Shown in pieces: positions 1-64,000 of a DNA stretch of 64,000 nucleotides (the stretch's first letter is position 1; each line of letters starts with the position of its first letter). The DNA is from Janthinobacterium lividum (GTDB lineage Bacteria; Pseudomonadota; Gammaproteobacteria; Burkholderiales; Burkholderiaceae_D), in NCBI RefSeq assembly GCF_034424625.1, contig NZ_CP139976.1, positions 3,720,001-3,784,000 of the forward strand, read 5' to 3'. Both the position numbers and the translations under genes were made by a program. The notes beneath the pieces were generated by a model. It had not been told where the DNA came from and did not search any database. It worked only from the letters and a program-made list of their open reading frames with translations.

Positions 1-595
1 GCAGCCACCACAGCAAGCCGGCCGCCGCCAGGCCCAGCAAACCCAGCAAGGAGACGCTGGCTTGCCAGCTGCACACCAATAACAGCAAGCCCACCAGCGC
101 GGGAATCAGGGTCTTGCCGATATCGCCGGCAAAGTTATAGTGCGAAAGCGCTTCCTTCACGCCCCCGCCCGCCTCGTGCGTGTCGGTGACGATGGACGAG
201 GCCAGCGGATGCTGCGTGCTGGCGCCCAGACCGCCCAGCAGCAAGGCGAACAGCAGCACGGCCAGTCCGCCTGCCTGCCCCGCGATCAGGTAGGCGACCC
301 CGGCCAATGCCGTGCCGCCCACCAGCAGGCGTTCGCGCCCCCAGCGCCTGGCCAGGCGGCTGGCCAGCAACTGGAAACCGGCCATCATGCCCGAGTACGA
401 ACCGCGCAACAGGCCCACCATGGCATAGCTGATGGCAAACTGCGCCTGCCAGATGGGCAGCAGCACATAGATCACGTCCGTCAAGCCGTCATGCACGGCA
501 TGCGCGCTGCAAGCGGCGAACAGCGAGCGGCGGCGGATCGATTTGTCGGAGGGGGACGAGGTGGCGGACAGCGTAGTGGCGGACGGTTCGGTCAT
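1..595 (-). CDS. MFS transporter, fosmidomycin-resistance-like (partial)
   Basis: N-terminal 198 residues of an inner-membrane major facilitator protein; the rest lies beyond the window edge at position 1. After a polar Ser/Thr-rich start it shows alternating hydrophobic helices and the sequence HAVHDGLTDVIYVLLP in the first helix, a pattern I associate with Fsr-type efflux carriers. A loop RLARRWGRERLL after the second helix fits the MFS loop 2-3 motif. The start at 595 is the first ATG of the frame. Substrate cannot be told from sequence. It reads away from the Met-rich gene next door and is probably a separate unit. Confidence 0.8.
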   Translation of the reverse strand, partial: MTEPSATTLSATSSPSDKSIRRRSLFAACSAHAVHDGLTDVIYVLLPIWQAQFAISYAMVGLLRGSYSGMMAGFQLLASRLARRWGRERLLVGGTALAGVAYLIAGQAGGLAVLLFALLLGGLGASTQHPLASSIVTDTHEAGGGVKEALSHYNFAGDIGKTLIPALVGLLLLVCSWQASVSLLGLLGLAAAGLLWWL

Positions 596-761
596 GACTG
601 TGCATGCAAGAAATCAGGAGGCGACCAGCTTACACCAATTGGCTGCTTCGCATCTTGAAGCGCGGCAAGAATAATAGTATTGCAAGATTGATCTGGCGCA
701 AACGCAGGGGAAGCGCAAGCCAGGCCCGGCGCCGTCACGTTGACGGCGTCGGATTGCTGTC

Positions 762-1016
762 TTATTTGGCCATCGCATCCTTGGCCATGCCATCCTTTTT
801 CATCTCATCCTTCTTCATGCCGTCTTTTGCCATGGCATCTTTCGCCATGCCATCCTTGGCCATGTGGTCCTTCTTCATGTGCTTCTTCGCCATCGGCTTG
901 TGCATGCCGTCCTTGGCCATGGCGTCTTTCTTCATGGCATCCTGGGCGAACGCGGCGCCCGACATGAGGATGGCGGAAGCGAGGATGGCGGTGAAGGTGG
1001 TGATCGTGGTTTTCAT
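762..1016 (-). CDS. Methionine-rich MXKDX-repeat periplasmic protein
   Basis: 84 residues: a clean signal peptide (residues 1-24, cleavage after AAFA), then about 60 residues of tandem Met-x-Lys-Asp pentapeptides such as MAKDG and MKKDA. Twelve of the 60 mature residues are Met; the rest are mainly Lys, Asp, Ala and Gly, so it is probably disordered. It belongs to the pentapeptide MXKDX family. In Azospira suillum a Met-rich periplasmic protein (MrpX) of the SigF/NrsF regulon is oxidised by hypochlorite and re-reduced by a YedY1/YedZ1 pair. The same partners lie directly upstream here (1098-2476), with sigF-nrsF divergent beyond them. Role as a sacrificial oxidant scavenger is therefore inferred from both composition and neighbours. 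Confidence 0.85.
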   Translation of the reverse strand: MKTTITTFTAILASAILMSGAAFAQDAMKKDAMAKDGMHKPMAKKHMKKDHMAKDGMAKDAMAKDGMKKDEMKKDGMAKDAMAK

Positions 1017-1097
1017 GATATGTCCTTGTCTCTAGGTTAGTTGGGCAAGTGCCCTGTGGTAAAACTGTTGCTTTGCTACGGCTGCTGCTAAAAATGT

Positions 1098-1868
1098 TCA
1101 AGAGCCGCCGAACCAGTTGTAGCCCTGATTCTCCCAATACCCTCCCGGATACGTATTCGTGACGAAAATGGCCTGGATGTGCTTGGGATTCTTGTAGCCC
1201 AGCTTGGTCGGCATGCGCAGTTTCATCGGGTAGCCGTACTTGGGCGGCAACTCCTGGCCGTCGTAGGTCAGGGCCATGATGGTTTGCGGATGCAAGGCCG
1301 TGGCCATGTCGATGCTGGTGAAATAATCGTCGGCGCACTTGAAGCCGATGTATTTCGCCGTCGTGTCGGCGCCGACCCGCTTCAGGAAATGGGCAAACGG
1401 CACGCCGCCCCACTTGCCGATGGCGCTCCAGCCTTCCACGCAGATGTGGCGCGTGATCTGCGTTTCCTGCGGCAAGGCGCGCAATTGCGGCAAGCTCCAT
1501 GGCTTCCTGTCGGCGATCAAGCCGCTCAATTCCAGGCGCCAGGCGTCGCCATCGACTTCTTCCACCTCGTCCTCGCCGTAATACGCGTTGAAGGGAAACG
1601 GCCGCGTGATCATGGAGTCCGGGTAGGTCGGCGCCAGTTTGGTCGGGTCGAACAGCCAGCCCTGTACCCTGTCGTTGAAGCGCGACACGGCCGTCAGGGC
1701 TGTCTCGATGCCGGACGGGCCGCTGACGTTGCAACCAGTCAACAAGGACAGGCCGCCCAGGGTCAGGCTGCGCTGCAAAAACAAACGGCGCGACGGCTGC
1801 TTGATCTGGCGCAAGGCGTCGTCCAGCATGGCCTGGCCCTCTTCTTGCACGAGGATGGTTTTTTTCAT
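1098..1868 (-). CDS. YedY/MsrP-like molybdopterin oxidoreductase
   Basis: 256-aa protein of the sulfite oxidase/YedY fold. Residues 27-46 hold a twin-arginine-like export signal (RRLFLQRSLTLGGL) followed by LLTGC, which could also act as a lipobox. The molybdenum-ligating Cys is in RHICVEGWSAIGKWGG. Such enzymes reduce periplasmic methionine sulfoxide with electrons from a membrane cytochrome b. I chose the ATG at 1868 (MKKTILVQ) because GGAGACG lies just upstream; the frame is open further but lacks a signal there. The b-type cytochrome gene ends 11 nt upstream, so the two are co-transcribed. Likely repairs the Met-rich protein encoded next; sulfite or another sulfoxide as substrate cannot be excluded. 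Confidence 0.85.
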   Translation of the reverse strand: MKKTILVQEEGQAMLDDALRQIKQPSRRLFLQRSLTLGGLSLLTGCNVSGPSGIETALTAVSRFNDRVQGWLFDPTKLAPTYPDSMITRPFPFNAYYGEDEVEEVDGDAWRLELSGLIADRKPWSLPQLRALPQETQITRHICVEGWSAIGKWGGVPFAHFLKRVGADTTAKYIGFKCADDYFTSIDMATALHPQTIMALTYDGQELPPKYGYPMKLRMPTKLGYKNPKHIQAIFVTNTYPGGYWENQGYNWFGGS

Positions 1869-1879
1869 GATCGTCTCCT

Positions 1880-2476
1880 TCAGCGGCCGCGCAGCATGGC
1901 GACCAGCGTGCGCGGCACCAGCGCCACCATCAGCAAGTGCACGCCGACAAAGCCCGTCAGCAGCGCCATGGCGATGAAGTGGACCCTGCGCGCACTCTCG
2001 TAGCCGCCGATGAGCTCGCGCAGCAGGGGAAATTGCACGGACTTCCACAGCACCAGGCCGGACAGCACCAGCACGATGCAGTCGAGCATGACGAACAGGT
2101 AGGCGGCGCGCTGCACCATGTTGTAATGACGGGGGTCCGCGTGGGCCAGCTTGCCTTTCAGGGCCGCCATGAAATCGGCCAGCAGCAAGCGCGGCGTCAG
2201 GGGAAAGAACTGGCGCCGCAGCCGTCCAGAGGCGATGTTAATCGCCAGATACAGCAAGCCATTGGCCACCAGCAACCACATGGCGGCGAAATGCCATTGC
2301 AGGGCGCCACCCAGCCAGCCGCCCAGGGTCAGCGCGCGCGGCAGCTCGAAGGGGAAAAATGGCGCCGCGTTATAGATGCGCCAGCCGCTGGTGGCCAGCA
2401 CCACGACGGCCACGGCATTGAGCCAGTGCGTCAGGCGCAGCCAGGCGGGGTGGATCACGCTCGCTTGTCCGTTCAT
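1880..2476 (-). CDS. Cytochrome b561-type membrane subunit
   Basis: 198-aa integral membrane protein with about four hydrophobic helices and His residues placed for b-heme ligation (for example RLTHWLNAVAVV near residue 17, LQWHFAAMW, and VHFIAMALLTGFVGVHLLM near the C-terminus). It matches the cytochrome b561/YedZ1 type that passes quinol electrons to the periplasmic molybdoenzyme encoded immediately downstream. Its ATG shares one base with the stop of the DUF1223 gene upstream (TGATG), showing translational coupling. Confidence 0.85.
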   Translation of the reverse strand: MNGQASVIHPAWLRLTHWLNAVAVVVLATSGWRIYNAAPFFPFELPRALTLGGWLGGALQWHFAAMWLLVANGLLYLAINIASGRLRRQFFPLTPRLLLADFMAALKGKLAHADPRHYNMVQRAAYLFVMLDCIVLVLSGLVLWKSVQFPLLRELIGGYESARRVHFIAMALLTGFVGVHLLMVALVPRTLVAMLRGR

Positions 2477-3282
2477 CACATCGCTCCCTTCGCGCAGGAT
2501 GCCGTGCTGACGGCTTGCAGGATGGCGCTGCTGCCGGCCCGCTGCACGAAGGCGACCACTTGCAGCTGCTCGGGTCGCCAAGTGGCGGGCAGGTTGACTG
2601 CGCGGCGCAGCTGGGCGCGGCCTTGCGCCAGAGACACCGGCCCCAGCCACAGGCGTACGGCTGCATCGTGATGCAGGGTGGCGCCGCGGTTTTCGCCGCG
2701 CAGCACTTTCGAGACGATGGCGCTTTCACTGATGGCCACGTACAGCTGGCCGCCCGTCTGCGCGTCCGGCGCGCTGGCATTCGCTTCAAGCAATAATTTT
2801 CCACTGGGCCCCGGCGTGGCGGACAGGCTGATATTGACGGGCGCGGCAGTCGCGTTGATGCGGCGGATGGCGGCCGGCAGCTGCGTATCCCAGCCGCGCA
2901 ATTCCGTGCCGCCCACGAAAAACTGCGGCGTGTAGGCCACGTGGCGCGGCTGGTGGCGCAGCAACTCGGCCTGGCGCGCATCGAATTGCGCCTGCGCCAG
3001 CGGGTCCGTCCAGCCGATCTGGTCCCAGTAGGTGACGTGCAGGGCCAGCGGCACGATCAGGCTGGCCGGGCCCGCTTCCTTGCGCAAGGCGCTCAGGCGC
3101 TGGTCGGCGGGCGGGCAGCTGGAGCAGCCTTCGCTGCTGTACAGTTCCACCAGCGCCGCCGTCTGCGGCCCGCTTTGCACGGCGCAGCGCTGGCCGGCGG
3201 CCAGCTGCGCCATGGCCGGGGATGCCGCGACCGTGCCCAGCACGGGAAAAAGCAGTGATGCAAGGCGGTGCTTGATGTCCAT
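2476..3282 (-). CDS. DUF1223 thioredoxin-fold secreted protein
   Basis: 268 aa with a signal peptide (cleavage near SPAMA-QLAAG). The mature start carries VELYSSEGCSSCPPADQRL, the Cys-x-x-Cys signature of DUF1223, a thioredoxin-like family of unknown reaction. WDQIGWTDP and TPQFFVGG are also typical. First gene of the operon running DUF1223, cytochrome b, YedY-like enzyme, and possibly the MXKDX gene. An ECF-type promoter lies 45-75 bp upstream. Presence in this regulon suggests periplasmic thiol or oxidative-damage work, which is inference. Confidence 0.85.
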   Translation of the reverse strand: MDIKHRLASLLFPVLGTVAASPAMAQLAAGQRCAVQSGPQTAALVELYSSEGCSSCPPADQRLSALRKEAGPASLIVPLALHVTYWDQIGWTDPLAQAQFDARQAELLRHQPRHVAYTPQFFVGGTELRGWDTQLPAAIRRINATAAPVNISLSATPGPSGKLLLEANASAPDAQTGGQLYVAISESAIVSKVLRGENRGATLHHDAAVRLWLGPVSLAQGRAQLRRAVNLPATWRPEQLQVVAFVQRAGSSAILQAVSTASCAKGAM

Positions 3283-3326
3283 GGTCTTTCACCGGTATAT
3301 TGAATTAAGAAGCGTGCTTGCCAGTC

Positions 3327-3355
3327 AATTCGCCGCCGCAGGCCGATTGGTTACA
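3327..3355 (-). promoter_or_regulatory. Putative SigF-type ECF promoter
   Basis: On the minus strand TGTAACC (3355-3349) is followed after exactly 16 nt by CGAATT (3332-3327). This matches the GTAACC-N16-CGAA layout I know for SigF-class ECF sigma factors. It points at the DUF1223-cytochrome-YedY operon and gives a leader of roughly 40 nt. No equivalent was found on the plus strand before the sigma gene itself. Confidence 0.6.
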
Positions 3356-3413
3356 GCCGCCAGCAAAATAATCCGGGATTTATTTTCTTCAATGCCTGTC
3401 ACCAAAGGCCTGC

Positions 3414-4010
3414 ATGCAACGAATACCTGTAAGCGAACACCTGCATGGCACGGAATTGCGGCTGCATGGCTTGATGCTGCGCGGGCTCGATGGCGATGCG
3501 GCGGCCTATCGCAGTTTCTTGCAAGCCACCAGCGGCCATTTGCGCGCGTTCCTGCGGCGCCGCCTGCAGCGCTGGCCGGACGAGGTGGAAGACCTGGTGC
3601 AGGAGTGTCTGCTGGCCATCCACAACCAGCGTCTGACGTACGATACGGGCGTGCCGCTGACGTCGTGGATCCATGCGATCGCGCGCTACAAATTGATCGA
3701 CTGGCTGCGCCGGCATGCGCGGCGCGAGGCGCAGCACTTGCCGTATGACGAAGAAGATGGCACGCAGGAACTGTTTTCCAGCGCCGACGCCGAAGCGGCC
3801 GAAGCGAGCCGCGACCTGGGCAAGCTGCTGGCCAGCTTGCCGGCACAGCAGCGCGACGCCATCGTGCATACCAAGCTCGACGGCTGGTCCGTGCGCGACA
3901 CGGCGGCGGCCATGCAGATTTCGGAAGCCAGCGTCAAAGTGGCCGTGCATCGCGGCTTGAAGGCACTGGCGGCCAATTTAAGAACAGGCAATGAAGGGAT
4001 TGCATCATGA
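3414..4010 (+). CDS. sigF: ECF RNA polymerase sigma factor, SigF/NrsF type
   Basis: 198 aa with region 2 (about residues 30-95: DEVEDLVQECLLAIHNQR, TSWIHAIARYKLIDWLRR) and region 4 (about 130-185: LPAQQRDAIVHTKLDGWS, then SEASVKVAVHRGLKAL). The NrsF-type anti-sigma gene overlaps its end by 4 nt (ATGA), so the pair is translationally coupled. Family knowledge: this ECF class responds to oxidants or reactive chlorine through Cys residues of NrsF and switches on YedY and Met-rich protein genes, exactly the genes found divergently here. The start at 3414 has a weak AAAGG upstream; an internal ATG at 3444 is possible. Confidence 0.88.
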   Translation: MQRIPVSEHLHGTELRLHGLMLRGLDGDAAAYRSFLQATSGHLRAFLRRRLQRWPDEVEDLVQECLLAIHNQRLTYDTGVPLTSWIHAIARYKLIDWLRRHARREAQHLPYDEEDGTQELFSSADAEAAEASRDLGKLLASLPAQQRDAIVHTKLDGWSVRDTAAAMQISEASVKVAVHRGLKALAANLRTGNEGIAS

Positions 4011-4654
4011 AAACCGATGACTTGATCGCCATGCTGGCCAGCGGCCCCGACGTGGCTGCCGCGCCGCCACCGGGGGCCCGCTGGCGTGCCGCAGGCACTT
4101 TGGGCGCCGGCGTGCTGGCCAGCGTGGCGCTGATGGCCATGCTGCTGGGCGTGCGGCCCAACCTGGAACAACTGGCCCAGCTGCCCGATTTCTGGATCAA
4201 GGTGGGCTTTGTCGTCTGCCTCTGCCTGGCGGCCTGGCACGTCAGCCGCCGCCTGTGCGTGCCGGGCGCCGCCACCCGCGCCCTGCCCTTGCTCATCGCC
4301 ATGCCCCTGCTGCTGATGTGGGCGCTGGGTGCCATCATCCTGCAGGAAGCCCCGCCCGAGCAACGCGCCGAGCTGTTCTGGGGCGCCACCTGGCGCAGCT
4401 GTCCCTTGCTGATCGCGCTGCTCTCGCTGCCCATCCTGGCCGCCGTGCTGCGCCTGATGCGCCAGCTGGCGCCCACGCGCCTGCGCTTGGCGGGCGCCGC
4501 TGCCGGCTTTGCCGCCGGCGGCATGGCCGCGCTCGTGTATTGCCTGCACTGCCCGGAGCTGGCGGCCAGCTTCGTCGGCTTCTGGTATGTGCTGGGCATG
4601 CTGGTGCCGACCGCCATCGGCGCGGCCATAGGGCCGAAAGTGCTGGCCTGGTAA
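4007..4654 (+). CDS. nrsF: NrsF-family (DUF1109) membrane anti-sigma factor
   Basis: 215 aa with six predicted transmembrane helices after a short cytoplasmic N-terminus (MKTDDLIAMLASG). Two Cys-containing motifs sit in loops, WRSCPLL and LHCPEL; in NrsF proteins such cysteines are the proposed oxidant or metal sensors. It should hold the sigma factor encoded just upstream at the membrane until it is triggered. The overlap of 4 nt with that gene supports 1:1 production. Confidence 0.88.
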   Translation: MKTDDLIAMLASGPDVAAAPPPGARWRAAGTLGAGVLASVALMAMLLGVRPNLEQLAQLPDFWIKVGFVVCLCLAAWHVSRRLCVPGAATRALPLLIAMPLLLMWALGAIILQEAPPEQRAELFWGATWRSCPLLIALLSLPILAAVLRLMRQLAPTRLRLAGAAAGFAAGGMAALVYCLHCPELAASFVGFWYVLGMLVPTAIGAAIGPKVLAW

Positions 4655-4772
4655 GCCAATGACATCCTTTTCCCAGGAGTGAATCCGTTTTCTTCTTCCG
4701 TGCGTACAAGTGAGGCAGCCTGCAGTTTCTTGGACCTGTCTGTCAACGCTAACAAAAATCGGGAGAATCGAA

Positions 4773-6272
4773 ATGTCTTTGTCACACTCGAAAACCGCAC
4801 TGGGCGCCGCACTCCTGGGCAACCTGCTGGCCTTGGCGATCGCGCCAGCGGCCTATGCCTCCAGCCACCGCGAAGCGCCGTTCATCACGCAAAACCCGAA
4901 AGTCGACGCCACCGACTTCTATATGTTCCGCAGCTATGAAGCGGGCCGCGGGGCCTACACCACGCTGGTGGCCGACTATATCCCCCTGCAAGACGCGTAC
5001 GGCGGCCCGAACTACTTCGCCATGGACCCCGCCGCCCTGTACGAAATCCATATCGACAACAATGGCGACGGCAAGGAAGACCTCACCTTCCAGTTCCGCT
5101 TTACCAACACCATCAAGGATGGCCAGTTCACCGTGGGCGGCAAGAAAGTCTCGATTCCGCTCGTCATCAACGGCGGCGCCATCGATTCCGTCAACCCGGC
5201 CGGCCTGAACGTGCGCGAAACCTACAGCGTGACGGTGGTGCGGGGCGACCGCCGCACGGGCACGAGGAGCGCAGTCACCAACGCCAGCGGCGGCGGCACG
5301 ACCTTCGACAAGCCCGTCGACAATATCGGCAACAAGGCCATCCCCAACTACGCCGCGTATGCCGCGCAGCATGTGTACGCCGTCAACATTCCCGGCTGCG
5401 CCACGCCGGCGCGCCTGTTCGTCGGCCAGCGCAAGGACCCTTTCGTCGTGAATTTGGGCGAAACGTTCGACTTGATCAACATCAAGGCGCCCGCCACGGA
5501 GTTTGCCGCGAATGCGGAGTCGGCCGCCAAGGATGACCTGGCGCGCAAGAACGTCACGGCCATCGAGATGGAAGTACCGACCACCTGCCTGACGGCCGGC
5601 AGCGATCCTGTCATCGGCGGCTGGACCACGGCCAGCCTGCGCCAGGGCCGCCTGCTGAACCCGGCGCCGGGCACGGCCACCACGGCGTCGAAGGAAGGCG
5701 GCGCGTGGGTGCAAGTGTCGCGCCTGGGCATGCCTCTGGTAAATGAACTGGTCATCGGCCTGAAGGACAAGGACCGCTTCAACGCCAGCAAGCCATCGGG
5801 CGACGCGCAGTTTGCCGATTATGTGACCAACCCCACGGCGCCGGCCCTGGTGGAAGTGCTGTTCGGCTCGGCAGGCGCCAAGGCACCCACCAACTTCCCC
5901 CGCAACGACCTGGTGGCCACCTTTTTGACGGGCATCAAGGGCGTGAACCAGCCCGTCACCGTGACGGCGTCCGAAATGCTGCGCCTGAACACCTCGATCG
6001 CGGCCACCAATGTCGGCGCACAAAACCGCCTCGGCGTCATCGGCGGCGATAACGCGGGCTTTCCGAACGGCCGCCGCCCCGGCGACGACGTGGTCGACGT
6101 GGTGCTGCGCGTGGCCATGGGCAAGCTGTGCACCCTGAACATCGGCTGCGCCCCGGCCGACGCACCGGCTGGCGGCCTGCACTTCACGGATGGCGCCTTC
6201 CTCGACGAAACCGCGTTCACGGCAGGTTTCCCCTACCTGAAAAATCCCGTGGCCGGTTCGCCGCAGCTGTAA
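4773..6272 (+). CDS. DUF4331 secreted protein
   Basis: 499 aa from the ATG at 4773, preceded by GGGAGA; upstream codons of the frame have no signal sequence. Residues 1-29 form a signal peptide ending AAYA-SSHREAP. SSHREAP and DATDFYMFRSYE are the hallmark opening of DUF4331. The loop HIDNNGDGKEDLTF (about residue 93) has the D-x-N-x-D-G pattern of a calcium site. Function of the family is not known. It lies after sigF-nrsF on the same strand and may belong to that regulon, but I found no matching promoter. Followed 13 nt later by a small lipoprotein gene. Confidence 0.85.
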   Translation: MSLSHSKTALGAALLGNLLALAIAPAAYASSHREAPFITQNPKVDATDFYMFRSYEAGRGAYTTLVADYIPLQDAYGGPNYFAMDPAALYEIHIDNNGDGKEDLTFQFRFTNTIKDGQFTVGGKKVSIPLVINGGAIDSVNPAGLNVRETYSVTVVRGDRRTGTRSAVTNASGGGTTFDKPVDNIGNKAIPNYAAYAAQHVYAVNIPGCATPARLFVGQRKDPFVVNLGETFDLINIKAPATEFAANAESAAKDDLARKNVTAIEMEVPTTCLTAGSDPVIGGWTTASLRQGRLLNPAPGTATTASKEGGAWVQVSRLGMPLVNELVIGLKDKDRFNASKPSGDAQFADYVTNPTAPALVEVLFGSAGAKAPTNFPRNDLVATFLTGIKGVNQPVTVTASEMLRLNTSIAATNVGAQNRLGVIGGDNAGFPNGRRPGDDVVDVVLRVAMGKLCTLNIGCAPADAPAGGLHFTDGAFLDETAFTAGFPYLKNPVAGSPQL

Positions 6273-6285
6273 CGAGGAGAATGCG

Positions 6286-6534
6286 ATGAAAAAGCTCCAT
6301 GCAATCAGCGCCCTGGCGCTTACGGCCATGCTGGCCGGCTGCGGTGGCGGCAGTAGCAGCCACGGCGGCGACAACGGTGACGGCGGCGTCACCCCTCCAC
6401 CCGTGGTCTTGCTCGACGCCTTCTATGTGGCCGTCAGCAACGTCATTCTGACCACCAGCGATGACAAGGACGGCGTCGCCATCGACGCCATCATGGCGAC
6501 CTCTCCGGAAAATACGGAGCCGGTACCGCTGTAA
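6286..6534 (+). CDS. Small lipoprotein, hypothetical
   Basis: 82 aa with a lipoprotein signal (LTAMLAGC-GGGSSS, Cys at residue 19) and a Gly/Asp-rich tether. The rest is a short acidic tail with no domain I recognise. A good ribosome site (GAGGAG) precedes the ATG. Placed between DUF4331 and a TPR protein and ended by a strong hairpin 18 nt after its stop, so it closes the DUF4331 transcript. Probably an outer-membrane-tethered accessory of the DUF4331 protein (inference). Confidence 0.7.
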   Translation: MKKLHAISALALTAMLAGCGGGSSSHGGDNGDGGVTPPPVVLLDAFYVAVSNVILTTSDDKDGVAIDAIMATSPENTEPVPL

Positions 6535-6552
6535 CGCGCAGTAAGCAAGCGC

Positions 6553-6582
6553 GGGCGCCGGAGACCACGTTCTCCGGCGCCC
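6553..6582 (+). terminator. Strong hairpin after the lipoprotein gene
   Basis: Perfect 12-bp stem GGGCGCCGGAGA / TCTCCGGCGCCC around a 6-nt loop, starting 18 nt past the lipoprotein stop. An outer GCAAG/CTTGC pair extends it. There is no T-tract, so it may stop or stabilise the transcript rather than act as a classical intrinsic terminator. Confidence 0.6.
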
Positions 6583-6621
6583 CGCCCTTGCTGCCCCGCT
6601 CCACCGTCGATGGCGTCCACG

Positions 6622-7833
6622 ATGAAAACACCGATTGCCCTGCTGTGCGCCTGTCTGCCCGTGCTGGCATGGGCCGCGCCTTACACGCCGAAAGACGGCA
6701 GCGCCGTCATCGAGCAGCTGCCGCGCCGCGCCGATGCCGCGCAGCTGGCCTTGCGCGGCCTGCGCCAGCAACTGAACGACACGCCGCGAGACCTCCCCCT
6801 GGCCACCAGCCTGGCCCAACGCTACATTGCCCTGGCGCGCAGCGAAACGGACCCGCGCTACCTGGGCTATGCGCAAGCGGCGCTGGCGCCCTGGTGGCGG
6901 CAGGCGGCGCCGCCCGTCCCCGTGCGCCTGCTGCGCGCCACCATTTTGCAAAGCACCCACCATTTTGCTCCCGCCCTGCAAGACCTCGACGCCGTCGTCG
7001 CGCAGCAGCCGCAAAACGCCCAGGCCTGGCTGACGCGCGCCACCGTCCTCACCGTGCAGGGCGACTACACCCAGGCGACAGCCAGCTGCGCCCGGCTGTC
7101 GGCCTTGACAACGCAACTGGTCACCGTCACCTGCCTTGCCAATATCGCCAGCGTCACGGGCCGGGCCGCCAGCAGCGAGCGCCTGCTGGAACTGACCTTG
7201 CAACGTAGCGCCGGCGCGGCACCCGAGCTCGATAGCTGGGCCTTGACCCTGCTGGCGGAAATGGCCACGCGGCGCGGAGAGTCCACGCTGGCCGAAGCGC
7301 GCTACACCAGCGCGCTGGCGCAGCAGCCGCGCGACAGCTATCTGCTGGGCGCCTACGCGGATTTCCTGCTCGACCGCCAGCGCCCGCAGGAAGTCGCCCG
7401 GTTATTGAAAGAGCAGCAGCGCATCGACGCCCTGCTGTTACGTTACGCACTGGCCCTGCAGGCGCTGCCCGGCCAGCAGACGGCCTTCCAGGCGGCCAAG
7501 GCGGAACTCGCAGCCCGCTTCAACGCCGCCATGCAACGGGGCGACACCGTGCACCAGCGCGAACAGGCCCGCTTCGCCCTGTTTTTGCAACAGGACGTGC
7601 CGGCCGCCCTGCAACTGGCGCAGAAGAACTGGACCATCCAGAAGGAAGTGCCCGACATGCGCATCCTGCTGGAAGCGGCCCTGGCCGCGCGCAACTACGC
7701 GGCGGCGCAACCGGTGCTGGCCTGGGTGGCGGCCAATGGCGTGGAGGACGTGGCCCTGCAGCGGCTCGTCAGGCAGCTGGGGCCGCAGGATGCGCAGAAG
7801 CTTAGCGCCGCAAAGAAAGCAGGTGCGCTGTGA
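6622..7833 (+). CDS. Exported tetratricopeptide-repeat protein
   Basis: 403 aa; signal peptide MKTPIALLCACLPVLAWA then helical repeats typical of TPR (for example LQDLDAVVAQQPQNAQAWLTRA and LAEARYTSALAQQPRDSYLLGAYADFLL). Likely a periplasmic scaffold. An ATG 12 nt earlier (6610) is possible, but the later start gives the cleaner signal peptide. The following HupE-like gene starts inside its stop codon (GTGA), so the two are coupled. The DUF4331, lipoprotein, TPR, HupE order looks like one functional set; its task is unknown. Confidence 0.75.
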   Translation: MKTPIALLCACLPVLAWAAPYTPKDGSAVIEQLPRRADAAQLALRGLRQQLNDTPRDLPLATSLAQRYIALARSETDPRYLGYAQAALAPWWRQAAPPVPVRLLRATILQSTHHFAPALQDLDAVVAQQPQNAQAWLTRATVLTVQGDYTQATASCARLSALTTQLVTVTCLANIASVTGRAASSERLLELTLQRSAGAAPELDSWALTLLAEMATRRGESTLAEARYTSALAQQPRDSYLLGAYADFLLDRQRPQEVARLLKEQQRIDALLLRYALALQALPGQQTAFQAAKAELAARFNAAMQRGDTVHQREQARFALFLQQDVPAALQLAQKNWTIQKEVPDMRILLEAALAARNYAAAQPVLAWVAANGVEDVALQRLVRQLGPQDAQKLSAAKKAGAL

Positions 7834-9020
7834 ACGCCCGCATGCTCGCGTTGCTGCTCACCCTGTGCGCCTGGCTCGCCCCCGCGCAGGCGCACAAGCC
7901 CAGCGACAGTTATTTGAGCCTGGCCGTGCACGGCCAGCAGATCGAAGGGCAATGGGATATCGCCCTGCGCGACCTCGATTTCGCCATCGGCCTCGACGGC
8001 AATGGCGACGGCGCGCTGACCTGGGATGAAATCCGCGCGCGCCACGACGCCATCGCCGCCTACGCCTTGCAGCGCCTGCAGCTGGCCAGCGACCAGGGCG
8101 TCTGCCCCTTGAAAGCCGTCGAACAGCTGATCGACAGCCACACGGACGGCGCCTACAGCGTGCTGCGCTTTGCGGCCGCCTGCCCCGGCGCCAAAGCGCC
8201 AGCGGCATTAAGCATCGGCTACACGCTGTTTGCCGACCTCGATCCGCAGCACAAGGGCCTGTTCAAGATCAATGCCGGCGGCGCCACGCAAACGGCCATC
8301 TTCGACCCGGACAACCCGCGCCAGAGCATTTCCCTGACCACGCCCAATCGCCTGGCGCAGTTCGGCGCCTATGTGAAACACGGCATCTGGCATATCTGGA
8401 TCGGCTACGACCATATTCTGTTTTTGCTGTCGCTGCTGCTGCCGGCCGTGCTGCTAAAAAGTCCAAATGACACGGACCGTTTAAACCCAATGGCGGAGAG
8501 CCGGGGTCGGACCCTGAGGGTCCGACCCCAGACTTTGCATCTGGGTTTGAACGCAGCGTTTATTGACGTTTTTAAAGTCGTCACGGCGTTTACGCTCGCC
8601 CATTCCATCACCCTGAGCCTGGCCAGCCTGTCGCTCGTCTCGCTGCCGTCGCGCTGGGTGGAATCGGCGATTGCCGCCTCGGTGATCCTGGCCGCGCTGA
8701 ACAACCTGCTGCCGCTGTTCCGCGGCAAACGCCCCGTGGCCGCCTTCGCCTTTGGCCTGATCCACGGTTTCGGCTTTGCCAGCGTGCTGCGCGACCTGGG
8801 CTTGCCGCAGGGTTCCCTGCTGACCAGCCTGCTGGGTTTCAACGTGGGCGTGGAACTGGGCCAGCTGGCCATCGTCGCCGCCTTCCTGCCCATTGCCTGG
8901 CTGCTGCGCAAGACGTGGCTGTACCGGCAAGTGCTGACCGTCGGCTCGCTGGCCATCGCGCTGGTCGCTTGCGTGTGGCTGGTGGAGCGGGTAGCCGACA
9001 TCAAGCTGATTTCAGCCTGA
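7830..9020 (+). CDS. HupE/UreJ-like membrane protein with inserted repeat
   Basis: 396 aa, GTG start overlapping the TPR stop. Signal peptide (ending PAQA-HKPSD), a periplasmic domain with an EF-hand-like loop GLDGNGDGALTWDEI near residue 51, then several membrane helices beginning HGIWHIWIGYDHILFLL. The helix region (AFTLAHSITL, GLIHGFGFAS) matches HupE/UreJ-type proteins, often linked to metal handling. Between the helix ending LLPAVLL and AAFIDVFKVVTAF about 30 residues (SPNDTDRLNPMAES onward) are an in-frame insertion created by a palindromic DNA repeat (8478-8553). This loop should be tolerated between helices. Substrate unknown. Confidence 0.8.
   Translation: MNARMLALLLTLCAWLAPAQAHKPSDSYLSLAVHGQQIEGQWDIALRDLDFAIGLDGNGDGALTWDEIRARHDAIAAYALQRLQLASDQGVCPLKAVEQLIDSHTDGAYSVLRFAAACPGAKAPAALSIGYTLFADLDPQHKGLFKINAGGATQTAIFDPDNPRQSISLTTPNRLAQFGAYVKHGIWHIWIGYDHILFLLSLLLPAVLLKSPNDTDRLNPMAESRGRTLRVRPQTLHLGLNAAFIDVFKVVTAFTLAHSITLSLASLSLVSLPSRWVESAIAASVILAALNNLLPLFRGKRPVAAFAFGLIHGFGFASVLRDLGLPQGSLLTSLLGFNVGVELGQLAIVAAFLPIAWLLRKTWLYRQVLTVGSLAIALVACVWLVERVADIKLISA
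8478..8553. repeat. REP-like palindromic element inside the HupE gene
   Basis: The core 8503-8529 is a perfect palindrome: GGGGTCGGACCC, 3-nt loop TGA, GGGTCCGACCCC. An outer inverted repeat frames it, CGTTTAAACCCA (8478-8489) against TGGGTTTGAACG (8542-8553), matching at 11 of 12 positions. A second family member with identical layout and a compensated base change is at 53945-53971. Here it is read through in frame as part of a coding sequence. Confidence 0.8.
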
Positions 9021-9069
9021 TGGCGTTGCTGCTCCGCCACTAGCCAACCACAACGGTGCGCAACCGGGC

Positions 9070-9092
9070 TACAATACGAACAATTCTCAATC
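9070..9092. promoter_or_regulatory. Putative Fur box over a -10 element of the fecI-like gene
   Basis: TACAAT at 9070-9075 is a plausible -10 for the sigma gene at 9139. Overlapping it, the minus-strand sequence 9092-9073 contains TGAGAATTGTT and matches the Fur consensus AATGAGAATAATTCTCATT at about 14 of 19 positions. Overlap of the two would allow iron repression, as is usual for fecI-type genes. The -35 is weak. Confidence 0.4.
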
Positions 9093-9138
9093 GCATCAAG
9101 GCCACTCTGTCCCGCGGACCATGGCATGGAAAGGTTGC

Positions 9139-9648
9139 ATGCTACGCCCCGAACTGGAACTGCACCGGCAAATCGAAGTGCTCTATAGCGACCACCACGG
9201 CTGGCTGCAGGGCTGGCTGCGCCGCAAGCTGGGCAACGCCTTCGATGCGGCCGACCTGGCGCACGACACGTATCTGCGCATCATCTCGCGCGGCCGCGCA
9301 CCCGAGCCGGACGAATCGCGCCAGCACCTGGCGCAGATCGCCAACGGCCTGGTGGTGGACCTGTTCCGCCGCCGGCATATCGAGTCAGCCTACGCGGACG
9401 CCATCGCCGCGCAGCCGGAAGCGCTGGTGCCCACGCCGGAAATGCGCGCGCTGATCGTCGAGGCATTGATGGAAATCGACGCCATCCTCGCCAGCCTGCC
9501 GCCTAAAGTGCGCGACGCCTTTTTGCTGTGCAAACTGGAAGGCATGGCCTACGCCGACATCGCCGCGCGCCTCGACGTTTCCGTCTCGTCGGTGGAAAAA
9601 TACATCGCCCGCGCCTTGCTGGCCTGCTGCGCGGCGCAATTCGCATGA
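9139..9648 (+). CDS. FecI-type ECF sigma factor
   Basis: 169 aa from the ATG at 9139, which has AAAGG six nt upstream; an ATG at 9121 is in frame but lacks a site. Region 2 (FDAADLAHDTYLRIISRG) and region 4 (LPPKVRDAFLLCKLEGMAYADIA, then SVSSVEKYIARALL) are typical of the FecI branch. Next come FecR (ATGA overlap) and a siderophore receptor carrying the N-terminal signalling domain, so this is a cell-surface signalling cassette: ligand binding to the receptor, relayed by FecR, activates this sigma factor. Confidence 0.9.
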   Translation: MLRPELELHRQIEVLYSDHHGWLQGWLRRKLGNAFDAADLAHDTYLRIISRGRAPEPDESRQHLAQIANGLVVDLFRRRHIESAYADAIAAQPEALVPTPEMRALIVEALMEIDAILASLPPKVRDAFLLCKLEGMAYADIAARLDVSVSSVEKYIARALLACCAAQFA

Positions 9649-10631
9649 GCTCCCAGCCCGATAGCACCCCCATCGCCCCCGCCGTGCTGCAGCGCGCCGC
9701 CGAGTGGATGGCGCGGCTGTGGGCGGAAGACGCCAGCACGGCCGATGCCGACGCCTGCGCCGCCTGGCGCGCCGCCCACCCCGAGCACGAACGGGCCTGG
9801 GCCCGGCTGCAGCGCTTTGCCCGGCAATTCGAGGCCTTGCCGCGCGACGTGGCGCATGGCGCCCTCGCGCCTGCTCAGCGCCGTGCCACCGGCCGCCGGC
9901 GCGCCTTGCAGCTGCTGGGCCTGATCGCGGCGGGCGGCGGCACGGCCCTGCTGGCGCACGAGTCCAGCCTGTGGCAGCGCGCCGCCAGCGACTACCGCAC
10001 TGCCGTGGGCGAGACGCGCGCCATCGTGCTGGCGGACGGCACGCAAGTGGTGCTCGACACGGCCAGCGCCATCGACGTGGCATACAGCGCCGGCGAACGG
10101 CGCATCGTGCTGCGCGCCGGCGCCATCCTCGTCACCAGCGCGCATGAAACGTCGCCTGTGTATCGTCCGCTGCTGGTGGCGACGCCGCAAGGCACAGCCA
10201 CGGCGCTGGGCACGCGCTTTGGCGTGCGCCTCGATGACGGCGAAAGCCGTGTCGCCGTGTTCCAGGGCGCCGTGGCGCTGCAACCGGTGAAGGAAGGTGC
10301 GCCCTCCCGGCACCTGCAGACGGGCCAGCAGGCCGTCTACACGCGCCATGCCGTGCAAGACATCGGCAAGGTGGAAGACAGCGCCGCCGCCTGGACCGAT
10401 GGCAGCCTGGTGGCCGAGCGCATGCGTCTGGATCAGCTGCTGGCCGAGCTGGGACGCTACCGCCACGGCGTGCTGCGGTGCGAAGATTCCATCGCCGGCT
10501 TGCGCGTGACAGGCGTGTACTCGCTGCGCGACACGGACCGCTCGCTGGCCAACCTGGCCCTGAGCCTGCCCGTGCAAGCACGCTACCGCACGCGCTACTG
10601 GGTCAGCGTGGGGCCGCGTCCCGCCTCCTGA
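9645..10631 (+). CDS. FecR-family transmembrane sigma regulator
   Basis: 328 aa. The N-terminal cytoplasmic part has the DUF4880-like sequence AAEWMARLWAEDASTADADACAAW (in two pieces, W-rich and acidic). One membrane helix lies near residue 90 (ALQLLGLIAAGGGTALL). The periplasmic FecR domain follows (TAVGETRAIVLADGTQVVLD, ATALGTRFGVRL). It starts inside the stop of the fecI-like gene, giving tight coupling. It would bind the STN domain of the receptor encoded downstream. Confidence 0.9.
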   Translation: MSSQPDSTPIAPAVLQRAAEWMARLWAEDASTADADACAAWRAAHPEHERAWARLQRFARQFEALPRDVAHGALAPAQRRATGRRRALQLLGLIAAGGGTALLAHESSLWQRAASDYRTAVGETRAIVLADGTQVVLDTASAIDVAYSAGERRIVLRAGAILVTSAHETSPVYRPLLVATPQGTATALGTRFGVRLDDGESRVAVFQGAVALQPVKEGAPSRHLQTGQQAVYTRHAVQDIGKVEDSAAAWTDGSLVAERMRLDQLLAELGRYRHGVLRCEDSIAGLRVTGVYSLRDTDRSLANLALSLPVQARYRTRYWVSVGPRPAS

Positions 10632-10724
10632 AAAAATAAATGAAAAAAAGTTGAGGGTTTTGGCTTTTCGTTCGGAATACGGGAAGAACCGATTTTTTCC
10701 TGCCACTTTCCAAGGATTTGCTCC

Positions 10725-13187
10725 ATGCCCCCTCGCCTGACCGCACCCGCGCACAAGCTGCGTCCGTTTCCCCTCGCCGCCGCCATCCAGGCCCTGTTCC
10801 TGGCGGGCGCCGCCGTGGGTACCCTGGCCGTCACGGCGCCAGCCGCCCGCGCCCAGATGCTGGAGACTGCGCAAGCCAAGCGCCCCTACGCGATCCCCGC
10901 CGGTCCGCTGGAGAGGGCCCTGACCACGTTCGCCAGCGCGGCCGGCGTGGAACTGTCGGCCGACGCGGCCCTGTTGCAGGGCAAGCGCAGCGGCGGCCTG
11001 GCGGGCAGCTACAACGTGCGCCAGGGTTTCGAGGAACTGCTGCGCGGCCAGGGCGTGCGTGTGGTCGTTGGGGCGAATGGCGCGTATGCGCTGCGGGCGG
11101 AGACGGCACCGGCACGCACGCCGGCCCAGGCCAGCGCCACCCTGCCCGCCATCACCATCAATGCCACGGCCGAACGCGAAACGGCGACAGGTCCCGTGCG
11201 CGGCTATGTGGCGCGGCGCGCCGGCTCGGCCACCAAGACGGATACGGCCCTGAATGAAAACCCGCAATCCGTGTCCCTCGTCACGGCCGATGAAATCAGC
11301 GACCGCAACGCCGAATCGCTCGACGAGACCCTGCGCTACACGGCCGGCGTGACGCCGAACCAGCGCCCGCTGGGCAGCGACGATTCCTCGCTGCTGCGCG
11401 GCTTCACCATCGAAACGAACGGCATCCTGCAGGATGGCTTGCGCAATTCGGGCCGCACCTTTGGCGCCTCGATCGAACCGTATGGCCTGGAACGCCTGGA
11501 AGTGCTGCGCGGCCCCGCGTCCGTGCTGTACGGGCAGATTCCGCCGGGCGGCATGATCAACGCCGTCAGCAAGCGTCCCAGCATGGATGCCGTGCGCGAG
11601 GTGGGGATTGAGTACGGCAGCTACCAGCGCCGCCAGCTGAAAGCCGACGTGGGCGGCGCGCTCGACGCGCCAGGCGCCTGGACATACAGGGTCGTCATGC
11701 TGGGCCGCGAAGCGGACACGCGGCTGGACCGCGACCGCGACAACCGCCTGTACTTCGCCCCCTCGCTCACCTGGCAGGCGGGACCCGCCACGCGTTTGAC
11801 CGTGCTGGCCCGCTACGAGCAGGACAACCAGCAGTACGCGTTTCCCAATCAGCTGCTGCAGCCAGGCCCGCGCGGCCAGGTCGACCCGCGTCTCAACCTG
11901 ATGGGCGACGATAACCGCTTCAAGCGCCGCAACACCATGCTGGGCTACGAGTTCGAGCACAGATTCAACGACACCTGGTCGCTGCGCCAGAACCTGCGCT
12001 ACACGCGCCTGAAGAACGACCGCACGGACATGTTTCCCCTGGGCCTGAATGACGATGGCACGGTGGAGCGCTATTTCATGCCCGTCGATACGGCGTCGAA
12101 AAGCCTGTTCGCCGACACCCAGCTGCAGGCGCGGTTTGCCACGGGCGGCCTGGCGCACCAGGTGCTGCTGGGCGTCGATTATGCGAATATCCGCAACACG
12201 GACGACTACCGCCACCAGAAGGGTTTTATCGAGCCGATCGACCTGTACCAGCCCGTGTATGACAAGCAGCCACTGGTCCCGGCCCAAGCGCCCACGCGCG
12301 CCGATGCGCCGTCGCGCCAGCTGGGCCTGTATGCGCAGGATCAATTGAAATGGGACCGCTGGGTCGTCACGGCTGGCCTGCGCCGCGACAAGGCCACGCA
12401 GTCGCGCGACGTCACCGACCTCCATAGCGGCGCCGTCAAACCGGACTTCCACCAGTCGCCATCGGCCACCACGGGCCGCGTAGGCGCCGTCTACCTGTTC
12501 GATGGCGGCTGGGCGCCGTACGTCTGCTACGCCACCTCGTTCTCGCCCGAACTGGGCATCACGGCCAACGGCGACGCCTTGAAGCCGTCGCGCGGCAAGC
12601 AGTTCGAAGCGGGCGTACGCTACGAACCCGTGGGCCAGCGCGCCAGCTATACGGCCGCCGTCTTCGACCTGGTGCGCGACAACGTCACCACCTCCGACAT
12701 CGGCAACCCGGGCCGTTTGCAGCAAACGGGCCAGGTAGGCTCGCGCGGCGTGGAACTGGAAGCGCGCACGGAGTTCGCCAGCCGCCTGAGCCTGATCGCG
12801 CAATACACCTACCTCGATACGGAAGTCAGGGCGAGCAATAACGGCGACCTGGGCTTGCAGCAAGCGGGCGCGCCGCGCCACAGCGCCTCGGCGTGGGCGC
12901 GCCAGTCGTTCAACCTGGGCACGGCACTGCCCGCATATGCGGCGCTGGGCATGCGCTTTCTCGGCGCCATGCGCTCGAACTCCGATGGCGAGAACCTGAA
13001 TATCCGCAACGGCGGCCTGACGCAGTGGGACGCGGCGCTGGGCGTGTCGCGCGGACCGTGGCAGTTTGCCCTCAACGTCAACAATGTGCTCAACAAGCAG
13101 ACCCTGTATGACTGCGGCTACCTGCCGAACCTGTGCTACCGCAATGCCGAACGCACGGCCAACGTCAGCGCCATGTACCGTTTCTGA
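10725..13187 (+). CDS. TonB-dependent siderophore receptor with signalling domain
   Basis: 820 aa outer-membrane receptor: signal peptide (about 1-43, ending ARA-QMLET), an STN/secretin-like signalling domain (about 50-122: RPYAIPAGPLERALTTFA), then the plug (ENPQSVSLVTADEI, LRGFTIETNGILQDGLRN, LEVLRGPASVLYGQIPPGG) and the beta-barrel ending in a Phe (SAMYRF). The plug features place it with ferric hydroxamate/pyoverdine-type receptors. The STN domain pairs it with the FecR and FecI-like proteins upstream. The A/T-rich 93-nt gap before it (10632-10724) is the likely target promoter of that sigma factor. Confidence 0.92.
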   Translation: MPPRLTAPAHKLRPFPLAAAIQALFLAGAAVGTLAVTAPAARAQMLETAQAKRPYAIPAGPLERALTTFASAAGVELSADAALLQGKRSGGLAGSYNVRQGFEELLRGQGVRVVVGANGAYALRAETAPARTPAQASATLPAITINATAERETATGPVRGYVARRAGSATKTDTALNENPQSVSLVTADEISDRNAESLDETLRYTAGVTPNQRPLGSDDSSLLRGFTIETNGILQDGLRNSGRTFGASIEPYGLERLEVLRGPASVLYGQIPPGGMINAVSKRPSMDAVREVGIEYGSYQRRQLKADVGGALDAPGAWTYRVVMLGREADTRLDRDRDNRLYFAPSLTWQAGPATRLTVLARYEQDNQQYAFPNQLLQPGPRGQVDPRLNLMGDDNRFKRRNTMLGYEFEHRFNDTWSLRQNLRYTRLKNDRTDMFPLGLNDDGTVERYFMPVDTASKSLFADTQLQARFATGGLAHQVLLGVDYANIRNTDDYRHQKGFIEPIDLYQPVYDKQPLVPAQAPTRADAPSRQLGLYAQDQLKWDRWVVTAGLRRDKATQSRDVTDLHSGAVKPDFHQSPSATTGRVGAVYLFDGGWAPYVCYATSFSPELGITANGDALKPSRGKQFEAGVRYEPVGQRASYTAAVFDLVRDNVTTSDIGNPGRLQQTGQVGSRGVELEARTEFASRLSLIAQYTYLDTEVRASNNGDLGLQQAGAPRHSASAWARQSFNLGTALPAYAALGMRFLGAMRSNSDGENLNIRNGGLTQWDAALGVSRGPWQFALNVNNVLNKQTLYDCGYLPNLCYRNAERTANVSAMYRF

Positions 13188-14401
13188 TGCCATCGCTGCA
13201 CATGCGCCCCGTCCTGGCGGCGCTGCACCGCTACGCAGGCTTGCTGATGGCCGGCTTCCTCATCGTCGCCGGCGTGACGGGCAGCCTGCTCGCGTGGAAG
13301 GATGAACTGGAGGCGGCCATGCTGCCCGCCGTCTTCCGCGTGGCGCCGCCAACGCCGGGCACCGTGCCGCTCGACGCCTTGCAGCTGCGCGAGTCGGTCG
13401 CCGCGCGCTTCCCGCAAGCGCAGGTCAGCTACGCGCCCCTGTCGGCGCCGCCCGGCCACAGCATGGTGTTTTACCTGCGCCCGGGCGATGCATCACCGCT
13501 GGCCAGCAATGAAGTGTTTGTCGATCCCTACACGGGCGCGCTGCTTGGCCAGCGCCGCTGGGGCGAGATCGGCCAGGGCGCCATCAATCTGCTGCCCTTC
13601 ATCGAGCGCCTGCATTACGCGCTGGCGCTGGGCGACACGGGCTTGCTGGTGTTCGGCCTGATCGCCATCGTCTGGACGGTCGACTGCTTCATCGGTGCCG
13701 CCCTGACCTTCCCCGCGCGCCTGAAGAAACGCTCGCCGGGCACGAAACCGTGGCTGCTGCGCTGGCGTCCGTCCTGGCTACTGCGCCGCCACGGCGGCAG
13801 CTATAAGCTGGTATTCGACCTGCACCGCGCGGGCGGCCTGTGGCTGTGGGCCATGCTGCTGGTGTTTGCCTGGAGCGGCGTCGCCTTCAACCTGTACGGC
13901 GTGTATGCGGCCGTGATGCAGCCGCTGTTCCCGCACCAGGGAGCCGAGGACATCGTCGCGCGGCATGCGCCGTCACCAGGGACGCCGATGGACTGGCCAG
14001 CCGCGCGCGCGCAGGGCCGCCTGTTGATGGGCGAATTGGCGCGCCGGCACGCGTTCACCATCCTCGAAGAAAACGCGCTGGCCTGCGAGCGCGAGCTGGG
14101 CGTGTACAGCTATCACGTGCGCAGCAGCCGCGACGTGCGCGCCCACAAGGGCCTCACCACCGTCTTTTTCGACGCGGCCAGCGGCCGGCAGCTGGCCGCC
14201 TGGCTGCCCACGGGCGCGGCCAGCGGCGACACCATCCGCAGCTGGATCAGCGCCCTGCACATGGCCTCGATGTGGGGCTGGCCTTTTAAAATGTTCATCT
14301 GCGCCATGGGCCTGCTGGTGGCGGGCCTGAGCGTGACGGGCGTGCTGATCTGGCGCCGCAAGCGCCAGGGGCAAGCCAGGGCCAGGGCCCTCATTCATTA
14401 G
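13187..14401 (+). CDS. PepSY-associated membrane protein (ferric-siderophore reductase type)
   Basis: 404 aa with four membrane helices (LLMAGFLIVAGVTGSLLAW near residue 20; around residues 150-170; about 220; and near the C-terminus) and PepSY domains in periplasmic loops. This family often sits behind siderophore receptors and is thought to reduce or release iron from the ligand at the inner membrane. Its ATG shares one base with the receptor stop (TGATG). I chose that start over an upstream in-frame ATG because the earlier one lies deep in the receptor gene. Confidence 0.85.
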   Translation: MPSLHMRPVLAALHRYAGLLMAGFLIVAGVTGSLLAWKDELEAAMLPAVFRVAPPTPGTVPLDALQLRESVAARFPQAQVSYAPLSAPPGHSMVFYLRPGDASPLASNEVFVDPYTGALLGQRRWGEIGQGAINLLPFIERLHYALALGDTGLLVFGLIAIVWTVDCFIGAALTFPARLKKRSPGTKPWLLRWRPSWLLRRHGGSYKLVFDLHRAGGLWLWAMLLVFAWSGVAFNLYGVYAAVMQPLFPHQGAEDIVARHAPSPGTPMDWPAARAQGRLLMGELARRHAFTILEENALACERELGVYSYHVRSSRDVRAHKGLTTVFFDAASGRQLAAWLPTGAASGDTIRSWISALHMASMWGWPFKMFICAMGLLVAGLSVTGVLIWRRKRQGQARARALIH

Positions 14402-14478
14402 CCTGACTAATAAGACCATGCCGATTCCAACGGCTTATCAACGAGTGGCTGACGCCGTAAAGTAGCTCCTGTCAATGA

Positions 14479-15345
<867 letters not shown>

Positions 15346-15357
15346 GGGAAAGCACAT

Positions 15358-16471
<1,114 letters not shown>

Positions 16472-16485
<14 letters not shown>

Positions 16486-17017
16486 TGAAGGTCTGCGGCA
16501 CGGCGTCAGTCAGCCACACGCCGTTGTCGGACACATAGAACACATGGCCCTGCGCCTGCATGGCGGCCGCATCCACCGTCAGCACGACGGGCTTGCCATG
16601 GCGCCCGCCCACGGCCACGACCGTTTCGTGGTTGCTGGACAGGTGCACATGGTTGCGCGATCCCGGCAGCAGGCCGCCGGCGCGGATCGCCTCGACAAAG
16701 CGGCTGGCCGTGCCGTGATACAGCATGGCGGGCGGCGTAGTGGGCGGCAAGGCGATATCGACGGCCGCCAGCGAGTGGCCCTGGTTGGCGCGGATGCGCA
16801 AGCCGTCATCGCTGATGGCGTAGCGCGTCTTGCTGTCGTGCACCACCACGTCATCCAATTGTTCAAGGGAAATCCGGCGGCCATGTTGGGCCGCCAGCGC
16901 CAGCAGCTGGCCGATGTCGGCCCAGCCTTGGGGATCGAGCGCAAGGCCGATTTTTTCAGGAGCGTGGCGCAGTATGAGGGAAAGGAATTTGCTGGTATTT
17001 ACCAAATGATCTGTCAT
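16472..17017 (-). CDS. kptA: RNA 2'-phosphotransferase KptA/Tpt1
   Basis: 181 aa. Family reaction: moves the 2'-phosphate of spliced or damaged RNA to NAD+, giving ADP-ribose 1'',2''-cyclic phosphate. Family marks present: N-terminal SKFLSLILRHAPEKIGL, DSKTRYAISDDGLRIRANQGHS, LYHGTASRF, and HVHLSSNHETVVAVG. Full length for the family. The bacterial RNA substrate is unknown. Convergent with, and overlapping by 14 nt, the aldo/keto reductase gene. Confidence 0.93.
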
Positions 17018-17034
17018 GCCGCAGTCTACCGTTA

Positions 17035-19107
17035 TCAGAACGCATATGACAAGGTCAGGCGCGCGGATCGGGGCTCGACCGGATGAAAATGCCGGTCATT
17101 CACCTCGTCCGCCCCCTCGCCGGGCAGGCGCGACGCATAGTAGTAATCGATGTCGCTGGCGCGCTTGTTGAACAGGTTGAACACGTCGAGCGACAGCCGC
17201 GTCTTGCGGTTGAGCTGGTATGCCACGCGCGCATACGCCAAGGTGGTCGAGGCGGAGCGCACGCTATTGTCCTCGATCAAGGGACGGGGGCCAAAATAGC
17301 GCAGCTGGAAGGCGCCCGACCACGGCCCCTGGTCCGTCACCGTCACGCCAAACGAGGCCACCTTGTCGATTGAGCCCGGAATGAAATTGCCAGCCGGATC
17401 ATTTTCCGTATAGCGCGAGCGCGAGGCGGCCAGGTCCAGGTCGAACAGCAGCCACGGCGCGGCAATATAATGGTTGTTCCACTCGATGCCGTGGCGGCGG
17501 CTGGCGCGGCTCGGCTCCGTTTCGCCCGCATCGCCCACGAACAGCAGTTCCGACGCGATATCGAGGCGCCACAGGGCCAGCGAGCTTTGCAGGCCCGGCA
17601 GCCATTCCGTGCGCGCGCCCAGTTCCATGCCTTTGCTCGGCACCAGGGGCGTGACGGGCGTGGACGCTGCGCCATCGGCCAGGCGCGTCTGCGTCGTGCC
17701 GCGTGCATCGTTGCTATGAAAACCTTTTCCATAGTTCACGAAAAATTCCGTCTTGCTCCATGGCCCCAGGATCAGGGACAGCTTGGGCGACACCACATGG
17801 TCGTTCGCCGTGCCGCTGTTGCCGGCTATGCTGCTGTCGACTTTGAAACGGTAGGCGTCGTAGCGCAAGCCCGCCACCGAACGCAGCCAGGGCAGCCACT
17901 GCACCGTGTTTTCGCCATACAGGCCGATGCTGGCCTCGCGCACGCGGTCTTCGCGCAGCGTGCCTTGCCGCATGCGCTCCACCGTGTTGTACAAGCCCAC
18001 GGGCGACAGCCTGTCGTAGCGCGCCTGCACGCCGAGCTTGTTGCGCAGGGAAAGGCCGAACAGCTCCGTGGTCCAGCTTTCGCCGGCATTCACGCCGGCC
18101 ACCGTGCGCCGCTCGCTTTGCTGGAACTGGTCGCCGGCGTCCGGATTGGCCAGGAAGTAGGTGAAATCGCTGTTGAGTTCCAGCTGTGAACGGATCAGGT
18201 AAGCGTCCAGCTCGAACAAGCGGTTCTGCGTGCGCTGGCGCATGGCGTAGGACAGGCTGGTGCGCGAGGTGTCGCCGCCGTCGCTGGGCGCCAGCGAGCC
18301 GAAACGGCCGATCCGGCCCGATGCCACGGCGCGCAGCGGCACCTGGTCGGTGGCGTTCCAGCCATTCTTGTACGCCATCGCCGTCACACTGAAACCGTTG
18401 TCCGGCGTGCCCTGGCTGTAGCGCAGCACGCCGCTATATTTGCGCACCCTTTCCGGCACATCCCAGGGGCCGTTGTTACGGTTGACTTCCAGGCCGTACA
18501 GCAAGGTGCCTTGTCCTGCTGCAAAGGAATCGGCCACGACGCCGCGCACATAGCCATGCTGGCCGACGGACACGCTGGCCTGGCCCTCCGGCAATTTGTC
18601 GGCCAGGCGGATGCGCGCGCTGCCTGCCGAGGAAAAATCACCTTCGCTGGCGAAATACGGCCCCTTCTTGTAGTCGATGCGCTGCACCAGCTCGGGAATG
18701 AGGAAATTGAGGTCGGAATAACCCTGTCCATGGGCATGCGTGCGCATGTTGACGGGCATGCCATCGACATGCGTGGCGAAATCCGTCCCGTGGTCGAGGT
18801 TAAAACCGCGCAGGAAATACTGGTTGGCCTTGCCGTCGCCGCTGTGCTGGGTAACGATCAATCCCGGCACGAATTCCAGCAGCTCTCCCGTGCGCAAGGC
18901 GGGCCGGTTGACGATCAGTTCGCTGGTGATGACGCCCTGGCTGGCCGCGTCCGACGTGCCGACGGCGTTGTCGTAGTGGCCCGTCACGCGTACGGTGCGC
19001 GCCTCATTGGCAACGGCATCGGGCACCGCGGCGGCAGGCGGCTGCGCCCATGCGCTGGCCTGGATGGCCAGCCAGGCCAATGCCAAAGGGATTTTCCTTG
19101 ATTGCAT
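17035..19107 (-). CDS. TonB-dependent receptor
   Basis: 690 aa outer-membrane receptor. Signal peptide 1-21 (AIQASAWA-QPPAA). Plug region includes LLEFVPGLIVTQHSGDGKAN, YFLRGFNLDHGTDFATHVDG and VQRIDYKKGPYFASEGDFSS; the barrel ends with a Phe (LTLSYAF). No N-terminal signalling domain, so it does not work through a FecI/FecR pair. Subfamily lacks a clear ligand; Fe-complexes or other metals are possible. Transcribed away from the toxin operon, with a 430-bp AT-rich divergent region between. Confidence 0.85.
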   Translation of the reverse strand: MQSRKIPLALAWLAIQASAWAQPPAAAVPDAVANEARTVRVTGHYDNAVGTSDAASQGVITSELIVNRPALRTGELLEFVPGLIVTQHSGDGKANQYFLRGFNLDHGTDFATHVDGMPVNMRTHAHGQGYSDLNFLIPELVQRIDYKKGPYFASEGDFSSAGSARIRLADKLPEGQASVSVGQHGYVRGVVADSFAAGQGTLLYGLEVNRNNGPWDVPERVRKYSGVLRYSQGTPDNGFSVTAMAYKNGWNATDQVPLRAVASGRIGRFGSLAPSDGGDTSRTSLSYAMRQRTQNRLFELDAYLIRSQLELNSDFTYFLANPDAGDQFQQSERRTVAGVNAGESWTTELFGLSLRNKLGVQARYDRLSPVGLYNTVERMRQGTLREDRVREASIGLYGENTVQWLPWLRSVAGLRYDAYRFKVDSSIAGNSGTANDHVVSPKLSLILGPWSKTEFFVNYGKGFHSNDARGTTQTRLADGAASTPVTPLVPSKGMELGARTEWLPGLQSSLALWRLDIASELLFVGDAGETEPSRASRRHGIEWNNHYIAAPWLLFDLDLAASRSRYTENDPAGNFIPGSIDKVASFGVTVTDQGPWSGAFQLRYFGPRPLIEDNSVRSASTTLAYARVAYQLNRKTRLSLDVFNLFNKRASDIDYYYASRLPGEGADEVNDRHFHPVEPRSARLTLSYAF

Positions 19108-19538
19108 CTCTTCTCCCGTTCATCCTGAAAACAACTGCTGGTGGCTCGCCCCTGAAGATACGCAAAACACCGGCGTTCGGATTCAAACATTTGCGCAAAA
19201 TCAAGCTGCAAAACACATGTTTTCAAACAATGAAATAAATCGAGGCGAGTTATCTTTAGAGAGAATGTCGCCATATAAAAAGTGCATACTACCTGTCAGA
19301 ATCCGCGCACAAGACCGGCCCGCCAGCATCTCCTGCCATGCCTGCCGCTCTTTCGCCCGCGCCGCTCCGCCGCGCGCATCAGGGCTGTCGCTGTGATTTC
19401 GCCGTCTACGCGACGCCCTGCCATGTCGACCACGCAGGCTGGCGCAGCCGCGGCAAAGTCTTTGGTTTTTTCCATATTGTCAGACACCGGCACGCCTGCA
19501 CGGCGCGGCCTGGCGACCACTTTGAACTGGAGAACTAC
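19108..19538. promoter_or_regulatory. AT-rich divergent promoter region, TonB receptor / toxin operon
   Basis: 431 bp without a convincing gene. The middle (about 19190-19300) is strongly A/T-rich compared with the surroundings and holds the inverted repeat AAAAC-ACAT-GTTTT (19210-19223), a candidate operator. The plus side ends with the ribosome site GGAG before the first toxin gene. I could not assign clear -35/-10 boxes. Confidence 0.4.
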
Positions 19539-20813
19539 ATGACATTGTTCCTGCCCTCTTCCACTCTGCTGACACCGGGCGACAATCCGGATGGCCAGCG
19601 CTTCGTGCTGGCCTCGCAGCAATGGATCGACCTGCAGACGCGCATACAGGCCGTGCTGGCCCTGCCGTCGGATATCGGCGAATACGAACAGCGCTACGGC
19701 GACGCTTCGTCCGGTTCGCAAATGAAGGAATGCTTCGACGCCATGCGCAAGCTGCGCCAGACGGCCGAGCGTTACGGCAGTCCCAGCAGCCTGCGGGCAA
19801 AGATCCTGCACGACCCGAATTTCCTGGCCAACGGCACGCGCCCGAAAAACGATGCCTTTTCCGCCACCGTCTGGACCGTGGAGCGGGCGCACCGCGATGC
19901 CTTTACGCTGTCGTCGACCTTGCGCAGCATCCCGGAGATGGCGCGCCACGAATCGGCGGCCGACGCCACGGCCGGCATCAGGAGCCTGTTCCTCGACAAT
20001 GGCCAGATACTCGACAATATGCAGAACACCATCGCGAAAATCGGCGAGTTGATCGCGGAGTTCGAACACATCGAAACAGCGCTGGACGACGCCCAGTTGC
20101 TGATGCGCACCTTCACCGAACGCTCATCCAAGACGCGTACTGAACTCGACAAGGAAATCGGCGCCCTGGGACAGAAAATCGGCGAACTGGAGCGCGCGCG
20201 CGACGCCGCCTATTCGAAATGGCTGGCATTGACTATTTCCGCCTGCATCGTGCCCGCCGTCATCGGCATCATCGGCATTGCCATCATGGTGATCCTGGCC
20301 GTGCCCACGGGCGGCGGCAGCTTTGCCATCGGTTCGGCCGTCACGGGCGGCGGCGTGGCCCTCTCCGCAGCGGCGCTGGGCGCGGCGGCCGGCGTGGCGC
20401 GCGGCAAATACGATGGCCTGGTACAGGAAGTGCACGAGCAGAGCGCCTTCCTCGCCAAGCGCGCGTGCTACCGCAGCGACCTGGGCGCGCTCGATGAACT
20501 GATGAAATTCTCGCTGCCGGCATCCAACGGCATCCTGGGCCAGTTGCGCAGCGTGCAAGCGGCCTGGAGCGCATCGGCGCGGGAACTGGGCGCGCGCGCC
20601 AGCGATTTGAGCGTGGACAACCTGCACACCGGACCATGGCTGCGCGAAGCCGAGATGGTCAAGGCTGCCGATGGCTGGCGCACGCTCGACAACGCCTTGA
20701 AGGCGTTTGTTACCGGGTCCTTTGTCGATGCCAACCTGATCGGCTTTGGCGCCAGCTTGCCGCCAGACCAGCCCGACTGGCAGCAGCAACTGACGGCCAG
20801 GCTTGCCGCCTGA
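19539..20813 (+). CDS. Alpha-xenorhabdolysin (XaxA)-like pore-forming toxin subunit 1
   Basis: 424 aa, almost wholly helical with no signal peptide. Start chosen at 19539, with GGAG seven nt upstream; the frame is open earlier but without a site. Long helices (about 140-225) lead to a hydrophobic hairpin at about 228-290 (WLALTISACIVPAVIGIIG, GGGVALSAAALGAAAG), then another helical bundle. This is the architecture of the XaxA/YaxA, HBL and MakA alpha-helical toxins, where the hairpin enters the target membrane. Conserved with subunit 2: YGSPSSLRAKI, VWTVERAHRD, LERARDAAYSKW. First of four like-oriented genes; toxin role is inferred from fold and operon. Confidence 0.68.
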   Translation: MTLFLPSSTLLTPGDNPDGQRFVLASQQWIDLQTRIQAVLALPSDIGEYEQRYGDASSGSQMKECFDAMRKLRQTAERYGSPSSLRAKILHDPNFLANGTRPKNDAFSATVWTVERAHRDAFTLSSTLRSIPEMARHESAADATAGIRSLFLDNGQILDNMQNTIAKIGELIAEFEHIETALDDAQLLMRTFTERSSKTRTELDKEIGALGQKIGELERARDAAYSKWLALTISACIVPAVIGIIGIAIMVILAVPTGGGSFAIGSAVTGGGVALSAAALGAAAGVARGKYDGLVQEVHEQSAFLAKRACYRSDLGALDELMKFSLPASNGILGQLRSVQAAWSASARELGARASDLSVDNLHTGPWLREAEMVKAADGWRTLDNALKAFVTGSFVDANLIGFGASLPPDQPDWQQQLTARLAA

Positions 20814-20882
20814 CGCCAGCGTTTTCAGTAGCTGTTTTCCGTACTTCCACGCAGTCTGACCTGATCACTGAAGGGAACTACC

Positions 20883-22139
20883 ATGAGTGTTACCGCTATT
20901 AATACCGCCGCCACGCCATCGATCGACCCGCCGCCAGGCTTGACCACGCCGGCCAATCCCCAATCCGGACAAAAGAGCCAGTTTGCCCTGTTCAGCGATA
21001 GCTGGATCGAATTGCAAGCCTATGTGGGCTCGGCCACCGAATTGCCCATCACCAAAGGCGATTTCGAAAGCAAGTACGGCGCCGTCGATGGCTCGCAGAC
21101 GGTACTCGATTGCATCGGCGCAATGAAAAGCGTGCAAAACGCCTCCACCGAATTCGGCAACCCGAAAAGCCTGCGCGCGGCCCTGATCAAGAATCCCGGC
21201 CTGCTGGCCACGCCGACGCCGCCGACGGAAATCTACACGCACACAGTATGGCTGGGCCAGCGCGTGCATGACACCTCGACCAAGCTGGTGAGCGGCTATC
21301 AAAGCGTGCTGGATGAACTGCCGGGCCTGCCGCCCAAGGAACAGGTGGAGAACCTGAAAGCCTATCTGTTCGACCAGACCATGGGGCCGATACCGCTGGC
21401 GCAAAAAATGTCGGCCGAAGTGGCGGCACTGATCAAGAAGCTGGGTCTGTTCGAACAGAAAATGAATGAATACAACAGCAAGCTGCAGGCATTTACCAGC
21501 AGTTCGTCGACGATGATCGCTAATGTCAACCGCACCATCGGCGGCCTGGAAACGAAGATCGTGGAGCTGGAGAAACTGCGCGATGCCGCCTACAAGGCCT
21601 GGCGCGACTTCACCATCGCCGCCGTCACGGCCTCCGTCGGCTGCGCGCTGATCGGCGGCCTGCTGGCGCCGTTCACGGGCGGCGTCTCGCTGCTGGTGGG
21701 CGGCGCAGCCGCCATCGCCGCCGGCGTCGGGCTGGGCATCAAGGCGGCGCAGAACCGCGCCGCCTACAACGAATATTGCACGCAGATCAGCAGCCAGACG
21801 CAGGAATTGCAAAAGAAACAGCGGCTGCGCAGCGACCTGGGCGACTTCAACACGCAGATGGCGCGCGTGGGACCGGCCATGTCCAAATTCCTCGGCAACC
21901 TGCAAACGGTGGAAGGCGTGTGGGTGCAGATGAATACGGACATGATCACGCTGGGCAACAGCATCACGGAATCGAACGTGGGCAGCATGCCTTTCCTCGT
22001 CAAGGCGAAAGCCAAGCTGGCCATCGATTCCTGGCAAGCCATCGATGACAGCGCCAAGCAGTTCACCGTGCAATCGCTGGTCGACTACGACAACCTCGCA
22101 TTCGGCCAGCACCTGTCGGAAAACCAGCGCGCCGCTTGA
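20883..22139 (+). CDS. Alpha-xenorhabdolysin (XaxA)-like pore-forming toxin subunit 2
   Basis: 418 aa paralogue of the previous product. Shared blocks are FGNPKSLRAALIKNPGLL, YTHTVWLGQRVHDTS and LEKLRDAAYKAWRDF. The hydrophobic hairpin lies at about 240-290 (IAAVTASVGCALIGGLLAPF, GGVSLLVGGAAAIAAG). No signal peptide, as is usual in Xax/Yax/Mak components, which leave the cell by unknown or lytic routes. GAAGGGAA precedes the ATG. Having two hairpin-bearing subunits plus one without resembles tripartite rather than binary toxins. Confidence 0.7.
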   Translation: MSVTAINTAATPSIDPPPGLTTPANPQSGQKSQFALFSDSWIELQAYVGSATELPITKGDFESKYGAVDGSQTVLDCIGAMKSVQNASTEFGNPKSLRAALIKNPGLLATPTPPTEIYTHTVWLGQRVHDTSTKLVSGYQSVLDELPGLPPKEQVENLKAYLFDQTMGPIPLAQKMSAEVAALIKKLGLFEQKMNEYNSKLQAFTSSSSTMIANVNRTIGGLETKIVELEKLRDAAYKAWRDFTIAAVTASVGCALIGGLLAPFTGGVSLLVGGAAAIAAGVGLGIKAAQNRAAYNEYCTQISSQTQELQKKQRLRSDLGDFNTQMARVGPAMSKFLGNLQTVEGVWVQMNTDMITLGNSITESNVGSMPFLVKAKAKLAIDSWQAIDDSAKQFTVQSLVDYDNLAFGQHLSENQRAA

Positions 22140-22145
22140 TGACAG

Positions 22146-22175
22146 TTGCCCTCCGGCGCAGGCACCGGGGGGCAA
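22146..22175 (+). promoter_or_regulatory. Hairpin between toxin subunit genes 2 and 3
   Basis: TTGCCCTCCGG (22146-22156) pairs with CCGGGGGGCAA (22165-22175) around an 8-nt loop: 11 pairs including one G-U. It begins 6 nt after the stop of subunit 2 and has no T-run. It may attenuate or protect the transcript and so set the subunit ratio (inference). Confidence 0.5.
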
Positions 22176-22211
22176 ACATACCGATCGTTGGCTTCTAGAA
22201 AGGCAAACATC

Positions 22212-23231
22212 ATGTCGAGACAATTCGGATATCCGCTGGCAGTGCAACAGGCGGCGCTGCGGCAAGCTGTTGATGATGGCAATCCCCATCTGGCGTTTGA
22301 AGGCGGCAGCGCCTGGGATCACCTCACGTACTACCTGGTCCAGGCGGACAAGCTGCAGCCCGGCCCGGACCTGCCGCTGGCAGCGGCGGCGCAAGCCGTA
22401 GCGGACGAGGCGGCCCGCTTTGGCACGCCACAAAGCTTGCGCGCCCTGCTGGCCACATCGCCTGACGCCCTGGCGCAGAATACGCCGCCGGCCATGCTGT
22501 ACGCGTGCCTGGTGTGGTTTGTCTTGCGCCTGAAAAATTCCGCTGCCAGCATGCTGTCGTATCAGCAATCACTGCTGGAGGCGGGTGTTGGCGCCAGCGA
22601 CAGGCGCGAAGTACTGCATGCGCTGGGTCCGATGGTGGAGGAAGCGCGCGCGTCCATTGCCCCCCTGCTGCAAGGCTTGAACAAATGGAAGGATGGCGTC
22701 TTGCCGGCGAATGCGGCGCTGGCCCGGCTGGCAGCACAGACGGGTACCGATCTGCAGGCACAGCAAGAAGCGCTGGGGCGCTTGCTGGCCGCCATCGCAT
22801 CGCTAGAGGAACAATTGGCGCACCTGGGCCTGTTCAGCGGGCACAAGAAAAAGGAACTGGAGGCGCAGTTGCACGCCTTGCGCGAGCAGCTGACGCGCGA
22901 CACGGCGCTGTCCGAGCAGCTGCGGCTGCAACTGGAAGGCGTCAACCTGCTGCTGGCAAATGGCGGCTGGCTGGAAGCGGCCATCGATGAGCTGATCCAT
23001 TGGCTGGACGGCTTGCGCACCGCGTGGAGCGCTCTCGGCTCCGGTACGACCCAGCTGGCGGCCGACGCCAGCGACGCGGAACTGGGCAACGACAGCTGGC
23101 TGGCGCAAACACTGGCCAGCGCCATGGCATTTCCCCTGTGGCAGGCGCTCATCACCGCCGCGCAACGCTACGCCAGCAACGCGCTGGTCGACTTCCCCGC
23201 GCCGCCCGACGCGACGGGACGGCAGCCATGA
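22212..23231 (+). CDS. Toxin-operon subunit 3, soluble paralogue without hairpin
   Basis: 339 aa, helical. Residues about 60-115 align with the other two subunits (FGTPQSLRALLATSPDALA, YACLVWFVLRLKNSA, LSYQQSLLEAG), so it shares ancestry. Where they have the membrane hairpin it has a charged coiled coil instead (SGHKKKELEAQLHALREQL). It thus looks like the soluble component of a multi-part alpha-helical toxin, comparable in role to the hydrophilic C subunits of tripartite systems. Start at 22212 has AAAGG upstream. Overlaps the next gene by ATGA. No homology strong enough for me to name it. Confidence 0.6.
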   Translation: MSRQFGYPLAVQQAALRQAVDDGNPHLAFEGGSAWDHLTYYLVQADKLQPGPDLPLAAAAQAVADEAARFGTPQSLRALLATSPDALAQNTPPAMLYACLVWFVLRLKNSAASMLSYQQSLLEAGVGASDRREVLHALGPMVEEARASIAPLLQGLNKWKDGVLPANAALARLAAQTGTDLQAQQEALGRLLAAIASLEEQLAHLGLFSGHKKKELEAQLHALREQLTRDTALSEQLRLQLEGVNLLLANGGWLEAAIDELIHWLDGLRTAWSALGSGTTQLAADASDAELGNDSWLAQTLASAMAFPLWQALITAAQRYASNALVDFPAPPDATGRQP

Positions 23232-24250
23232 AGCGCGCCGCCGCACGCCTGCTGCATCTGCTGGCCATGGCCACCCTGGCGCTGGGACTGCTGCATGCGC
23301 CCGCCATGGCGCAAAACAGCAATACCGCCGCGCTGGAAGACGCGCTGCGCCAGCTGGCGCAATTCCAGCGCGAAGTGGCGAATATGCGCAATGCCGTGCG
23401 CCAGCCTCTGGGGCCGTACCCGCTGTACACGCAGTGCAGCTGGTGCAGCGAGCATGCGTGGTGGGGCCTGGGCATGTGCACCAAGACGACCACGGAAACA
23501 TGGTCGCAGAATGTCGATTTCACATGGACGCGCAACCAGCTCGATCAAGTGCTGGCCCGCGCCGAACGCGATGCGGGCAACTTGGGCGCGGCATATGCTC
23601 CCACCCAGGCGTGGATAGACAGCTTGCCGGCCTTTAGCCGCGCCTTTGACGCGAACGCCGACCGCGTGCTGGCGGTGCAGGAGCAGATCCGCCAGGGAAT
23701 CGGGCCCAACGACCAGCAGCGGCAAACGGCGACGCAGGCGCTGCAACAGCTGAGCAGCGACATGGAGCGCAGTTCGGCCCAGCTGAAGGCGGGTACGCAG
23801 GCGCTGGCGGTGTCGCTGCAGCAGCAAAGCGCCTATCGCGAACAGATCCGCCTGGCCATCGAGGGTGCCGACCGCTCGGCCCAGGAAGCGCTGCGGCAGA
23901 TTGAACAGGCAGCCCAGTCGCATCACTGCCAGGATGGCTTGCCGCAAAAGTTCAATGCCATCCGCGACGACTTCAAGCGTTCGATCCAGAGCATCTCGGC
24001 AGCTTTCCAGCAGCTCGACAGCAGCAGCCGCGGCGCCGAGACCGGCCTGGCCGCACTGCTGGGCGCTGTCGTCACCTCGCAGACCGACATGCAATCCATC
24101 CTCGACCTGCTCAAGGCGGCGCAGAACGACAAGCTGGGCAGCTTCCTCGAGCGGCTGCACCTGAATGCGGCGAAACAGCAATGGCATGACCTGGCCAATG
24201 CCTATACGCGGGTGGCGCGCGAAGCGGCGCTGGCGCAAGGAGGCGGCTGA
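23228..24250 (+). CDS. Secreted coiled-coil protein of the toxin operon
   Basis: 340 aa. Signal peptide 1-28 (LLHAPAMA-QNSNT). A Cys/Trp-rich segment follows (YTQCSWCSEHAWWGLGMC, about residues 67-84), then long amphipathic helices to the end (QLSSDMERSSAQLKAGTQAL, SIQSISAAFQQLDSSSRG). Only member of the operon with an export signal. It starts within the stop of subunit 3 (ATGA), so it is made with it. The helical heptads resemble the other subunits, but I see no aligned block. Could be the exported or assembly component; function not known. Confidence 0.6.
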   Translation: MKRAAARLLHLLAMATLALGLLHAPAMAQNSNTAALEDALRQLAQFQREVANMRNAVRQPLGPYPLYTQCSWCSEHAWWGLGMCTKTTTETWSQNVDFTWTRNQLDQVLARAERDAGNLGAAYAPTQAWIDSLPAFSRAFDANADRVLAVQEQIRQGIGPNDQQRQTATQALQQLSSDMERSSAQLKAGTQALAVSLQQQSAYREQIRLAIEGADRSAQEALRQIEQAAQSHHCQDGLPQKFNAIRDDFKRSIQSISAAFQQLDSSSRGAETGLAALLGAVVTSQTDMQSILDLLKAAQNDKLGSFLERLHLNAAKQQWHDLANAYTRVAREAALAQGGG

Positions 24251-24366
24251 CAAAGACTGACACTGCCAGGATGCCGCCGCTTTGCGCCATCTCAATGCCA
24301 CGGCCGCCCTGCTTCCTATGATGAGCATATGCAGCTTGTGCAATGCCGCATCCATTGGGAGGGGCC

Positions 24367-25587
24367 GTGGGCAAATCGGATACCAGCAACGCCGGCGCCA
24401 GTATGCCGGCAGCGGTGCGCAAGAAAGATGCGCTGCCATTCATCCTGCTATACATCCTGCTGGCGGGCTTGCTGGCCGTGCTGGCCGGCGCCCTGCTGCC
24501 GCCCTACTACCATGCCGTGCCGGCTCTGCTGTGGAGCCTGGGCTTTTGCGTCAGCGGCATGCTGCTGGGATTCCTGTTCGGCATACCGCGCAGCCTGCCA
24601 TCGGGCACCGTCAACGCGGCGCCGCCCGACGAGCGGGCCAATGGCAAGGGCCGCCCCACGGACGAAGCGCCCGCCGCCGGAGCCGATGCGGCAGCGGGCA
24701 ACGCCGGCAACACCCTGTTCCTGGGCACGCCCACGCCCATGGAAGTCAATTCGAACCTGGTGGAAGTGTCGGACTGGCTGACGAAAATCATCGTCGGCGT
24801 GGGCTTGATCGAGCTCAAAAGCCTGCCCGGCAGCGCGCGCAGCATGGCTGCCTTCATCGCGCCCAGCCTGGCCACCGACACGCCGACCGCCATGGCCGTG
24901 GTGGGCGGCATCATGCTGTTCTTTTCCGTGCATGGTTTTTTGATCGGCTACCTGCTCACGCGCATTTACCTGTCCATCATGATCAAGCGGGCCGACAGCA
25001 TGGTCAAGAACGACTCCGTGCGCCTGGAGAGCGGCAAGGAAATCGAAGTGACGGAACTGAGCCGCCTGCAGCAAAAATCGCTCGAAGACATGCAGGAAGC
25101 CGTGACGCAGCTGCTGCTGGCCCATCCGCCGGACGGGGGCGCGGCCGTCACGGCCCTGGCCGGCATGCCGGCGGAGAAAAAGCAGGCAGGCCTGGTGCTG
25201 TGGCTGGACGACCATCCGCGCAACAATACCTTGCTGGTGGAACAGCTGGAACGGGAAAACATCAAGGTAGACCAGGCGGTCTCGACGCGGCAGGCGCTGG
25301 CCATGCTGCAACAGAAGCACTATGCGCTGCTCATCACGGACATGGCACGGGTGGAGAACCGCCAGCGCATCAAGGATGCGGGCGTGCACACGGTGCGCGA
25401 AGTGCGGCAGGCCCAGCCCGCGTTGCCCATCATCGTGTATTGCAGCAAGGATACGGTCGCCAGCTACGGCACGGAAGCGGAAGCGGCCGGCGCCCGTTTC
25501 ATCACCACGTCGGGCACCAGCCTGCTGGCGGCCGTCAACAAGCTATTGCATGAAGAACGCCAGGACGGCGATCAATCCACCCTGTAA
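24367..25587 (+). CDS. Membrane protein with C-terminal receiver-like domain
   Basis: 406 aa from a GTG start that has GGGAGGGG just before it; an in-frame ATG at 24343 is the alternative. Two N-terminal membrane helices (about 22-75), a Pro/Ala-rich loop, two further helices (about 150-205, including IMLFFSVHGFLIGYLL), then a CheY-like domain from about 275: acidic pocket LWLDDHP, phospho-acceptor-like Asp in LLITDMARVE, and IIVYCSKDT at the position of the conserved Ser/Lys. No kinase or output domain. Lies 116 nt after the toxin operon on the same strand; link to it is only positional. Confidence 0.6.
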   Translation: MGKSDTSNAGASMPAAVRKKDALPFILLYILLAGLLAVLAGALLPPYYHAVPALLWSLGFCVSGMLLGFLFGIPRSLPSGTVNAAPPDERANGKGRPTDEAPAAGADAAAGNAGNTLFLGTPTPMEVNSNLVEVSDWLTKIIVGVGLIELKSLPGSARSMAAFIAPSLATDTPTAMAVVGGIMLFFSVHGFLIGYLLTRIYLSIMIKRADSMVKNDSVRLESGKEIEVTELSRLQQKSLEDMQEAVTQLLLAHPPDGGAAVTALAGMPAEKKQAGLVLWLDDHPRNNTLLVEQLERENIKVDQAVSTRQALAMLQQKHYALLITDMARVENRQRIKDAGVHTVREVRQAQPALPIIVYCSKDTVASYGTEAEAAGARFITTSGTSLLAAVNKLLHEERQDGDQSTL

Positions 25588-25952
25588 CGGTAGCTGCCCA
25601 CGTAATGGAGCGAACTGCGCTGCGGGTGTGCCAGCTGATTCGGCGCAAACACGCACACGCTCGTGTCGGCCAGCACGCCCTGCGCCACCGCGTCCGCGCA
25701 GGCCTGCGCCAGCCAGCTGTCGCCATACGACACGCCATCGAACAACTGCGCCAGCGGCACTGGCGCCGCCAGCAGCGCGCTTTCAACACAGGCCGGCTCA
25801 TAGCCCGTGAGTCCCGTTTCCAGGAAGAATGGCGACGGCACGGTCTCACCATCCTCCGTGTATGTGGGCGCCAGGTAGGCCTGCAGCGCTTCCCAGCCGG
25901 GAAAGCGCCCGTTGCAGGCAAACACGTGGACGGTCGGTGCGCTGCCGGGCAC
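25572..25952 (-). CDS. Imm22-like immunity-family protein
   Basis: 126 aa from a GTG start. The pattern VHVFACNGRFPGWEALQAY, then PSPFFLETGLTGYEPACVE, resembles immunity protein 22 of polymorphic toxin systems. The start lies 3 nt after the stop of the deacetylase-caspase gene, with GGAGAAG inside that gene's end as ribosome site, so it is translated with it. No cognate toxin domain is evident next to it. Its 3' end overlaps the end of the convergent receiver-domain gene by 16 nt. Family assignment is by eye. Confidence 0.5.
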   Translation of the reverse strand: MPGSAPTVHVFACNGRFPGWEALQAYLAPTYTEDGETVPSPFFLETGLTGYEPACVESALLAAPVPLAQLFDGVSYGDSWLAQACADAVAQGVLADTSVCVFAPNQLAHPQRSSLHYVGSYRYRVD

Positions 25953-25954
25953 GC

Positions 25955-28648
25955 TTACAGCTTCTCCATCTTTTGCCGCACGGCCGGTGCCGTCGCAGCC
26001 GTCGGCGCCAATTCCAGATAGGTTTTATAGGCCGCTTTCGCCTTGGCGCCATCGCCGGCCTTGGCATACGCGTCGCCCAGATTCAGATAGGCGATGGCGC
26101 GCGACGGATCCATCTTGACCGTGTTTTCAAACCAGCGCGCCGCTTCGCGGTATTTTTCCTGCTTGTAGAAGACAAAGCCCAGGTTATTCGCCGCGAGCGC
26201 GAAATCGGGCCGCAGTTTCAGCGCTTCCGTAAATTGCGCTTCCGCCGCCGCATATTGTTTCTCCTTGTACAGCTGCAAGCCACGGTCGTTGGCCCGCTGT
26301 GCCAGCTGGCGCGTGGAGGTCGGCACGGCGCCCGGCGTGACGATCTTCTGTTCGCCGCCCTGCAAATCCTTCACCGTCACGCTGGCCGCTTGCGGCTTCG
26401 CGTCGAGCTTGCTGTTCAGGGCAATGGCTTCCGTCGAAAGCTGCGTCGTGTTCGGGCTGAGGAACTCCGTCTCGCCCGGCAATTCAAACACGAAATCGCC
26501 CCCTTCCGAGCCCGGCAAGCTGCCAAACGCTGGCGTCTGGTTCGATACGCTGGACACGGCCGGCGCCACGTAGGCCGCCAGTTCCGTCGCCGTAATGAGA
26601 CCGTCGCCGTTCAGGTCGCCCTTGCCCGCCAAGCCTTGCAGCAAGGTCCACGTGAACACGGAATGGCCGTTCGGCCCGCCATCGGCCACCAGCTGGTCGC
26701 CGCCGCCAGCCGTCAGCATTTGCCGGCCGATGCGCTTGGCATTGTCGCGCAGGAAGGAGCTGGAACCGGCGCCACGGGTCAGGCCCAGGCCGCTGTAGCA
26801 GGCATCCATGACGAAGAACGCGTGCTTGGCCGTCAGGCTTTCCGCGATATTCTGGATTTCCGTCATCGGGATCGCATCCGTGGCGAACTGCGCCGGATCG
26901 GAATCGACGGGCACGATGTAGCCGAGGTCGCGCCCGGAACTGAGCTTGCGCGTAGCGCCATGGCCGGCGAAAAACACGAAGATGCGGTCATTCTTTTGCA
27001 CGCCGCCATGCGCCAGCTTGTCGTGGAAGGCGGCCAGGATATTGTTGCGCGTCGCTTCGCCATTTTTCAGGGTGACGACACGCTCGGGCGCAAACGCAAA
27101 CTTTTCAATCAGCGTTTCGCGGATGCCCTGCGCGTCGCGCACCGCATATTGCAGTTTCGGCCACTTGGCGTAGTCATCGATGCCGATCACCACGGCCCAG
27201 GAATTGGCATAACCGGTGGTGACGGGCACTTTTTCCGGCGTGGGCGCCGTGCTTTTCGCCACCTGGAAGCTTGTGCCATCCCAGCCCGCGAATTGATAGC
27301 CTTCCGCGATCAGCTTGTCCAGCACGGCCGGCAAGGCTTTCACCGTGCGTTCGTGGATGTCGTGGAACAGAATGATGCCGCGCCCCGCCTTGTCGACGGA
27401 GGCCAGCACGCGGTTAGTGATCGAGCTGGGCACGGGGTCGGCCCAGTCCAGCGAATCGATATTCCACATCACGGACTTCAAATGCGCATCGGCCAGCGCG
27501 GCCATGCCTTCGCTGTTGCGCGCGCCATATGGAAAGCGGAACAGCGCGGCCCGCTCGGGGCTGATCGCCTTCAACAGGGTGTCGGTGCCGAGGATTTCGC
27601 CCTTCAGCTTGTCGCCCGTCTGTTTCGACAACTGTGCGTGGCTGAAACTGTGGTTGCCCACGGCATAGCCTTCCTTCATCAGCTTGCGGCTCACTTCCGC
27701 GCCCGCGTTCAGCTTGGCGTGGCCTTCCGCGTCCAGGCTGCCCAGGTTGCGGCCCACGTTGAAGAACACGGCCGGCACGCCATACTGTTTCAGGATGGCG
27801 CTGATTTCTTCCGTGTAGCGGCGGTGCGGGCCGTCGTCGAAGGTCAGCACGATGGTTTTCTTCGGCAAGCCCAGGCCGAAGATTTCCGCCTCATCTTTTT
27901 TTGGTACCGGCTTGGCTTCGGGCACGGAACCGGCCGGCGGTACTGCATACGGTACGACGATGCCGTTTTCCTTGAGGATCTGTTCGCGGCTGTAGAGTTT
28001 TTTCAGCTGCGCCACGTAATCGTCCCACCGTTCGCGCTTGAGTTCGATCGCGCGCTGGCCCAGATTGCCGAAGATTTGCCGGATTTCCTTCTCGTAATTG
28101 CGCTCGATCTCGCCCAGCGCATCGAGGTCTTCGGAGATGCGCTTGTGCAGTTTGATCGCCGGCAAGGAGGAATCCTTGGCCACGTCGGCCAGCATGCTTT
28201 GCAGCAGTTCGCGGAACGCCAGGCGGTCCGCGTCATACAGGCCGGGATCGGATTCGATATACGTCAACAGGCTGTCGAGCGCCTCGAAGCGGCCCGGATT
28301 GGTGGGCGCAGTCAATTGATCCAGCACAAGATCGAGCTTGGCGATGCGCTCCTGGTTTTCATGGAACAGCGCCTGCCCCACCTTGCGGGCTTCATCGCGC
28401 GCGCCTTCCGGCAAGCTTTGCTCGTCGGCCAGCAGCACGATAATCTTGCGGAAATTGCCCAGCAAGTCGCGGAATTGGGCGGCCACGGCGGCCGTATCGA
28501 CGGTGGATTGGGTCGCGGCGGCCGGGCTGCCAGAGGCGGGGGCGCCCGGCGTGGCGGTGGCAGCGGGACGGGTATAGCTATAAATGCCGGCCCCAGCGGC
28601 GAGTGCCACGACGACGGTGGCGGCGATCTTGATCGGCTTGGAAGTCAC
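25955..28648 (-). CDS. NodB deacetylase - caspase-like protease - TPR fusion
   Basis: 897 aa. N-terminal anchor helix (6-24), Ala/Pro linker, and a helical region (50-240). The polysaccharide deacetylase domain (about 262-460) has TFDDGP, metal-binding H-x3-H in NHSFSHAQL, RFPYGARNS and LFHDIHERT. The caspase-like C14 domain (about 480-715) opens with SWAVVIGIDDYAKWP; its catalytic His is in FVFFAGHG (about 561) and Cys in FVMDACYSG (about 614). An EF-hand-like loop GDLNGDGLITATEL lies near 674. TPR repeats fill about 775-880. All key catalytic residues of both enzymes are present. Likely periplasmic or membrane-tethered. I know no characterised protein with this combination. Confidence 0.85.
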   Translation of the reverse strand: MTSKPIKIAATVVVALAAGAGIYSYTRPAATATPGAPASGSPAAATQSTVDTAAVAAQFRDLLGNFRKIIVLLADEQSLPEGARDEARKVGQALFHENQERIAKLDLVLDQLTAPTNPGRFEALDSLLTYIESDPGLYDADRLAFRELLQSMLADVAKDSSLPAIKLHKRISEDLDALGEIERNYEKEIRQIFGNLGQRAIELKRERWDDYVAQLKKLYSREQILKENGIVVPYAVPPAGSVPEAKPVPKKDEAEIFGLGLPKKTIVLTFDDGPHRRYTEEISAILKQYGVPAVFFNVGRNLGSLDAEGHAKLNAGAEVSRKLMKEGYAVGNHSFSHAQLSKQTGDKLKGEILGTDTLLKAISPERAALFRFPYGARNSEGMAALADAHLKSVMWNIDSLDWADPVPSSITNRVLASVDKAGRGIILFHDIHERTVKALPAVLDKLIAEGYQFAGWDGTSFQVAKSTAPTPEKVPVTTGYANSWAVVIGIDDYAKWPKLQYAVRDAQGIRETLIEKFAFAPERVVTLKNGEATRNNILAAFHDKLAHGGVQKNDRIFVFFAGHGATRKLSSGRDLGYIVPVDSDPAQFATDAIPMTEIQNIAESLTAKHAFFVMDACYSGLGLTRGAGSSSFLRDNAKRIGRQMLTAGGGDQLVADGGPNGHSVFTWTLLQGLAGKGDLNGDGLITATELAAYVAPAVSSVSNQTPAFGSLPGSEGGDFVFELPGETEFLSPNTTQLSTEAIALNSKLDAKPQAASVTVKDLQGGEQKIVTPGAVPTSTRQLAQRANDRGLQLYKEKQYAAAEAQFTEALKLRPDFALAANNLGFVFYKQEKYREAARWFENTVKMDPSRAIAYLNLGDAYAKAGDGAKAKAAYKTYLELAPTAATAPAVRQKMEKL

Positions 28649-28809
28649 AGGCTTGTCATTCCCTTCACATACTATGCATAGAATTCAGATGGCGCGGATG
28701 CGCCCGATGCATAATTGTAAAGCACGCTAGGCACAAGCTCAGCCCGCACGCTGAATTTGGGCAATAATATCGCTGAACACCTTCATAGATAGTGAAAACG
28801 GAAAAGACG

Positions 28810-28935
28810 ATGCACAAGAAACTCTGCGCAGCCGCGCTGATGCTGGGCGTGGCCCTGATGCTGCTGCAACTGCGCGCGCATGCGGGCGATGGCACGGACA
28901 ACGTTGTGGCCGGGCGCGTGTGCCTGCCGCACTGA
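28810..28935 (+). CDS. Small exported peptide, hypothetical
   Basis: A 41-codon frame (MHKKLCAAALMLGVALML and onwards) with a good signal peptide ending RAHA-GDG and a 16-residue mature part ending RVCLPH. GGAAAAG stands just before the ATG. It lies alone in a 307-bp gap between two outward-ending minus-strand units. Hydrophobic leader and ribosome site favour a real gene, but I do not recognise it. Confidence 0.35.
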   Translation: MHKKLCAAALMLGVALMLLQLRAHAGDGTDNVVAGRVCLPH

Positions 28936-28954
28936 ACCACGCCTCCCGCTGACG

Positions 28955-30004
28955 CTATACCTTGGCCGGCTCCCAGTAATTGGCCAGGCCCAGCTTTTTC
29001 AAGCCCGCCGCCACGAAGCGCGGTTCCAGCAATTCTTCCGCCGTCAACGGCAGGCGGATCAATTTTTGTTCCTGCGCAAACGCCAGCACCCGCCGGTAAT
29101 GGCGGTACACGGCGTCGTCGTACAGGGGCGACCAGCGCTCCTTCCACTGCAAGCCCGGATCGTCGTAGCTGCGCCGCACCACGCTGTCGGGCGTGCCGTT
29201 GCGCGTGCCGTCCTTGATGACCGCCTCGCGGTTGCCGTCCAGCGCCGCCCAGTGCTGGGCCCGCAGCCAGGCCGTGGCCACCAGCTCGGCGATATCGGGA
29301 TGGGCTTGCGTAAAGTCGCGCCGCGCCCACAGTTCCGCGCGCATTTTACGCTCGGGCAAGCCCTTGCTGGACCAGATGATGCGGCCGATGCCCTTGTCTT
29401 CCAGCGGATAGCCATTGATCATGAACAAGGCGTCGACGGCGCCCGTGGCCAGCGCGGCCGTGCCCGGCTTGAGGTCCATATTAATCAGGCGGAAATCCGT
29501 GGGCGACATGCGCTGGTCGGCGATCAACTGGCGCAAGCCCAGTTCCCACGGCCGGCCCCGGTGCACGCTGATGCGCTTGCCCTTCAGTTCGGCCAATGAC
29601 GTGGCGCGCGAACTGGTGGGCACCAGCAGGAACTGGTCCGTGCCCCGCCCCGCCGGCACGATCACCTGCGTGCGCACGCCGCCCGCGTTCAGGATAACGG
29701 ACGGCAAGTCGCCATACGCGGCCATGTCAATGCGCCCGCTGGCGAACGCTTCATTCATGGTGGCGCCCGTGTCGCCCGTGACGGGCAGCCATTCCAGCCG
29801 TACGCCCCTCTGCTTGAGTTCGCGCGCCAGCCAGCCTTCCTGCTGCACCCGGTAAGCGATGCCGCCCAGTTCCGCCTTGCCGTTTTCCGCAAAACCCGTC
29901 GAGGCGATGCGCAGGGCCGCCGGCGGCGCCCCCGCCTTCGCCGACACAGCCTGTCCCGCCAGGGGCAGCAAAGCCAGCCCGCCCATCACCGTGCGTCGCC
30001 GCAT
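28955..30004 (-). CDS. ABC transporter solute-binding protein (sulfonate type)
   Basis: 349 aa periplasmic protein of the SsuA/NMT1 type. Signal peptide MRRRTVMGGLALLPLAGQAV; ATG at 30004 chosen for GAGGAG upstream. Typical segments: NEAFASGRIDMAAYGDLPSV, LAELKGKRISVHRGRPWE. Closely related in layout to the second binding protein at 34884-35957, so the operon has two receptors for one transporter. Last gene of the long minus-strand operon driven from 36.78 kb. Confidence 0.85.
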   Translation of the reverse strand: MRRRTVMGGLALLPLAGQAVSAKAGAPPAALRIASTGFAENGKAELGGIAYRVQQEGWLARELKQRGVRLEWLPVTGDTGATMNEAFASGRIDMAAYGDLPSVILNAGGVRTQVIVPAGRGTDQFLLVPTSSRATSLAELKGKRISVHRGRPWELGLRQLIADQRMSPTDFRLINMDLKPGTAALATGAVDALFMINGYPLEDKGIGRIIWSSKGLPERKMRAELWARRDFTQAHPDIAELVATAWLRAQHWAALDGNREAVIKDGTRNGTPDSVVRRSYDDPGLQWKERWSPLYDDAVYRHYRRVLAFAQEQKLIRLPLTAEELLEPRFVAAGLKKLGLANYWEPAKV

Positions 30005-30055
30005 CGCATTCTCCTCATCATCATCATGCATGGCCACTGTCGACGTGCTTCCCGC

Positions 30056-31114
30056 TCAAGCCGCCCGGCGCGTCTGCGCCAGCGCCGCTTCGAAGGGACG
30101 GGGATCGATCCAGGCGCGCACGTCGACCTTGCTGGGCAGGAAGTTCCAGCGGAACAAGAAATCGCTGAAATCCTGCAAACCCGCGACCGACGTTTCCGCC
30201 AGGTCCGTGTCCAGGCGCAGATGCGCATCCTTGCCGTAAGCCACTTGCACCCAGTGCTCGCTGGCATTCGATTCGCGCGCGAGGAAACGCCGCGTCTCGT
30301 CCGCATGGCCGCGCGCCCACGCTTCTGCCCGCAGCACCTGGTCGACCAGGGTCACCGCGGAAGCAAAATGGTTGTCCAGCAGGTGCGCATCGACGCTCAG
30401 GGTGCGCGGCGTGCCGTTGTTGGCGCGGATCAAGGGTTCCGGATGGATGCCCGTGTCGATTACCGTGTGCAAGCCGAACTGCTGCGCCAGCTGGGCGGCC
30501 GAGGCGCCTTTCAGGAAGATGGCGTCCACTTCGCCCCGCAGCAGCCCCAGCAGTTCCGGGCTTTGCCCGCCGCGCCGCGCGCCGCTGAACAGGTTTGTTG
30601 CCGCGCCCTTCTCCGGCGCCGCCTCGCTCTGGCCCGTGTTGACCACATAATCGACCAGTTCCACGTCCGCCACGGCCAGCCCTTCCAGGCTCAGCGCGTT
30701 TTCCAGGCCGCGCAAGGCTTGCGCGCGCGCAAAGTCGATCTGCGCCTTGCTCCATAATGGCAAGCCGAAACGCCGGCCCTTCAAGTCGCGCACCGTCTGG
30801 ATGCCGCTGCCGGGCAAGGTCAATATCAGCTGCGTCTCATCCGACCACGACAAGCCGATCACGCGCGTCTCGCGTCCCGCCGCGCGCGCCCACAGTGCCG
30901 GGATATTGCCGCCGTGACGCACGGAGTTCTGCAGGGTGTGGTCGAAATGCGATTCGCGCACGGCTTCCTGCTCCGACTCGCGCAAGGAGCGCAAGCTGGT
31001 GCCGTCAGCGCGCAAGGCCTCTTCCAGCCAGCCCTGCTGCAGAGAAATTCCCAGGCCCGTGGGGACGGGGCAGCGCGTGTACCACAGGGTGTCGAGTGCG
31101 TTGTTATTGCTCAT
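30056..31114 (-). CDS. DszB-like desulfinase / SsuA-fold protein 1
   Basis: 352 aa with no signal peptide, so cytoplasmic, though built on the SsuA-like binding-protein fold. It resembles 2'-hydroxybiphenyl-2-sulfinate desulfinase DszB. The catalytic Cys is conserved (LWYTRCPVPTGLG, Cys15). His56 and Arg66 (SHFDHTLQNSVRHGG) keep the 10-residue His-Arg spacing of DszB His60/Arg70, with the following Gly also kept. Expected chemistry: cleavage of a sulfinate C-S bond to release sulfite. A paralogue lies at 36955. Sits between the ATPase and a binding-protein gene. Confidence 0.78.
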   Translation of the reverse strand: MSNNNALDTLWYTRCPVPTGLGISLQQGWLEEALRADGTSLRSLRESEQEAVRESHFDHTLQNSVRHGGNIPALWARAAGRETRVIGLSWSDETQLILTLPGSGIQTVRDLKGRRFGLPLWSKAQIDFARAQALRGLENALSLEGLAVADVELVDYVVNTGQSEAAPEKGAATNLFSGARRGGQSPELLGLLRGEVDAIFLKGASAAQLAQQFGLHTVIDTGIHPEPLIRANNGTPRTLSVDAHLLDNHFASAVTLVDQVLRAEAWARGHADETRRFLARESNASEHWVQVAYGKDAHLRLDTDLAETSVAGLQDFSDFLFRWNFLPSKVDVRAWIDPRPFEAALAQTRRAA

Positions 31115-31153
31115 CTTGTATCTCCAGAGTGGGTGGACCGGTCAAAAAGGAAA

Positions 31154-32035
31154 CTACAGCGCCATCCTGCGCGCCCATTCATTGCCATCCCATGAGCTGC
31201 TGGGATCTACATCCTGCGCCACGGGCGCATGCGTGTCGTCCAGGTCGCTGAAATCCGCATGCAAGCCATCGCGGATGGCGACAAAGCCCGGAGATCCCCG
31301 CTGGCGCGGGTGGGCCAGCGGCACGTCCTGCACGCGGCGCACCTTGCCCGGACGCGCATCGAGCACGACGATGCGGTCGGCCAGGTAGACGGCTTCATCG
31401 ATGTCATGCGTGACCATGACCATGGTGATGCCCTCGTCCTGCCACAGGCGGCGCAGTTCCTGCTGCAGGCGCAAACGGGTCAGCGCGTCAAGCGCGCCCA
31501 GCGGCTCGTCCAGCAGCAGCACGTCGGGCCGCCCCACGAGGGCGCGGGCAATGGCCGCCCGCTGCGACATGCCGCCCGATAATTGATGCGGATACGCATC
31601 CGCATAGCCGTCGAGGCCCACGCGCGCAATTTCCGACGCGACGCGCGATGCGCGCTCGGCCAGCGGCACGCGGGTATTGCTGAACGCCACGGCCACGTTC
31701 TGCTGCACCGTCAGCCAGGGAAACAGGCGGTGATCCTGGAACACGAGGCCACGGTGCAAGTCCGTGCCACGGATGGGCACGCCATCGTGCAGCAGCAAGC
31801 CCGTGTAGTCCGTGTCCAGGCCAGCCAGCAGGCGCAGCAAGGTAGACTTGCCGCAGCCGGACGCACCGACGATGGCAACGAATTCACCGGGGGCAATCGC
31901 CAGCGAAATATCATCGAGCACCAGCAGCGGCGCGCCTTTCAGCGAAAACGACTTGCTCACGTGCTGCACTTGCAAGCCGCCGCTCAGGTGCTGCTGTTGC
32001 GGCGACAAGGCCGAAGGGGAAACGAAATCATTCAT
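31154..32035 (-). CDS. ABC transporter ATP-binding protein (SsuB/TauB type)
   Basis: 293 aa. Walker A GASGCGKST, signature LSGGMSQR, Walker B VLLLDEPLGALD, switch His in MVMVTHDIDEA. Belongs to the nitrate/sulfonate/taurine group. Start 32035 overlaps the stop of the MFS gene (ATGA). Powers the two permeases encoded upstream. Confidence 0.9.
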   Translation of the reverse strand: MNDFVSPSALSPQQQHLSGGLQVQHVSKSFSLKGAPLLVLDDISLAIAPGEFVAIVGASGCGKSTLLRLLAGLDTDYTGLLLHDGVPIRGTDLHRGLVFQDHRLFPWLTVQQNVAVAFSNTRVPLAERASRVASEIARVGLDGYADAYPHQLSGGMSQRAAIARALVGRPDVLLLDEPLGALDALTRLRLQQELRRLWQDEGITMVMVTHDIDEAVYLADRIVVLDARPGKVRRVQDVPLAHPRQRGSPGFVAIRDGLHADFSDLDDTHAPVAQDVDPSSSWDGNEWARRMAL

Positions 32036-33297
32036 GGCGCACTCTCTGCGGTGGGGGCTAGGGAAGGAATGGCGGCGGGCGGCGCCCGGCGCAACCAGCG
32101 GCTGCCGTGGAAAACCAGCCAGGCGGCCAGCCACGGAGCCAGCCAGATCAGGAATACATTGCGCAAGCCCGTCAGGTCGGCCAGGCGGCCCGCCGCCAGC
32201 GCGCCAGCCGTGCCGCCCACCATGCCGAACAGGGTCAAGTGGGCCGAGACCCTGGCCTTGTCGACGGGGGCGCGGGCGACATTGTCCGTATTGACGAGGT
32301 TATTCACGCCCAGGCCCAGTCCCAGCAGCACGGACGCGACCAGGTAGGCGATGCTGTCCGGCCACAGGCCCAGGATCAGCAAGGCGGCCATGATGGCCAG
32401 GTGGGCGCCGCCATACAATTGCTCGCGGTAGCGGCTGGCCAGCACGAAGCGCCCGAGGAACAGCAGCACCAGCACGCAGCTGAGTCCCTGCACGGCCATC
32501 AGCCAGACGGAATGATGCGCAGGCCAGTGCAGCACGCGAATGGCCAGCAGGATGGAAAACACGCCCACGCTGGACGCCGTGAAGCTGGCGAGGATCTCGA
32601 ACAGGTAAGTCACGCGCACGACGGGCAGGCGCAGCAGTTCGCGCAAGCTGGCCGCGCCGGGCAGCAAGGCTTGGCCTTCCAGCTTGCGCGGCGCCGTGTT
32701 ATCGGGCAGTACTTGCCAGCCCAGCACGGCCAGGATGGCGAACATCAGGGCGGAAATCAAAAAGCCCGCCTTCAGCCCCAGCTGAGCGATCAGGTAGTTG
32801 CCGCACAAGGGTCCGAGGAATTGCATGCCGAGGATCAAGGTCCCCTTGTACCAGCCCGCCTTGCCCTGCCCCATTTCCGGCAGGCGCACGAGAAACACGG
32901 TACTCATGGCCACGATGCGCAGCGAGATACACAGGCCCACGAGAAACATCAGCAAAGCCACCCACTGCCAGCCGGGCAGCCACGGCAGCACGCAGAACGC
33001 CAGCGCCAGGCTCAGGCTGACGCCCGCATACAGATGCTTCGGATTGCCGCGCGACAAGATGTAGCCGGCCGGAATGGTGCCCAGCGCCATGGCCAGGGTT
33101 TCCGCGCTGCTGATCGCGGCCAGCTGGAAATTGCTCACGTGCAAATGTAACCCCAGCAGGGTGGCCAGCACCTTGTTCATGCCGATGGTCACGCCCGACA
33201 GCAGGGTCAGGCCGATAAAGCGCAGCAAGAAGGCGCGCAGCTCGCCTTCGCGGGCGCTGACAGCCTCGTCCGGCTGGAATGGCAGGGATTCACTCAC
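32032..33297 (-). CDS. MFS transporter within the sulfonate operon
   Basis: 421 aa, 12 predicted membrane helices, with SRGNPKHLYAGVSLSLALAF in the early half and APVDKARVSAHLTLFGMVGG late. It sits between the second permease and the ATPase of an ABC importer and overlaps both (8 nt upstream, 4 nt downstream), so it belongs to the pathway. It may export a product such as sulfite or a desulfonated carbon skeleton, or take up a related substrate; sequence does not decide. Confidence 0.85.
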   Translation of the reverse strand: MSESLPFQPDEAVSAREGELRAFLLRFIGLTLLSGVTIGMNKVLATLLGLHLHVSNFQLAAISSAETLAMALGTIPAGYILSRGNPKHLYAGVSLSLALAFCVLPWLPGWQWVALLMFLVGLCISLRIVAMSTVFLVRLPEMGQGKAGWYKGTLILGMQFLGPLCGNYLIAQLGLKAGFLISALMFAILAVLGWQVLPDNTAPRKLEGQALLPGAASLRELLRLPVVRVTYLFEILASFTASSVGVFSILLAIRVLHWPAHHSVWLMAVQGLSCVLVLLFLGRFVLASRYREQLYGGAHLAIMAALLILGLWPDSIAYLVASVLLGLGLGVNNLVNTDNVARAPVDKARVSAHLTLFGMVGGTAGALAAGRLADLTGLRNVFLIWLAPWLAAWLVFHGSRWLRRAPPAAIPSLAPTAESAP

Positions 33298-34054
33298 TGC
33301 TGCGCCCCTTCACCAGCAGGCGCGCAAGACGCGCAAACGCCACATTCATCGCTTGCGCCAGCAGGGCGATCACGAGCACGGCCAGCAGGACGACATCTAT
33401 GCGGCCCGACACTTCGCCATTGAGCAGCAGGGACCCCATGCCGGGGCCGGCTGAAAACAGCAGCTCGCCGCCCAGGCAAGCGAGCCAGGCAAAGGCCAGC
33501 GCATGCGTGACACCGGTAACGATGGCCGGCATGGCGCCCGGCAACAAAATCTGGCGCAGGGTCTGCCAGCGCGTCAGGGTCAGCACCTGCCCCACTTCGC
33601 GCAAGCGTCCTTCCACCTGGCGCATGCCCGCATACGTGTTGAGCACGGTTGGGTAAAAGGCGGCGATGGCGATCACCAGCAGCTTGGCGCCGTCGCCATT
33701 GCCCACCCACAGGCCCAGCAAGGGAATCAGGCCCAGCAGGGGGACTTGGCGGATGCTGTGGAACAGCGGGCCGATCAGCCGGTCCGCCAGCGGCGACTGC
33801 GCCATCAGCGCGCCCGTGACGATGCCGGCGCTGCCGCCCAGCAGCAGTCCGGCCAGGGTGCGGCCCAGGCTAGCCTGCAAATGCACCCACAGCTCGCCCG
33901 TCAAGACCAGGTCGCGCAGGCTGTGCGCCAGGTCGCCCAAGGACACAAAGATGTAGGCCGCGGCAGCGCCTTGCCCGGACGCCCATTGCCAGGCGCCCAG
34001 CAAGGCCAGCGGCAGCAGCGCGCCCTTGATAACTAACACTAAACGCCGCCTCAT
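33290..34054 (-). CDS. ABC transporter permease 2
   Basis: 254 aa inner-membrane permease of the SsuC/TauC group, about six helices, with the EAA-like coupling loop near REVGQVLTLTRWQTLRQILL. Overlaps the preceding permease gene by 4 nt. Probably forms a heterodimer with permease 1. Confidence 0.87.
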   Translation of the reverse strand: MRRRLVLVIKGALLPLALLGAWQWASGQGAAAAYIFVSLGDLAHSLRDLVLTGELWVHLQASLGRTLAGLLLGGSAGIVTGALMAQSPLADRLIGPLFHSIRQVPLLGLIPLLGLWVGNGDGAKLLVIAIAAFYPTVLNTYAGMRQVEGRLREVGQVLTLTRWQTLRQILLPGAMPAIVTGVTHALAFAWLACLGGELLFSAGPGMGSLLLNGEVSGRIDVVLLAVLVIALLAQAMNVAFARLARLLVKGRSSE

Positions 34055-34887
34055 GCGGACTCCCCATTACGCTTCCAGCGCATCAATCTTGCCTCCAGCG
34101 CGTGGCAGGCCCGGTCCAGGCCAAAGCCGATCACGCCCGTCAGCACCACGCCCACCATCACCACGTCGAGGCGGAACATTTGGCGGCCCATTTCCATCAT
34201 CTGACCCAGGCCGCTGTCGGCAGCCAGCAATTCCGCGCCCACCAGCACCATCCACGAACGCGACAGGGCAATGCGCATGCCCGTCAGCGCGGCCGGCACG
34301 ATGGCCGGCAAGACGATCAGGCGGATGCGCTGCCTGCGCGAGAAGCAATACACTTGCGCCACCTCAAAGTAACGCTGCGACAAGTTGCGGATGGCGTCAT
34401 GCACGGCCAGCGCGACGATGAAGAAGCTGGCCTTGGCCACGATAAACACTTTAAAACTCTCGCCTATGCCGAACAGCAAGATAAACAGGGGGATCAGGGC
34501 CACCGTCGGCAGCTGGCGCAAGACATTGAAGGTGGGGTCGACATAGCTGCGCAAGCCAGGCGACAGGCCCAGCACGACGCCAAACGCCAGGCCGCAGCTG
34601 GCGCCCAGGCCGAAACCGGCCAGCAAGCGAAACAGGCTGATGCCCAGGTGCTGGCCCAGTTCGCCGCTCTCGGCCAGATCGCGCGCCGTCAGCAGCACTT
34701 GCCAGGGCGACATCAAGATGTGCGCAGGCATCCATTCGAACGTGGTGGCCGCCGTCCACAACAGCAGCAAGGCGAGCGGCGAGGCCCACACGGACCACGG
34801 CGAGCGCACGAAGCGTCGCAGCCAGGGGATGGAGGCCGCACGCGCTGGCGCAGGGGCGCGGGGCAAGGCGATGGCGAGGGAAGTCAT
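34051..34887 (-). CDS. ABC transporter permease 1
   Basis: 278 aa SsuC-type permease: about six helices, with the coupling loop around YFEVAQVYCFSRRQRIRLIV. Start at 34887 overlaps the stop of the binding-protein gene (ATGA); the frame is open further upstream but inside that gene. Functions with permease 2, the ATPase at 31154 and either of the two binding proteins. Confidence 0.87.
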   Translation of the reverse strand: MTSLAIALPRAPAPARAASIPWLRRFVRSPWSVWASPLALLLLWTAATTFEWMPAHILMSPWQVLLTARDLAESGELGQHLGISLFRLLAGFGLGASCGLAFGVVLGLSPGLRSYVDPTFNVLRQLPTVALIPLFILLFGIGESFKVFIVAKASFFIVALAVHDAIRNLSQRYFEVAQVYCFSRRQRIRLIVLPAIVPAALTGMRIALSRSWMVLVGAELLAADSGLGQMMEMGRQMFRLDVVMVGVVLTGVIGFGLDRACHALEARLMRWKRNGESA

Positions 34888-35957
34888 GGCGCCCAGTACG
34901 TTTGCAGCTTCAGCTGCGCCAGTGCCTGGTTGACGAACTGGGGCGCGAACAGGCTGTCGACTTGCAGGGGCCGCCCGATCAGGCCCGCGCTCTTCGCATA
35001 CGCCGCCTCGCCCACGTAATGCTGGCGCAGGCTGGCCGTAAACAGGGGCGACCAGCGCGCCTGCCACGGCGTATGGTCGCCCGCCAGTTCGCGCCGCACG
35101 ACGCTTTCCACCTGGCCCGCCGCCGCCTCGGTGCGCACGTATTCGTCTTCGCCGCCGGCGCCGGCGGCCCGGTGGTGCTCGCGCACATACGCCGTTACCA
35201 CCAGCTGGGCCAGTTGCGGCCAGCGTTGCAGGAAACCGCTGTCGGCCCACAGCTCGGCGCGCATCTTCCAGTCCTGCGGCGGCGCCTTGCTGGCCCAGAT
35301 GATCTTGCCCACCTTTTTATCTTCCAGCAGGAAGGCATCGCTGAGCGTGAAGAAAGCGTCGGCGCCGCCCGTCGCCACGGCCGCCGCACCCGCCTGCGGA
35401 TTCAGGTTGAGGATCTTGACGTCGCGCAAGGTCATGCCGTTCGCTTCCAGCAGTCGGGCAAACGGATATTCCCACGGCCGGCCCCGGTGCAGGGCGATCT
35501 TCTTGCCCTTCAAATCCTTGATCGATTTGGCCGTGGAACCGTTCGGCACCACCAGATAGGTGTTGTTGGCGCTGCCGCCGGGCAAGATCAGCCGCGTCTG
35601 CAAGCCCGAGGCATTGGCGATAATCGACGGCAAGTCGCCATACTGGGCCAGGTCGATCGAACGGTTGGCAAACGCCTCGTTGACTTGCGTGGCCACGGAA
35701 TTGGTGGTGACGGGCACCCACTCCAGCTTCACGCCCAGCTTGCCCAGCTCGGCCGCCAGCCAGCCCGTTGACGCCACCTGGGCGGCCGAACCGGCAAACA
35801 CGGTCTTGCCGGACGGCGCCGTGCGGGCCACGACGGCGATGCGCACGGCGGCCGGCAGTGCTTCGGCGGCGGCCGCCATCGCTGGCGCCAGCAGGCTGGC
35901 CGCCAGGGTGGCGGCGAATGCTTTGCGCCAGATCAAACGTAAGAATTTCAATGACAT
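34884..35957 (-). CDS. ABC transporter solute-binding protein (sulfonate type)
   Basis: 357 aa. Signal peptide about 1-30 (LLAPAMAAAAE). Shares NEAFANRSIDLAQYGDLPSI and LKGKKIALHRGRPWEYPF with the binding protein at 28955, so the two are paralogues. The family binds alkane- or aryl-sulfonates in the periplasm. Lies 22 nt after the class II aldolase gene, in the same operon. Confidence 0.87.
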   Translation of the reverse strand: MSLKFLRLIWRKAFAATLAASLLAPAMAAAAEALPAAVRIAVVARTAPSGKTVFAGSAAQVASTGWLAAELGKLGVKLEWVPVTTNSVATQVNEAFANRSIDLAQYGDLPSIIANASGLQTRLILPGGSANNTYLVVPNGSTAKSIKDLKGKKIALHRGRPWEYPFARLLEANGMTLRDVKILNLNPQAGAAAVATGGADAFFTLSDAFLLEDKKVGKIIWASKAPPQDWKMRAELWADSGFLQRWPQLAQLVVTAYVREHHRAAGAGGEDEYVRTEAAAGQVESVVRRELAGDHTPWQARWSPLFTASLRQHYVGEAAYAKSAGLIGRPLQVDSLFAPQFVNQALAQLKLQTYWAP

Positions 35958-35979
35958 TGCGGGCCTGTTCGTGAAAGGG

Positions 35980-36729
35980 TTACACCAGGTCGGTGGCGGG
36001 CAGCAGCGACAGCGCGCGCGCCGTGTCGATCAGCTTGCTCATCTTCCATTGCTGCAGCAGCACGCCGGGGCCGAAATCGCGCGAACCGCCGATGGCTTCG
36101 GCCGCGATCTGGATCTTCGCGCCCTCTTCCAGCAGCAGGATGAATTCCGCCAGCTTCAGCAAGCCCTGCTTGCCCCACACGGTGGCGCCACCGTTCGCTT
36201 CCAGGATGGCCGTCGCATGCGTGTTGCGGGCGATTTCGCCGAGGATGAAATCGACTTCGGGCTGGCGGCGGTCGATGTAGATAGGGATTTCGCGCACCAG
36301 CTGGTAGCGCTGCACGGGCACGTAGCGGATCGGCAGGGTGCGGTGCGTCTGCGCCCACGCGCCCAGCGACGGCGAATGCACGTGCGAGATCGACGTGACC
36401 TCAGGCCGCTCGCGGAACAGTTTTAAGTAGCGCGCGCCGCCGTTGTTCGCGTCGCCCACGAGCACCGTGCCATCGAGCGCCAGCACGGCCGCCTTCAGGG
36501 CCTGGCCGCGGCGGAACGGGCCCGGATCGTTGACCACCACCACCTTGTCGCCGCCGGGCGTGCGCTCGACGAAGCCCACCGTGCCATTGGCGGTCAGGCT
36601 GCCCGTTTCGCGCAAGCCGTCGAAGGCGATCTGCGCATCGCGGCGCACCTGCTCCACGAAGGCCAGTTCGGCCGCCGTCAATTCCTGCGCCTGTACTTGT
36701 TGTGCTTCCGCTTGTGCCACGTCCGTCAT
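35980..36729 (-). CDS. Class II aldolase/adducin-family protein
   Basis: 249 aa from the ATG at 36729, which has GGAG six nt before it; an ATG at 36741 is in frame but lacks a site. Metal-binding His pair in SISHVHSPSLGAWAQTH and an Asn-rich glycine region (GDANNGGARYLKLF). Family members cleave or isomerise phosphorylated or hydroxy-acids using Zn. First gene of an eight-gene sulfonate operon and directly behind a near-perfect -24/-12 promoter. This suggests it works on the carbon skeleton of an organosulfur compound (inference). Confidence 0.82.
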   Translation of the reverse strand: MTDVAQAEAQQVQAQELTAAELAFVEQVRRDAQIAFDGLRETGSLTANGTVGFVERTPGGDKVVVVNDPGPFRRGQALKAAVLALDGTVLVGDANNGGARYLKLFRERPEVTSISHVHSPSLGAWAQTHRTLPIRYVPVQRYQLVREIPIYIDRRQPEVDFILGEIARNTHATAILEANGGATVWGKQGLLKLAEFILLLEEGAKIQIAAEAIGGSRDFGPGVLLQQWKMSKLIDTARALSLLPATDLV

Positions 36730-36781
36730 GTCATGCTCCATTCTTTGGGGTTGGGATACGGGTCAGTCATGCCTCTACTTT

Positions 36782-36797
36782 CGCAAGACGCGTGCCA
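36782..36797 (-). promoter_or_regulatory. Sigma-54 promoter of the aldolase-ABC-DszB operon
   Basis: Minus-strand TGGCACGCGTCTTGCG matches TGGCACGN4TTGCW at every fixed position except the last, with GG and GC at the required spacing. The start site would be near 36770, about 40 nt before the aldolase ATG. It governs the run from 36729 down to 28955. Confidence 0.85.
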
Positions 36798-36827
36798 GCG
36801 CCGCGGCCAGTCAAATGGTGGAAGTCT

Positions 36828-36895
36828 GCTGCCTGCGCAACAGCGGCTGCTGGCGTGGCAGCAGCCGCGTGCGCACGCGCTGTCGGCAAGCCAGC
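36828..36895. promoter_or_regulatory. Triple GCTG-N9-CAGC enhancer array between divergent promoters
   Basis: Three 17-bp inverted repeats GCTG-N9-CAGC at 36828-36844, 36846-36865 (GCTGCTG...CAGCAGC, two registers) and 36879-36895. They lie between two back-to-back sigma-54 promoters, so one array can serve both. Centre-to-centre distances of about 19 and 32 bp are near whole helical turns. Probable binding sites for the activator encoded at 42710-43903. Confidence 0.7.
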
Positions 36896-36904
36896 AAGCG
36901 GCGC

Positions 36905-36920
36905 GGGCACGTTTCCTGCA
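36905..36920 (+). promoter_or_regulatory. Sigma-54 promoter of the second DszB-like gene
   Basis: GGGCACGTTTCCTGCA, 14 of 16 against the consensus with GG/GC in register. The start site would be near 36932, 23 nt before the ATG at 36955. Confidence 0.78.
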
Positions 36921-36954
36921 CGGTTCAAGGCTCCACCCACCACCAAGGAATTCC

Positions 36955-38007
36955 ATGACTACCGCACCATCCCCTGCTGTCGATACCGTCTGGTTCACCC
37001 GCTGCCCCGTGCCCACGGCCACGGGCCTGGCCTATAAACTGGGCTGGCTGGACGAGGAATTCGCGCGCGACGGCATCGCCCTGAAAACCCTGCAGGAAGT
37101 GGGCGGCGAACTGGCGCGCCACCATTACGACCACGGCCTGTCCACGCTCGTGCGCGAAGGCGGCAACCTGCTGGCCCTGCCGGCGCGCGCGCAAGGGGCG
37201 CCCACGCGCCTGATCGGCCTGACGTGGATCGATGAATGGCAAGCCATCCTCGTGCGCCCCGGTTCCGGCATCACGAAGCCCGCGCAGCTGCAGGGCAAGC
37301 GCCTGGCGCTGCCCGTGTTCCGCGCAGAGGACTTGCGCGAGAACCGGCGCGGGCGCAGCATCGCGCGCGGCATGAGCCTGGCCGGCTACAAGGGTGTTCT
37401 GGCGTCGGCCGGCCTCACGCTCGACGATGTGCAACTGGTGGAGGTGGGCGCCGACGCGCCAGCGCAAGCCAATCTGGGTGCGGGACTGTGGCAAGGCATC
37501 GCCCCACTGCTGCGCGGCGAGGTCGACGCCGTCTATGTGAAAGGCGCGGCGGCGGCCGAAGCGGCCCGCGCGGCGGGGCTGGAAGTGGGCATCGACATCG
37601 ACGCCCTGCCCGACCGGCGCTTCCGCGTGAACAACGGCACGCCACGCCCGATCACCGTGCATGAAACGATGCTGGAACAGCATTTCGAGCTGGTCGTGCG
37701 CTTCCTGACGCAAACCCTGCGCGCCGCGCACTGGGCGCGCAGCCACCAGGCCGACGTGCTGGCCATCCTGCAGGGCGAGACGCGGGCCGGCGCCGATGCC
37801 GTGGCCGAAGCGTACCGCGACGGCTTTCACCTGACCCTGGCGCCCGACCTGTCCGACGAGAAGGTGGCGCTATTCCGCCAGCAAAAGGATTTTCAATTGC
37901 AGCACGGCTTCCTGGACCGCGACGTGGATATCGAGCGCTGGATCGACCGCCGGCCTTTGGCGGAAGCGCAGCGGCGGCTGGAAGCGCTGCTGCAAGTGGC
38001 GGCATAA
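36955..38007 (+). CDS. DszB-like desulfinase / SsuA-fold protein 2
   Basis: 350 aa, no signal peptide; AAGGA precedes the ATG. Paralogue of the protein at 30056. Catalytic Cys17 in VWFTRCPVPTATG, His57 and Arg67 in RHHYDHGLSTLVREGG, again with the DszB His-Arg spacing of ten and a Gly three residues on. Predicted to split sulfinates into sulfite and a hydrocarbon. It has its own sigma-54 promoter, divergent from the main operon, and a strong terminator after it. Confidence 0.78.
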   Translation: MTTAPSPAVDTVWFTRCPVPTATGLAYKLGWLDEEFARDGIALKTLQEVGGELARHHYDHGLSTLVREGGNLLALPARAQGAPTRLIGLTWIDEWQAILVRPGSGITKPAQLQGKRLALPVFRAEDLRENRRGRSIARGMSLAGYKGVLASAGLTLDDVQLVEVGADAPAQANLGAGLWQGIAPLLRGEVDAVYVKGAAAAEAARAAGLEVGIDIDALPDRRFRVNNGTPRPITVHETMLEQHFELVVRFLTQTLRAAHWARSHQADVLAILQGETRAGADAVAEAYRDGFHLTLAPDLSDEKVALFRQQKDFQLQHGFLDRDVDIERWIDRRPLAEAQRRLEALLQVAA

Positions 38008-38013
38008 AAGCAC

Positions 38014-38040
38014 AAGGCCGGCGAATTCGCCGGCCTTTTT
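38014..38040. terminator. Rho-independent terminator
   Basis: Perfect 24-nt palindrome AAGGCCGGCGAA / TTCGCCGGCCTT, 7 nt after the DszB-like stop, running into TTTTT. The minus side reads into CTTTTA, so it may also end the convergent TonB receptor transcript. Confidence 0.9.
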
Positions 38041-38057
38041 ACATCAGGCAGCCACGC

Positions 38058-40430
38058 TCAGAACTGGATCGTGTACGACGCCCCCACCGTGCGGCCCTGG
38101 CCGATGATGACGGTGTCGCCATTGACGGCGCCCGGCACGAAGCTGGTGAGCGTATGGTTGCGGTAGACCTTGTCGGCCAGGTTGTTTGCATACGCCGTGA
38201 TGCGGTGCTTGCCGCCCGGGAGCACATACGACAGGCGCGCATTGGCCAGCGCGAAGCCGCCCTGGTTCAGCAAGCCGCGCGCGGCATTTTGCGGGTCGAC
38301 ATAGTAGTACTGCTTGGACGTGTAGCGCACGTCGCCGCTGAAGACCAGCTGCGCGCCATTGCCCAGCGGGTAGCGGTAATCGGCCGCCAGCAGGGCCGTC
38401 ACGTGGGGCGAGCGCACGAATTCATTGCCGGAGCGGTCGCCGCCATTGTTCTGGATGGCGAAATCGTCGAATTCCGTGCGCAGCAGGCCGATATTGGCGT
38501 TGATGTGCAGGTTGTCCGTCGGCTGCGCCTCGATCTCGAATTCCGCGCCATTCACGTGGGCCTTGCGCACGTTTTGCAGGTAATTGACGCTTTGCGTGGG
38601 GTCGCCGTTGTACACGCCCGTGATATTGACCTGCACGTTCTTGTAATCATAGTGGAAGACGTTGGCGTTGAAATTCAGGCGCCCGTCCAGCCATTCCGAC
38701 TTGATGCCCGCCTCGAACGAGTTCAGGGTTTCCGGCTTCACCGTATTCAATGCTCGCACGTCCGTGGCGCTCGTGTTGTAGCCGCCGGACTTAATGCCGT
38801 GCGCGTATTTCAGGTAGCCGCGCAGGGTGCGGCTGAAGCGGTATTCAGGCGTCACGTCGTACGTCAGCGCATTCCACGTGGTCGACGGATTCGACGTGAA
38901 ATTGTTGTTGGCGACCGAGGCGGCCGCGTAATTGCCGCCCTTGACCGTGTTCCACCAGTTGGCCGCATCGCCAAACGTCACCGTGTTCGATGCGGCCTGC
39001 ACGCGCCGCAAATCGAGATCCTTGGTTTCCGTCGTCCAGCGCAGGCCAAACGTGGACAGGAACTGCTCGCTGAAGTTGACGGTCGTGCTGCCGAAGATGG
39101 CCGCGCTGCGCGCCTTGTGCTGGTAGATCGTGCGGTTGTAGCCGACGGGCTGCGTGCTGCCGGCCAGCGCCGGCACGGTGCCGTTGGGCAGGCGCGCGCC
39201 GGCCGAATCGGAATCGATCTTTTCATTGAAGTAGAACAGGCCCGCGACCCAGCTCACGGCGCCGTTTTGCGGCGATGTGAGGCGCAGCTCCTGCGACACT
39301 TGCCGGCTGCTGGCCTTCGAGCGGCTGCGGCCTACTTCCAGCGGCGTATTGTCGCTGTCGCCCGTGGCTTCGTTGCGGAAGTTTTCATAGCCCGTGATCG
39401 ACGTCAGGGTCAGCTCGCCCAGCGCGTATTCCAGGTTCAGCTGCGCGCCGCCCTGCGTCACGTCGCTGTCGGCCGGCGCATTCGTGCTCACGTCATCGGG
39501 ATTGGTGCTGGGGATGTAGCCGTTGCGGTAGACGCCATTCGCGCCATAGCTGGCCACCGTGGTGGTGGCGCCCTTGGTCGTGTAGTCGCGGTAATGCAGG
39601 TTCAGGTTCGCCGTCAGGTCGCGCCCGATCAGGGCCTTGAGCTGGCCGCGGATGGCGCCGTCCTTGAGCTTTCCATCGCGCTCGCCCGTAAACTGGTTGT
39701 GGAAGCGGCCCTTGTCCTGCTGCTCCGTGTGGAAGGACAGGCGCCCCGCCAGCACTTCGTCGACCAGCGCGCCGCCGATGGCGCCTTCGGCCAGCTTGGT
39801 GTCGTAGCTGCCGTAGTCCAGCTTGGCGTAGCCGCTGGACTTGAACGAGGGCTTGCGCGAAATGACGTTGATAGCGCCGCCCGTCGTGTTCTTGCCCCAC
39901 AAGGTGCCTTGCGGCCCGCGCAGCACTTCCACCCGGTCCAGGTCGAACAGGGGAAAGCCCGTGGCGCTGGAATTGCTGATGTAGACGTCATCGAGGTAAA
40001 AGCCGACGGGGTTCGGAAAATCGATTTGCTGCTGGCCCGCACCGACGCCGCGTATCCACCAGCGCGGGCGGCCATGCTGCTGCGTGCCGGCCGAGGCGTT
40101 TGGCACGTAGTTGAGGATTTCGCTGGCCGAACGGCCGATGCCCGTATCGAGCAGCTCCTTGCCGCCCAATACAGTGATCGCGCTCGGCACCTTTTGCGCC
40201 GATTCCTCGCGCTTTTGCGCCGTCACCGTCACCGATTGCAGGGAGGCGCCCTCGCCCCCACCGTTCGCGTCGGCCGCGGCAATGACATCGGCGCCAGGCG
40301 TTTCCGCATGCGCCATGCCGTGGACGAGCATCAGCCCGCCGATGGCGAAGGCCGAGCGCAGCGCGCGGCGCACTGGCGTCAAATGAAGAGGAGATGGGGA
40401 GAAGGCGGCGGGGGCAGTCGAACGGCGCAT
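38058..40430 (-). CDS. TonB-dependent receptor of the organosulfur regulon
   Basis: 790 aa. Long N-terminus, then a signal-like helix (SAFAIGGLMLVHGMAHA). TonB box region SVTVTAQKREESAQ, plug with GFYLDDVYISNSSA and VEVLRGPQGTLWGKNTTGGA, barrel ending in Phe (YTIQF). This plug type is common in receptors for organic ligands rather than siderophores. Its sigma-54 promoter and enhancer array tie it to the monooxygenases, so it probably imports an aryl or alkyl sulfonate, sulfate ester or sulfone across the outer membrane. Confidence 0.87.
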   Translation of the reverse strand: MRRSTAPAAFSPSPLHLTPVRRALRSAFAIGGLMLVHGMAHAETPGADVIAAADANGGGEGASLQSVTVTAQKREESAQKVPSAITVLGGKELLDTGIGRSASEILNYVPNASAGTQQHGRPRWWIRGVGAGQQQIDFPNPVGFYLDDVYISNSSATGFPLFDLDRVEVLRGPQGTLWGKNTTGGAINVISRKPSFKSSGYAKLDYGSYDTKLAEGAIGGALVDEVLAGRLSFHTEQQDKGRFHNQFTGERDGKLKDGAIRGQLKALIGRDLTANLNLHYRDYTTKGATTTVASYGANGVYRNGYIPSTNPDDVSTNAPADSDVTQGGAQLNLEYALGELTLTSITGYENFRNEATGDSDNTPLEVGRSRSKASSRQVSQELRLTSPQNGAVSWVAGLFYFNEKIDSDSAGARLPNGTVPALAGSTQPVGYNRTIYQHKARSAAIFGSTTVNFSEQFLSTFGLRWTTETKDLDLRRVQAASNTVTFGDAANWWNTVKGGNYAAASVANNNFTSNPSTTWNALTYDVTPEYRFSRTLRGYLKYAHGIKSGGYNTSATDVRALNTVKPETLNSFEAGIKSEWLDGRLNFNANVFHYDYKNVQVNITGVYNGDPTQSVNYLQNVRKAHVNGAEFEIEAQPTDNLHINANIGLLRTEFDDFAIQNNGGDRSGNEFVRSPHVTALLAADYRYPLGNGAQLVFSGDVRYTSKQYYYVDPQNAARGLLNQGGFALANARLSYVLPGGKHRITAYANNLADKVYRNHTLTSFVPGAVNGDTVIIGQGRTVGASYTIQF

Positions 40431-40481
40431 GGGTGATTATCCTTGAGTAAAGTCAAAACGCGAGATGGTGATGACTGGTAT

Positions 40482-40497
40482 TGCAAGGGTCATGCCC
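40482..40497 (-). promoter_or_regulatory. Sigma-54 promoter of the TonB receptor
   Basis: Minus-strand GGGCATGACCCTTGCA, 14 of 16 against consensus, GG/GC spacing exact. The start site would be near 40470, about 40 nt before the receptor ATG. Confidence 0.75.
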
Positions 40498-40564
40498 GCT
40501 GCCGCAGCGCAGCAAAATGGGAGTCAAGTGATTGATTTCAAAGGAAGACTATCGTGATGATAGT

Positions 40565-40644
40565 GCTGTTGATTTGGCAGCAGCGGCGCTGCCGCGTGCT
40601 GCCTGTGCGACAGCAGGCGGTGGCGCTGCTGTCGCGGCAACAGG
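40565..40644. promoter_or_regulatory. Triple GCTG-N9-CAGC enhancer array of the TonB receptor
   Basis: Sites at 40565-40581 and 40598-40614 (both perfect) and 40628-40644 (last arm CAGG). Centres are 33 and 30 bp apart and about 100 to 165 bp upstream of the predicted start site, the usual enhancer distance. The first site has the same 9-nt core, TTGATTTGG, as the first site of the array at 42590. Confidence 0.68.
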
Positions 40645-40652
40645 GGAATGCC

Positions 40653-41351
40653 TCAGGCGGCGCGCAAGAGTGCCGCCGTATGCCCGCGCACGAGGGGCAG
40701 CACTTCCTCGCCCACGCGATAGGCTTCCTCCAGGTGCGGCGTGCTGGCCAGGATGAAGGCGTCGGCGCCCAGCTGCACCAGCTCGTCGAGGCGCTCGGCC
40801 ACCTGCTGGTAGCTGCCGACAATGCCCTGCGTCTGGCCGCCGCGCAGCAGATTGAAGCCGGACCAGATGTTCGGCGCCGTGATCAAGTCCTTGTAGCTGT
40901 TCAAGGTCGTCGGGCGGTTGCCGCGCTGGCGCGCCGCGCCCACGGAATCGCCGCCATCGGCGCCAAGGAACTGGCGCAGTGTGGCGGGATCGACGGCGTC
41001 AAAGCCCTTGCGCACCTCGTCCCATGCCTCTTCTTCCGTGGCGCGGGCCACGATGTCGACGCGCACGGCGCACTTGATCTTGCGGCCCAACAGCGCCGTC
41101 TTTTCATGCACGCGGGCGAATTTCTCGCGCAGCTGCTCGATCAAACCGCCCTGGAAGCCCGATATTTCAGCGGCGCGGGCGATCTCGGCCAGGTAGTCGA
41201 TGTAGGTAAAGCCGTCGGCGCCGCCGCCACCGAGGCCGGACTGGCGCAAGTTGTCATTGCCGGGAAACCAGTCGCCGCGAAACGGCGTGCGGGCGCGATG
41301 CGAACTCGGTTCGCCATGCGTGGGGATGCGCCAGAAGAAATCGATAGCCAT
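40653..41351 (-). pseudogene. SsuD-like LLM flavin monooxygenase with 152-codon internal deletion
   Basis: 232 residues remain in frame: 69 N-terminal (MAIDFFWRIPTHGEPSSHRA, ending GFQGG) and 163 C-terminal (LIEQLREKFARV to the end). The central part of the TIM barrel expected in this family (about 380 aa) is absent, so it should not fold or bind FMN. The break is between 41144 and 41145. The missing 152 codons lie intact in the same orientation at 51110-51565; restored length is 384 aa, normal for alkanesulfonate/methanesulfonate monooxygenases. Follows the monooxygenase gene at 41386 by 34 nt in the same operon. Confidence 0.85.
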
Positions 41352-41385
41352 GCAGGTACTCCTTCAGTAAGTTGGATACAGGAAC

Positions 41386-42465
41386 TCAAGCCGCTTGCAG
41401 CTGCGCGCTCAACGCTGCCCGCACGCGGGGCAGCACGTGCTCGCCGATGCGGTAGGCTTCCTCGAAATGGGGAATGGCCGCCAGCACGAAGCTGGACACG
41501 CCGGCCTGCGCGTACGCCTCCAGCGCGGCGCTCACCTGTGCATAGCTGCCGACCAGGGCGCCGTGGGCGCCCGTTTGCGCTTGCGCAAAGCCGGGCCAGA
41601 AGGCTGCGGCACTGCCGTCGAATGGCGCATCGTCGGGCAGCCCTGCCCCGCTGCGGTAGCGGCGCGCATCGCGCAAGGCTTCGTCGAAGGTTTCGCGCGC
41701 CAGCACGTCGATGCGCAAGCCCGCTGTCACGGCGCGGCCCAGCTGGCGCGCCTGCGCTTGCAGGCTGTCGATGGCAGGCTGCAAATCCGCCTGCGGCGCC
41801 GCATCGAACACGTGCACGTCAGCCTGGCGTGCCGACAGGGCCAGCGCTTCGGGCGACTCGCCGGTCAGATAGATGCCGTTGACGGGATGGTTCGCCAGCG
41901 GCCCCTTGAAGCCGCCGTCCTGCACTTCGAAGAACTTGCCCTTGAAGCTGAACGGCGACGTATTCTGCACGCCGCGCGCCACCGTAATGAATTCATCGAT
42001 GCGCGGCAGGATGTCGGCCTCCGGCGCCGCATCGCCCTGGCGCCGGCGCGCGGCCGCATCGCCGCCATGGCCGATCTGCCAGGCGAAGCGCCCGCCCGTG
42101 AAGCGCTGGAAGCTGACGGCGTTCTTTGCCGCATACACGGCCGAACCCCAGGCGGCGTCGAATTCGGCGATCAGTTTCAAATGGCGCGTGCTGCGGGCCA
42201 GGTAGCCCGCGACGATCCAGCTTTCGTCGCCCTGCGTATCGTGGCGTATCTGGATGCCGTCGAAGCCGGAAAGATCGGCTGCGCGGGCGATCTGGTGCAG
42301 GTAATCGAAATAATTGAAGGGCGGACGCGCGCCGCGCGGGTCGCTCACGCCCGCCTGCAGGGGACTGGGCGCGCCGGCGGCCCGTTCGCCCCTGCGCGTG
42401 ATGCCGGGTGCCGCGTAACGGCCATCGCCGCTGGTGGGCAATTGCCAGATGAATTCTATGGTCAT
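41386..42465 (-). CDS. LLM-class FMN-dependent monooxygenase (SsuD/SfnG-like)
   Basis: 359 aa, TIM-barrel flavin monooxygenase family. N-terminus MTIEFIWQLPTSGDGRY is close to that of the broken neighbour; DLSGFDGIQIRHDTQGDES, SFQRFTGGRFAWQIGHGGD and PHFEEAYRIGEHVLPRV are family blocks. Uses reduced FMN from a separate reductase, not seen in this window, to split C-S bonds. CAGGAG precedes the ATG at 42465. First gene of a two-gene unit with the broken monooxygenase; own sigma-54 promoter at 42547. Confidence 0.85.
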   Translation of the reverse strand: MTIEFIWQLPTSGDGRYAAPGITRRGERAAGAPSPLQAGVSDPRGARPPFNYFDYLHQIARAADLSGFDGIQIRHDTQGDESWIVAGYLARSTRHLKLIAEFDAAWGSAVYAAKNAVSFQRFTGGRFAWQIGHGGDAAARRRQGDAAPEADILPRIDEFITVARGVQNTSPFSFKGKFFEVQDGGFKGPLANHPVNGIYLTGESPEALALSARQADVHVFDAAPQADLQPAIDSLQAQARQLGRAVTAGLRIDVLARETFDEALRDARRYRSGAGLPDDAPFDGSAAAFWPGFAQAQTGAHGALVGSYAQVSAALEAYAQAGVSSFVLAAIPHFEEAYRIGEHVLPRVRAALSAQLQAA

Positions 42466-42546
42466 GCATGGACTCCTGTCGTGGGTCGAAGAAAACACCG
42501 CTATGCGCTTTGGATATCTGCGCGCAGCGGCCTGCCCTTCCCTCCT

Positions 42547-42562
42547 CGCAGAAAACATGCCA
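42547..42562 (-). promoter_or_regulatory. Sigma-54 promoter of the monooxygenase pair
   Basis: Minus-strand TGGCATGTTTTCTGCG, 13 of 16 against consensus with GG and GC correctly spaced. The start site would be near 42535, giving a leader of about 70 nt. Confidence 0.65.
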
Positions 42563-42589
42563 TGCCGCATACGCCGGCCAGCCCCATTC

Positions 42590-42650
42590 GCTGTTGATTT
42601 GGCAGCAACCGGCTGCAGCCAGGGCAGCAGCATGCTGCGCGCGCAGCAGC
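42590..42650. promoter_or_regulatory. Triple GCTG-N9-CAGC enhancer array of the monooxygenase pair
   Basis: Three perfect sites, 42590-42606, 42612-42628 and 42634-42650, evenly spaced at 22 bp (two helical turns). Located about 60 to 110 bp upstream of the predicted start site and just past the terminator of the activator gene. Confidence 0.7.
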
Positions 42651-42654
42651 CATG

Positions 42655-42689
42655 AAAAAAGCCGGAGCCGCATCGCTGCGGGTCCGGCT
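42655..42689 (-). terminator. Terminator of the sigma-54 activator gene
   Basis: On the minus strand AGCCGGA...TCCGGCT (42689-42660) encloses an inner CCGC/GCGG pair and is followed by six T. It begins 20 nt after the activator stop and is a classical intrinsic terminator. Confidence 0.88.
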
Positions 42690-42709
42690 CCAGGAAGGGC
42701 ATCATGCGC

Positions 42710-43903
<1,194 letters not shown>

Positions 43904-43996
43904 GAGCCGACTATACCGCGCACCATCTCCAGGCGGGAACGAATGGTGCCGCGCTAGCTTATCCGGATTTTGCATATGCAGGCGCTGCTCCCATGC

Positions 43997-44012
43997 TGGC
44001 CCGGAGTTTGCT
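43997..44012 (+). promoter_or_regulatory. Sigma-54 promoter of the NtaA/DszA-like monooxygenase
   Basis: TGGCCCGGAGTTTGCT, 15 of 16 against consensus. The start site would be near 44024, 38 nt before the ATG. No full GCTG-N9-CAGC site was found upstream, only a palindrome TGCATATGCA at 43972-43981. Confidence 0.72.
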
Positions 44013-44061
44013 CAGGCTGGGGGGCAGGCAATGTCGCCTGCGCACCACGGAGCACTTCCCC

Positions 44062-45399
44062 ATGCCAGCACGCCAGCTTGTCCTGAACGTCTTTTTACAA
44101 CGCCACGGCCACCATCCGGCCGCCTGGCGCCATCCATCGGCCAGCGCCAGCGGCCGGCCCGACCTGGCCTGGTGGCTGCGCGCCGCCAGGCTGGCCGAGG
44201 CGGCCAAGTTCGACAGCTTCTTCATAGCCGACTTCATCGGCCGCGCCGGCGACGTCACGCCCGAGACTGGCCGCGCCGCCATCGGCCTGCCGTTCGAGCC
44301 CTTCACCCTGCTGTCGGCCATTGCCGCCGTCACCAGCCATATCGGCCTGATCGCCACGGTCAACACCAATTACGAGCACCCGTACCACGTGGCGCGCAAA
44401 TTCAGTTCGCTCGACCACCTGAGCGGCGGGCGCGCGGGCTGGAACGTCGTGTCATCGTTTGGCGAGCATACGGCCCGCAATTTCGGCATCGATGCACCGC
44501 GCAGCCATGCGGAGCGCTATGCGCGGGCCGACGAATTCGTCGCCCTGTCCAGGGCCCTGTGGGATAGCTGGGATGACGACGCCTTCGACCGGCCAGACCG
44601 CGCCGCCGGCCAGTTCTACCAGCCGGCAGCGGGCCACCCGCTGGACTTCCAGGGCGAGTATTTCGCCTCGCAAGGCTTGCTGGACTTGCCCCGTCCCGTG
44701 CAGGGCCACCCCGTGCTGGTCCAGGCGGGCAATTCCGAGACAGGGCGCGAATTTGCCGCGCGCCTGGCCGAAATGGTGTACTGCTCCGCCACCTCGCTGC
44801 CCGTGGCGCAGGCGTATTACGCGGACGTGAAAGGACGCATGGCGACATACGGCCGCGCGCAAGACCAGTTGAAGGTCACACCCGGGCTGTCCGTGGTGGT
44901 GGCCGAATCGGACCAGCAGGCGCAAGACCAGTTCGGCGAACTGCAGGCACTGGTCGATTTCAGCCACCTGGAATTTGGCGGTTTTGACCTGTCCGGCTAT
45001 CCGCTCGACGGCCCCCTGCCCGATCTACCCTACCAGGCGCCAGAAAATGGCAAGGGACGCTTCCTGCAGCAGCTGGAGCTGGCCCGCCGCGAGAATCTGA
45101 CCCTGCGCCAGCTGGTGCTGCGCTTCAGGGTCGCGCGCGGTCACCTGCAAGCGATCGGCTCCGTCAAGACGGTGGCCGACTTGATGGAGCAGTGGTTCGT
45201 GGAACGGGGCGCGGACGGTTTCAACGTCGTGCCGCCGCTGCTGCCGCAAGGCTTCGAGGATTTTACACGCCTGGTGGTGCCGGAACTGCAGCGGCGCGGC
45301 CTGTTCCGCATGGAATACGCGGCCAGCACCCTGCGCGGCAATCTCGGACTGGCGCGGCCCGCCAACCCGCATACGGTGGCGCGGGCGCGGGCCGCCTGA
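44062..45399 (+). CDS. NtaA/SnaA/DszA-family FMN-dependent monooxygenase
   Basis: 445 aa; ATG at 44062 with GGAG upstream. Family blocks LAEAAKFDSFFIADFIGRAG, VNTNYEHPYHVARKFSSLDH, SGGRAGWNVVSSFGEHTARN, and VLVQAGNSETGREFAARLAE. DszA opens sulfone rings and DmoA acts on dimethyl sulfide; both feed sulfinates to desulfinases of the DszB type. With two DszB-like proteins in the locus, a sulfone or thioether oxidation step is the best guess. Divergent from the activator gene. Confidence 0.87.
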   Translation: MPARQLVLNVFLQRHGHHPAAWRHPSASASGRPDLAWWLRAARLAEAAKFDSFFIADFIGRAGDVTPETGRAAIGLPFEPFTLLSAIAAVTSHIGLIATVNTNYEHPYHVARKFSSLDHLSGGRAGWNVVSSFGEHTARNFGIDAPRSHAERYARADEFVALSRALWDSWDDDAFDRPDRAAGQFYQPAAGHPLDFQGEYFASQGLLDLPRPVQGHPVLVQAGNSETGREFAARLAEMVYCSATSLPVAQAYYADVKGRMATYGRAQDQLKVTPGLSVVVAESDQQAQDQFGELQALVDFSHLEFGGFDLSGYPLDGPLPDLPYQAPENGKGRFLQQLELARRENLTLRQLVLRFRVARGHLQAIGSVKTVADLMEQWFVERGADGFNVVPPLLPQGFEDFTRLVVPELQRRGLFRMEYAASTLRGNLGLARPANPHTVARARAA

Positions 45400-45410
45400 C
45401 TGCGCTGTGA

Positions 45411-46715
45411 CTAAGCCTGGTCCGGGTCGAAATGCTTGCGCAAGCCTTGCCAGCACGCGAAATAGTCGTTTTGCAGCAGTTCGCTGTTCAAGGCGAATGG
45501 CGTGGGCTTGAGGATGGTGCGCGTCTCGAACATGAAGGCCATGGTGTCGGCCACCTTCACGGGCGCGGACGTGTCGCTGTGCGAGGCGCGTTCGAACGTC
45601 TGCGCATCGGGGCCGTGGCCGGACATGCAGTTGTGCAGGCTGGCGCCGCCCGGCACGAAACCGGCCGCCTTGGCGTCGTACACGCCGTGGATCAGCCCCA
45701 TGAATTCGCTGGCCACGTTGCGGTGGAACCACGGCGGGCGGAAGGTATGCTCGGCCGCCAGCCAGCGCGGCGGGAAGATGGCAAAGTCGATGGCGCCGAA
45801 TAACGGGTTTTCGCTGGGCGCCTGCAGCACGAGGAAGATCGACGGGTCCGGATGGTCGTAGCTGATCGAGCCGATGGTGTTGAAGCGCCGCAGGTCATAT
45901 TTGTACGGCGCGTAATTGCCGTGCCAGGCCACCACGTCCAGCGGCGAATGGTCGAGCGTGGTGCGCCACAAGTGGCCGCCGAACTTGGCCAGCAGTTCGC
46001 AGTCGCCGTCGATATCTTCATACGACGCGTGCGGCGTGAGGAAATCGCGGCTGTTGGCCAGGCCGTTCGAACCGATGGGGCCCATGTCCGGCAGGCGGAA
46101 GGCCGTGCCGAAGTTTTCGCACACATAGCCGCGCGCCTTGCCGTCCGGCAGGGTCACGCGAAAGCGCACGCCGCGGGGAATCACGGCGATTTCCTGCGGC
46201 TCCAGCTCGATCAAGCCCAGCTCCGTGGCAATCGCCAGCCGGCCTTCCTGCGGCACGACCAGCAGTTCGCCATCGGCCGAATAAAAGAAGCGCTGCATGG
46301 ACCGATTGGCCGCATACACGTGGATGGCGCAGCCGCTCATCGCTTCGGCGCTGCCGTTGCCGGCCATCGTCTGCCAGCCATCGATGAAGTCCACCGGCGT
46401 GCCGCTGTCGGGCAGCGGCAGCGGGTCCCAGCGCAGCTGGTTCGGCGGCGTCGGCGGCATGGAGTGGAAATCGCTGACGATGCGGGCATTTTCAGCCAGG
46501 GTGAATGGCGGATGCTGGCTGGCGGGACGGATGCGGTACAGCCAGGAACGGCGGTTCTGCGCGCGCGGCGCCGTGAAGGCCGTGCCCGAAAGTTGTTCCG
46601 CGTACAGGCCCAGCGGCGCCTGCTGCGGCGAATTCTGCCCCTGCGGCAAGGCGCCAGGCACGGCTTCCGTGGCAAACTCGTTGCCGAAGCCGCTTTGGTA
46701 GCCGGCGCCTACCAT
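45411..46715 (-). CDS. hmgA: Homogentisate 1,2-dioxygenase
   Basis: 434 aa, full length. Opens the ring of homogentisate to maleylacetoacetate in tyrosine/phenylalanine breakdown. Signature [14 protein letters not shown] at the start; iron-site region [20 protein letters not shown] and the nearby NCMSGHGPD. Start 46715 overlaps the DUF2783 gene end by 7 nt. Maleylacetoacetate isomerase and fumarylacetoacetase are not in this window. Confidence 0.96.
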
Positions 46716-46897
46716 GCGCGCTCCCCCAGTCCGTCGGCCGCGTCGCGCAGCAAGCCTTGCACCACGTCGGCCTTGCCGATGGCGCCCATGGCCAGCAAGG
46801 CGAAGCGGGCGAGGAACAAGGGCGAACGCTGTTCGCCCAGGCCACCCATGGTGTGGCACAACTCGGTGTAAAGATTATCCAGTTCGATGTCGGTCAT
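46709..46897 (-). CDS. DUF2783 small protein
   Basis: 62 aa ([20 protein letters not shown]), helical, a family usually found next to hmgA and aromatic hydroxylases. AAGGAG before the ATG; overlaps the hmgA start. Likely an accessory of aromatic catabolism; biochemical role unknown. Confidence 0.85.
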
Positions 46898-46909
46898 GTT
46901 ATCTCCTTG

Positions 46910-48589
46910 TTACTTTGATCGGGCGATGCCTGCCCTCGCCAACGCAGCCGCCACCTGCCCCGCCTGCACCTGCCGCCAACGCCCCAGCACGTGGCCGTCC
47001 GGGCGCACGAGGTAAAAACTGCCTGGCCGCGCGTCGAATAACGAGAATACCTGCGCCGTGTGGTCCCAGGCGCACCCTTGCGCGCCGCCGCGGGAAATCG
47101 CCACGGTCGTCAGCGGCAAGGTGTCGCGCAGCGCCGCCAGTGCGGATGGTACAGACCCATCCTCGCTGAAGTACAGTCCCGTGAAATGGCCGGCTGCACG
47201 CTGCACCAGATCGGTAATATACCCCGCTTGCTGCGCGCCGTCTTGCAGCAGCACCAGCGGACACTCGGGCAAGACCGTGCCCGGCGCGGGGCCGGCGGCA
47301 AACGTGGCGAGGTCCGGCGCATTCAGGGCCGACTGCGCATACGCGATGGCGCTGGTCTGGCGCGGGTTGATCAGCGAGCGCACATGCGCATGCTTGCCCG
47401 CCAGGCCCAGCACGGCCGTGCGCATGAGGTCGAAGGCAAACGTGGGCGGCGCCATGAATTCCGTGCTTTTCGTGCCGTGGCGCAGGTTTTCATGGGCGGC
47501 GTACACGCGCTCGTCCGAATAGCTGTCCAGCAAGGCATGCGGCGCCTGGCCCTTGACCACGTAGGCGAGCTTCCAGGCCAGGTTGTCCGCATCGTCGATG
47601 CCCGAGTTCGCTCCGCGCACGCCGAAGATGGGCACGAGGTGGGCCGCATCGCCCGCGAACAGCACGGGGCCATGCCGGTATTTTTCCAGGGTCAGCGCAT
47701 TGGCCTTATAGATGGTGATCCACACGGGATGCCACGGCGCTGTTTCTCCCATCATGGCCAGCAGGCTGTCCACGCGCGGTGCCACGTTTTCCAGCAGCAC
47801 GGCCGCCTGCGCATCCTCGTCGTCGCGCAACTGGTAATCGATGCGCCAGATATCGTCGGGCTGCTTGTGCACCAGCACGGTCGAGCCGGGATTCGACGGC
47901 GGGTCGAAATATGCGAGGCGCTCCGTCGGGCGGTCGCTCTTCAGGTGGATATCGACGATCACATAGCGCCCTTCATAGCTGGTGCCCTGCAGTTTCAAGC
48001 CCAGCGCCTCGCGCACGGCGCTGCGCCCGCCGTCGGCCGCCACCAGCCAGTCCGCCTCGATCTGGTAGGTCGCATCGGGCGTGGCCACGGTGACGGTGGC
48101 ACCGTCGGCGCGCTGGTCCACGCCAGTGACCCGCGTTTGCCAGCGGATATCGATCAGCTCCGGCTGGCGCTCGGCAGCATCGAGCAGGAATTGCTCGATA
48201 TGGTATTGCGCCAGGTTGACCATGGGCGGCAACTTCTGGTTCGCGTCTTGCGGCATCGTGAAGTGCAGCACTTCCTCGTCGCGGTAAAAGCTGCGTCCGC
48301 CCGCCCACGGCAAGCCCTTGGCCAGAAATCCGTCAAGCGCCCCCAGACGTTCGATGATCTCCAGGCTGCGCCGCGAGATGCAGATGGCACGGCTGCCCGT
48401 GCAGACGCCATCGTCCGCTTCGATCAGCACGGAGCGCACGCCGTGGCGGGCCAGGCCCAGGGCCGTGGCCAGGCCCACGGGCCCGCCGCCGACGATCAGC
48501 ACCGGGACATGCTGCGTGGCGGCGCCGGCCGGTTTGCCGGGTGGATACACCTTCGGCACATGGGGGTAAGGGTGAAACGTGTCGCTCAT
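46910..48589 (-). CDS. FAD-dependent aromatic hydroxylase
   Basis: 559 aa MhpA/PheA-class flavoprotein monooxygenase. Rossmann motif VLIVGGGPVGLATALGLARH (about residue 29), second FAD motif VLFAGDAAHLVPIFGVRG, and a C-terminal thioredoxin-like part. GAGGACC precedes the ATG at 48589. Position 12 nt before DUF2783-hmgA suggests it makes homogentisate or a similar hydroquinone, for example from 3-hydroxyphenylacetate. The substrate is inferred from context only. Confidence 0.87.
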   Translation of the reverse strand: MSDTFHPYPHVPKVYPPGKPAGAATQHVPVLIVGGGPVGLATALGLARHGVRSVLIEADDGVCTGSRAICISRRSLEIIERLGALDGFLAKGLPWAGGRSFYRDEEVLHFTMPQDANQKLPPMVNLAQYHIEQFLLDAAERQPELIDIRWQTRVTGVDQRADGATVTVATPDATYQIEADWLVAADGGRSAVREALGLKLQGTSYEGRYVIVDIHLKSDRPTERLAYFDPPSNPGSTVLVHKQPDDIWRIDYQLRDDEDAQAAVLLENVAPRVDSLLAMMGETAPWHPVWITIYKANALTLEKYRHGPVLFAGDAAHLVPIFGVRGANSGIDDADNLAWKLAYVVKGQAPHALLDSYSDERVYAAHENLRHGTKSTEFMAPPTFAFDLMRTAVLGLAGKHAHVRSLINPRQTSAIAYAQSALNAPDLATFAAGPAPGTVLPECPLVLLQDGAQQAGYITDLVQRAAGHFTGLYFSEDGSVPSALAALRDTLPLTTVAISRGGAQGCAWDHTAQVFSLFDARPGSFYLVRPDGHVLGRWRQVQAGQVAAALARAGIARSK

Positions 48590-48605
48590 GATGGGTCCTC
48601 TTCGA

Positions 48606-49949
48606 TCAAGTATGGTCTTTGCCGCCGCGCGCAATCGGCAGGGTCAGCACGATGGCCGCGCCCGCCACCAGCAGCACGCTGGCGTACAGCAAGCCCGTGG
48701 CAAAGCTGTGCGTCAGATCCTTCAGCCAGCCCACGACGACGGGGTTCAGGGCCGAGCCGATATTGCCCGTGGCATTGATGACGGCGATGCCGATGGCGCG
48801 CGCCCCCAGGCTCAGGGCCCGGTCCGGCGTCGTCCAGAAGACGGACATGGCCGTGTATGCGCCCGTCGAGGCCATGCACACGCCCAGCAATTGCACGATG
48901 GGGTTGGCTGAATACGCGGTGAACAGCCAGCCAAAGGCCGACAGCAGCATGGGCCAGACGATATGCCAGCGGCGCTCCTGTAAGCGGTCCGAGCGGCGCC
49001 CCCACAAGATCATGCCGATGACGGTACACACCTGCGGAATGGCCGCCAGCAGGCCGATCTGCGTGTTGCTGGCGTCGCCGCTGAAACTTTTCACGATCAG
49101 CGGCGTCCACACGGCCACCATGGCCAAAGTATTCACCAGGCAAAAATAGGCGATGCCGAATTTCAATACCGTAGGCGAGCACATTTCCGCCAGTACCGAG
49201 CCTTTTTCCTTCGCTGCCACCGGCTTGTGCTCGGCCGCCAGCATGCGCGCCAGCACCTGCTGTTCCAGCTTGCCCAGCCAGTTTGCCTTGCTGGGAGAGT
49301 CGTCGAGGTAGCCATACACGGCCAGGCCCAGCAGCACGGATGGCATGCCCTCCAGCAGGAACAGCCATTGCCAGCCCTTCAAGCCCCAGTGCCCGTCCAG
49401 CCCCAGGATCAGGCCCGACAGGGCCGAGCCGATGGCCGCCGTGACGGGCATGGCAATCATGAACAGGGCATTGGCGCGCGCGCGGTAGGCGCTGGGAAAC
49501 CAATAGGTCAGATAAAGCAACATGCCGGGCAGGAAGCCCGCTTCCGTCACGCCGACGAGAAAGCGCAGTGCGTACAGGCTGGCCGGGCCGCTGGCAAACA
49601 AGGTCGCCGTCGAGGCCAGGCCCCAGGCGATCATCATGCTGCCTATCCATTTACGGGCGCCGATGCGGGCCAGCACGATGTTACTGGGAATGCTGCACGC
49701 GATGTAGGCGATGTAGAACAGGGTGGTGGCAAAGCCGAACTGGGTGCCGGACAGGCCCAGGTCTTGCATCATGGTCAGGCCGGCGAAGCCGATGTTGATG
49801 CGGTCCAGAAAGGAAAACACGAACAGCAGGAACAGAAATCCCAGCAGATGGCGCGATACCTTGCGCATCACTTGCTGTTCCAGTTGAACGGTGGCCGCGT
49901 CGAGGACGGGCGCCGGGGTGGCGGGGGTGGCCGCGTGGGCGATGGTCAT
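48606..49949 (-). CDS. MFS transporter, anion:cation symporter type
   Basis: 447 aa with 12 helices; FSFLDRINIGFAGLTMMQDL and RFLVGVTEAGFLPGMLLYLT are typical of the ACS family (aromatic acids, tartrate, 4-hydroxyphenylacetate). GGAG stands six nt before the ATG at 49949; an ATG at 49961 is equally in frame. Lies 16 nt upstream of the hydroxylase gene in the same operon, so it is the probable uptake system for that pathway. Confidence 0.87.
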   Translation of the reverse strand: MTIAHAATPATPAPVLDAATVQLEQQVMRKVSRHLLGFLFLLFVFSFLDRINIGFAGLTMMQDLGLSGTQFGFATTLFYIAYIACSIPSNIVLARIGARKWIGSMMIAWGLASTATLFASGPASLYALRFLVGVTEAGFLPGMLLYLTYWFPSAYRARANALFMIAMPVTAAIGSALSGLILGLDGHWGLKGWQWLFLLEGMPSVLLGLAVYGYLDDSPSKANWLGKLEQQVLARMLAAEHKPVAAKEKGSVLAEMCSPTVLKFGIAYFCLVNTLAMVAVWTPLIVKSFSGDASNTQIGLLAAIPQVCTVIGMILWGRRSDRLQERRWHIVWPMLLSAFGWLFTAYSANPIVQLLGVCMASTGAYTAMSVFWTTPDRALSLGARAIGIAVINATGNIGSALNPVVVGWLKDLTHSFATGLLYASVLLVAGAAIVLTLPIARGGKDHT

Positions 49950-50045
49950 GCTGGTCTCCATAAGGTGTCGCCCTCCCCTTGCTATTGTTATTGGGTGAGA
50001 GCGGCCGGATGCTCCGGCGTGCGACACAGTATGCAGACGACTACG

Positions 50046-50080
50046 CCGATGGTTGTCCCCATTTTGGGGACAACCATCGG
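50046..50080. repeat. Perfect 15-bp inverted repeat
   Basis: CCGATGGTTGTCCCC, loop ATTTT, GGGGACAACCATCGG: 15 of 15 pairs. It lies 9 nt after the DUF1842 stop and about 100 bp before the MFS gene. No T-tract on either strand, so it could be an operator for the aromatic operon or an RNA-stabilising hairpin. Confidence 0.65.
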
Positions 50081-50089
50081 CCAAAAGGA

Positions 50090-50488
50090 CTAGCCGCGTT
50101 TCTTGATGGGCACGTTCTTGACCTTCTGCTGGTCATAGCTGAAGGAGCCGTGGCCGCTCCAGTTGTTGTCGGTAACAAAGGTGGCTTCGAATTTGGCCAG
50201 GTAGCTGCCGATGGCCGGTGGCGGCACGGACACGACATATTCGCCGCTCAGGCTAAAGACGCGCGTGGCGTTGCCCAGGCCCAGGCCATGCACGGGGCCG
50301 CTGACGGGGCGGATCACCACGCGGCCATGCGGTGGCGTGACCGATTGCGTGATGAGGGCTTCGCCGCTGACGGTGCCGTCGTCGGGATTGTAAAACAGGG
50401 CCAGATTCAGGATGGGGGCGCCAGGCAGGCCCAGATTGCCGGCGATCAGATAGACGTGTTCTACCGCATTCAATTCAGTTGAGGACAC
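50090..50488 (-). CDS. DUF1842 protein
   Basis: 132 aa, mostly beta-strand. VSGEALITQSVTPPHG and WSGHGSFSYDQQKVKNVPI fit DUF1842, a family of unknown function seen mainly in Burkholderiales. No signal peptide or membrane segment. Separate from the MFS operon by an inverted repeat. Confidence 0.7.
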   Translation of the reverse strand: MSSTELNAVEHVYLIAGNLGLPGAPILNLALFYNPDDGTVSGEALITQSVTPPHGRVVIRPVSGPVHGLGLGNATRVFSLSGEYVVSVPPPAIGSYLAKFEATFVTDNNWSGHGSFSYDQQKVKNVPIKKRG

Positions 50489-50712
50489 AATGGACTCCTT
50501 CGGGGAATGATTCCTGAGCCATGAATACCGGAGATCGCGGGCGCGACAGGCACTGGCTATCAGCCTTGCCGATGGCCGTTATGCTTCAGCGCATCAGCAC
50601 TCTGCAGATAGCATAGCCAGTATTTTCGTAGCAATATGCTCACATTATTGCCTTGAATTTCGGCAATTTTATGCAGCCCCAGGCATGCGCCTACCGCTAG
50701 CATTTATCCGGC
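50489..50712. other. Intergenic region without recognised gene
   Basis: 224 bp between the DUF1842 gene start and the end of the LuxR gene. Its middle is moderately A/T-rich (about 50610-50670). I see no gene, repeat or convincing promoter beyond the ribosome site of the DUF1842 gene (AAGGAG near 50494). Confidence 0.5.
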
Positions 50713-51978
50713 CTATACCCCTAGGCATAGCGCAAACAATTGGCGCTGACTGGCAATGCCCAGGCGCTTGTAGGCGCGCTTTTGATACGTGATCACGCTC
50801 GATGGCTGCACGCCCATGGTGTCGGCGATCTCCGCGGCCGTCAAGCCTTCGAGCACGCCGCGCAGCGCGTCGAGTTCGCGCTTGCTCAATTGCGGGCCAT
50901 GCTGGCGCAGCCGGGCCAGCATCATGGGCGAGACGCCTTGCGCGGGCTGGCCGCTCAGGCTGTAGTGGTGTCTGGCCGCATAGGCGAACAGCGGCGACAG
51001 GGTTTCGATGGCGGCGATTTCGCCGGGCTGGAACTGCCCCTGGCTGCTGTCGCGGTAGAAATTGACGGACAGCCAGATATCGCTGGCCGGCTGCACCAGC
51101 AGCGACAAACGGTTCCAGCCACGTCAGGTAGTAGTCGGCATGCTTGGACGCCGAGCCGAGGGCCGCATCGGACGAGCCGGAAAAATAGATCTCGGGGAAA
51201 TCCTGCTCCGACAGCGGCGTGGCCAGTCCCGCATCTTCCACCTGGTAGAACTTGCCCTGGTAGGAAAACGGCCCGCCGCGCCACACGCCGCGCACCACGT
51301 CGAGAAATTCCGTCGTGCGCGTGTAGCGGTCGTCGTGGCCGGCCGAATCGCCCCACCACAGCTGCGCCGGACCGCCGCCGCCCGTGATCACGTTGTACAG
51401 GGCGCGCCCGCCCGTGGCCCGCTGCAGGCTGGCCGTCATGCGCGCGGCCACCACGGGGTTCAAGAAGCCGGGCTGGAACGGGATCATGAAGCGGAAGGTG
51501 CGCGTCTCGCGCGCCAGCAGCGCAGAAATCGCCCACGGCTCGTCCGTCATGGGGAAGGACGGGAACGGTCCGACACATTCGGCTTCTGGTAACACGCGGC
51601 GCGGTAGCCGGGATGGCGGATTTCGGCGCTGGCTTGCTGGTGCAGCACGATGGCGGGATCGAGCTTCGGCTGGCGCGCGGGCGCGATGACGCTCTGGTTG
51701 CCATCGAGCGCATAGTAATGGCGAGCGTAGCTGTCGGCGATATCCTGCAAAAAGCGTCCGCCGCGCCGGTCGGCCACGGCCACCGTGCGGGGCCGGTTGC
51801 CGAACTCATAAGCAAAGATCGTGCACTGGGCGATGGAAGCGGCCGCGCCGGCGGTTTTCAGGATGGCGCCCGCCATGGCATTGACGTCGGCATGGCCGAT
51901 GGCCGCCACCAGGTCGAGGGCGCGCCCCAGATCCAGCTGTCCCTCCGCCTGCCGCCGTTCCACCTGCCAATAGCGCAT
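50713..51978 (-). pseudogene. LuxR-family regulator interrupted by a 456-bp insertion
   Basis: Starts MRYWQVERRQAEGQLDLG with GGGGAG upstream. It runs to ACYQKPNVSDR, where 456 bp of foreign coding sequence enter (51110-51565); the frame then meets a stop within a few codons. Beyond the insert it resumes with LSLLVQPASDIWLSVNFYRD and ends in a LuxR-type DNA-binding domain (LSKRELDALRGVLEGLTAAE, then SSVITYQKRAYKRLGIAS). Without the insert it is an uninterrupted 269-aa protein. As it stands no DNA-binding domain is made from the native start. Confidence 0.85.
51110..51565 (-). other. 456-bp displaced segment of an SsuD-like monooxygenase gene
   Basis: Encodes exactly 152 codons (FPSFPMTDEPWAISALLARE at one end, SKHADYYLTWLEP at the other), the central barrel portion of an LLM monooxygenase, inside the LuxR gene. 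AACGGT occurs at both edges (51108-51113 and 51564-51569). Removing 51110-51565 rejoins the LuxR frame; inserting it at 41144/41145 restores the monooxygenase (69+152+163 = 384 aa). No terminal inverted repeats or transposase. Confidence 0.85.
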
Positions 51979-52002
51979 GGCCGTCTCCCCTGCCCGCCGG
52001 GC

Positions 52003-52512
52003 TTATTGCTGCCGCTGCGGCAAGACCCAGTCCGGCCGGATGTAATGGCAGGTATAGCCGTGCGGCAAGCGCTGCAGATAATCCTGATGCTCGGGTTCCG
52101 CTTCCCAGAACGGGCCGGCCGGCGCCACTTCCGTCACCACCTTGCCGGGCCACAGGCCGGAAGCGTCGACGTCGCGGATGGTGTCTTCGGCCACCCGTTT
52201 TTGCTCATCGCTGGTGTAATAGATGGCCGAGCGGTAGCTGCTGCCGCGGTCATTGCCCTGGCGGTCCGGCGTGCTGGGGTCGTGGATCTGGAAGAAGAAT
52301 TCCAGGATCTTGCGGTAGCTGATGGCGGTCGGGTCGAAAATGACCTCGATGGCTTCCGCATGCGTGCCGTGGTTGCGGTAGGTGGCGTTGGCCACGTCGC
52401 CGCCGCTGTAGCCCACGCGCGTGGCGATCACGCCCGGATAACGACGCAGCAAGTCTTGTACGCCCCAGAAGCAGCCGCCGGCCAGGATCGCGGTTTCATT
52501 GTCTTGTGCCAT
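52003..52512 (-). CDS. msrA: Peptide methionine-(S)-sulfoxide reductase
   Basis: 169 aa, cytoplasmic. Catalytic Cys in [34 protein letters not shown] and [16 protein letters not shown] complete the MsrA signature. Reduces Met-S-sulfoxide using thioredoxin. Lies 24 nt upstream of the LuxR gene in the same direction. Confidence 0.96.
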
Positions 52513-52568
52513 GGTGTCTTTCCCGTTCTAGTCAGAAGCAGCTATCTTACTCTGTCGCGCAACTTTCT

Positions 52569-53912
52569 TCAGCGGGCCAGCAAGCGCTTGAGCTGCGCCG
52601 CCTGGTAGGCGCCGATGGCGTCGTTGAACAGGCAGCGGATCAAGGGGTCGTCGACGATGTCCGCTTCCATCAGTTCTTCCCGCGTGGCCGCATCGAATGG
52701 CCCGTCGTTGATGCGCATGTACATCGACGTCAGCGATTCGCCCAGCACCAGCGCCGCATGGCATTTCACCAGCGGCACCTCGGTGGTCCAGCCGGGCGCC
52801 TCGCCCGTGTCCGGCACGAGGTCGATCAAATCGCCGTGCGTGCGGTAATGCAGGACCGTGGCCGCGCCGTCGTGGCCGTACAGCGACAGCCGCCACACGC
52901 GCGGGGCCTGGAAATAGCTGTCGTCGGGCAGCTCCATATCGCGGTAGCGCTCAAGCAAGCCGTTCCGGCAAAAATCGAGCACCAGCACCGCATCGGCATC
53001 GGTCAAGGGCGCGAAGTGGCGCGCGATGTCCGCCGTGGCGGGCGCAAGCGCCTCGGGGCGGTAGTCGAAATCCACGTCCTGCGGGCCCACGGGAATGACC
53101 CAGGGCAGCGGCGCGGCCGGCGCCATGCCGTGCGCGTCGAGCAGCACGGCCGTCGACGGGTCGAGGCGGAAGATGTGCGCCTGGGGCAGCGCGGCGCCGA
53201 TTTCCTGCGCAAACTGGCGGTAGGTAATCGGGAACATCGCGTGGTTGTACCAGGACCAGTCTTCCTGCACGAACTGGCAGGAGCTGGGCACGATGTAACG
53301 GGGCGCCAGCGCGCGCAGCTGCGGCACCCAGTCGTCCGGCAGGTCGACCGGGCCAGGCTGCGCCTGCGACGGCGCGATGACGGCGATCTCGCGCATGGTC
53401 TGGAATGGCCATAGCACCATGTCCCATGGCGCAAAGGCGGCCAACTGCGCCAGCGTCTCCGGGCCGATCCAGGAATCGACGACATTGAGCACATTCAGCC
53501 CGGCCGCGCGCACCTGGAACAGTGAATCGACATCGTCGTCCAGCGCGCGGCGCGGGATCACTTCGATCGTGCCCACCCGCACCGGCACGTCGACGTGCAG
53601 CCGCTGCACGTGGGTAAAACCCAGCGCGCGCAGCATCGCGAACAGTTCATCGAAGACGCAGTACAGGTAGATGGGCGTGGCGCGGTCCAGCACATCGAGG
53701 CTGTCGAGCGAACAGTGGTCGTCGTGGAAGTGCGAGATGAAGACGGCATCCCAGCGCAGCCGGCACACGGCGTCAAGGTCGAAGCGCACGGGCGGAAACG
53801 CGTGGCAGTTGCGGCTGAACGGGTTTTCGACGATGGGATCGAAGGCGATGGCCGTGCCTTCGCATTCGAAGACATAGCCGGCGTGCAGGATGCGGGAGAT
53901 TTTCAGGGGCAT
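52569..53912 (-). CDS. MBL-fold metallo-hydrolase
   Basis: 447 aa. The metal site FISHFHDDHCSLDSL matches the H-x-H-x-D-H motif of the beta-lactamase fold near residue 63. The early segment ILHAGYVFECEGTAIAFDPI is typical of cyclic lactonase/UlaG-like branches. The large C-terminal half has no domain I recognise. I chose the ATG at 53912; a TTG nine codons earlier is possible. Substrate unknown. Confidence 0.78.
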   Translation of the reverse strand: MPLKISRILHAGYVFECEGTAIAFDPIVENPFSRNCHAFPPVRFDLDAVCRLRWDAVFISHFHDDHCSLDSLDVLDRATPIYLYCVFDELFAMLRALGFTHVQRLHVDVPVRVGTIEVIPRRALDDDVDSLFQVRAAGLNVLNVVDSWIGPETLAQLAAFAPWDMVLWPFQTMREIAVIAPSQAQPGPVDLPDDWVPQLRALAPRYIVPSSCQFVQEDWSWYNHAMFPITYRQFAQEIGAALPQAHIFRLDPSTAVLLDAHGMAPAAPLPWVIPVGPQDVDFDYRPEALAPATADIARHFAPLTDADAVLVLDFCRNGLLERYRDMELPDDSYFQAPRVWRLSLYGHDGAATVLHYRTHGDLIDLVPDTGEAPGWTTEVPLVKCHAALVLGESLTSMYMRINDGPFDAATREELMEADIVDDPLIRCLFNDAIGAYQAAQLKRLLAR

Positions 53913-53944
53913 GGATAAGCTAAATAAACCCAACGGCAAATTCC

Positions 53945-53971
53945 GGGGTCAGACCCGCCGGGTCTGACCCC
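53945..53971. repeat. REP-like palindrome, second copy
   Basis: GGGGTCAGACCC, loop GCC, GGGTCTGACCCC: 12-bp perfect arms. It differs from the copy at 8503-8529 by one base in each arm, in a way that keeps pairing. Preceded by CC and followed by AG in both copies. Lies between the MBL-fold gene start and the hemB end. Confidence 0.8.
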
Positions 53972-54019
53972 AGCTCTTGCTTTTTGGGGGAAAACAAGCA
54001 CTAACTTGATGGGAAATGT

Positions 54020-54994
54020 TTAATACGGATTATTCAGCACATCCATCGCGAAATACGTAAAGATCATGTCCGCGCCCGCGCGCTTGATGGCGCCCAGGGT
54101 TTCCTGCACCACGCGGCGCTCGTCGATGGCACCCGCCTCGGCGGCGAACTTGATCATCGCGTACTCGCCGCTGACCTGGTAGGCGCCGATCGGCAAACGC
54201 GTCACTTCGCGCAAGTCGCGGATGATGTCCAGATACGCCCCGGCCGGTTTCACCATCAGCGCGTCGGCGCCTTCGGCTTCGTCGATCAAGGACTCGCGCA
54301 CCGCTTCGCGGCGGTTCATCGGGTCCATCTGGTACGTCTTGCGGTCGCCCTTGAGGGTGCTGCCGGCCGCATCGCGGAACGGGCCGTACAGGCCGGAGGC
54401 GAACTTGGTCGAATACGCCATCACGGGCGTGTCGTGGAAACCGGCCGCGTCAAGCGCGCTGCGGATCGCCGCCACCTGGCCATCCATGGCAGCCGATGGG
54501 GCGATGATGTCGGCGCCCGCCTGGGCCGCGATGACGGCCTGCTTGCCCAAATTCAGTACCGTGCTGTCATTGTCGACCGTGTCGCCATGCAGGATGCCGC
54601 AATGGCCATGGTCCGTGTATTCGCAGAAGCAGGTGTCGGACATGACCACCATTTCCGGCACGGCATCCTTGATGATGCGCGACATGCGGGCCACCAGGCC
54701 GTCCGGATTCAGGGTGTCCGTGCCGTGGCTATCCTTGTGGTGCGAAATGCCGAAGGTCATGACCGAGCGCAGGCCGGCGCGCGCGTAGCGCTCCACTTCC
54801 TGCGCCAGCTTCGCTTCGGGAATGCGGCGCACGCCGGGCATGGACTTGATGTCGATGAAATCGCTGCTGCCTTCGTCGACGAAGATCGGCAGGACCAGGT
54901 CGCGCGGATTGATCTCGGTTTCGCGGAACAGCTCGCGCAGTTGCGGGGTCGCGCGCAGGCGGCGCATGCGCGAAGTGGGGAATTGTGCTGGCAT
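54020..54994 (-). CDS. hemB: Delta-aminolevulinic acid dehydratase (porphobilinogen synthase)
   Basis: 324 aa, full length. Condenses two 5-aminolevulinate to porphobilinogen in heme synthesis. Metal-binding motif [16 protein letters not shown], active-site Lys in [17 protein letters not shown] and [12 protein letters not shown]. Monocistronic. Confidence 0.97.
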
Positions 54995-55106
54995 GGGGTG
55001 ACTGGCTTCAGGTTAACAACGCCGATCAGTATACGCCGATCACGCCGATTGCGCCGGGCTGCCCGGCAAAAAAGCCGCGCAGGTCAAGAAACCCCGCCCT
55101 GCGCCG

Positions 55107-56009
55107 TCATTGCGCGTGCAGCAGGGCCGCCACTTGCCAGCGCATGTCGGCCGCCAGCTGCACCAGCATGGCGCCGCGGCGGCGCGCGTCCGCGCGCTTT
55201 TTCGACGGCACCAGCTCCAGCTCCGGCATCCGGCATGGGCCGCATGGCAGGCGGTAATTGCCATCGCCGGTGGGCAGCGCGTGCAGTTCCCGCCACGCCT
55301 GGTCGTAGTCGCACGAGATATGGCGGCGCCGGCGCCAGTTCAGCGCGATGCGGTTGGCGTTGCTGACCAGGTCCAGGTGGCCGCAGCCGAAAAAGTCGCC
55401 CAGGTCGCGCAAGGCGGCCACCATCAGGTTTTTCGGCCGGCAGCCGTGCAGCGCCCGCGTGGCCTCTTTTACCGCCTGCGCGCCGGCGGGCGAGCGCAAG
55501 CCCTGCAAGGCGCCCAGCTGGATGACGGCGCCGCCAGGCTGGGGCCGGAACAGGAAACTGGCCAGGTACAGCGGAACGCCATCGCGCGTCAGGCGCAGGC
55601 ACAGCTCCCCTTCGCGGTGGCTGTCGTGGATGGCCGTCAGCTGCAAGCGGTAGCTGGCGCCATCCTTGCCCTCGATGGCGGCCAGCACCAGCGCGCGGCG
55701 CGCCGCGTATTCCACCAGCGGCCGCGCGCCCGCCTGCCACAGGAAGCGGTAATGCCCGCACAGCAGCTCCACCCTCGCCGCGCAGCACAACTGGCGGCTG
55801 GCGTAGGGACGATAAATCTTGTACAGCAGGCTGGGATGGGCTTGCGCCAGCGCCGCCAGGCCAGGCGTGCCGGCGATGAACGCTTGCCAGCGCGCGCGCT
55901 GCAGGGGAAAGACGATGGCGCCCAGCGCGGCCTTGATACGGTGGCCATGCTGGCGCAGTGGCGCCTGTTGCGGCGCGGCGTTGTCGCCGGTGGCGGTAAA
56001 AGTATGCAT
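55107..56009 (-). CDS. VirK/YbjX-family protein (DUF535)
   Basis: 300 aa from the ATG at 56009; the upstream frame is Ala/Arg-rich and unlikely. Family blocks HPSLLYKIYRPYASRQL, LQLTAIHDSHREGELCLRL, LGALQGLRSPAGAQAVKEAT and SNANRIALNWRRRRHISCDY. The family is linked to envelope stress and virulence (VirK) but has no known reaction. No signal peptide. Confidence 0.85.
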   Translation of the reverse strand: MHTFTATGDNAAPQQAPLRQHGHRIKAALGAIVFPLQRARWQAFIAGTPGLAALAQAHPSLLYKIYRPYASRQLCCAARVELLCGHYRFLWQAGARPLVEYAARRALVLAAIEGKDGASYRLQLTAIHDSHREGELCLRLTRDGVPLYLASFLFRPQPGGAVIQLGALQGLRSPAGAQAVKEATRALHGCRPKNLMVAALRDLGDFFGCGHLDLVSNANRIALNWRRRRHISCDYDQAWRELHALPTGDGNYRLPCGPCRMPELELVPSKKRADARRRGAMLVQLAADMRWQVAALLHAQ

Positions 56010-56187
56010 GAAAACAGCTCTGCGACGGGTCGGGACTGGCAAGCCGCGGCAGGCCGCGGGCAGCCCGGAACAGGCGGCTGCGCGCACGCAGCCGCTCTAC
56101 GCCGGGTAGAACGGATGATAGGGGGAGGCGAAAATGAAGGGGGTTACAAGTTGGTAATGTCGACTTGGAGTATGGCGCACAAGCACA

Positions 56188-57273
56188 TTACGGCAGGGAG
56201 CCGACGGCAGGTTCCCTAAGGTCGCGCTTGAGGCGCCGCAGCAGCCAACGCCGCGCTGGCACTTCCAGCAAGCGGTAGCTGATGCCGCTGACAACGAGCA
56301 GGATGGCGGTGAAGATCGCCGCCTTCATCATGTAGTCCGCTATGCCCGTGCCAGGCAACATCAGGCGTAGCGGCTTTTGCAGCAGCATGGCCAGCGGCAC
56401 ATGCAGCAAGTAGATGGCATACGAGCAGTCGCCCAGGAAGGCGGCTGCCTGACCCTCGAGTATCGCCGGCCGCAGCCTGGCGACAAGCCACACCGTCGCG
56501 GGCAGGACGCCCATCACGACGAGGCCCAGCGGTATGACATCGCCGGCATCGCCTGCCGCATAAAAAGCGGCAAACACGCCTAGCGCCAGCGCCGCAAAAT
56601 AGGCCAGTATCCAGGCATGCATGCGGCACTGGAACAACAGCAAGCCACCGGTAAAGCCCAGCAGGCCACGCAGCAAGCCTTCGTGTACATCATCCGACTC
56701 ATAGCCAGTCAGGTAGCGGTTCATCCAGACGGCGAACCCCCATAGCAGCAGCGCCGAGCACAGGTGCAGCGCGAACTTCCAACGCAAACCATGCATGCCC
56801 ATGCGGACGACAAAGAACCAGATCAAATTGATGGACACTTCGACGAAAATTGACCAGCTGGGTCCGTTCAAGGGGAAGGTAGGCCCGTCATCCTGCAGGC
56901 AGGGCAGCATCAGCGCATTGGGCACAAAGCATGCGATGTTCGCTGACGTGGCGCCGATGCGGATCTTGACCAGGGTCACGGCAAGGGCCGCCAGTAGCGC
57001 GACGGCGTACAGCGGATACAGCCTGGCAAAGCGGTTATACAGAAAGTCGCTGAACGGCATGCCAAGGCGGATGCGCTCTTCATAGCTGTGTGCCATGACC
57101 CAGCCGGACAGGATGAAAAAGAAGTCGACCGCCAGGTAGGCGTGCGTGATCTTGAAGCCGAATATGACTGGCAGGTGATACACGGCGACCAGCATCGCGG
57201 CCAGGCCACGCAAGCCATCGAGAGAAACGATGCGGCCGCTGAAATGGCCACTCTTCATGCCGGCACCAATCAT
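56188..57273 (-). CDS. Acyltransferase 3 family membrane protein
   Basis: 361 aa, about ten helices. Opening block SLDGLRGLAAMLVAVYHLP with the conserved Arg and catalytic His, then FFFILSGWVMAHSYEERIR: a standard OafA/NodX-type O-acetyltransferase of surface polysaccharides. GGGAG lies before the ATG at 57273. Upstream (57274-57491) is A/T-rich (about 57400-57475) and includes a TGATACAAT extended -10-like sequence on the minus strand. Confidence 0.87.
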   Translation of the reverse strand: MIGAGMKSGHFSGRIVSLDGLRGLAAMLVAVYHLPVIFGFKITHAYLAVDFFFILSGWVMAHSYEERIRLGMPFSDFLYNRFARLYPLYAVALLAALAVTLVKIRIGATSANIACFVPNALMLPCLQDDGPTFPLNGPSWSIFVEVSINLIWFFVVRMGMHGLRWKFALHLCSALLLWGFAVWMNRYLTGYESDDVHEGLLRGLLGFTGGLLLFQCRMHAWILAYFAALALGVFAAFYAAGDAGDVIPLGLVVMGVLPATVWLVARLRPAILEGQAAAFLGDCSYAIYLLHVPLAMLLQKPLRLMLPGTGIADYMMKAAIFTAILLVVSGISYRLLEVPARRWLLRRLKRDLREPAVGSLP

Positions 57274-57491
57274 GCTTACTCCCGATATCCACCTGTCGAA
57301 CTGGCGCACCGCGCCAGCAAAGAGAACCAGGCAGATATGGCGATCACTCGATGCGGCCGCACGACGACGGGCAGGATGCACCGTCCAATGGCGACGCCAC
57401 AAAAGTGTCAAAATTGTATCATGATGCTTTATTAAAAAGTAAATATGACAACACTTATAGCAAAAAAACACGGCGACCAGCAAGGCTGGGC

Positions 57492-58856
57492 TTAGCGGAC
57501 AATAAAATCGGCCAGCCTGAAACGCAGGCGCAAGCCCGGCGCCGCATCCTCGATCTCCAGGCTGCCACCATGCAGGGCGGCGATGGCTGCGACGATGGAC
57601 AGTCCCAGGCCATTGCCGGGCAAGTGGCGGCTCTTATCGAGCCGGTAAAAACGCTGCGTCAGCTTCGGCAGTTCTTCCTTTGGCACGCCGGGGCCGTTGT
57701 CGCGCACGGCCAGCCAGCTGCCCTGCTCATCGCTGCCGGCCGACACTTCCACCGTGGCGCCCGGCCCCGCATACTTGATGGCGTTGTCGACCAGGCTGGC
57801 CAGCGCGCTGCCCAGCAGGTTGCGGTCGCCGCGCGCCGGCACGCCTTCGCCATACATCTGCACCAGCAGCACGCCCTGCTCGTCGGCCGTGGCCTCGTAC
57901 ATTTCCACGATGTCGGCGCCGATCTGCTGCAGGTCGATGTCGTTGAAATTCTCGGGACGCATGCCCGATTCGGCTGCCGCGATCTGCAGCAGCTTGTCGA
58001 ACACGCGCGTCAGGTCGTCGATGTCGTCGATGGCCGCCTGCGCCGCGCTCTCGTAGCCGGCCACGCCCTGCTGCTGGCGCAGGGCGCCATCGAGCTTGTT
58101 GCGGATGCGGCCCAGCGGCGTGCGCAAGTCGTGCGCGATGGCGTTCGACACGTGGCGCACGCCTTCCATCAGGTGCTCGATGCGGTCGAGCATGCGGTTG
58201 ATGTCGCGGCTCAGCAAGCCGAATTCGTCTTCGCTGGAGACGGGAATGCGACGGCTCAGGTCTCCCGCCTCGATTTCCCCCGCCGTGCGGCGGATCTGCC
58301 CGATGCGCGCCTCGAGCTGGCGGCGGAACAGCCAGGCGCCCGCCACCACCAGCAGGATGGCGACCCCGCCGCCGTAGGCCAGCGAGCGCAGCACCAGCGA
58401 ACGGATCGACTTGCCCTCTTCCATGTCGCGCCCGACGAACAGGCGCGCGCCGCCCTCCAGCTCGCGGATCAGCATGCGCGCGGGCACCCTGCGCCCTTCG
58501 CGCGTGACGTCGCGGTGCAGCAAGCGGCCCACGGGGCTGCCCACGTCGGGCCAGGACGACAGATTGCCCGCCACGCGGCTGCCATCGGCGCCCACCAGCA
58601 GGAAGATTTCCGTGTCGCTGTCGGTGCGGTCGGTCAGCAAATGGGCGATTTCCGCCGTCGTGCGGCTGGCATCGTCCTGCTGGTACAGGGCGGCGAGGCG
58701 CTCCGAGAGCAGGGTCAGCTTGCGGTCCACGCTGCGATCGAGCACGCCGATGGTGCCGAAATAGAACACGGCGCAGACGATGCTGATCGAGACGACCACC
58801 AGCACGCCATAGCCGAGCGCCAGGCGGGCCGCGATCGAGCGGTGCCAGTTACGCAC
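57492..58856 (-). CDS. Two-component sensor histidine kinase
   Basis: 454 aa. Helix 1 at about 13-34, periplasmic domain about 35-155 (many charged residues), helix 2 about 157-178, HAMP about 180-232, phospho-acceptor His in SNAIAHDLRTPLGRIRNKL, N box LASLVDNAIKYAG, G boxes RDNGPGVPKEE and GNGLGLSIV. Overlaps the response regulator gene by 8 nt. Signal not evident. Confidence 0.92.
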   Translation of the reverse strand: MRNWHRSIAARLALGYGVLVVVSISIVCAVFYFGTIGVLDRSVDRKLTLLSERLAALYQQDDASRTTAEIAHLLTDRTDSDTEIFLLVGADGSRVAGNLSSWPDVGSPVGRLLHRDVTREGRRVPARMLIRELEGGARLFVGRDMEEGKSIRSLVLRSLAYGGGVAILLVVAGAWLFRRQLEARIGQIRRTAGEIEAGDLSRRIPVSSEDEFGLLSRDINRMLDRIEHLMEGVRHVSNAIAHDLRTPLGRIRNKLDGALRQQQGVAGYESAAQAAIDDIDDLTRVFDKLLQIAAAESGMRPENFNDIDLQQIGADIVEMYEATADEQGVLLVQMYGEGVPARGDRNLLGSALASLVDNAIKYAGPGATVEVSAGSDEQGSWLAVRDNGPGVPKEELPKLTQRFYRLDKSRHLPGNGLGLSIVAAIAALHGGSLEIEDAAPGLRLRFRLADFIVR

Positions 58857-59535
58857 TGTCGATCACGCCCAGGGTGTAGCCGACGCCGCGCACCGTGTGG
58901 ATCAGCGGCGGCGAAAATTCCTTGTCCACCTTGGTGCGCAAACGGCTCACCTGCACGTCGATGACGTTCGTCTGCGGGTCGAAATGGTAGTCCCACACGG
59001 CTTCGAGCAGCATGGCGCGCGTGACGGACTGGCCCTGGTGGCGCATCAGGTATTCCAGCAGGCGAAATTCGCGCGGCTGCAAGGCGATCTGCCGGTTGGC
59101 GCGCGTCACGCGCATGGTGCGCATGTCGAGCACCAGGTCGGCCACCTGCAGCTGCGTCGATTCGGGTACGGGCGCGGCGCGGCGCAGCAGCGCTTCGATG
59201 CGCGCCAGCAGTTCGGCGATGGCGAACGGTTTCGACAAATAATCGTCGCCGCCGCTGCGCAGGCCGCGCACGCGCTCGTCGACGCTGGACAGGGCCGACA
59301 GGACCAGCACGGGCGTGTTGCGGCCCATGCCGCGCAGGCGGGCGACGATGGCCAGGCCATCGATCTCGCCAGGCAGCAGGCGGTCGAGCACCAGCGCATC
59401 CCAGTCTTCGCCGCAGGCCAGGCGCATGCCATCGATGCCATTGTCGCAGGCGGTGACGTCGTGGCCCGCCTCGCGCAGGCCGGCACAGATATAGCGGGAA
59501 GTTTCAGCTTCGTCTTCGATGACCAGGCAGCGCAC
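58849..59535 (-). CDS. OmpR-family response regulator
   Basis: 228 aa. Receiver domain with acidic pocket VIEDEAE, phospho-Asp in LVLDRLLPG, Lys in DYLSKPFA; winged-helix C-terminus (LQPREFRLLEYLMRHQGQ, NVIDVQVSRLRTKVDKE). Partner of the histidine kinase that overlaps its end. Confidence 0.93.
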   Translation of the reverse strand: MRCLVIEDEAETSRYICAGLREAGHDVTACDNGIDGMRLACGEDWDALVLDRLLPGEIDGLAIVARLRGMGRNTPVLVLSALSSVDERVRGLRSGGDDYLSKPFAIAELLARIEALLRRAAPVPESTQLQVADLVLDMRTMRVTRANRQIALQPREFRLLEYLMRHQGQSVTRAMLLEAVWDYHFDPQTNVIDVQVSRLRTKVDKEFSPPLIHTVRGVGYTLGVIDSA

Positions 59536-59790
59536 GGGAGTTCCTTGTAAAAATCAGGGCAGCAGATAGGCGCAGCATACGCCAGGCGCGCGCCACTTGC
59601 CAGCCCCGCCGGCGTGCGGCGCGCGATGACAGGGTCGGGTACAATACAGCCTCGACAATTTTTGGCCGCGCCCGCGCGCGCATGTGCGCAGGTTTTATCG
59701 GCGCCTCACGGCTTGCCGCGGCCTGCATAGCCACCACTGCCATTAACGAATATCAGGCGCGCCAGGCGCGCGCCACAGACCAATACAGCC
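59536..59790. promoter_or_regulatory. Divergent intergenic region, response regulator / DUF481
   Basis: 255 bp. TACAATACAG near 59640-59650 is a plausible -10 for the plus-strand DUF481 gene. CAGGCGCGCCA appears at 59581-59591 approximately and CAGGCGCGCCAGGCGCGCCA at 59756-59775, a GGCGCGCC-type short repeat. No gene recognised. Confidence 0.35.
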
Positions 59791-60567
59791 ATGAAATCGA
59801 CCCACTCTCTCGCACTGGCGCTGGCCATGGCCATCACCTGCGGCAGCGCCGCCGCCAAAGACACCAAGCAAAGCCTGTTGTTCGATGAAATCCCCATCGG
59901 CAGCTGGAGCACGTCCGCCGAACTGGGCGCCATCACCACCTCCGGCAATACGGTCGGCACCTCCGTCACGGGCAAGATCGACGCGCGCCAGGAACTCGAT
60001 GACTGGAGCAACCAGTACATCTTCAGCGGCTACTTCAAGGAAGACGAAACGACCAACGACGACGGCGAGAAAGTGCGCGAACGCTCGGCCGAGCGCTTTT
60101 CCGCCTCCGCCAAGGCCGCCTACAAGCTGATGGCCGACCATGAAAAACTGTTCGTGCTGGCCTCGCACGTGAACGACAAGTTCGGCGCCTACACCAAGTA
60201 CTCGACCCTGGCCATCGGTCATGGCTCGCGCTGGTACCAGTCGAGCGACAAGAGCATCGACGTGGAAGTCGGTCCAGGCTATTTCAGCGGCACCAATGAT
60301 GCGGGCGAATCGGAACACGGCCTGACGGTGCGCGGCGCGGCCGCCATGAAGTGGAAAATCAGCCAGTCGGCCATGTTTACGCAAACGGTCAGCGTGGAGC
60401 GGGGCACCTCGAACACCCACTCGATCGCCGAAACAGCCCTCAGCACCAAGATCAACGGCACCATGCAGATGAAGGCCGCCTTCAGCGCCCGCAACGACAC
60501 GCGCGTGCCGGACGACAAGAAGAACACGGATACGCAAACCTCGCTGACGCTGGTCTACTCGTTCTAG
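59791..60567 (+). CDS. DUF481 outer-membrane protein (YdiY-like)
   Basis: 258 aa: signal peptide ending GSAAA-KDTKQS, then amphipathic beta-strands in the DUF481 pattern (WSTSAELGAITTSGNTVGTS at the start) and a C-terminal Phe (TLVYSF) typical of outer-membrane barrels. Role unknown, often called salt-induced outer-membrane protein. Followed 13 nt later by a lipoprotein hydrolase. Confidence 0.87.
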   Translation: MKSTHSLALALAMAITCGSAAAKDTKQSLLFDEIPIGSWSTSAELGAITTSGNTVGTSVTGKIDARQELDDWSNQYIFSGYFKEDETTNDDGEKVRERSAERFSASAKAAYKLMADHEKLFVLASHVNDKFGAYTKYSTLAIGHGSRWYQSSDKSIDVEVGPGYFSGTNDAGESEHGLTVRGAAAMKWKISQSAMFTQTVSVERGTSNTHSIAETALSTKINGTMQMKAAFSARNDTRVPDDKKNTDTQTSLTLVYSF

Positions 60568-60580
60568 ACGCGGACCGGCC

Positions 60581-62455
60581 ATGCTGATGCGACGTCTGCG
60601 CGTATGCGCCCTCCTGTGCGCCGCAGCGCTGCTGAGCGGCTGCGCCGCCGTCACCGTCAGCGCGATCTCGCCGGCCGACTACCTGCAGCAGCGGCGCGGC
60701 GACATCCTCACCACGGGCAAACTCAGTGCTTCGGCCAGCGAAGTGCTGCGCATCATCGGCAGCGACATCGCCGCCTGCGAAGCCAATACGGGCAGCTGCC
60801 GTGCCGATCTGGCCCGCTCCGAACTGCTCAGCGACGAGCAGCGCCTGGCCACCCTGTCCGAATTGTGGCTGGAAAGCGCCCTGGCGGAAGAAAAACAGGG
60901 CGGCCACCCGAGTGCCGAGCGGCTGGCCGCCTGGCTCGAATCGGCCCGCTATGCGTATGCCTACCTGTTCTACACGACGCGCACGCCGGGCCAGCGCGCC
61001 TTCGAGGAGCGCCAGACGCAAATCCGCGACTACTATAATTATGCCGTGCAAAAGGCTGTGGGCAACCTGTTCCGCCACCGCGGCGAATACCGCCCCGACG
61101 GCCATGTGATCCGCGTCGCCGGCTGGGAAATCGACAGCGAATTGTCGGCCCTGCGTCTGCCCGAAGACGGCACCCTGCCCGATGAACTGCTGCCGGCCAC
61201 CTCGCTGTCGTTTTCCGGCCTGCGCAATGTGTACCGGCGCGACGGCTTCGGCGCCGACCTGGTGGCCGTCATGCCCAAGCCCCGGGCGTCGAAAGGCGAG
61301 TATGTCCCTTATCAGGAAACCCGTTTCCCCGTCGTCACGGCGCTGATCCGCTTCGACGGCAACAGCCTGCAGGAAGTCCTGGCCACGCAACAGCTGCTGG
61401 TGAGGCTGGTCGACCCGACGCGCAGCGAATCGACGCGCATGGCGGGACAGGAACTGCCCGTGGCAGCCAATTTCACGGCCGGCTATGGTTTGTGGCTGGC
61501 CCGCTCCGGCTTCGGCGTGCAGGCGCTGCGCACCCTGTTCGGCCGTGCCGACGGCATTTCGCGCCCGCAGGTGCACCTGATGCAGCCCTACGACCCGAAC
61601 AAGCGCACCATCGTCATGCTGCACGGCCTGGCCAGCAGTCCGGAAGCGTGGATCAACGTGGCGAATGAACTGATGGGCGACGAACAGCTGCGCCGCCGCT
61701 ATCAGATCTGGCAAGTGTACTACCCGAGCAATGCGCCGCTGGCGGCCAACAACGCCGCCATCCGCCAGGCGCTGAACGCGACGCTGGCACAGTTCGACCC
61801 TTCGGCCAGGGCCGATGCCGCGAACGACATGGTCTTGATCGGCCACAGCATGGGCGGCGTGCTGGCGCGCCTGATGGTCTCCGATGCCAGCAATACCCTG
61901 CTCGACGCCATCACGGAAGAATACAATTTGAAGGGCAAGAAGGCGGAAAAAGTGCGCGCCGGCCTGGCGCCCTACCTGAATTTCACGGCCATGCCGCAGG
62001 TGAACCGCGCCATCTTCATCGCGGCGCCGCACCGCGGCACCTCGTTCGCCAACCACAAGGTGGCGCGCTGGATCGCCAACCTGATCACACTGCCCATCAA
62101 CATGCTCGACCAGTTGTCCGACGCGGCCGGCAGCCTGGCGCAGCTCGACACGGGCAGCAGCGAACCGCTGCGCATCCCCAACAGCATCGATAACCTCAGC
62201 GACAAGGACCCGTTCGTGCGCCTGGTGGCAGACCTGCCCATCAGCCCGAAAGTGCGCTACTACTCCATCATGGGCAACGACACGCCGGACCTGCCATTGG
62301 CCGAATCGAGCGACGGCGTGGTCCCCTACGCCAGCGCCCACCTCGATGGCGCCCTGTCGGAAAAAGTCATCCCGTCCTGGCACAGCGTGCAGGAAAGCCC
62401 GCAGGCGATCCTGGAGATACGGCGCATCTTGCGCATGCCCGACAGCCTGCCTTAG
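60581..62455 (+). CDS. Lipoprotein alpha/beta hydrolase
   Basis: 624 aa. Lipobox AALLSGC-AAV. Long N-terminal helical part (residues 30-330), then a hydrolase domain: oxyanion region IVMLHGLASSPEAWIN, nucleophile elbow LIGHSMGGVLARL, FIAAPHRGTSFANHKVARW, and late acidic/His region SSDGVVPYASAHLDG. Lipase/esterase-like, anchored in the outer membrane; substrate unknown. Confidence 0.87.
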   Translation: MLMRRLRVCALLCAAALLSGCAAVTVSAISPADYLQQRRGDILTTGKLSASASEVLRIIGSDIAACEANTGSCRADLARSELLSDEQRLATLSELWLESALAEEKQGGHPSAERLAAWLESARYAYAYLFYTTRTPGQRAFEERQTQIRDYYNYAVQKAVGNLFRHRGEYRPDGHVIRVAGWEIDSELSALRLPEDGTLPDELLPATSLSFSGLRNVYRRDGFGADLVAVMPKPRASKGEYVPYQETRFPVVTALIRFDGNSLQEVLATQQLLVRLVDPTRSESTRMAGQELPVAANFTAGYGLWLARSGFGVQALRTLFGRADGISRPQVHLMQPYDPNKRTIVMLHGLASSPEAWINVANELMGDEQLRRRYQIWQVYYPSNAPLAANNAAIRQALNATLAQFDPSARADAANDMVLIGHSMGGVLARLMVSDASNTLLDAITEEYNLKGKKAEKVRAGLAPYLNFTAMPQVNRAIFIAAPHRGTSFANHKVARWIANLITLPINMLDQLSDAAGSLAQLDTGSSEPLRIPNSIDNLSDKDPFVRLVADLPISPKVRYYSIMGNDTPDLPLAESSDGVVPYASAHLDGALSEKVIPSWHSVQESPQAILEIRRILRMPDSLP

Positions 62456-62493
62456 AGCCTATCCCAGTAGTGAGCGTCTTCTGCTGGGATAGG
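62455..62493 (+). terminator. Hairpin after the lipoprotein hydrolase gene
   Basis: GAGCCTATCCCAG and CTGGGATAGGTTC pair over 13 bp with one G-U, around a 16-nt loop; the 10-bp core is CCTATCCCAG (62458-62467) with CTGGGATAGG (62484-62493). It begins at the stop codon and runs into TTCTTA. A terminator shared with the convergent kinase gene is likely; a dispersed repeat is possible. Confidence 0.6.
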
Positions 62494-62506
62494 TTCTTAG
62501 GCGCCA

Positions 62507-63322
62507 TCACGCCCGCAAGGCCGCCAGCGCGGCGGCGGCCACGGCCAGCGCCGTCTCCGGCGGCGTGCCGTCTTCCAGATGCCATGCCGCCGACAGACCC
62601 GCCCACGCGGCGCCCCACGCCAGCAGCCGCGCCGGATCGAGGCGTGCCGCATCGGCGATCAGCGCCACCTGCCGCTCCAGCCGGCGCGGAAAAGTGGCCA
62701 GCGCGGCATCCGGGTTGCACAGGATATTGGCGAAATCAAAACCCCGCTCGCCCACATAGCCTTTCGGATCGATGGCCAGCCAGCCGCGCGCACCGCCATC
62801 GAGCACGTTCGCGTGATGCAGGTCGCCATGCAGCACCACGCTGTCCTGCGGCGCCGCCAGCAAATCCTGTGCCACGGCATGGCATTCTGACAACACGCCG
62901 CCGTAAGCCGAGGCAGCGGCCAGCGCGGCAAAGCAGCCGGACAAGGGAGGCAAAAGTGGAGCGGATGGCCGCGGCGCATGCAGGCGTGCCGCCACGGCGC
63001 ACAGGATACCGGTGGCGGCCGCATCGCCCGCCTCCCCCGCGCGCGCCAGCGCGGCCAGCGAACGGGAACCCATCGCCCGCTCAAGCAGCAGGACATCCTC
63101 CTCCGTGGAGGTGGCCAGCACGCGCACGGCGCCGTCGCCATCCCACCAGCGCAGCACGGCGCCAGCGCGCCGCTCATCGTCGCCGGTCGACAGCTTCAGC
63201 ATGGCCGGCTGGCCACCGTGCAGCACCGGCAACAGGCATGCGCCATGCGTGTGCACGGGCATGCCATCGGCTTGCAATGACCATTGCCGGAGATGGTCGG
63301 CAATGCGGTTCCGGTAATCCAT
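62507..63322 (-). CDS. APH(6)/hydroxyurea-type phosphotransferase
   Basis: 271 aa kinase of the aminoglycoside/hydroxyurea family. Catalytic loop VVLHGDLHHANVLDGG and metal-binding WLAIDPKGYVGERGFDFANI; substrate side LLLERAMGSRSLAALAR. Complete. Chromosomal members often have unknown natural substrates, so resistance to streptomycin cannot be assumed. Start at 63322 (MDYRNRIADHLRQW). Confidence 0.85.
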   Translation of the reverse strand: MDYRNRIADHLRQWSLQADGMPVHTHGACLLPVLHGGQPAMLKLSTGDDERRAGAVLRWWDGDGAVRVLATSTEEDVLLLERAMGSRSLAALARAGEAGDAAATGILCAVAARLHAPRPSAPLLPPLSGCFAALAAASAYGGVLSECHAVAQDLLAAPQDSVVLHGDLHHANVLDGGARGWLAIDPKGYVGERGFDFANILCNPDAALATFPRRLERQVALIADAARLDPARLLAWGAAWAGLSAAWHLEDGTPPETALAVAAAALAALRA

Positions 63323-63383
63323 GGGCAATCCTGGGATGAAGGTCAGGACGCTACTATAAGAGACAGGCCGGCGGGTAGCCCGT

Positions 63384-64000
63384 TCACGCCGGCTCGCGCC
63401 ACTGGTCCTTGATTTCCAGCATGGCCGGCAGCTGTTCGATGAACAGCGCCAGCAGGCCCGGGTCGAAGTGCGTGCCGCTGTCGCGCTGCATGGTGGCGAT
63501 GGCTTCGTCGACCGTCCAGGCGCGCTTGTACGGGCGTTCGCTGGTAAGCGCATCAAAGACGTCGGCGATGGCGACGATGCGGCCTTCGTGGGGGATTTCC
63601 TCGCCTTTCAAGCCTTGCGGATAGCCGCTGCCGTCCCATTTTTCGTGGTGCGTCAGGGCGATGGTGCGCGCCATTTTCAGCAGGCCGCCCGCATGCTCGC
63701 CGATGATGGCGGCGCCGATTTCCGCGTGGCTGCGCATGACTTGCCATTCGTCCGCATCGAGCTTGCCCGGTTTTTGCAGGATGGCGTCGGGGATGCCGAT
63801 CTTGCCCACGTCGTGCATGGGCGCCGCGTTGAGCAAGTCTTCCGCCCTGGCCGCGCTGTAGCCGGCCGCCAGCGCCAGCTGGCGCGCGTAATAGCTCATG
63901 CGGATGACGTGCATGCCCGTCTCGTTATCCTTGTATTCGGCCGCCTGGCCCAGGGTCTGGATCACCTGCAGGCGCGAGCGGCGCAACTCTTCGGCGTCGA
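63384..64000 (-). CDS. HD-GYP domain protein (partial)
   Basis: C-terminal about 205 residues; the start lies past 64000. HD motif MHDVGKIGIPDAILQ and the HD-GYP-type block THHEKWDGSGYPQGLKGEEI identify a metal-dependent phosphodiesterase, probably acting on cyclic di-GMP. The upstream part may hold a receiver domain, as is common, but is not visible. Confidence 0.88.
   Translation of the reverse strand, partial: DAEELRRSRLQVIQTLGQAAEYKDNETGMHVIRMSYYARQLALAAGYSAARAEDLLNAAPMHDVGKIGIPDAILQKPGKLDADEWQVMRSHAEIGAAIIGEHAGGLLKMARTIALTHHEKWDGSGYPQGLKGEEIPHEGRIVAIADVFDALTSERPYKRAWTVDEAIATMQRDSGTHFDPGLLALFIEQLPAMLEIKDQWREPA

Follow-up and report, generated by a model that had tools for sequence, protein, structure and literature searches.

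A 456-bp piece of an SsuD-like flavin monooxygenase gene lies, with its orientation kept, inside a LuxR-type regulator gene (51109 through 51564, minus strand), and the same 456 bp are absent from the monooxygenase gene ∼10 kb away, where the gap falls at 41140/41141. Positions are those of the window, the whole 64-kb stretch of DNA that was analyzed. Every base is accounted for: taking 456 bp out of 51109 through 51564 and placing them between 41140 and 41141 leaves 0 bases lost and 0 gained. The original prediction that a monooxygenase block sits within the LuxR gene and fits the donor gap exactly is borne out, with both junctions and the origin of the block confirmed; its coordinates (51110 through 51565) had the right length but not the right position, the exact solution lying one base to the left. 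The insertion joint has 6 bp in common (AACGGT) and the excision joint 2 bp (GA). Because AACGGT is present at both edges (51108 through 51113 and 51564 through 51569), as had also been predicted, the insertion point is ambiguous by 6 bp.

Table 1. Features of the donor and target loci (window coordinates)
Feature	Position	Strand	Basis or remark
Monooxygenase gene, 3' part	40653..41140	-	In frame with the 5' part; joint 232-aa ORF
Excision joint	41139..41141	-	GA microhomology at 41139-41140
Monooxygenase gene, 5' part	41141..41351	-	ORF and comparison with relatives
Intact tandem monooxygenase paralogue	41386..42705	-	Bac_luciferase, 5.6e-36; start codon uncertain; uninvolved
LuxR-type gene, 3' part with GerE helix-turn-helix	50713..51108	-	GerE, 7.3e-11; residues 137-268 of intact relative protein, 95%
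Left AACGGT copy, insertion edge	51108..51113	+	Sequence and joint comparison with relatives
Relocated block	51109..51564	-	456 bp, ~codons 71-222 of SsuD-like monooxygenase (PSFPMTDEPW...YYLTWLEP)
Right AACGGT copy, insertion edge	51564..51569	+	Sequence and joint comparison with relatives
LuxR-type gene, 5' part	51565..51978	-	138 codons; residues 1-139 of intact relative protein, 90%

At the protein level, G000:C1:3771104-3771571 corresponds to residues 69 through 224 of the intact 384-aa protein P0001 (97% identity) and G000:C1:3760656-3761141 to its residues 223 through 384 (98% identity). The block-bearing ORF matches the Pfam family Bac_luciferase (9.5e-34), as does the shortened monooxygenase ORF (41351 to 40653), which stays in frame and encodes 232 aa against 384 aa in relatives, minus 152 internal residues. 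The nearest NCBIfam assignment for P0001 is to SsuD-type alkanesulfonate monooxygenases; since it scores 270.9 bits, under the cut-off of 510, our naming stops at “SsuD-like”. Genome searches returned the block as a single copy. Duplication is ruled out by that one copy, and editing of the 64-kb window alone by the identity of the window to the genome sequence across all 64000 bases. The broken gene is one of a tandem pair of SsuD-like genes (41386 through 42705 and 40653 through 41351), just one of which is broken; a third flavin monooxygenase, of the NtaA/DmoA family (520 bits vs. a cut-off of 279.7), is encoded close by at 43993 through 45399.

The luxR-type gene runs on the minus strand from an ATG at 51978 to its end at 50713, interrupted by the block. 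An interruption of the LuxR frame by 152 codons had been proposed from the letters; the length is right, but the block's own frame is not read there. Instead, the LuxR frame runs into the block out of phase and the ORF stops at 51547 after 143 codons, ahead of the DNA-binding half; as the block amounts to 152 codons, the downstream LuxR frame is unshifted. Judged from the reading frames, the expected consequence is loss of that monooxygenase and of the DNA-binding half of the regulator, with the tandem paralogue left.

Comparison with relatives places the change in this genome. The block was found at ≥93% identity in 12 of 60 relatives searched, all 12 of the same genus, and in these 12 its identity to the central part of the intact monooxygenase gene is 92.7 to 96.0%. 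All 12 were examined at the joints, and in each the block lies within the monooxygenase gene and the LuxR site is uninterrupted; comparing both loci with related genomes, a check the original prediction had called for, thus returned the ancestral arrangement every time. Among 40 genomes of the genus, one per species, the enzyme was detected at E values of 1e-60 or better in 16 (full length, 384 residues, in 15; split in this one), and the regulator at 1e-20 or better in 26 (≥267 of 270 residues in 25; split in this one). The rearrangement is restricted to this genome among the 40: the enzyme is intact in 15/15 and the regulator in 25/25 of the others that carry them. A natural domain architecture of the LuxR gene, named beforehand as the case that would count against a rearrangement, is ruled out; the matches over at least 267 of 270 residues in 25/25 other genomes contain no stop, and a relative whose LuxR gene naturally holds the domain was found neither at the 12 joints nor among the 25 genes.

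Across 13 aligned sequences, the block of this genome is unique at 4 of 151 codons by synonymous change and at none by amino acid; for the four flanking segments (496 codons) the corresponding counts are 13 and 4, inside the range that the relatives show. There is no extra stop or frameshift in the block or the gene segments. The lack of coding decay implies that the event is recent, or else not real, with the caveat that this decay test has little power. Old, decaying pseudogenes are unsupported by the same test of little power, no coding decay having been seen.

We scanned 380 kb of this genome for displaced matches against the corresponding regions of two relatives (G004 and G029; collinear chains of 285 and 306 kb). 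Among displaced matches, the block alone reaches at least 150 bp at >90% identity, and it alone is displaced against both relatives at high identity. At ≥150 bp, G004 gave two more displaced matches (69 to 70% identity) and G029 three more; the lower-identity matches include a few of 150 to 325 bp at 69 to 73%. Lowering the threshold to ≥100 bp added several of ∼100 to 150 bp at 79 to 95%, which we took as repeats. One of the three further G029 matches, a 1311-bp piece (G000:C1:3651648-3652957; 88%), is displaced against that relative only; as nothing in the 400 kb of G004 that were compared matches it, it is probably accessory DNA.

To set the junctions against chance, 392,600 random cut-and-paste pairs drawn from the window were simulated. 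An insertion match of at least 6 bp arose in 0.32% of them, a deletion match of at least 2 bp in 21%, and both together in 0.08%. The 2-bp GA match is within chance and uninformative alone; the reciprocal fit, base-exact and with an insertion match expected in 0.32% of random pairs, is more than chance. Both matches fall within the 2 to 20 bp in common at joints by which microhomology-mediated end joining is recognized (range as given in the consulted part of PMC8149714), the 2-bp match being one that chance would supply. Of the three explanations offered originally, relocation by microhomology fits best, with its 2-bp excision match and its 6-bp insertion match (0.32%).

Our preferred reading is a single, recent, conservative rearrangement in the chromosome of this strain, which looks like a one-off repair accident and not a new mobile element. 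Two double-strand breaks in the SsuD-like gene would have freed the 456-bp fragment, and the donor ends would have been rejoined at the 2-bp GA match. The putative linear intermediate would then have been captured, unpermuted and with its orientation kept, at a break in the luxR-type gene, where the 6-bp AACGGT may have aligned one fragment end. Joining could have proceeded by Ku/LigD or by a Ku-independent microhomology route; whichever route of end joining was taken, we regard capture of a linear fragment as evenly poised. The identical ends at excision and insertion favor one event over copying followed by deletion, and the unpermuted order of the block speaks for a linear rather than a circular intermediate. 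The reading asks for three breaks at once, a demanding requirement that counts against it.

The genome carries a Ku gene (G000:C1:4360674-4361228), as do 17 of 23 genomes of the genus searched, this one included, and 2.4 kb from it a LigD gene (L138:11928-14453) with phosphoesterase, ligase and Prim-Pol domains. These genes are the likeness to bacterial Ku/LigD end joining, a candidate pathway here; according to the part of PMC10932983 consulted, joints made by bacterial nonhomologous end joining mostly carry small deletions, whereas the joints here are clean. The consulted part of a study of alternative end joining in Deinococcus radiodurans recA mutants takes clean joints to argue against nonhomologous end joining and for the alternative route (PMC8149714). 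The clean state of the two joints in our case makes Ku/LigD the less secure half of our reading. The Deinococcus joints resemble ours in their short repeats (4 to 11 bp) and clean deletion joints, but the events are large deletions, and the consulted part of the paper does not mention reinsertion of the lost DNA. Rearrangements in Salmonella chemostats are likewise spontaneous with short matches at the joints, but they are deletions, duplications and inversions, whereas here a fragment moved with 0 bases lost; the part of that report consulted gives 22 confirmed joints of >10 bp and calls translocations rare (PMC3411829). Human cells capture ectopic chromosomal sequences at double-strand breaks (PMC5087911, in part), which shares with our case the insertion at a break of sequence from elsewhere, but in another domain of life. 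On bacterial Ku/LigD end joining, the title of Dupuy 2019 names acquisition of heterologous DNA. Within the portions of the open-licence literature consulted, we found no described case of element-free reinsertion of chromosomal pieces in bacteria.

The target word also counts against the preferred reading. AACGGT, read here from the present-day sequence, is found at the LuxR target in 0 of 20 relatives (20 of the 25 other LuxR-bearing genomes, leaving out G017, G036, G061, G062 and G063); one of the 20, L022, has AACGAT. The strain therefore already had a synonymous variant, or one base is donor-derived. AACGGT flanks the block in the manner of a target-site duplication, yet the left end of the donor piece itself accounts for one of the two copies. 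A 456-bp circle excised via GA and reintegrated by crossover at AACGGT would account for a donor base in the target word: reading the letters, such a circle would carry AACGGT at its joint, and crossover there would yield exactly the arrangement seen, in which AACGGT borders the block on either side. A circle is free to open at any point, however, and opening at its own joint would be an extra coincidence that we roughly estimate at ∼1 to 2%; moreover, a 13-bp exact match between block (51467 through 51479) and LuxR gene (51022 through 51034) went unused. We consider the circle improbable.

A copy of the block could instead have been made in luxR by template switching and the donor copy deleted later. 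Template switching typically leaves short matches at its joints, but the two events must have had identical ends to the base, and the 40 genomes, one per species, include no intermediate with both copies or with the insertion and no deletion. We hold this two-step history to be more doubtful still.

The rearrangement is known from the assembled sequence of one isolate, so that an error of the record has to be weighed, in which chimeric molecules, a minority variant or a misplaced contig or patch led to the block being assigned to a gene where it does not belong. In favor of such an error, no protein match listed resembles the rearranged product, judged by length and coverage. The best coverage was 77% among the 120 matches listed of 1102 in one search and 84% among 120 of 655 in another, both by 387-aa proteins of intact length; in a third search the best query coverage was 97% (24 of 24 matches), without the new tail. 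This absence from the protein database is weak, because no protein of this genome was recognized among the matches listed. Against an error, an assembler would normally need a repeat, and no match at the joints exceeds 6 bp; that the exchange is reciprocal and exact to the base with no repeat involved lowers the likelihood of an error, and a chimera could give one joint, both less easily. The genome consists of 2 contigs, is 100% complete and is collinear with two relatives over 285 to 306 kb, and its small-indel rates are like those between two relatives. A generally poor assembly is unsupported, given this collinearity and these ordinary rates. We judge a record error unlikely, though worth bearing in mind, and the event itself probably real.

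The undescribed mobile process suggested originally has no positive evidence: no end repeats, a luciferase-like ORF only and no second clear case. An unrecognized system for element-free cut-and-paste, shifting gene segments from one short matching site to another, would suit a move that is exact, conservative, unpermuted and in the same orientation, and an 11-nt perfect inverted pair lies near the block's ends, though not at them (51169 through 51179 and 51536 through 51546; 60 and 18 bp from the ends). Only two of the 12 relatives (L067 and L071) have an identical right arm, so the pair is probably chance. Among the 25 inverted pairs listed, of 33, none of at least 8 nt joins the very ends of the block; no repeat at the joints extends past the common 6 bp; the block ORF, which was the subject of the domain scan, matches Bac_luciferase alone, with no transposase or recombinase domain. 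These results are consistent with the earlier description of a block lacking terminal inverted repeats and a transposase. With no second clear case against the two relatives either, we regard such a system as very improbable. Integron cassettes share the core motif GTTRRRY; none was seen by eye at the joints.

Short-match rearrangements in bacteria are mostly observed as deletions, duplications or inversions. If true, the present case would be a clean natural fragment capture in a Ku/LigD-bearing bacterium, its two scars preserved and free of signs of age, and would illustrate how domains may perhaps be transferred from gene to gene with no mobile element involved. Should the record be in error, the case is a useful warning that near-complete genomes can contain reciprocal errors that are exact to the base. 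It is a speculative and rather unlikely extension that end-joining bacteria occasionally make conservative moves in which a few hundred bases of a gene are excised and inserted, unpermuted, into a second gene at a short match, as an element-free cut-and-paste route by which protein domains are passed on.

The strand structure of the insert region is ordinary (z 0.04). A perfect 12-bp inverted repeat (51090 through 51101 and 51635 through 51646) brackets the LuxR target, with a spacing of 77 bp without the block. In the sites of 20 relatives, the pairing holds for 12/12 letters in 13, 11/12 in 4 and 9 to 10 in 3. This repeat is probably a coding constraint; a hairpin near the break could also have formed.

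Shortened forms of this regulator exist in other records: internal stretches are missing from P0121 and P0123, and P0133, P0138 and P0143 combine a short length with changed ends. Three of the five are named Janthinobacterium. These are predicted proteins from a search confined to ∼79 to 250 aa, and therefore biased to short forms, and against them stands the intact regulator gene in 25/25 other regulator-bearing genomes of the genus. The short forms suggest, as far as predicted sequences go, repeated loss of the regulator; they hint that such loss is tolerated, so that an accident of this kind could persist.
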